A DNA stretch of 22,937 nucleotides from a virus. Location: positions 1 through 22,937 of the IMG/VR virus record IMGVR_UViG_3300044644_001080. One strand, written 5' to 3'. The translations under genes and the position numbers were made by a program. Below the pieces are notes generated by a model. The model saw only the letters and a list, made by a program, of their open reading frames with translations. It ran no database searches and was not told the origin of the DNA. Positions 1-22,937 of the stretch are shown one piece after another (positions within the stretch are counted from its first letter, which is position 1; every line of letters begins with the position of its first letter).

Positions 1-337
1 CTACTTTATTCTGAAGCTCCTTAATTTTTTTCATAATCGTAGGATCTAAAGCCTCCGGGTCCAAGCCTTGAGTCTTCAGGTCGATTATGTAGTCGTTGTA
101 TTCGTTCAGGGCCTTATTTACGTATTCATAATCTGATTGCCAAACATCGCCCATATCATCGAGATAGGCATTCCATGTGGATTGCTGACGCTTAAAGTCT
201 TCCTTCTTCTTTTCCTGACGCGCATACAAATCCTTTTGCATATTGTATACGTTCTGGAAAAATCCAGACGTATCAAATACGACCGCCTCTCCGCCGCCGC
301 CTTCTCCTACTCTGCCTTGACTTGCTATCTCTGCCAT
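1..337 (-). CDS. Partial charged coiled-coil virion protein, N-terminus only
   Basis: An open frame starts at the ATG at 337 and runs off the left edge without a stop, giving 112 codons. The product opens with a short Gly-rich stretch (GEGGGGEAVVFD) and continues as a charged, probably helical region with QEKKKEDFKRQQ and repeated Trp, Tyr and Asp. The start lies 5 nt after the stop of the upstream gene, so it belongs to the late operon. I do not recognise the family. Its place after the muzzle-like gene and a putative ejection protein suggests a virion cargo, ejection or tail-associated protein. The true length and the rest of the fold lie outside the window. Confidence 0.7.
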   Translation of the reverse strand, partial: MAEIASQGRVGEGGGGEAVVFDTSGFFQNVYNMQKDLYARQEKKKEDFKRQQSTWNAYLDDMGDVWQSDYEYVNKALNEYNDYIIDLKTQGLDPEALDPTIMKKIKELQNKV

Positions 338-342
338 TGTAA

Positions 343-1104
343 TTAAAATTTAATCATGTTAAGAGCATTTTGCATATCCTTGAGAGGCATTGATGCTTTT
401 GTGCTTAAATTGTAATATCTAGAAGGCATTAATCCCTGAGGTTGTTGTCCAAATGTTGGATTTGGGATAGAAGCTGGAGCTGCTTTATATTCCATTTTAG
501 GGATATCACCAATTGGAGTCCTTGGATCCTCCCCTCCGCCCATTCCACCCATAGCTGCCATCATTCCCATCTGACCCAAGCCTTGAACTGCGCCCATGGT
601 ATTCTGAAGGCCCGCCTCTCTCATCTCTCTTGCTGCTGCTGCGCGTTCATACCAATCCTGTTGTCTATCAGCTGTTACTCTATCTTGATATTGAGCCATG
701 GTCCCGTAAGCCCCCGCCAAATCTTGTTGACGTTGAGTGTAGTTTTGAGCTGCCGCCAAACCAAGTTCCTGCTGCTGCTGCATACCCTGCTCGCCCAGGT
801 TGCTCATAACCCCAAGCAAGTCCTGTGATGATGTGGCCGCACGAGTTGCTCCACCTAATGCCTTAGCCTGCTGCATATCGATCATGTTCTGCATAAGCTG
901 CTGACCGGGCATGGACTGAGAAACAGCCATGTTCTGATAAAGGCCAAGAGCTTTTCTTGCTTCTTCAGGAATCTGGTAATTCACCCTTGCACCAAGGTTT
1001 TTCTGCATATCCTTGGCCTCCCGGGTTTGTTGAATACCCTTAACGCCTTGAAAAATTGCTGACCCGGCTGAAAGTCCTAATCCTATTGCTGTAATTGGAT
1101 CCAT
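343..1104 (-). CDS. Gln/Met/Gly/Ala-rich putative internal virion (ejection) protein
   Basis: This 253-aa protein starts at the ATG at 1104; a TTG at 1113 extends the frame but has no support. Residues 1 to about 25 form a Gly/Ala-rich hydrophobic segment (ITAIGLGLSAGSAIFQGV). The middle is long, Gln/Ala-rich and probably helical, with runs of QQQQ. Near residue 175 comes a Met/Gly-rich hydrophobic stretch (GLGQMGMMAAMGGMGGG). Such amphipathic Gln/Ala-rich proteins with a membrane-prone N-terminus, coded just after tail tube genes, are common among podovirus internal or ejection proteins; that role is inferred from composition and place. A Bacteroidota-type promoter ends 6 nt before the start. 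A minor tail or tail-needle protein is the alternative. Confidence 0.7.
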   Translation of the reverse strand: MDPITAIGLGLSAGSAIFQGVKGIQQTREAKDMQKNLGARVNYQIPEEARKALGLYQNMAVSQSMPGQQLMQNMIDMQQAKALGGATRAATSSQDLLGVMSNLGEQGMQQQQELGLAAAQNYTQRQQDLAGAYGTMAQYQDRVTADRQQDWYERAAAAREMREAGLQNTMGAVQGLGQMGMMAAMGGMGGGEDPRTPIGDIPKMEYKAAPASIPNPTFGQQPQGLMPSRYYNLSTKASMPLKDMQNALNMIKF

Positions 1105-1110
1105 AGTTCG

Positions 1111-1141
1111 CAAATTTAAGATAAAACACCCTTTATTCCAA
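1111..1141 (-). promoter_or_regulatory. Candidate internal promoter for the 343-1104 gene
   Basis: On the minus strand, TTG (1141-1139) is followed after 20 nt by TAAATTTG (1118-1111), a full match to the Bacteroidota TTG/TAnnTTTG form. Only CGAACT separates the -7 box from the ATG at 1104, so the transcript would be nearly leaderless. The box overlaps the stop codon of the 1,444-aa gene. It would allow extra expression of the last late genes. Confidence 0.5.
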
Positions 1142-4100
1142 CAGAGAAGAGTATCGAGCTTTCATCATATGTTACTGGGTTGTATTCCAGCGTATGAGTT
1201 AAAGCGTTCGCCCTCATGTCCTGTCCGTTTACCAAAGCTCTTTCGCTATAATACCAACTTCCGCCTACCCCAAATGTACTTGGTTCTGCACCTATTAATG
1301 TGATTGTTGTAATGTCCAAAATATCATCATATACAGCAGTATTAACCTGACCTGTATAGATATTTCCGTCAAGCTGGATAATGGTAATAATATCAGCCGG
1401 CACATCTGGTGGATTGTTCAACAAATACGTTTGATCGCCAGGCATAGTCCAACCGTTGATAGGATTCAATGGAGGCTCATAGGTAGTAGTACACGTATTT
1501 GCATCAATGAAAAACTTTGGGTCATACAGATTTTTTCTGTAATTCACCTTTCCATACCCCTCGTAAGTGCTGAGAAGGTTTTCAGGCATGGTAGTTTTCA
1601 TGCCAAGAGGGTAACTCCTGTTGGGTTCAGAACTTGCTTCAATTGAGAATAAGTTGTCAGAAACCAGAATAATATCTTGATACCTCTTGACAGCTAATGG
1701 GTTTTCATTTGAAACAAACGTAACCTTTTGAGTAAACGGTTGGCCGTGGAAATTCCATTGTCCATTTCGATTGTGTACGTACAATTCACTATTTGCGCCC
1801 CATCCAACTAGAGTTTGACCAAGGTTGCAGAATTGCTGGAAGTTGTAGTCATAAGTCGATCTCCATCTCATGTTGACATAATCAAACACGACGTGATCAT
1901 ATCTCAATCCGCTAGTGGTGAAATAACTGCCCGCAATATTGAAATCGGCTATATTAGGAGTGACTCCATCAAGACCAATTAGAGTATAGTCGTTTTCTTC
2001 ATCGTAAAACACATAATTGATCGTTCCCACATAGAGGTTGCCACTTCCTTCGTTTTCCGCAGAGAATTTTATTACTATGTCATAACCGTACAAATACTGC
2101 ACGTCTCCATCAATCCTGAAGTATGGATCATTAGATCCTGGTGGGCTAAATGCTCCAAACGCTATTCCGCTGTAAGGAACATCGAACCTAAAGGCAAAGC
2201 CAACTTCGCCAACAGACTCGTTCACGTATGTCCTAACTACCGGGCTAGGGCTTGAATTATACGCAGCAGCAAGAGCCTTTGTCTTGGTTCTGAATTTGTA
2301 ATCCTTGCCAGAATCCGGGTCTATCTCACTTATAATAGTTTGACCGTTTCCTCCTGAGTAAATAAACGTACCGGAGTTGTTGTCAAAATATATTGTAGAG
2401 CCGTTCGGAAGTATGGCGTTAGCCCCTGGGTTAGAACAACCAAACAATGACTTGTAATCAAACCATGACGCAAAGGTTCTATTTGATACACGCACCGTAG
2501 AGTCTGATCCAACTTCGTTTGGATAAAACTGAATGTAAATCGAGTTCTCTTTCTTTGGTTGAAGACACTTGAGGGTCTTACCTTCCCGGCCAGACATATA
2601 AGTCCTTACCACGGGTCCAAAGAGCTGATTCATGTCCTCGATATTGTCATTAGCTAAAGAGAACGATGAAAGCCCGTTTATTTGAGTTCCGGCAATGAAA
2701 GAATCTGAGTGTATCGAAGTAGCGATACGATTCACCATCTTGCCATTAGGATCTTGAATCCTAACTCGACCGGTATTGTGGACATTACTCAACCAATAGT
2801 CTGAGTAATTTTGGTCTTCTATAAAGTAATAGTATGAGGCGCTTTCTCCAGCCAAGCCGGTTCCGTATCTTCTTTGTCTAACATAAACATCTCCGTATGC
2901 TATGTTTATCAAGCCATTGCTTACCTCAACTCCATCAACATACTCTTGTTGAACGTCTTGAGTTAGTGTCACATACCGAAAAGATGGGTCTATTGTTAAT
3001 CCCTCAAATGTTATCTCAGTCCTATTATCACTTGGATTGTATACAACGGAATCAATTATAACAACTTGAATATCTAAAAGTACATCGTTAACACCATACA
3101 CATAAGCCCTCCAAAGAGTAAACAAAAGATTACTAGCGTCGTTGTTTATGTAGAAATTAATTAACCCTCCACCTGCTCTTCCAATGTTCACGTACCACTC
3201 AAAACCAATTCCATGCACCCTATCTTCAGTGTGAGGGTTCACCACCTCTAATGGACCGTAAACATCCTTAAACGCAGATATAAACAATGATCCATTATCA
3301 TCTACTGCCGGCTTTGGTGTGTATATTTCAATCAATTGACCGAAAAGATTACCTGCGCTAGTAAGAAAATCAGGCTCAATTATACCTGTGTCAAAAAGCG
3401 TTACAAATATTTGTTGACGTGGTATTGTTTGCTGGTTGCTAGAAGTACCTCCAACTGGATTGTAGTCCAAAACCTCTAACTCAATGTATGGAATGTACTC
3501 TAAAACCGTCCCATCCATATCAACACCAGCACCCCTGGTTCTAATAAATCTAACCCTGTCACCTATTTTAATCTGGTGGTTTATACTTGCCCCAATAAAC
3601 GTGTTTTGATAATAGTTGTCTATTTCTATTATGTACCTGTTATTGGTTACTGTATCAATAGTTACGGCAGATTGATAAGGAAGCGCTTTTGTTATTGTGT
3701 AATGACCAAAGCTCAATATTTCATTTGCGGGCTGAGCAACGATCCAATAATTAGTAGCCCAAATCGGGGGCTGATGATTGATTGTTAACCTTGGTCTTAC
3801 TGTAAATGGATTTTCTGGATTGATAAGTTCATCCCTAGGTATGTCGTAAAACCAAGGTACAAAAAGATTCATAGAATCATTTGTCAAAACAGTTCCATCC
3901 CTATATGCCCTGTCTCCATATACGATACCAAAGCGGTGTGTCGCGCCAACCTTTAAAGAAGGCGTGGGGTTTGTTGCCCTTGTAGTTCTTACCGTTGGAT
4001 TAGTTTGTCCAAAATCGTTTGTGTCTAATGCTGTAAAAGAATATCTTACAAAGGTACTAGGAGCTGAAGTTGTGCCTGGTAAGTATCCAAGTTGATCCAT

Positions 4101-5450
4101 GAATGCGTCCCCAATGATCTGTACAATCCTGCTATTCTGTTCGTATACACTTGGTTCTGCAAGAGCTAATTGGATATCATTAAAACTTATTTGATATTTT
4201 ATCTGACCAATTGAAGACCCGGTTGGCGATGGCCCAAATAAAACTATACCAGCAACCCATGGAAATTGATCCTCCGCGTCGAAATCATCCGGTATAGTAG
4301 TGAAAGATGCCGCCCCTCCCGCTTCTGGGTAATTCAGATTTAAACTTATAGCTGCAAATGGAACCCAAAATATCTCACGGATTTGATAATCCATGGTTAC
4401 ATCAAGATTGATCTTGTCGTATCCCTCCCTGAAATTAGTATAAGTTAATTGACTTGTAGGCAAATACTCTTGACAGTTAGCCGTGATTGGCAATCTGTCA
4501 TAGTTCTGGAAAACTCGATCCACAGGCTTAGTAGCTACTCCGCCATAATAAACGGTAGTGTAATCTGTGTTATTAGGTATTGTATCAACATCCTTATCCA
4601 GCTCCAGGAATATACCAAATGGATTTTCAGCTCCAAACGACTCAGGATCAAATTGTTGAACAGCAATGTTAAACTTCCTTATGATTTTCGGTCCGGTATT
4701 GAATCTTATCCTAATTCCATTATCGTTATTGAGATACATGAAATTGGTTCCCGTAATAAGCTCTGATTGAAATGGAAGCTCTAGAGTAGAGTACATCGAC
4801 CAAACCCCAGGCTCATTGTTTTCATAAATAGGCTGAATGATAAACTTAAAGAGTTTCTTCCTAAGTTTATTGTCATTCCTTGTTGTGTCGGTTATATATT
4901 CTATACTAGGCGGATCTAAAGGCCACTTAATTGCGTCAATCGTTTGCAAGTCAACGGTCGTATAGTATCCGTCAAGAGCCTTCTGCAAATTGATTTGATA
5001 AGGAGGGTTGAACAAACGAGTCCCATCGTCCTCATACATCTGTGCATCCCACCTTCCGTCAGTCCATTTAAGAATGTCATCAATTACATTGGCATGAAAC
5101 ACAGGCCACTCCCTGCTGAAATTAAGGGACGGATCGGATATAACAGAAGTTATTAATTGTTGATCAATTTCATAGATCTTAATCTCATGATTTAGATCAC
5201 CCTTGTAAACAAAGTAAACAATTGCGTTTCTTTTAATCCATGTAGTTGCGCCTATGATTTCATCTGCCGCAGTTAACGTTCCATCTAGGATTTCAAAAGT
5301 ACCGTAGGAGGTTTCTACCGCATATGCGTTACTTGAGTTATAACCGAGCCTACAGTATGAAAAGTCGCGATAATCGCCCTTAGGCATACTCTGAGGGGTG
5401 TCGTCGGTGTTTATACCGCCGGTAAAGGTTATAATTTCGTTGAACTCCAT
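1116..5450 (-). CDS. Giant tail tube/muzzle-like protein
   Basis: At 1,444 aa this is the largest gene in the window. Its N-terminus carries GGINTDDTPQSMPKGDYRDF (residues 11-30). A GG-(I/L/M)-N-x-D-D...P-x-G-D-Y opening recurs in the large tail proteins of Bacteroidota podoviruses and resembles the start of T7 gp12-type tail tubular/nozzle proteins. The rest is rich in aromatic, Asn, Asp and Gly residues, as expected of beta-propeller or beta-sandwich repeats, with no membrane segment or long coiled coil. Size and position after three connector-sized genes fit the muzzle of crAss-like phages, which extends the tail tube and faces the host envelope. Its start overlaps the preceding stop by one base (TAATG), so translation may be coupled. 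An enzymatic part cannot be excluded by eye. Confidence 0.72.
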   Translation of the reverse strand: MEFNEIITFTGGINTDDTPQSMPKGDYRDFSYCRLGYNSSNAYAVETSYGTFEILDGTLTAADEIIGATTWIKRNAIVYFVYKGDLNHEIKIYEIDQQLITSVISDPSLNFSREWPVFHANVIDDILKWTDGRWDAQMYEDDGTRLFNPPYQINLQKALDGYYTTVDLQTIDAIKWPLDPPSIEYITDTTRNDNKLRKKLFKFIIQPIYENNEPGVWSMYSTLELPFQSELITGTNFMYLNNDNGIRIRFNTGPKIIRKFNIAVQQFDPESFGAENPFGIFLELDKDVDTIPNNTDYTTVYYGGVATKPVDRVFQNYDRLPITANCQEYLPTSQLTYTNFREGYDKINLDVTMDYQIREIFWVPFAAISLNLNYPEAGGAASFTTIPDDFDAEDQFPWVAGIVLFGPSPTGSSIGQIKYQISFNDIQLALAEPSVYEQNSRIVQIIGDAFMDQLGYLPGTTSAPSTFVRYSFTALDTNDFGQTNPTVRTTRATNPTPSLKVGATHRFGIVYGDRAYRDGTVLTNDSMNLFVPWFYDIPRDELINPENPFTVRPRLTINHQPPIWATNYWIVAQPANEILSFGHYTITKALPYQSAVTIDTVTNNRYIIEIDNYYQNTFIGASINHQIKIGDRVRFIRTRGAGVDMDGTVLEYIPYIELEVLDYNPVGGTSSNQQTIPRQQIFVTLFDTGIIEPDFLTSAGNLFGQLIEIYTPKPAVDDNGSLFISAFKDVYGPLEVVNPHTEDRVHGIGFEWYVNIGRAGGGLINFYINNDASNLLFTLWRAYVYGVNDVLLDIQVVIIDSVVYNPSDNRTEITFEGLTIDPSFRYVTLTQDVQQEYVDGVEVSNGLINIAYGDVYVRQRRYGTGLAGESASYYYFIEDQNYSDYWLSNVHNTGRVRIQDPNGKMVNRIATSIHSDSFIAGTQINGLSSFSLANDNIEDMNQLFGPVVRTYMSGREGKTLKCLQPKKENSIYIQFYPNEVGSDSTVRVSNRTFASWFDYKSLFGCSNPGANAILPNGSTIYFDNNSGTFIYSGGNGQTIISEIDPDSGKDYKFRTKTKALAAAYNSSPSPVVRTYVNESVGEVGFAFRFDVPYSGIAFGAFSPPGSNDPYFRIDGDVQYLYGYDIVIKFSAENEGSGNLYVGTINYVFYDEENDYTLIGLDGVTPNIADFNIAGSYFTTSGLRYDHVVFDYVNMRWRSTYDYNFQQFCNLGQTLVGWGANSELYVHNRNGQWNFHGQPFTQKVTFVSNENPLAVKRYQDIILVSDNLFSIEASSEPNRSYPLGMKTTMPENLLSTYEGYGKVNYRKNLYDPKFFIDANTCTTTYEPPLNPINGWTMPGDQTYLLNNPPDVPADIITIIQLDGNIYTGQVNTAVYDDILDITTITLIGAEPSTFGVGGSWYYSERALVNGQDMRANALTHTLEYNPVTYDESSILFSVGIKGVLS

Positions 5451-6181
5451 TATCCTAGATTAAATTCTGATGCTTGTGCAAGTGCGTCAATCATTTCACT
5501 TAGTCGTGGAGCCTTGACAAGCAAGTTTGCGCTCCATTGTGCGGCTTCGTATTGGATTTGCAATTCCTTGTATTTCGATTTATCTTCTCCGTTCCCTTTG
5601 TGTAAACAATATTCGCTCATCAAGTATAAACGGAATGGTTCGGCATAAGCCGTATCAATCATTGTATTTTCATTGACTTCAGCGCCATTCGAAAAGTATT
5701 CGATTACCAATTGCCCATCTGGAATATTGTGATCGAAAATAATGTTGTTGCCATCGATGCGGTAGTAGTTCTCATTGCGTCCACCGCCAATAGTATAGTT
5801 TGGCATATTGGAGAAGTAACCAAAATAACCAAATGGGAAAAACCCATCCAATACCACTGGATCCGATGAGTCACTTTCACACGTGAAAAACTCTTCAGGA
5901 TAAGCAAGCGTATTGTCGGGGGTTAAGGTATAAACCCTTCTTCCTGATCTTAAACCAACTTTTGATATGCGGATACAATCTCCTGGCATTGTGAATACAC
6001 GCGCACCCGTATCAATCCTTGCATTGATAGTTTTGAGAGACACGTTTCCATCTAACGGAGATTTCTCGCTCAAGTAATCGATAGCCACCTGTGTCATCCA
6101 CGTAAGTTCACGGCCCGCAGGATTCTTCCCTAAACGATATAGGGCCGATGTGGCGATGTATTTTATATTCTTAATGGTCAT
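5450..6181 (-). CDS. Connector/ring-type tail protein, 243 aa
   Basis: This 243-aa product has a helical N-terminus (residues 1-40), a central Tyr/Phe/Gly-rich beta-type region (about 50-165) and a helical C-terminus with YCLHKGNGEDKSKYKELQIQ and AAQWSANLL. Helix, beta insertion, then long C-terminal helices is the usual plan of podovirus head-tail adaptor and tail tubular A proteins (T7 gp11, P22 gp4). It shares an ATGA stop/start overlap with the gene before it and a TAATG overlap with the muzzle-like gene after it. I infer a ring protein between portal and muzzle; I cannot say which ring position. Confidence 0.6.
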   Translation of the reverse strand: MTIKNIKYIATSALYRLGKNPAGRELTWMTQVAIDYLSEKSPLDGNVSLKTINARIDTGARVFTMPGDCIRISKVGLRSGRRVYTLTPDNTLAYPEEFFTCESDSSDPVVLDGFFPFGYFGYFSNMPNYTIGGGRNENYYRIDGNNIIFDHNIPDGQLVIEYFSNGAEVNENTMIDTAYAEPFRLYLMSEYCLHKGNGEDKSKYKELQIQYEAAQWSANLLVKAPRLSEMIDALAQASEFNLG

Positions 6182-6798
6182 CCGTTACTGTATAATCTTG
6201 ATGTATCCTTAGCAAGTGACTGAGCGTCAATTGAATCGTTATTCAAGTCGTCCTGGAATCCTTGAGTAGACAAGACCTGCATACACATTTGGAACAGCAT
6301 CATCTCGCCCTTGCCTGTCTCGTCGCTTGGGATGATAAGGACATCGTCGTCTTCCATCTGGTACACGTTTGGAACCATGGTCACTATCACGTCTCCAGTT
6401 GGCTTCTTGTTAAAACGTAGCTTGTCCTTGAAAAGAATTGCCGCAGAGTTGTTTCCGCCGCGCAGTACATTGAGCGCTGTTGATTCCGCCTTGGTCTGCA
6501 CCGAGTAAGCGTTAAATCCCGATGACTCATCCTCCACACTAAAGATTGCCATGGTCCCCGCAATTGGCTGTGGGCTGAGGGTTACATAGTAACCTTGGGC
6601 ATCAGTAGCGGGTGTAAACGTGTACGGAACCGCCATGTCGCTTGCGCTGTATGGATCGCGGCTTACAATATCAGAAAGCGCCAAGTTGATTACACGCGAA
6701 ATGATTGAGCGCGGATACAGACGGCGCAAATCTTCTGGAGTATCTCCCCCAGTCAACCTGTGCTGTATTAATTCGATAGCTTGACGTTTCGTGATCAT
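6178..6798 (-). CDS. Connector/ring-type protein, 206 aa
   Basis: This is the second of three consecutive genes coding 200-250-aa proteins between the capsid genes and the muzzle-like gene. The N-terminus is helical with basic residues (ITKRQAIELIQHRL), followed by a beta-rich middle with Tyr and Gly. A region around 145-195 holds MEDDDVLIIPSDETGKGEMM and then a helix rich in Met, Gln and Leu. It overlaps both neighbours by four bases (ATGA), indicating coupled translation and probably matched stoichiometry. No catalytic motif is visible. A head-tail connector or tail ring protein is inferred from size and place; the family is not recognised from sequence alone. Confidence 0.55.
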   Translation of the reverse strand: MITKRQAIELIQHRLTGGDTPEDLRRLYPRSIISRVINLALSDIVSRDPYSASDMAVPYTFTPATDAQGYYVTLSPQPIAGTMAIFSVEDESSGFNAYSVQTKAESTALNVLRGGNNSAAILFKDKLRFNKKPTGDVIVTMVPNVYQMEDDDVLIIPSDETGKGEMMLFQMCMQVLSTQGFQDDLNNDSIDAQSLAKDTSRLYSNG

Positions 6799-7550
6799 AC
6801 TTTACTTGGCATTTGAGTCTGAATGTTCCATTGGTTTTCGTTACCAATACCGATGTAAGTTTTAATCAAATCAGTTAGATGGTCCACGCAGCTTTCGGGA
6901 TATTCAAATTCAACGCTCAAGCTAGGAGATCCCGCTGCTTGTACAGAGCTATTTGTATGAGAGGTACCCGGTGGTAAATATACGGGAATTCCGTTCACAA
7001 TGTCATAGTCAAATACAGGCTGAATAGGCTCTCGTATGTATGTAAATGTTATCCGTGGCATATATGGATAAATGAAATACTTGTCATTTCGTGTAACAAG
7101 TATTGGATCGTTTTCTTGTGGGTTGTCTACCGGACTTGTAATCGAGTTACGCATCTTGGCGTCAAACTCGTGCTGGCTCACAAATTCTACGCTGCGGTAG
7201 TTAGTCTCGTATGAACACTCCTTATTCAGAATCTCAAGGAAACTTGCAGTTGCCTGATACCAAATGTCAGCGGGAATGGTCGCGTATCCACCACGTTCTG
7301 GTCGTCCTGCTAAAACAGGAGTGAACGAAAGGGCTGGATACTGAGGTGAACCTAAGGTCTTAATAAACGTCTGAAGGTCACTAGTAATCTCTCGGTTGTC
7401 TTCAAAATTGTCTACCAGTGTATTTAAGTAACGCTGGTTAACAATGTTGATCGCACGATTAAAGTCATCGGGCGTGATGTAGCCGCCCCTCAGGTCCTTT
7501 CCGGCCCTGAATAGAAGCTCATCATATATTTGACCGAGGTTAGTAGTCAT
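6795..7550 (-). CDS. Connector/ring-type protein, 251 aa
   Basis: The 251-aa product begins with IYDELLFRAGKDLRGGYITP and DDFNRAINIVNQRYLNTLVD. A helical segment with a D/E-F-x-x-A-(I/L)-N-x-(A/V)-N type pattern like this is seen in first-ring connector proteins of Bacteroidota phages. A beta-rich middle follows, with many Pro, Tyr and Thr, including a PVYLPPGTSHTNSS loop. The C-terminal part has LTDLIKTYIGIG. Its start overlaps the stop of the 779-aa gene by one base and its stop overlaps the next start. It probably binds the portal or the next ring. The assignment rests on context and general fold pattern. Confidence 0.6.
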   Translation of the reverse strand: MTTNLGQIYDELLFRAGKDLRGGYITPDDFNRAINIVNQRYLNTLVDNFEDNREITSDLQTFIKTLGSPQYPALSFTPVLAGRPERGGYATIPADIWYQATASFLEILNKECSYETNYRSVEFVSQHEFDAKMRNSITSPVDNPQENDPILVTRNDKYFIYPYMPRITFTYIREPIQPVFDYDIVNGIPVYLPPGTSHTNSSVQAAGSPSLSVEFEYPESCVDHLTDLIKTYIGIGNENQWNIQTQMPSKV

Positions 7551-9889
7551 TATACGTAACTTTCAATTTTAATATATGAACCTGTATTAATTACCGCATC
7601 ATCCGCGACTCCCGATACGTTAAACGTCCTAATGACTACCGTGCTGCTAGTGGGTACGGCGGTTGTTGCAAAACCAACTCCAGCAGCCCCTTGTAATTGA
7701 ACAAATGCAACTGTATTGGTTGCAAACACTCCGCTAGAAGCGGTTATCGTGTATACCCCAACCCCTGTATTGCTTATTGAGATAGTAGCTCCGGTTGTAT
7801 TCGCGTATTCATCTAATAAAATTGCACCCCCAGAAAGCCTTGTTCTGCCGACATAAGTAGCTACAGGAGGAACTTCAATTATGTTACCAAGGGCATCAAC
7901 AGATAAGCCATACTCAGCAGCACCCGTAAATGTACCAGCTCCATACTCGTTGAGAGTTATAGAACTGTTTGGGTTTAGCGTAAAACCTACGCTTTCAGTT
8001 CCACCAAGTTTAGTTGTAAGCTGAACATTTGAATTACCGATTGCAGCGTCAACCCATGTGCTTATGATCTTACCAGCCGTAGCTATAGCCCCAAGAGCGT
8101 CCTGCGCTCTCAACCAAATAGATGCTCCTATTCCATTCGCACCGGCTCCTCCAGTTACTGTTGTTTCGATCAACAGGTTGCTTGCAACTGCACTTGTAGA
8201 GGTCTGCTCTACAGTCATTCTAGAAGCAGGACCACCACTTAGTGCTTCAATATCCAATGTCAATGCGCCTCCGACAAGTTTCAAAACACCATTGGTGCAA
8301 TTAATAGTTGTAGACGCATCAAGCACCCCACCCAATCTAACGTCATTGCCCACCTTATTCAATCCATTGATACCATCGAATACAGCCAGGGCTTCTACCT
8401 CATCAAGTTGTCCTTGAACATTGTTTGCTGTCAAAAAGTTTGCACTAGGAACAGCAGTAACATCAGCAGCAGCAACAACACCAGGACCAAAAAACTCTTC
8501 CCAAACAGCTGCTCCCGCCTCGTTGTCTGTACAACGATAAATAATACCGGTATTGAAATCTTGCCACAAAGCGCCAATTTGAACACCTTGAGTAACGTCT
8601 TGGTCATCCGCAGGAATTCCATCATACAGCCGAAATTGAAATGACTGGACCAAACTATCGATTACGGATACTCCTGAATTATTAGAAACCCAGTAATAAG
8701 TATTGTCATCGCAGCAAGCACACTCGCATCCAGAAGAGTCGAGATTCTGCTTAATCAATTCAATTGTGGCTCTGTAGTTAGCCGTATCACCGCAAGCCCT
8801 GTAGTTCTGAGCTTCTGCATAATACAGAAGAACATTGTCTACAAACACTTGATACTTAGAGATTCGATTACGCTGCAATTCGTTTGCGTGGGCTACACGC
8901 AAGTTCTCGATGCAAGGAGTAAGCCCACAAAGGCTTCCAGCACAACTAACCACAAACTCTTGTGTCGTAGAGGCAGAATATTGGAGAATCAAGCCATCTG
9001 TTTGAGTCTGAAGAATTTGCTCAGTTAATGAAACCGTATAAGTACCTGTTGCAAGAGGAGTTTCGGTATTAGGAGCGCTTGGATACGGAAGAGATGTTAC
9101 TACAACTCGCGGATCAAATGTTGGGGTCAAAGCCGTCCATGAAGGATAGCTAATCGTACAGTTCAAAGAAGAGATGACTTCGTTTGATTTTAGAACAGTA
9201 GTATTTGCCACCGCCCAAGATCCGCTATCCCCAACCTCGCAGTCATATGTAAAACTTACATCCGCTGTAGTCTGAGTACATCCAGAATACGTGTAAACGC
9301 CACTTAACTGAAGATTTGTTATATCAAACGTGGCATCTCCGTCGACATCATTTTGAAGACCAGATAAGGTAAGCGTGTATTCACCACTTCCTGGAACGGG
9401 GATTTCTGGACCTACTGAAACAATAGTTACATCATCACCACTAGGAACCATTGTTAATTCATTGCCTGCCTCAAAGAAATTACGGTATGGGAATCCATCC
9501 GTAAGGGCAGTATTTGGCAATGTGATTGACAAGAATGCAATGCTATTCTTCAATCGCAGATTATATTCAAAAGTATAAACCCCATTAGCCACATTACCAT
9601 TCAAGTCTAACTCCAATGAAAAAGCGTAAACTGGGGTTTGCCCAGGATTTTGGGTACCCCAGTTTTCAAGATCTATCATTACTAGGTCTGGATCGTTTGG
9701 ATCGTTTAAATCTACAATCACATCCCCATTAAAAGTAATAACACCTAGCCCCTTTGCTTCTGAGGTCAAAAGGTCTATGCCTAAACCAGCATAGTCGGTT
9801 GAGTCTGTTACGATACCTCTTGGTTCTAACGCTCCCGTTGATGGGTTTCTGTACGTTAGGTCGAACGAAAGGGTTACGGTGCTAATCAT
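7550..9889 (-). CDS. Cysteine-rich fibre-like structural protein, 779 aa
   Basis: The protein is modular. Residues 1-200 are beta-rich with Asp/Asn-rich turns such as DLNDPNDPD. Residues 200-320 look Ig-like or beta-sandwich. At 316-393 sits a cysteine cluster: C316, C321, C326, C366 and CECACC at 388-393. Around 440-530, WQDFNTGIIYRC and NGLNKVGNDVRLGG are typical of Bacteroidota phage fibres and adhesins. The C-terminus (about 690-779) is a compact beta domain that could bind receptors. Low-charge Ser/Thr/Gly-rich sequence and repeated beta-strand patterns support an exposed fibre or head decoration. Placed between the 307-aa gene and the connectors, it may be a head or tail fibre; cargo protein is the alternative. 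No enzyme motif is seen. Confidence 0.6.
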   Translation of the reverse strand: MISTVTLSFDLTYRNPSTGALEPRGIVTDSTDYAGLGIDLLTSEAKGLGVITFNGDVIVDLNDPNDPDLVMIDLENWGTQNPGQTPVYAFSLELDLNGNVANGVYTFEYNLRLKNSIAFLSITLPNTALTDGFPYRNFFEAGNELTMVPSGDDVTIVSVGPEIPVPGSGEYTLTLSGLQNDVDGDATFDITNLQLSGVYTYSGCTQTTADVSFTYDCEVGDSGSWAVANTTVLKSNEVISSLNCTISYPSWTALTPTFDPRVVVTSLPYPSAPNTETPLATGTYTVSLTEQILQTQTDGLILQYSASTTQEFVVSCAGSLCGLTPCIENLRVAHANELQRNRISKYQVFVDNVLLYYAEAQNYRACGDTANYRATIELIKQNLDSSGCECACCDDNTYYWVSNNSGVSVIDSLVQSFQFRLYDGIPADDQDVTQGVQIGALWQDFNTGIIYRCTDNEAGAAVWEEFFGPGVVAAADVTAVPSANFLTANNVQGQLDEVEALAVFDGINGLNKVGNDVRLGGVLDASTTINCTNGVLKLVGGALTLDIEALSGGPASRMTVEQTSTSAVASNLLIETTVTGGAGANGIGASIWLRAQDALGAIATAGKIISTWVDAAIGNSNVQLTTKLGGTESVGFTLNPNSSITLNEYGAGTFTGAAEYGLSVDALGNIIEVPPVATYVGRTRLSGGAILLDEYANTTGATISISNTGVGVYTITASSGVFATNTVAFVQLQGAAGVGFATTAVPTSSTVVIRTFNVSGVADDAVINTGSYIKIESYV

Positions 9890-9892
9890 CTT

Positions 9893-10816
9893 TTATAGTT
9901 TTCTTAATTTACCTAATAATTCTTCATTCACTTTGAGGTGGTCAATCAAGGCAAACGCATCCTTTTCTCCTGTTGATTCAAAGAATGGATTCTTGAGCCA
10001 CTTTGTTCCATCACCTCTACGGTCGCGAAGATACCAAATTCCGTCTTCATTTTTAATAAAACCTTCAGAAGAAAGTCGATTAACTAACTCGTGGATAGTT
10101 TCTTCACTTTTTACTTCTTGTTTCTTTTGTGTTGAATTCAGAATTTCAAACGCGTTGTTTCTAAATGTTTCAGTTCCACGACTCATAGCGTCGTGCAGCA
10201 TAACGCGGTTTTCCTCTTCAGTTTCCTTTGTTTTCAAGCCTAATCCATTGATTGCCTTTAGAATATAATCATAAGGCGTGTCAAAATAAATCAAGTTCTC
10301 AAGGTTTCTCTCCTTCTTAACTTTTTCTATCTTAGTCTTAGCATCAACATCTGGTCTGTCGTATTTATAGAATGGATTGCTATCTGCGTATTCGCACATA
10401 TTACCCTCTACACTTGGACACAAGAAGTGGACATAAAACAACAAATCTAATTGACTAGGCTGTATTGTCATTCCATGTTCCAGTGTTACATATCCACCCG
10501 GAAAAGGAAACGAAATACCGCTACTAGTGTTTCTAGGAAAGGACGTTGAATACTGCAACATAATCTGTTGGCCAGTTTCTGGATCAAGTACATACCCGCG
10601 AGCTTTTCTAACCGTGCCAATTGGAGGCTCAATTACAAGACGCGGAGTCATTGATTTGTCATTTGAACTCACCTTGTAATTGCGAGCCATTTTATGTGGT
10701 AATACAGCTATCTTAACCGGCTTACCATTAAAAAAATCCGGAAAATCTTGTTCTAGAATTTCCATTGCCCAGCTTGGAACAGGTATGGACGCACCTGTAC
10801 TTATATCGAAAAGCAT
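9893..10816 (-). CDS. Unknown late protein after the capsid gene, 307 aa
   Basis: I do not recognise this family. The N-terminal 150 residues are mixed alpha/beta with a Gly/Pro-rich piece (SFPFPGGYVTLEHGM). Next comes DLLFYVHFLCPSVEG with Cys at LCP and MCEYAD, then a Lys/Glu-rich helical part (about 155-235). Near residues 240-265 a segment reads like a small winged helix: IHELVNRLSSEGFIKNEDG followed by IWYL. It is the first gene after the capsid terminator and lies 3 nt before the fibre-like gene. The likely role is head-associated: decoration, head completion or cargo. A paired cysteine site binding metal is possible but unproven. Confidence 0.5.
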   Translation of the reverse strand: MLFDISTGASIPVPSWAMEILEQDFPDFFNGKPVKIAVLPHKMARNYKVSSNDKSMTPRLVIEPPIGTVRKARGYVLDPETGQQIMLQYSTSFPRNTSSGISFPFPGGYVTLEHGMTIQPSQLDLLFYVHFLCPSVEGNMCEYADSNPFYKYDRPDVDAKTKIEKVKKERNLENLIYFDTPYDYILKAINGLGLKTKETEEENRVMLHDAMSRGTETFRNNAFEILNSTQKKQEVKSEETIHELVNRLSSEGFIKNEDGIWYLRDRRGDGTKWLKNPFFESTGEKDAFALIDHLKVNEELLGKLRKL

Positions 10817-10834
10817 AACGTATTTGGTTTTGTG

Positions 10835-10864
10835 AAAACAAGGGGGCTTTTGGCCCCCCGTTTT
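10835..10864 (-). terminator. GC-rich terminator after the major capsid gene
   Basis: The 66-bp gap after the capsid stop holds a hairpin with a perfect 6-bp GGGGGC/GCCCCC stem (10842-10847 with 10853-10858) around a 5-nt loop. AAAAC (10835-10839) can also pair with GTTTT (10860-10864) across a small internal loop. In the minus direction a TTGTTTT tract follows the stem, so the hairpin can act as an intrinsic terminator. It probably makes a partial stop or an mRNA 3' end that boosts capsid transcripts over downstream genes. Confidence 0.75.
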
Positions 10865-10882
10865 CTGATTTACTAATTAAGA

Positions 10883-12322
10883 TTATGCAAGAGCTGTAAC
10901 ACCCTTGAACATACCGTACTTGTTACGGTTGATGAACTTGAACGCGATTTCAGAAACAATGTGAACACCCAACTGCCACTTGTCTGTCTTGTTAGACATC
11001 GCACGACCACCTGTTTGCCACATATTCATGAACGCCTCTGGCTTGTGAGCAAGACGGATATATTTACCCATGTTACCCAAACCATCATCAACACCCTGAG
11101 AGGTCATTGGCAGGAATACTGCATAACCAGGCCAAGGGTTAGTACCTGCGGTTGATGTTACGTTGAATGTTTGAGGATTATCAAAGATACCCATACGAAC
11201 AAATGCAAAGTTCTTGTTATTGAACACTACATTGTTGAATGAGTAAGTTGAAGACATCAAATCAGCGTAAGCACCCTCACCCCAGAAGGTTTTTTCCATC
11301 TGTACTTTGTTAATGCTAATGTTAGCATTCTTATTGTACTCAAGCAAACCTTGCTCCAGAATAGACTGGCTAACACCTGAAGTCCACACCATGTAGTTCT
11401 TCACAGAACCGTCTTGTTTAGCAAGACCCTGCTCCAGAGTGTACATATCCTCAATTGCAAATGCACCAGCAACGTCTACAACTACACCACCGTTTCCAGT
11501 GCCAGGACCTGTACCGCCCGATCCACTAGGACCGAGAATTGCAGGAATCAAACCTTGTGTGGTTTGGAACGCATTCAATCCAGTGTTGTCGAATTGTTGA
11601 CCAGCCAAGAAGCTGTTTACGATACCAACTTGGTGTTCACGTTGCATATAGATAATGTCACGTGAGTTAGAGTATGGAGTTTGAACACCATTCTCAAGCT
11701 GATCGTACCACAACTTGTTGTAAAGAGACTCTGAAGACGCGAGAGAGTCTGTACGGAAAGTCTGAAGATTTGAGCTGTATTTTGTGTCAAATACAAACTT
11801 TGGATCTTGTGCGCCAGAGTTTTCAGGAACAGATACACCCACGAAGAAGAACTTCTCATTGTCAGGAATTGCAGCTGTAGTTGAAGTCAACAATGGACGC
11901 AATACCAATGTGGTCAAGAACGGAGAAGTAGTCGCTGCTGTTTTAGAAATTACCTGAAACAGAGCGCCAGTTGTAGCCGCACGGTAGATTTCATTCACAA
12001 TAGGGAATGAGTATCCAGTAGTTTGGTCAACCTCTGTAGATGGAAGGTTTACACTGTAACTACCAGCTACTGGAGAAACAGGACCGTTTTCACAAGTGAA
12101 AGGAACCTCCATGCGGTTCATTTCAAACCAGTTTACAACCTGTTGAGTTGCAATTTCACGGTTACCAATACCATTGATGATTTGGTTCATAGCATCCCAG
12201 TACTCGTCACCGAAGGGCAGGTATGCTACTGCATCGAAGTCAGCCTTCAATGCATCCCAGTTATTCTTGATGGTACCGTATGTAATACCACCAGGAATCG
12301 CCTGATTAATTAAATTTGCCAT
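10883..12322 (-). CDS. Major capsid protein
   Basis: The 479-aa product lies directly after the scaffold gene and before a strong terminator, the usual place of a phage major capsid protein. The length suits the HK97-fold capsid proteins of crAss-like and related podoviruses. The N-terminus (residues 1-70) is helical. Near residues 265-282 there is a Gly-rich flexible loop (GPSGSGGTGPGTGNGG). The C-terminus has KWQLGVHIVSEIAFKFINRN, like the P-domain/A-domain strand endings of such proteins. The start codon follows an A-rich tract (TTAAAAAAATG) with no Shine-Dalgarno sequence, typical of highly expressed Bacteroidota genes. It is the most likely client of the co-chaperonin-like proteins coded upstream; that link is inferred. 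Confidence 0.85.
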   Translation of the reverse strand: MANLINQAIPGGITYGTIKNNWDALKADFDAVAYLPFGDEYWDAMNQIINGIGNREIATQQVVNWFEMNRMEVPFTCENGPVSPVAGSYSVNLPSTEVDQTTGYSFPIVNEIYRAATTGALFQVISKTAATTSPFLTTLVLRPLLTSTTAAIPDNEKFFFVGVSVPENSGAQDPKFVFDTKYSSNLQTFRTDSLASSESLYNKLWYDQLENGVQTPYSNSRDIIYMQREHQVGIVNSFLAGQQFDNTGLNAFQTTQGLIPAILGPSGSGGTGPGTGNGGVVVDVAGAFAIEDMYTLEQGLAKQDGSVKNYMVWTSGVSQSILEQGLLEYNKNANISINKVQMEKTFWGEGAYADLMSSTYSFNNVVFNNKNFAFVRMGIFDNPQTFNVTSTAGTNPWPGYAVFLPMTSQGVDDGLGNMGKYIRLAHKPEAFMNMWQTGGRAMSNKTDKWQLGVHIVSEIAFKFINRNKYGMFKGVTALA

Positions 12323-12336
12323 TTTTTTAAGATTTT

Positions 12337-13422
12337 TTAATCGTTACCAATATTTTTTAACTGTTGCGATGGCAGTGGTTGATTTCTCTCCAACAAGTCT
12401 CTTTGCGCAAAACTTAACTTGCCGCCATCAGCATCATTTTTGCCTACACGATTAACCGTTTTAGGCTGACCGTTGTAAACTTCTTTTACCACCTTTTTTT
12501 CGGTTTGAGCGGAAAGTGATTTAGCAATTTGAACTCCGAGATCCCCAGACTGAACCTTATGAATGAGGATTTGGTTCTTTAGCCATTCACGTACCGCTTG
12601 TTTACCTTCCTTTGTGGTAGTATCAAAGGCTTGGCCTAAGTAACCTGCATACTGCGACTTCAAAATCGATTCGACCTCTTCGTTTGAAACTTGTAACGAA
12701 ACTTCCGTATCGCCGAATTTGTAGGGTACATCCTTTAACTGCTTACCGTAGGACTCTGCCTCGTTAAGTGCTATAGTCTGTCTTTCCGCAATCTGTCTTT
12801 CTGTTTGGCTTCTTAGTTCCTTTGCAAAGGTATAAGGATTTTTTACTGTTTCAACATCTTTTTTAGTCTTTTCAATCATTTCGATTGCGTCGATTGCATC
12901 AGACTTTAAAAGAGCTGTAGCGTAATACTCGCCTTCACCTAAGTTATACTTTTCACGAATGGCTTCCTCAATAGTAGATTGGCCAAGTCGTTTAAATTTA
13001 TCTGGGTTCTTTAACGCCTCAGCAAGCATTAAAGCCTTGAGGGGATCTTCCATTAAACTGTCTGGATTGGAAGAAACAATTTGATTGGCTATAGATGAAC
13101 TGATTCCTTTTTTTCCAAAAGCAACCATAGTCTTAGCTTCCTCAATTCCGCCAAACGGATCGTCAGCGTCTTGCAAAAGAGCCATTCCTGCCTCTACATC
13201 CTTCCTTCTTTCTTCTAGCTCGGCTGCAAGAGTTTTGTAAGATTTCAATTGCTCAAACTCATTTTTAAATGAATCCTCGCTATCGTATCCGTATGCAGAA
13301 AACCAAGGACTATCCTGTGGGACTATCTCTTCATTAACTTGTTCATTAACTTGTTCAGCTACTTGATCATTTACTTGATCGTTCACTTGTTCGTTTTGAT
13401 TTTCTAATTCGTTCGTTTCCAT
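12337..13422 (-). CDS. Capsid scaffold protein
   Basis: The product is 361 aa, highly charged and predicted helical, coded between portal and major capsid protein where scaffolds sit. The N-terminus (residues 1-38) is an acidic Gln/Asn/Val-rich tail built of repeats of a four-residue NxQV unit. The middle holds long helices (FEQLKSYKTLAAELEERRKD, AIEMIEKTKKDVETVK) with heptad-like spacing. The C-terminus (about 315-361) is basic and polar, with KKVVKEVYNGQ, and could contact the capsid protein. There is no Ser/His/Asp protease pattern that I can see, so a prohead protease is less likely. It is 5 nt from the portal stop and 14 nt from the capsid start. Confidence 0.72.
   Translation of the reverse strand: METNELENQNEQVNDQVNDQVAEQVNEQVNEEIVPQDSPWFSAYGYDSEDSFKNEFEQLKSYKTLAAELEERRKDVEAGMALLQDADDPFGGIEEAKTMVAFGKKGISSSIANQIVSSNPDSLMEDPLKALMLAEALKNPDKFKRLGQSTIEEAIREKYNLGEGEYYATALLKSDAIDAIEMIEKTKKDVETVKNPYTFAKELRSQTERQIAERQTIALNEAESYGKQLKDVPYKFGDTEVSLQVSNEEVESILKSQYAGYLGQAFDTTTKEGKQAVREWLKNQILIHKVQSGDLGVQIAKSLSAQTEKKVVKEVYNGQPKTVNRVGKNDADGGKLSFAQRDLLERNQPLPSQQLKNIGND
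13331..13390 (-). repeat. 12-bp tandem repeat coding the scaffold acidic tail
   Basis: Five consecutive 12-bp units (13331-13342, 13343-13354, 13355-13366, 13367-13378, 13379-13390) share a TC(A/G)-N3-A/C-ACTTG(T/A) plan on the plus strand. Two are identical (TCATTAACTTGT). On the minus strand each codes one four-residue unit of the N-(E/D)-Q-V kind. The unit length is a multiple of three, so copy-number changes stay in frame. Confidence 0.85.
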
Positions 13423-13427
13423 ATGTT

Positions 13428-15824
13428 TTATATTCTACCTGTGATTTCGCTTCCTAATTGTGATTCCAGTTGTGCTTCTAGTTGTATTTCCTGCAATGCT
13501 TGTTGACCCTTGAGGAGTTGAACTTGATAGTTTGAGTCAGCCTTAATCTTAGCGAGTTGCTGTTCTTTCATGAGTTCCATGTTAGCCATCTCGCGCTGCT
13601 TCATAATTTCAATCTGGGCAAGCTGCATTGCGGTTTCACGCTTGGCCTGCTCGCTCATCATGGCTGATTGCTGCTGACCCTCAATTGTCTGCTGCATCAT
13701 CATCTGAGCGTGTTGCTCCTCGCGCTGACGAGCCTCGGTCTCTTCAGTTGCCATGAACCAAAGTGCCTCATCTACATCTCCGTTCTTTAATAACTGAGCT
13801 ACACGTTCCACGCTTGATGGGCTTAATAAAACAGCTCCATCCTTTGTAGGCATTTGCGACATCTGCATAGCTCGTTGCAGAATCGCGCTCTTTTCTTTAT
13901 CGTTTGGAAGAACCTTGCAAGTAATAGCCAGTTGATCCAATGACAAACCCTCAAGTTCATCAAGTGCATTAATCATGGTTTCACCAATAACGCTCTCATA
14001 AAACTCTCGAATCTTAGGATCATATTCAATATCTATTCGAGCCTGGTGAATGATTCTTTCGCCAAGTTTTTGTTTGAATTGACGCTCGGATTCACGTAAT
14101 GGCCAGTTGGCATGATTTCCAGCAACATAATCAGCCTCCATGACTCCTACCAATCGTTCCGCTGATTGATCTGGACTTGCCGCCATTGCATCCGGTATGC
14201 CCATGAGATCTTTAATCATCATCTGGATATTCGCTATTTGAGCAAGCCACTCTTGGCCTTGCGGACCAAGACCGTTGTCCATTTCTGACAAAGGCTGTGA
14301 TACATACTTACCTGTTGCCGCGTTAAACTTAGTAGCGACAATCTGAATACCGTTCTGACGGTGGATGTGCATAAGGTCGAATAGATCGTACTCTACACCT
14401 CCAATCTTGATGTTGGCGGCTTCACCAACATCGATTCTATATCCCTTCGGAGCAGCGGCCCATACAGCTGCGCGTAACTTCAACACTGCAAACATCAAGT
14501 CGTCAAGCAATCCACGAACGCTGCGTGTTGGAGACTGACCGTTGATACGATGAATTACATAAGAACTCATAGGAGACAAGCCCTTTTGCATTTGGTTGGG
14601 CTTTTTCTTCCACTCGTAAATGCGATCCTGTGCTGTACCGGAAATGATATAAGATCCCTCGTACCAATAGTTACACGATACCTCATCGTATGTGTCACTT
14701 GGATTCTTTTTCTTTTCGTCTACCGGCTTATTGTTGCGAAGATAACTTGTATACCCCTGCTTGTTTGTTCGCTCTACATACTGTTTATAGTCTGTAGACA
14801 AATACTCAAACTTTAACACGTAAACTTTAAAGTCCATCCAAACCCAGCGATTGGTTGTTGCGTCCTTGCGTTCAAATGCCCATTGTGGGATAGAAGACAA
14901 GGTTGTTTGATATGGAACATACGACTTTGCCATTGACTGGATTTGAGCTTCGGAAAACCCAGCGTCAATCAATTTGTCGTATATTGATTGAATAGTCTCA
15001 ACCTCAATGTGACCAATTGCCGTCGGCTCGTCTTGATTATCTTCGTTCCAAAGCATAATCATTCTAGCCGGGTCAACGTAGTTAAATTTTACTTGTCCGG
15101 TAATGGGGTCATTGTAAAGTTTTGCTGCTCTAAAATGAAAGTCTATTGCATCTCTATTGAGATCCATGCGTTGACCCGCCCAATTAGATGAGCGGAACCC
15201 AGCTTCCGCCAGCTTTTCCAAAGCAACCTCGTATTTTGTTTTGAAGAACCCAAGGCGATCAGCCATCTCTAGCATAGTCTCGTCCTTTGGTACAAAAGGC
15301 AACTTGAACTCAGGAAGCCCAAGTTCTTTTGCTAAAGGGTTCGTATAATTTGCCTTAGCGTACAAGTCATACTTTTTACGCTTCTTTTTATTGATGATGT
15401 TTTTATCAAGAGAAACACAATCAAGTTTATAGTCGTTATCTGCAAGAATTGATAGAAGAACATTTGATAGTTTTCGCATTGGAGAGAAAATGTCATAACT
15501 AATGTTAGTCATGGCTTTTCTTTGGCCTTTAGTCATACCCCTGGTCATACCGGCAGCCTCGCTATTTGGCGAAGACTTAGATCCCGTTGGAGACCCGTTG
15601 GTAAACCAATTCTTATATTTTTCAGGAGACTGAATACCACCTCCGTAATTCCTTACCTCCTGCATTTCAGGAAGTTGGCTAAACGAAAAATAGGTACCGC
15701 CCGCACAAAAACGAGAGTACAAAGCTCTTGCGCAGCGCAGTCCAAATTCCGGTTTTAATTTATCGCTTTCTGGAATGTTATCATTTGGAAACAACACCCC
15801 TCCAGCCATTTGAGGCAATAGCAT
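13428..15824 (-). CDS. Portal protein
   Basis: The 798-aa product is coded between large terminase and scaffold, the usual place of the portal that forms the DNA entry ring at the capsid vertex. The N-terminal half has a mixed core with MTNISYDIFSPMRKLSNVLL and a basic patch KKKRKKYD. A middle segment (TRSVRGLLDDLMFAVLKLR) fits the helical stem that lines the channel. The C-terminal 105 residues (694-798) form a long Gln/Met/Glu-rich helix (QREEQHAQMMMQQ, then AMQLAQIEIMKQREMANMEL), matching the barrel of large podovirus portals. The length suits crAss-like portals. A promoter-like TAAATTTG lies 6 nt before the start. An ATG five codons downstream is an alternative start. Confidence 0.85.
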   Translation of the reverse strand: MLLPQMAGGVLFPNDNIPESDKLKPEFGLRCARALYSRFCAGGTYFSFSQLPEMQEVRNYGGGIQSPEKYKNWFTNGSPTGSKSSPNSEAAGMTRGMTKGQRKAMTNISYDIFSPMRKLSNVLLSILADNDYKLDCVSLDKNIINKKKRKKYDLYAKANYTNPLAKELGLPEFKLPFVPKDETMLEMADRLGFFKTKYEVALEKLAEAGFRSSNWAGQRMDLNRDAIDFHFRAAKLYNDPITGQVKFNYVDPARMIMLWNEDNQDEPTAIGHIEVETIQSIYDKLIDAGFSEAQIQSMAKSYVPYQTTLSSIPQWAFERKDATTNRWVWMDFKVYVLKFEYLSTDYKQYVERTNKQGYTSYLRNNKPVDEKKKNPSDTYDEVSCNYWYEGSYIISGTAQDRIYEWKKKPNQMQKGLSPMSSYVIHRINGQSPTRSVRGLLDDLMFAVLKLRAAVWAAAPKGYRIDVGEAANIKIGGVEYDLFDLMHIHRQNGIQIVATKFNAATGKYVSQPLSEMDNGLGPQGQEWLAQIANIQMMIKDLMGIPDAMAASPDQSAERLVGVMEADYVAGNHANWPLRESERQFKQKLGERIIHQARIDIEYDPKIREFYESVIGETMINALDELEGLSLDQLAITCKVLPNDKEKSAILQRAMQMSQMPTKDGAVLLSPSSVERVAQLLKNGDVDEALWFMATEETEARQREEQHAQMMMQQTIEGQQQSAMMSEQAKRETAMQLAQIEIMKQREMANMELMKEQQLAKIKADSNYQVQLLKGQQALQEIQLEAQLESQLGSEITGRI

Positions 15825-15830
15825 ATCTTA

Positions 15831-15861
15831 CAAATTTAGTTAGCCATGACAAATGTAGTAA
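15831..15861 (-). promoter_or_regulatory. Weak candidate promoter for the portal gene
   Basis: On the minus strand TAAATTTG (15838-15831) lies 6 nt before the portal ATG. A TTA (15861-15859) sits 20 nt upstream where TTG is expected. A second -7-like box, TACATTTG (15857-15850), lies between them but has no good -33 partner. The 63-bp terminase-portal gap is otherwise AT-rich and featureless. Confidence 0.35.
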
Positions 15862-15887
15862 TTTTTTTAGTAAATAGCTGAAAACAA

Positions 15888-18350
15888 TTAGTCTACATCA
15901 AAGGTTGCAAATCCACCCGTAATCTCTATGGGCTGATAAGCCTCTTTGTATAAATCAGGCATTCTGCTCTTTATAGCCCTCATGCACCACCCCGTTGCGG
16001 CGCACAAGTCATGGTTTGTCAAGTCGTCTATACCCCTCATCTGACTCCACTCCTCAATTATCTCCCACATTTTTACGTACTTGACATTGTTATTGAAGTA
16101 GGTCATGATGTCTCCGGCCATTTCGTTTTTCTCCGCTTCTCCCGCCCATACCCCTGATCTTGCATCTTGCTTTCCATCGGAGCCTAGATCTTTCAAAAGG
16201 TAACCATCGAATCCGTTATCCCTGAAATATTCTACAAGAGCCTCCCCATCGGGCCACTCTGGATAAACATACGCCCCAAGGAATACAGCTGCTTTCAACC
16301 ACTCCTCGTGGTACTCAGACTTATCTTCAGTTTGTCTATTGTAAATAAGAATCCAGTCGTTACTTAGCCACTCATTTCGCGGCTTGGTGTCTGGGTCTAT
16401 CTGACTGTCTCTTTTATAGAATACAGCTGCTGCAGCGTTTGACTTCTTTTTACCCACGGTGTTTCGTTTGTGGAACTTTACAGGGTCACAGCAAAGAAAA
16501 TACTTATTCATCACCGACGGATCTGGAGCGTATATTGGTCCTCTTGCCTTTGGCGGTATATAACCCTCCTCTGCGGTAACTACGGTTTTCTTATTCCGTT
16601 GTTCTTGTGGTGGTAAATAGCTCATTGTCCAGCTACCCTTCGGGTCGTTCTCCACATATACATCTCCACCAAACTTATCACCCATCCACTTGAAATTGAT
16701 TTTAGTAGTAATTGGCGTGCGAGCAAATTTGAGTTCAGATATACGATCACGCATCTTCTCAATGGGCATACCCATGTCCTTGGGTATTACAGCAAACGCC
16801 TGTTTCCAACTCATGGGGAAGTTCTGCTGCAACTTAATGAGCTTTTGCCACTCGCGCTTGCGCTCGAAGTAGTCTGCTTGGTTTAATAGATAAGACTTGG
16901 CTCCCTTGGTAATCCACTTTCCCTCGTTTGACATTACCGGTTCCTTGGGATCGTCAATAATACTTGCCCCGTACTCATCGATGTACCCTTCCACCGCGTA
17001 GTAACCGGGAAGGAAGAAGTTAATAAGTCCAGACGGAGTTGTTCCGTTCTCATTCCGATCAGAGAAGTGAGAGTCGTTAGCGATATCAAAGAACTGCGCT
17101 CCACCCCCTGTGTCCATATCACCCACCGTAGATGGCATAATGCAAAACCCTCGAATGTTCTCTCCGCGTTCGATCGCTGGCTTCATCGTATTGTACCACC
17201 ACGTCGGGATGTTTTGGTCCGCCGCCTTCGCATCCGTTTTCTTCGCCGGCTCGTCACGGTAGACAAATGCAATCTCCGCCTCACCGTCCGCCGCCTTTTC
17301 TGACGATGATAATGGTGTGATGAAGCATTCCATTTGTTCGGGGATGATTCCAGCTCTTGCGGCTGATGCGATTGATCCTTCATATTGGAAACGTAATCCC
17401 TCCTTGGCCTCAATTCTTCCCCGATAGTGTGGTCGGAAGAAGAATGGAAGTTTGCTTACGGGAGTTTGTATCTGCTTGATAAATATTTTGTTAACCGCCT
17501 GGTCCTCATTCATCGCTTGGATGATAAAGGTTTGGTCGGGCATATTGAGAGTCCCCCACGTGCAGAAGCAACAGGCTATAGCCGTCTTTGCAATACGACG
17601 TCCAGATACAAAGTTAATTCCGTGAACCGTTCTCTTCCCTCTACCGACAGTTACATTTACGTTTGGCTCAACATAATACTCAAAACCCTGCTCATTCATA
17701 TCCTCAACAACGGTCTTTACATCCTGGTTTGAGTACTTTGTTTTTACAACTCCATCCTCCCTATACAATATCTTGTGCTTGTAAAACGCATCCTCTGTGG
17801 TGTACGCGTACATGAACAGATGAAACATCTTGCGTTGGTAATCCCGGTAGTCTGGACGGTTGTTATTCTTGCCAAAGTTCTTTACTGTCCAAAAGTTTAG
17901 AAAGAAATAGTTAGCCCCGTTTAGGTACACCGGTTTCCCTTTAATGAAACACCAGTAACCAACATATCTACGTTTGATTTGGAGTTTGATCCACTCAATC
18001 TCCATGGCGTAATACTTCTGATTGGACTCTATCTCCTCGTATATATCCTCAAGCCTTACGTCACTCATATCCTTGTACTTGGACTTATTGGATATGTGTT
18101 TCTTATTGAACACAACCTCGTAGATGAGCTTTATCTTCTCTGGAACTTCTTGGTATGAAAACTTCTGTTCCCTTGGGTCTATCCCATATCCGTCCACATA
18201 CGTAAGCGCCTCCTCCCTTGTTACCTCACGTTTCAAATGGCGCGAGTACCACTCCTCAAGCCTCGGAAGTGGGATACGAATTGTATCCAACTCGTCGTCG
18301 TCCTCATGGAACGAAACGTATTTGTCCTCCTCATCGTATTCGTACTTCAT
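15888..18350 (-). CDS. terL: Large terminase subunit (packaging ATPase and nuclease)
   Basis: This 820-aa protein should cut concatemeric phage DNA and pump it into the prohead through the portal. The ATPase half carries an atypical Walker A, SGRRIAKT (residues 249-256), and a Walker B ending in Asp-Glu, IAFVYRDE (360-367). The nuclease half begins with FLCCDP, giving a first acidic residue at D622. Further acidic positions lie near D716-D721 (GFDGYLLKDLGSDG), and a last one at D781 within TNHDLCAATGW. This matches the order of an RNase-H-like terminase nuclease. The length is large for the family but normal for crAss-like phages. The start at 18350 lies in a tandem duplication with the upstream stop. 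No intein is seen. Confidence 0.93.
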   Translation of the reverse strand: MKYEYDEEDKYVSFHEDDDELDTIRIPLPRLEEWYSRHLKREVTREEALTYVDGYGIDPREQKFSYQEVPEKIKLIYEVVFNKKHISNKSKYKDMSDVRLEDIYEEIESNQKYYAMEIEWIKLQIKRRYVGYWCFIKGKPVYLNGANYFFLNFWTVKNFGKNNNRPDYRDYQRKMFHLFMYAYTTEDAFYKHKILYREDGVVKTKYSNQDVKTVVEDMNEQGFEYYVEPNVNVTVGRGKRTVHGINFVSGRRIAKTAIACCFCTWGTLNMPDQTFIIQAMNEDQAVNKIFIKQIQTPVSKLPFFFRPHYRGRIEAKEGLRFQYEGSIASAARAGIIPEQMECFITPLSSSEKAADGEAEIAFVYRDEPAKKTDAKAADQNIPTWWYNTMKPAIERGENIRGFCIMPSTVGDMDTGGGAQFFDIANDSHFSDRNENGTTPSGLINFFLPGYYAVEGYIDEYGASIIDDPKEPVMSNEGKWITKGAKSYLLNQADYFERKREWQKLIKLQQNFPMSWKQAFAVIPKDMGMPIEKMRDRISELKFARTPITTKINFKWMGDKFGGDVYVENDPKGSWTMSYLPPQEQRNKKTVVTAEEGYIPPKARGPIYAPDPSVMNKYFLCCDPVKFHKRNTVGKKKSNAAAAVFYKRDSQIDPDTKPRNEWLSNDWILIYNRQTEDKSEYHEEWLKAAVFLGAYVYPEWPDGEALVEYFRDNGFDGYLLKDLGSDGKQDARSGVWAGEAEKNEMAGDIMTYFNNNVKYVKMWEIIEEWSQMRGIDDLTNHDLCAATGWCMRAIKSRMPDLYKEAYQPIEITGGFATFDVD

Positions 18351-18373
18351 GGTATAATACTTTATGGTATAAT
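18344..18373 (-). repeat. 15-bp tandem duplication at the terminase start
   Basis: On the minus strand the two adjacent 15-bp units are ATTATACCATAAAGT (18373-18359) and ATTATACCATGAAGT (18358-18344), with one mismatch. The first unit holds the TAA stop of the 217-aa gene. The second holds the ATG of terL at the same position, so one A/G difference separates stop from start. Confidence 0.85.
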
Positions 18374-19015
18374 CTCCGGGAATATTTCTTTCTTCTCACG
18401 CCATATGCGGGAGTAGTGTTCTGGCTGTATGCCTAAATTCTCAGCCCTAACGGAGAACGTAATTGCCTTCTGCAAAGTAATGCTTGTCTCGTCATTCATA
18501 ATACGCATCCGCGCATCCACGAGGGTCTGTCTCCAACTCTCAAGACCTGCCTGGAAATTCTTGTCGTCGTTAGATCTGTCCACGGGCTGAGTTAACAGCG
18601 CCCTCTGCAATGCCGATATCCTGATGTCCGCCGTACACATGATAGAATAGTCCTCAGAGCATTGTAGGCGAGTGAATACGATGTAACGCTCCACCGCCCA
18701 GTCCACATTCATCATGCAGAGCTGGGCGTACCCGTTGTCTGGATCCGTGTCATCAACCATGATATTCAGTTTGTTCAATGTATACCGTTTGCGCTGGTTG
18801 ATGTCCGGATACGCATCTTTAACGGGAGTACCTGGAGCGAACATATATATGAGATATCGAACCACTTTGTCGGCGCTAACCCCTTCAGGAAGGTCGTCAG
18901 ACCTGTCTAGAATATGGGCTTGACTAGCCAGGTCCGAGAAACGGTATATTACCGACTCGTCATCCTGGATGCCCTCAATGTTGTACGATATTTTACTAAA
19001 GTCTAATTTTATCAT
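18362..19015 (-). CDS. Unknown 217-aa protein upstream of terL
   Basis: I do not recognise this family. The protein is acidic at its N-terminus (DDESVIYRFSDLASQ), has a mixed middle (VVRYLIYMFAPGTPVKDAYP) and ends in Arg-rich probable helices (SWRQTLVDARMRIMN, then AENLGIQPEHYSRIWREKKE). It overlaps the upstream co-chaperonin-like gene by four bases (ATGA) and lies 11 nt before terL. Genes just before terL often code the small terminase or other DNA recognition factors. The length suits a small terminase, but I see no clear helix-turn-helix, so that is only a guess. A packaging or head-assembly factor is equally possible. Confidence 0.55.
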   Translation of the reverse strand: MIKLDFSKISYNIEGIQDDESVIYRFSDLASQAHILDRSDDLPEGVSADKVVRYLIYMFAPGTPVKDAYPDINQRKRYTLNKLNIMVDDTDPDNGYAQLCMMNVDWAVERYIVFTRLQCSEDYSIMCTADIRISALQRALLTQPVDRSNDDKNFQAGLESWRQTLVDARMRIMNDETSITLQKAITFSVRAENLGIQPEHYSRIWREKKEIFPEIIP

Positions 19016-19815
19016 TCCTCTATTGCGAGTATTACGCGAGATTGAAACCGAACTAAATTAGTTGATTGGGCTAGTGTTGAGTCAAGCGGAATAACAAACT
19101 GATCCCTAATGCATACAATGTCCCCCTTTTTCAATTTGGTGTTAGTCCAAACACCTTCGGTAGGAAACTTAGGCTCGTGTGCTGGGGCCACCTCTACTCT
19201 AACCCTGTTGATCGAGCTTTCTGGCATAAATATTCCACCTTGTTTTCTTTCGTTTGAAAGAACCTCGCCTAATACATACCCATTTAAACTTATAATCTCA
19301 TCATTTCTTCGAGCAGCAAATATTGCGTTCCTTGGAATTAGCAAATATCTTTTACCGTCCTTCTCAAACCCATTTTCGTCATCTTGAATTTTTTGACGAG
19401 TATACGTGGCGTCAAACCAAACATCTTCTCCCTCTCTGCCATCAAACTCACACTCAAAGTCCCATCTGTTTTTATCACCATATTTTTCGGGCAGTTTTAC
19501 CAGTTTCCCCCTTCTAACTGCTTGCATAGCCTCTATGTCCAGCTTGTCTTCATCGTACTGACGATGTTGTTCTCCGGCCATTCTCATATACTCTTTCATG
19601 GCCTTGTCGTCTTTGTAACGACCTTTTTTCATTGACTTCACGAGCGAATTGATATCCTCCTTTCCAGGTTTATCAATCATGCCCTTCAGCTTGTTTACGA
19701 TTACCAAGGTTCCGTTATTGAACTTAACCTCATTCTCTGTCCAAGTCTGAACTTCAATTAAACACTCGCCATTAATAAGTCGGAGCTTATCTATGTCTAC
19801 ATCACTATAATCCAT
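19012..19815 (-). CDS. Tandem double GroES/Cpn10-domain co-chaperonin-like protein
   Basis: The 267 aa read as two Cpn10 barrels in a row. Domain 1 (about 11-170) opens with LRLINGECLIEV, has a loop NNGTLVIV (33-40), then RRGKLVKLPE, EGEDVWFDATY and DGKRYLLIPRNAIFAARR (153-170). The last matches the Cpn10 ending DGEEYLI-RESDILAIVE. A charged helical insert (about 45-98) interrupts it. Domain 2 (about 174-267) has ISLNGYVLGEV, a canonical mobile loop GGIFMPES (193-200), RVRVEVAPAH, LKKGDIVCIRD (228-238) and ends VILAIEE. Family knowledge: Cpn10 caps the chaperonin ring, and T4 gp31 and plant Cpn20 are phage and tandem examples. Inference: it adapts host GroEL for a virion protein. Recognised by eye only. 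Confidence 0.72.
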   Translation of the reverse strand: MDYSDVDIDKLRLINGECLIEVQTWTENEVKFNNGTLVIVNKLKGMIDKPGKEDINSLVKSMKKGRYKDDKAMKEYMRMAGEQHRQYDEDKLDIEAMQAVRRGKLVKLPEKYGDKNRWDFECEFDGREGEDVWFDATYTRQKIQDDENGFEKDGKRYLLIPRNAIFAARRNDEIISLNGYVLGEVLSNERKQGGIFMPESSINRVRVEVAPAHEPKFPTEGVWTNTKLKKGDIVCIRDQFVIPLDSTLAQSTNLVRFQSRVILAIEE

Positions 19816-20063
19816 CAGATAGTTTTTTTGTATATTTCAAAAAGTTGCCTTTGGGTTTCAAAGTTCTTTTTACCAACTGGGGTTTTTTTCTTTATTTTGT
19901 TCACACCCCTACGCAACGACGAGTAGGTTCCAAACAGATTAATCGCGTCCCAATTACTCATAAGGGACTCAATCTTAATCATGTCAGTTTTCTCTCTTTC
20001 CAAGTAGTATTCGTACACCTCTATGATTTTGAGGTAGTTATTTTTTGTCTTTGTTCTGATCAT
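19815..20063 (-). CDS. Small basic unknown protein, 82 aa
   Basis: I chose the ATG at 20063, giving a Lys-rich start MIRTKTKNNYLKIIEVYEYY. A GTG/TTG-type upstream extension to 20114 would lie wholly inside the previous gene in another frame. The product is predicted helical with a strongly basic patch (RRGVNKIKKKTPVGKKNF), so nucleic acid or virion DNA contact is possible. It overlaps the preceding gene by 26 bp and the next by one base (TGATG). No family is recognised. Small terminase, head protein or a host-takeover factor are all open. Confidence 0.5.
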   Translation of the reverse strand: MIRTKTKNNYLKIIEVYEYYLEREKTDMIKIESLMSNWDAINLFGTYSSLRRGVNKIKKKTPVGKKNFETQRQLFEIYKKTI

Positions 20064-20340
20064 AATGCTCTTGCAGTGTTTTGAAGAATGAAGATCTCTT
20101 GATTCGAGTCTCAACCTTTGTGTCTGAAATCTCTTTAAGGGTTTCAGAGTACCTTTTTATTGCCATCTCAACCTGATCAAGGTCTTCAGACGTTATAGCG
20201 GGATCACAATACAGTAGCCTCCTACGAGACTTGGTGGCCATTGGAGTAAAGATTCTCATGACCTCGTATATTTCTATTTTCTCATCCATCATTCGCTGGA
20301 TAAGAGTTATTGCTCTATTCCAGTTGTCAATCTTGTTCAT
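20038..20340 (-). CDS. Unknown 100-aa helical protein
   Basis: The ATG at 20340 is preferred over a TTG two codons upstream. The protein is helical and charged, with NRAITLIQRMMDEKIEIYEV, a basic turn ATKSRRRLLY, and a long amphipathic helix after AITSEDLDQV. The C-terminus is Lys/Asp-rich (HYDQNKDKK). The start lies inside the end of the 73-aa co-chaperonin-like gene (14-bp overlap in another frame), so the two are probably translationally coupled. No family is recognised. Its position as second gene of the late operon suggests an assembly or packaging accessory. Confidence 0.5.
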   Translation of the reverse strand: MNKIDNWNRAITLIQRMMDEKIEIYEVMRIFTPMATKSRRRLLYCDPAITSEDLDQVEMAIKRYSETLKEISDTKVETRIKRSSFFKTLQEHYDQNKDKK

Positions 20341-20548
20341 ATACAAATGCTATGTTTTTTTCTTGAACAGAATAAGTTTCGGCGTCCTGTATCTCAACCT
20401 TTTCAAGTTTACCAATAACGCACACTTTTTGCCCAACCTCAACATCGACATTATTGCCAATTGCCAATATCGTTGCGTCTACTTGCTTTCCGTGAATCTT
20501 ATCTATTTTAACGAACACTCGTCCGTCTGGTGGTCTCAAGTTTGTCAT
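20327..20548 (-). CDS. Mini GroES/Cpn10-like protein lacking the mobile loop
   Basis: From the ATG at 20548 the product has 73 aa. A GTG at 20572 is rejected because it lies inside the promoter. The sequence follows Cpn10 order: NLRPPDGRVFVKIDKI (3-18; family RPLxDRVxVK), ATILAIGNN (25-33; family GEVLAVGxG), VEVGQKVCV (37-44) and ETYSVQEKNIAFVYEQ (57-72; family EEYLIVRESDILAIVE). GroES has about 97 aa. The missing stretch is the mobile loop that binds GroEL through its Ile-Val-Leu, here reduced to HGKQVD. The protein may co-assemble with the tandem Cpn10 protein coded downstream, or use the barrel for another job. It is the first gene of the late operon. Confidence 0.62.
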   Translation of the reverse strand: MTNLRPPDGRVFVKIDKIHGKQVDATILAIGNNVDVEVGQKVCVIGKLEKVEIQDAETYSVQEKNIAFVYEQD

Positions 20549-20552
20549 GATG

Positions 20553-20582
20553 CAAATATACAAACAAATCACACAGTGTCAA
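20553..20582 (-). promoter_or_regulatory. Promoter of the late (minus-strand) operon
   Basis: On the minus strand TTGACA (TTG at 20582-20580) and TATATTTG (20560-20553) are 19 nt apart counted from TTG, a full match to the Bacteroidota TTG/TAnnTTTG form. Only CATC lies between the -7 box and the ATG at 20548, so the mRNA should be leaderless or nearly so. Confidence 0.7.
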
Positions 20583-20586
20583 GTTC

Positions 20587-20620
20587 TTGCTTATAAACAA
20601 TACTATTTTGCGTAAATTTG
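20587..20620 (+). promoter_or_regulatory. Promoter of the early (plus-strand) operon
   Basis: TTG (20587-20589) and TAAATTTG (20613-20620) are 23 nt apart, the upper limit of the Bacteroidota form. CGCT separates the -7 box from the ATG at 20625, mirroring the divergent promoter. The two -33 elements are only 4 bp apart, so one polymerase may block the other. Confidence 0.6.
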
Positions 20621-20624
20621 CGCT

Positions 20625-20816
20625 ATGTTTATCTGCTCAATCTTATTAGTTTTATTATCCATTGGTTTCATGATGAAAAACTCCATATATGGCTGTGGTA
20701 AAAGATGTTACAAGACTCGTAAGGAGGCTCAGGAACACTGTGACCATGATCAAAAGGTGTTCATGTGCTGGGACTGCGAAACATGGCATATAAAAAATAA
20801 CGAAGAAAACACTTGA
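20625..20816 (+). CDS. Small zinc-ribbon-type protein, 63 aa
   Basis: The C-terminal half is a likely metal site: C24 and C28 (GCGKRC), the helix KTRKEAQEHCDHD with H38, C39 and H41, then MCWDCETWHI with C48, C51 and H55. A CGK-x-x-Y-x-T-(R/K)-x-E-A ... C-x-x-C-x-x-W-H pattern is familiar from small phage and actinobacterial zinc-ribbon proteins. The first 17 residues are hydrophobic (FICSILLVLLSIGF), either a membrane anchor or an artefact. An ATG at 20670 would start the protein right at the zinc domain and give a leader of about 45 nt. Placed first in the early operon, it may bind nucleic acid or a host factor. Confidence 0.6.
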   Translation: MFICSILLVLLSIGFMMKNSIYGCGKRCYKTRKEAQEHCDHDQKVFMCWDCETWHIKNNEENT

Positions 20817-20843
20817 CAACCTTGCGTGGTTGTTTTATGTTTG
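20813..20843 (+). promoter_or_regulatory. Promoter for the structured leader and replication genes
   Basis: TTGACA (TTG at 20813-20815) and TATGTTTG (20836-20843) are spaced by 20 nt from TTG, matching the Bacteroidota form. The -33 element overlaps the TGA stop of the zinc-ribbon gene. Transcription should start near 20848-20850, about 115 nt before the initiator ATG at 20963. Confidence 0.6.
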
Positions 20844-20847
20844 TCGA

Positions 20848-20962
20848 AATATTTCACTCCTCGTTTGCTAAGAGCAACAGTAAACGAGGGTTGGAAGTTA
20901 AGTAAAGTTACTTATCAACCTAAAAGCCCGCGAAGTTGCTCTTGCGGGTTTTTTATTTCACT
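20848..20962 (+). promoter_or_regulatory. Structured leader or small RNA with three hairpins
   Basis: The only sizeable non-coding stretch folds into three hairpins. H1 has a perfect 8-bp stem CCTCGTTT/AAACGAGG (20859-20866 with 20882-20889) and a 15-nt loop. H2 pairs TAAGTAA with TTACTTA (20899-20914), with outer GTTG/CAAC. H3 is an intrinsic terminator. The H1 loop contains AAGAGCAAC (20870-20878), the exact reverse complement of GTTGCTCTT in H3 (20935-20943), so loop 1 could pair with and open the terminator. It may be an attenuator or riboregulator of the replication genes, or a free RNA of about 110 nt. No known riboswitch class is recognised. Confidence 0.55.
20922..20955 (+). terminator. 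Intrinsic terminator just before the replication initiator gene
   Basis: The stem CCCGC/GCGGG (20927-20931 with 20944-20948) continues inward as AAG/CTT past a bulged G around a 5-nt loop, and is followed by TTTTTT. Upstream A residues can pair with the T-tract. The initiator start codon lies only 14 nt after the stem, so the gene depends on read-through. Confidence 0.75.
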
Positions 20963-21667
20963 ATGCATAATCAATATTCAATCATTCCTGCAAGCGTGTT
21001 GCTGAGTAAGGAGTTGTCGTCTACAGAGAAGTTGCTCATAGGCGTTATTTCAAATCTATCAAACATTAAGGGGTACTGCTTCGCGTCAAACCACTACCTT
21101 GGCGAATGCCTTGGCATATCCAAGCACAGTGTGAGGCGAGTTATTGCTGACCTGGAACAGAAAGGTGTTTTGGGTAGAATCGTAAAGTTAAATAGCAGAA
21201 ACGAAGTTGAAATCAGATGCCTTACCATAAACCCAGACGCAGACATTTTGAGCAGAACAATTGCTCCAGAAATGCCAATATCTGATAATGAAGAGGATGA
21301 GTTTTTTAATTATACCCCTGCTCAAAAACCTGCATACCCCCTGCTCAAAAATGAGCATACCCCTGCTCAGGAATGCTCACATAATAAAAAGAATAAAGTA
21401 AAAGAAGAAAGTAAGTATAATTTCGAGCAGTTTTGGCTTGCTTACGACAAGAAGGTTGACAAGAAACAAACCCTTGCTGTATGGAACAAACTTTCTGATG
21501 AGGATCGCACACTTGCGGTAGAATGCATGGGTAACCACAAATCGGGTCGCGAGCGAAAGTATTGGAAGGACCCAGTAAGGTATCTTCGAGACAGGAGATG
21601 GGAAGACGAAACACAAACAAAAACAATAAAACAAACACCTATTCAAGATGACAACAACACATGGTAA
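20963..21667 (+). CDS. Replication initiator / replisome organiser (lambda O-like)
   Basis: I chose the ATG at 20963 (234 aa); a longer frame from 20936 would start inside the terminator stem. Residues 1-90 are a winged-helix DNA-binding domain with helix-turn-helix NHYLGECLGISKHSVRRVIA (43-62) and wing QKGVLGRIVKLNSRNEVEIR. A low-complexity linker (about 100-150) is coded by repeated DNA. The C-terminus (152-214) has FEQFWLAYDKKVDKKQTLAV, DPVRYLRDRRWED and a W-x-K-L-S core, common in phage O-like proteins that load the helicase. It would bind the origin and recruit the downstream helicase. Its end overlaps the primase-helicase start by 20 bp. DnaD-like or RepA-N-like alternatives give the same role. 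Confidence 0.72.
   Translation: MHNQYSIIPASVLLSKELSSTEKLLIGVISNLSNIKGYCFASNHYLGECLGISKHSVRRVIADLEQKGVLGRIVKLNSRNEVEIRCLTINPDADILSRTIAPEMPISDNEEDEFFNYTPAQKPAYPLLKNEHTPAQECSHNKKNKVKEESKYNFEQFWLAYDKKVDKKQTLAVWNKLSDEDRTLAVECMGNHKSGRERKYWKDPVRYLRDRRWEDETQTKTIKQTPIQDDNNTW
21312..21425 (+). other. Candidate replication origin: iterons plus AT-rich tract inside the initiator gene
   Basis: Three direct repeats of ATACCCC(C)TGCTCA lie at 21312-21328, 21334-21351 and 21357-21373, with 22- and 23-bp periods, about two helical turns. Repeat 2 carries an extra C and is read in a different frame (YPLLKN against TPAQK/TPAQE), so DNA rather than protein is conserved. TGAGCA-TACCCC-TGCTCA also makes a small palindrome (21352-21369). 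A purine-rich, AT-rich tract follows (about 21380-21425). Iterons plus an AT-rich region inside the initiator gene match the lambda ori/O arrangement. Confidence 0.55.
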
Positions 21668-22937
21668 GGTATCAATCTACAAAGACTTCAACGACCTGCA
21701 AGGACACCAAATTAGTGTACTGGGCGCACTTGAACGAATTAGGACTGGAAAATCAAAGGCACTTGTTGAACAGGCGAGGGAAGCCAAAACCAAGAAAGAG
21801 GCCGACGAGTTAAAAAAGAAACTCCCTGCGGTTTGTTTTAGTGGGACCTTTTCCAAGAGAAAGGACTCTGAGCTGCTTGAGCATTCGGGATATATCGTAC
21901 TTGATTTCGATAATGTGACAAATATTGCCCAAAAGAGAAATGAATTGTCACTTATAAGTTACGTTACCGCAGTTTGGGTTTCACCGTCAGGAAAGGGCTT
22001 AAAAGCACTCGTCCAGATTGAGTGGAAAACTAAGCATAAGGAACACTTCGATGCTCTGATGGTGGAGATGCCCGACATTGACAAGACTGGACGCAATGTT
22101 TCCCGCCTGTGCTTTGAGTCATATGACCCCGAATTGTACTACAATCCAAATGCAGAAGTTTACACCAAGATGCCGGTAAAGAAGGAGGACAGGAGGTTGC
22201 CCCAACAGACAACCACAGAGACTGTTAACGATGATGACGCCATATTCAAGAATCTTCTTACGTGGATGACGTCCAAGGGCGATGCGTTCCGAGAGGGTGA
22301 GAGGAACCACTTTGTATTCAAGTTGGCCGCAAGCTGCTGCCGGTTTGGAATGATGGAGGAGACCTGCTACAGCCTAATGATGATGTACGTTGTGCCTGAC
22401 GCTAGTTTCAGCCAGAGGGAATGCAAGCAAGCCATTCGTAGCGCGTACAGGGCCAACATGAATCAGTGGAATACGGCTGAGTTCACAAAAGACCAACTGG
22501 TTACAAAAAGTAACCACAAGGAAGTTGAGATTGTAATCAGCGCAGAAGATGCGGAGAATATCACCGCAGAGGATGTGATTTACGCCGAGGAGGTAATTGA
22601 GAAAGCCTCTGAAATCTATATGCACGGATATCGTGCTGCTCAGCCATTAGGAGTTCCACTACTTGACAAGCACTTCAAGCGAGTGAAGGGTGATTTAACA
22701 ATTGTTTCCGGAATAGGAAACTATGGTAAATCTTCATTCATGAAATGGGAGATGGTCTTCCGTATTGTAAGGTTTGGTGAGAAGGTCGCCATCTTTACTC
22801 CGGAAGAATTACCAGCGGAGCAGTTCTACCATGATCTTGTGGAGATCTACTTTGGTAAAGACTGCACACCCAACAACCCCAACCGTCCTCCATACGATCT
22901 GTACATGAAGGTGTACAAGATGATTGGGGAACACATC
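21648..22937 (+). CDS. Primase-helicase: VirE-N-like primase domain, PriCT-like segment, DnaB-like helicase (partial)
   Basis: The frame starts at an ATG overlapping the initiator stop by 20 bp and runs 430 codons to the window edge without a stop. Residues 1-175 resemble the VirE-N/BT4734-type primase-like domain of Bacteroidota, with acidic motif GYIVLDFDN (81-89) and VSPSGKGLKALVQI (111-124). Residues 198-270 look like a primase C-terminal helical domain (FREGERNHFVFKLAASCCRF). Residues 325-430 begin a RecA/DnaB-type helicase, with lead-in PLGVPLLDKHF, Walker A GIGNYGKS (355-362) and FTPEELPAEQF, where the family has Walker-B-adjacent E-M/E-E. It would prime and unwind phage DNA at the fork. 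The rest of the helicase lies beyond the window. Confidence 0.8.
   Translation, partial: MTTTHGKVSIYKDFNDLQGHQISVLGALERIRTGKSKALVEQAREAKTKKEADELKKKLPAVCFSGTFSKRKDSELLEHSGYIVLDFDNVTNIAQKRNELSLISYVTAVWVSPSGKGLKALVQIEWKTKHKEHFDALMVEMPDIDKTGRNVSRLCFESYDPELYYNPNAEVYTKMPVKKEDRRLPQQTTTETVNDDDAIFKNLLTWMTSKGDAFREGERNHFVFKLAASCCRFGMMEETCYSLMMMYVVPDASFSQRECKQAIRSAYRANMNQWNTAEFTKDQLVTKSNHKEVEIVISAEDAENITAEDVIYAEEVIEKASEIYMHGYRAAQPLGVPLLDKHFKRVKGDLTIVSGIGNYGKSSFMKWEMVFRIVRFGEKVAIFTPEELPAEQFYHDLVEIYFGKDCTPNNPNRPPYDLYMKVYKMIGEHI

Follow-up and report, generated by a model that had tools for sequence, protein, structure and literature searches.

Control of replication initiation by kissing RNAs is classic plasmid logic. 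The RNAI molecule of ColE1, which is about 108 nt long and folds into three hairpins, controls replication through loop-loop kissing over about 7 nt, and in attenuators of the pT181/pIP501 type a terminator in the leader controls the initiator gene, with RNA-RNA kissing setting the level of read-through. The RepZ leader of ColIb-P9 contains two hairpins with pairing loops, and the resulting pseudoknot acts on RepZ translation. Among phages, the packaging RNA of phi29 (about 110-170 nt) carries two mutually complementary loops, and its copies can join, while the satellite phage P4 is temperate, processes its CI RNA from a longer transcript and uses Rho-dependent termination. The CI RNA of P4 is a small untranslated RNA from the leader of the phage's replication operon; by base-pairing with complementary leader sequences it brings about premature termination before the replication genes (PMC4825925). 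Changes in the loops of kissing RNAs define the plasmid compatibility groups IncK1 and IncK2 (PMC10724649).

The locus described here lies in a 22,937-nucleotide stretch of viral DNA (the window; IMG/VR record IMGVR_UViG_3300044644_001080), in which a leader of three hairpins, H1 to H3, precedes a replication initiator gene. In its logic the arrangement is closest to P4 and to the kissing-RNA leaders of plasmid initiators. As in P4, a leader RNA is complementary to the leader of a replication operon (in this case H1 loop to H3 loop), but here pairing takes place at the loop of the terminator itself, which is of the intrinsic type, and no integrase is found in 13 records of these phages. As in ColIb-P9 and the IncI complex, a loop-loop kissing RNA stands upstream of a replication initiator (PHROG 270 in these phages); unlike in ColIb-P9, no antisense promoter was found, the second pairing hairpin is a terminator, and there is no sequence relationship. 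ColE1 RNAI resembles the leader in size, in its three hairpins, in its kissing loops of about 7 nt and in its link to replication, but kissing there takes place between sense and antisense RNAs, and against the corresponding Rfam model (RF00106) the leader scores 15.7 bits compared with a cut-off of 47. The pT181/pIP501 attenuators also need a separate antisense RNA, whereas here both partners are carried by one transcript. The packaging RNA of phi29 is likewise a phage RNA with two mutually complementary loops, but the leader has no three-way junction and occupies a different position in the genome, and the phage pRNA family in Rfam gave no match up to E = 5. Consistent with the original prediction, which recognised no known class, a search of the whole window against Rfam returned no match, and the leader alone gave only sub-threshold matches at chance level; nor did a literature search, in which subscription journals were thinly covered, return a paper describing this arrangement. 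What is known is kissing control of the plasmid type, and what differs here is the union of both partners in a single RNA, where an intrinsic terminator supplies one of the two loops.

Architecture of the leader

Relatives were collected by searches with the initiator (65 loci) and with the primase (80), as well as by promoter and loop pattern searches that added a few contigs; the resulting contigs of related phages, about 56 in all, yielded a set of 45 distinct leaders. In the window, the leader is preceded on the plus strand by a putative promoter of the Bacteroidota sigmaA type (20813-20843), TTG-N20-TATGTTTG, composed of a -33 TTG and a -7 box at 20836-20843; the pattern is matched in 45 stretches, one per contig. 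Because TATGTTTG fits the flavobacterial sigmaA -7 box TAnnTTTG, which spans positions -12 to -5 (PMC9723704), transcription would start at about 20848, four bases 5' of H1 and at the very coordinate from which the leader had originally been counted. The promoter spacer contains an inverted repeat, ACAACC-N6-GGTTGT (20816-20833, with no strand assigned), which suggests a candidate operator for a dimeric regulator. The repeat reads ACAAAC-N6-GTTTGT in two relatives, with both halves altered jointly and the symmetry retained.

The three predicted hairpins, including the terminator with its run of six T, were all located between the promoter and the initiator start, on the plus strand. Folding and covariation define H1 (20852-20896) as a hairpin of about 17 bp, interrupted by one mismatch that is conserved (C20857 x U20891), and with a loop of 9-10 nt across the leaders, in place of the 8-bp stem and 15-nt loop first proposed. 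The loop in the window is AAGAGCAAC (9 nt, 20870-20878), which ends in the kissing sequence GAGCAAC (20872-20878), a 7-nt complement of 20935-20941. H2 (20897-20916), identified by folding, is a short hairpin that joins H1 to H3; its sequence is variable, and a hairpin is predicted in 36 of 36 linkers. H3 (20922-20954), defined by sequence, folding and covariation, has the GC core, A-U flank and U6 run (20949-20954) of an intrinsic terminator, and its 8-nt loop (20934-20941), delimited by leader comparison and covariation, carries the kissing sequence GUUGCUC (20935-20941). The predicted folding energy of the whole leader is -41.6 kcal/mol versus -24.7 kcal/mol in shuffled sequences, i.e. 5 SD lower.

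Within the window, as the original prediction stated, AAGAGCAAC (20870-20878) and GTTGCTCTT (20935-20943) are exact reverse complements; two 15-nt stretches with this base composition would share a 9-nt complement by chance with a probability of 2e-4, and a 7-nt one with a probability of 5e-3. The pairing over 9-10 nt does not extend to the relatives, however: the conserved part is 7 nt, several relatives have AC or UC in place of the extending AA, and a conserved extension to 9-10 bp was rejected on this account.

An intrinsic terminator between the promoter and the first codon, with no intervening promoter, was taken as the mark of an attenuator, and this arrangement is present in 45 of 45 leaders. 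The end of the H3 loop lies 19-23 nt from the initiator ATG in all 45, and H3 itself ends about 10 nt 5' of the ATG in every relative. Since this distance is too short for a promoter, initiator mRNA must read through H3, in line with the earlier placement of an intrinsic terminator ahead of the initiator gene. In the 45 leaders, no promoter of the -33/-7 type was found when the minus strand was examined up to 600 bp downstream of the H1 loop, and control from an antisense promoter was rejected.

Matched loop codes

Every leader has 7 nt of complementarity between its H1 and H3 loops, always in one of three forms, namely code A (GAGCAAC/GUUGCUC), B (GAACCAC/GUGGUUC) and C (GUAAGGC/GCCUUAC), with no intermediates. 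Leaders located by the promoter alone comprise 15 A-A and 21 B-B pairs (n = 36), and the primase-bearing contigs comprise 19 A-A, 29 B-B and 2 C-C pairs (n = 50). Relatives that keep the hairpins and lose the complementarity, named in the original prediction as the case against it, were sought in both sets, and mixed pairs numbered 0 of 36 and 0 of 50.

On the primase tree the code switches 13 times over all three codes, with at least 11 switches forced by well-supported branches and with A and B alternating. Leader segments clearly recombine, which inflates this count, and the 13 switches do not amount to 13 independent compensations, since they derive in part from recombination of the whole leader. 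Three H2 backgrounds, including that of the window, occur with both A and B, which indicates a joint change of the H1 loop and H3 on either side of a middle segment that stayed the same. Although switches are many, independent inventions of a code are few, there being only three codes in the clade.

Formal covariation counts were made on 36 leaders. In the kissing helix 98.4% of cells are paired and two pairs have both sides changed, in 16 sequences each, as compared with 94.1% of cells paired and covariation at 9 of 17 pairs in H1, and 99.1% of cells paired and four pairs with both-sided changes in H3; in slid controls pairing drops to 38-51%, with no covariation. The alignment (MAFFT) misplaces the code-C row in the loops, which counts against the structure, and by eye the code-C pair is perfect. 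The predicted energies of the cognate 7-bp kisses are also nearly identical (-9.0, -9.0 and -9.1 kcal/mol), compared with -2.8 to +1.4 kcal/mol for non-cognate pairs. The loop-loop contact proposed originally is thus upheld by compensatory change, and a kissing contact between H1 and H3 is supported by codes that are always matched, switch in step, are of equal predicted strength and pair weakly when mismatched. In ten genomes, 7-mers of a phage's own code show no enrichment relative to those of the other codes, and the idea that the loops have a further target in the phage was rejected on this basis. Phages of different code were found in one sample, in cases too few for a comparison of avoidance.

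Genomic context and distribution

Directly downstream of the leader, on the plus strand, family matches identify a replication initiator (20963-21667; PHROG 270, HTH_36 domain) and a primase-helicase (21648-22937, with its 3' end beyond the window; PHROG 18375, BT4734-like_N). In ten of ten genomes tested, the GC-skew minimum lies within 500 bp of the leader, a position suggestive of the replication origin region but not proof of it, since the minimum also coincides with the changeover between oppositely transcribed gene blocks. A divergent promoter of the Bacteroidota type, TTGACACTGTGTGATTTGTTTGTATATTTG (20553-20582, minus strand), is predicted for the minus-strand (structural) gene block, and together with the leader promoter it would make a two-way control region at the skew minimum. 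Immediately upstream of the leader (20625-20816) is a conserved, cysteine-rich small protein of 63 aa (CGKRCYKTRKEAQEHC...MCWDCETWH), which has no family match and of which shorter relatives occur at loci L153 and L155.

The N-terminal, DNA-binding part of the initiator occurs in at least three unrelated-looking types (seen at L021, L042 and L153, and at 20963-21300 of the window), and swaps between these types leave the leader, the primase and the C-terminal part in place. Along the primase tree the initiator type shifts 17 times. Codes A and B are both found with every one of the three common types, and the loop code is thus independent of initiator type. In one record of 68,495 bases the leader is present at both ends (positions 1982 and 67574), which implies that the genome, about 65.6 kb long, is circular or circularly permuted.

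The hairpins follow in the order H1-H2-H3 between a Bacteroidota-type promoter and the initiator ATG in all 45 leaders, every one of which is directly 5' of the initiator start. The U-run and terminator architecture of H3 is present in all relatives, the terminator persisting at only 66% primase identity, and the leader is single-copy per genome. When 1.44 Mb of phage DNA was searched on both strands for a hairpin followed by a terminator whose loop is complementary to it over 7 nt or more, only copies of this leader were recovered. Primase relatives were absent from 84,980 prokaryote genomes, as was the code-A leader pattern from the prokaryote genomes searched, and a DNA search of annotated phage records yielded no leader relatives. 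The next primase clade (about 51% identity) has no leader, its weak matches (at most 22 bits) resembling ordinary terminators, versus 53-114 bits for true leaders. The hosts are probably Bacteroidota. No integrase (PF00589), ParA-like ATPase or HTH_3 repressor was found in 13 records of 60-70 kb, some of which may be incomplete contigs; their absence suggests that the phages are virulent, and a temperate or plasmid lifestyle was rejected on the same grounds. A search for PF00271 gave no useful result.

Discussion

As initiator mRNA must pass H3, attenuation is the best reading of the leader, and on balance we consider it probable that the element is a conserved attenuator, with an RNA of about 107 nt, in the origin region, which controls the initiator/primase-helicase operon and in which the kiss sets read-through. 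Transcription would begin at the base of H1, and the polymerase would make H1 and H2 before reaching the terminator; most transcripts would end at H3, yielding a stable three-hairpin RNA of about 107 nt, and a minority would read through into the initiator gene at a level set by the 7-bp kiss between the H1 and H3 loops. The finished RNA could, by contact between RNA copies, report the number of phage genomes to new transcripts, with codes A, B and C acting as mutually blind specificity groups. The promoter, the hairpins, the terminator, their position and the covarying 7-nt complementarity can be read from the sequence; transcription and attenuation are what we infer, as are the direction in which the kiss would act and the choice between contact within one copy and contact between copies.

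If the contact is confined to a single RNA, the H1 loop would capture the emerging H3 loop and weaken the terminator, in the antitermination sense of the original prediction and perhaps under the control of a protein or of the speed of transcription; this we regard as a tentative possibility, favoured by a local concentration that is greatest inside one molecule and by a geometry that, with H2 in place, would fit only if the outer A-U pairs of the terminator or the lower H1 stem open, which would weaken termination. The kiss uses loop nucleotides only (from the 9-10 nt of the H1 loop and the 8 nt of the H3 loop), however, and so is not itself in competition with the terminator stem, and a contact within one RNA has no need of discrete, equal-strength, mutually blind codes, of which only three were found, without intermediates. 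By a rough geometric estimate, the two loops of one molecule are too far apart to meet in 24 of the 36 leaders when fully stacked, and bending to 120 degrees makes them just reachable in 34 of 36, with the linker almost fully stretched. Crude as this estimate is, the borderline geometry makes contact between copies a serious possibility. Two separate molecules would be free of this constraint, and if they formed a reciprocal dimer, its short linkers would be suitably placed. We therefore lean slightly towards a kiss that acts mainly between RNA copies. This geometry, the discrete and mutually blind codes of equal strength, the lack of another target and the location at the GC-skew minimum make a dosage sensor attractive, and the self-complementary leader RNA may serve virulent phages as a sensor between genomes, with codes comparable to plasmid incompatibility groups; we offer this with reserve. 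One argument against the proposed mechanism is that a virulent phage has no evident reason to limit its copy number.

The attenuator reading must also contend with the argument that a kiss at the terminator loop could have no effect there and may instead serve RNA stability or translation. An action after read-through, on the translation or stability of the initiator mRNA, would suit the position of H3, which so close to the ATG could mask or expose the start in every relative, and it would agree with the nearest functional parallel, ColIb-P9, likewise the leader of a replication initiator; we judge it unlikely, since the U-run and terminator architecture retained by all relatives would be superfluous in a purely translational device. 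Still less probable is a stable small RNA with a task of its own, whether as a kissing scaffold resembling the phi29 packaging RNA or as a regulator of host RNA, with the initiator expressed by leakage through the terminator. The compact three-hairpin form with its 5' end at H1, and self-complementary loops that would allow dimers, are in keeping with such a product, but it matches neither phage pRNA nor any other Rfam family and is always bound to the initiator ATG, even where the DNA-binding part of the initiator has been swapped. The location at the skew minimum beside an initiator gene might finally point to repeats that are sites in DNA, bound by the initiator or belonging to the origin, with the hairpins incidental. 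This is very improbable and was disfavoured: the code does not track initiator type, A and B both being found with each of three types, and the repeats fall exactly in the loops of hairpins whose stems covary as RNA.

The matched and repeatedly switched loop codes suggest RNA-based control of phage replication. The matched codes A, B and C would provide ready orthogonal parts for attenuator studies. If the proposed mechanism is correct, the kissing-RNA logic of plasmids would extend to the replication of lytic phages, in a compact, single-transcript form at the origin region. Phages of the same code would then restrain each other in a co-infected cell and those of different codes would ignore each other, which would make RNA-based interference during co-infection directly testable.
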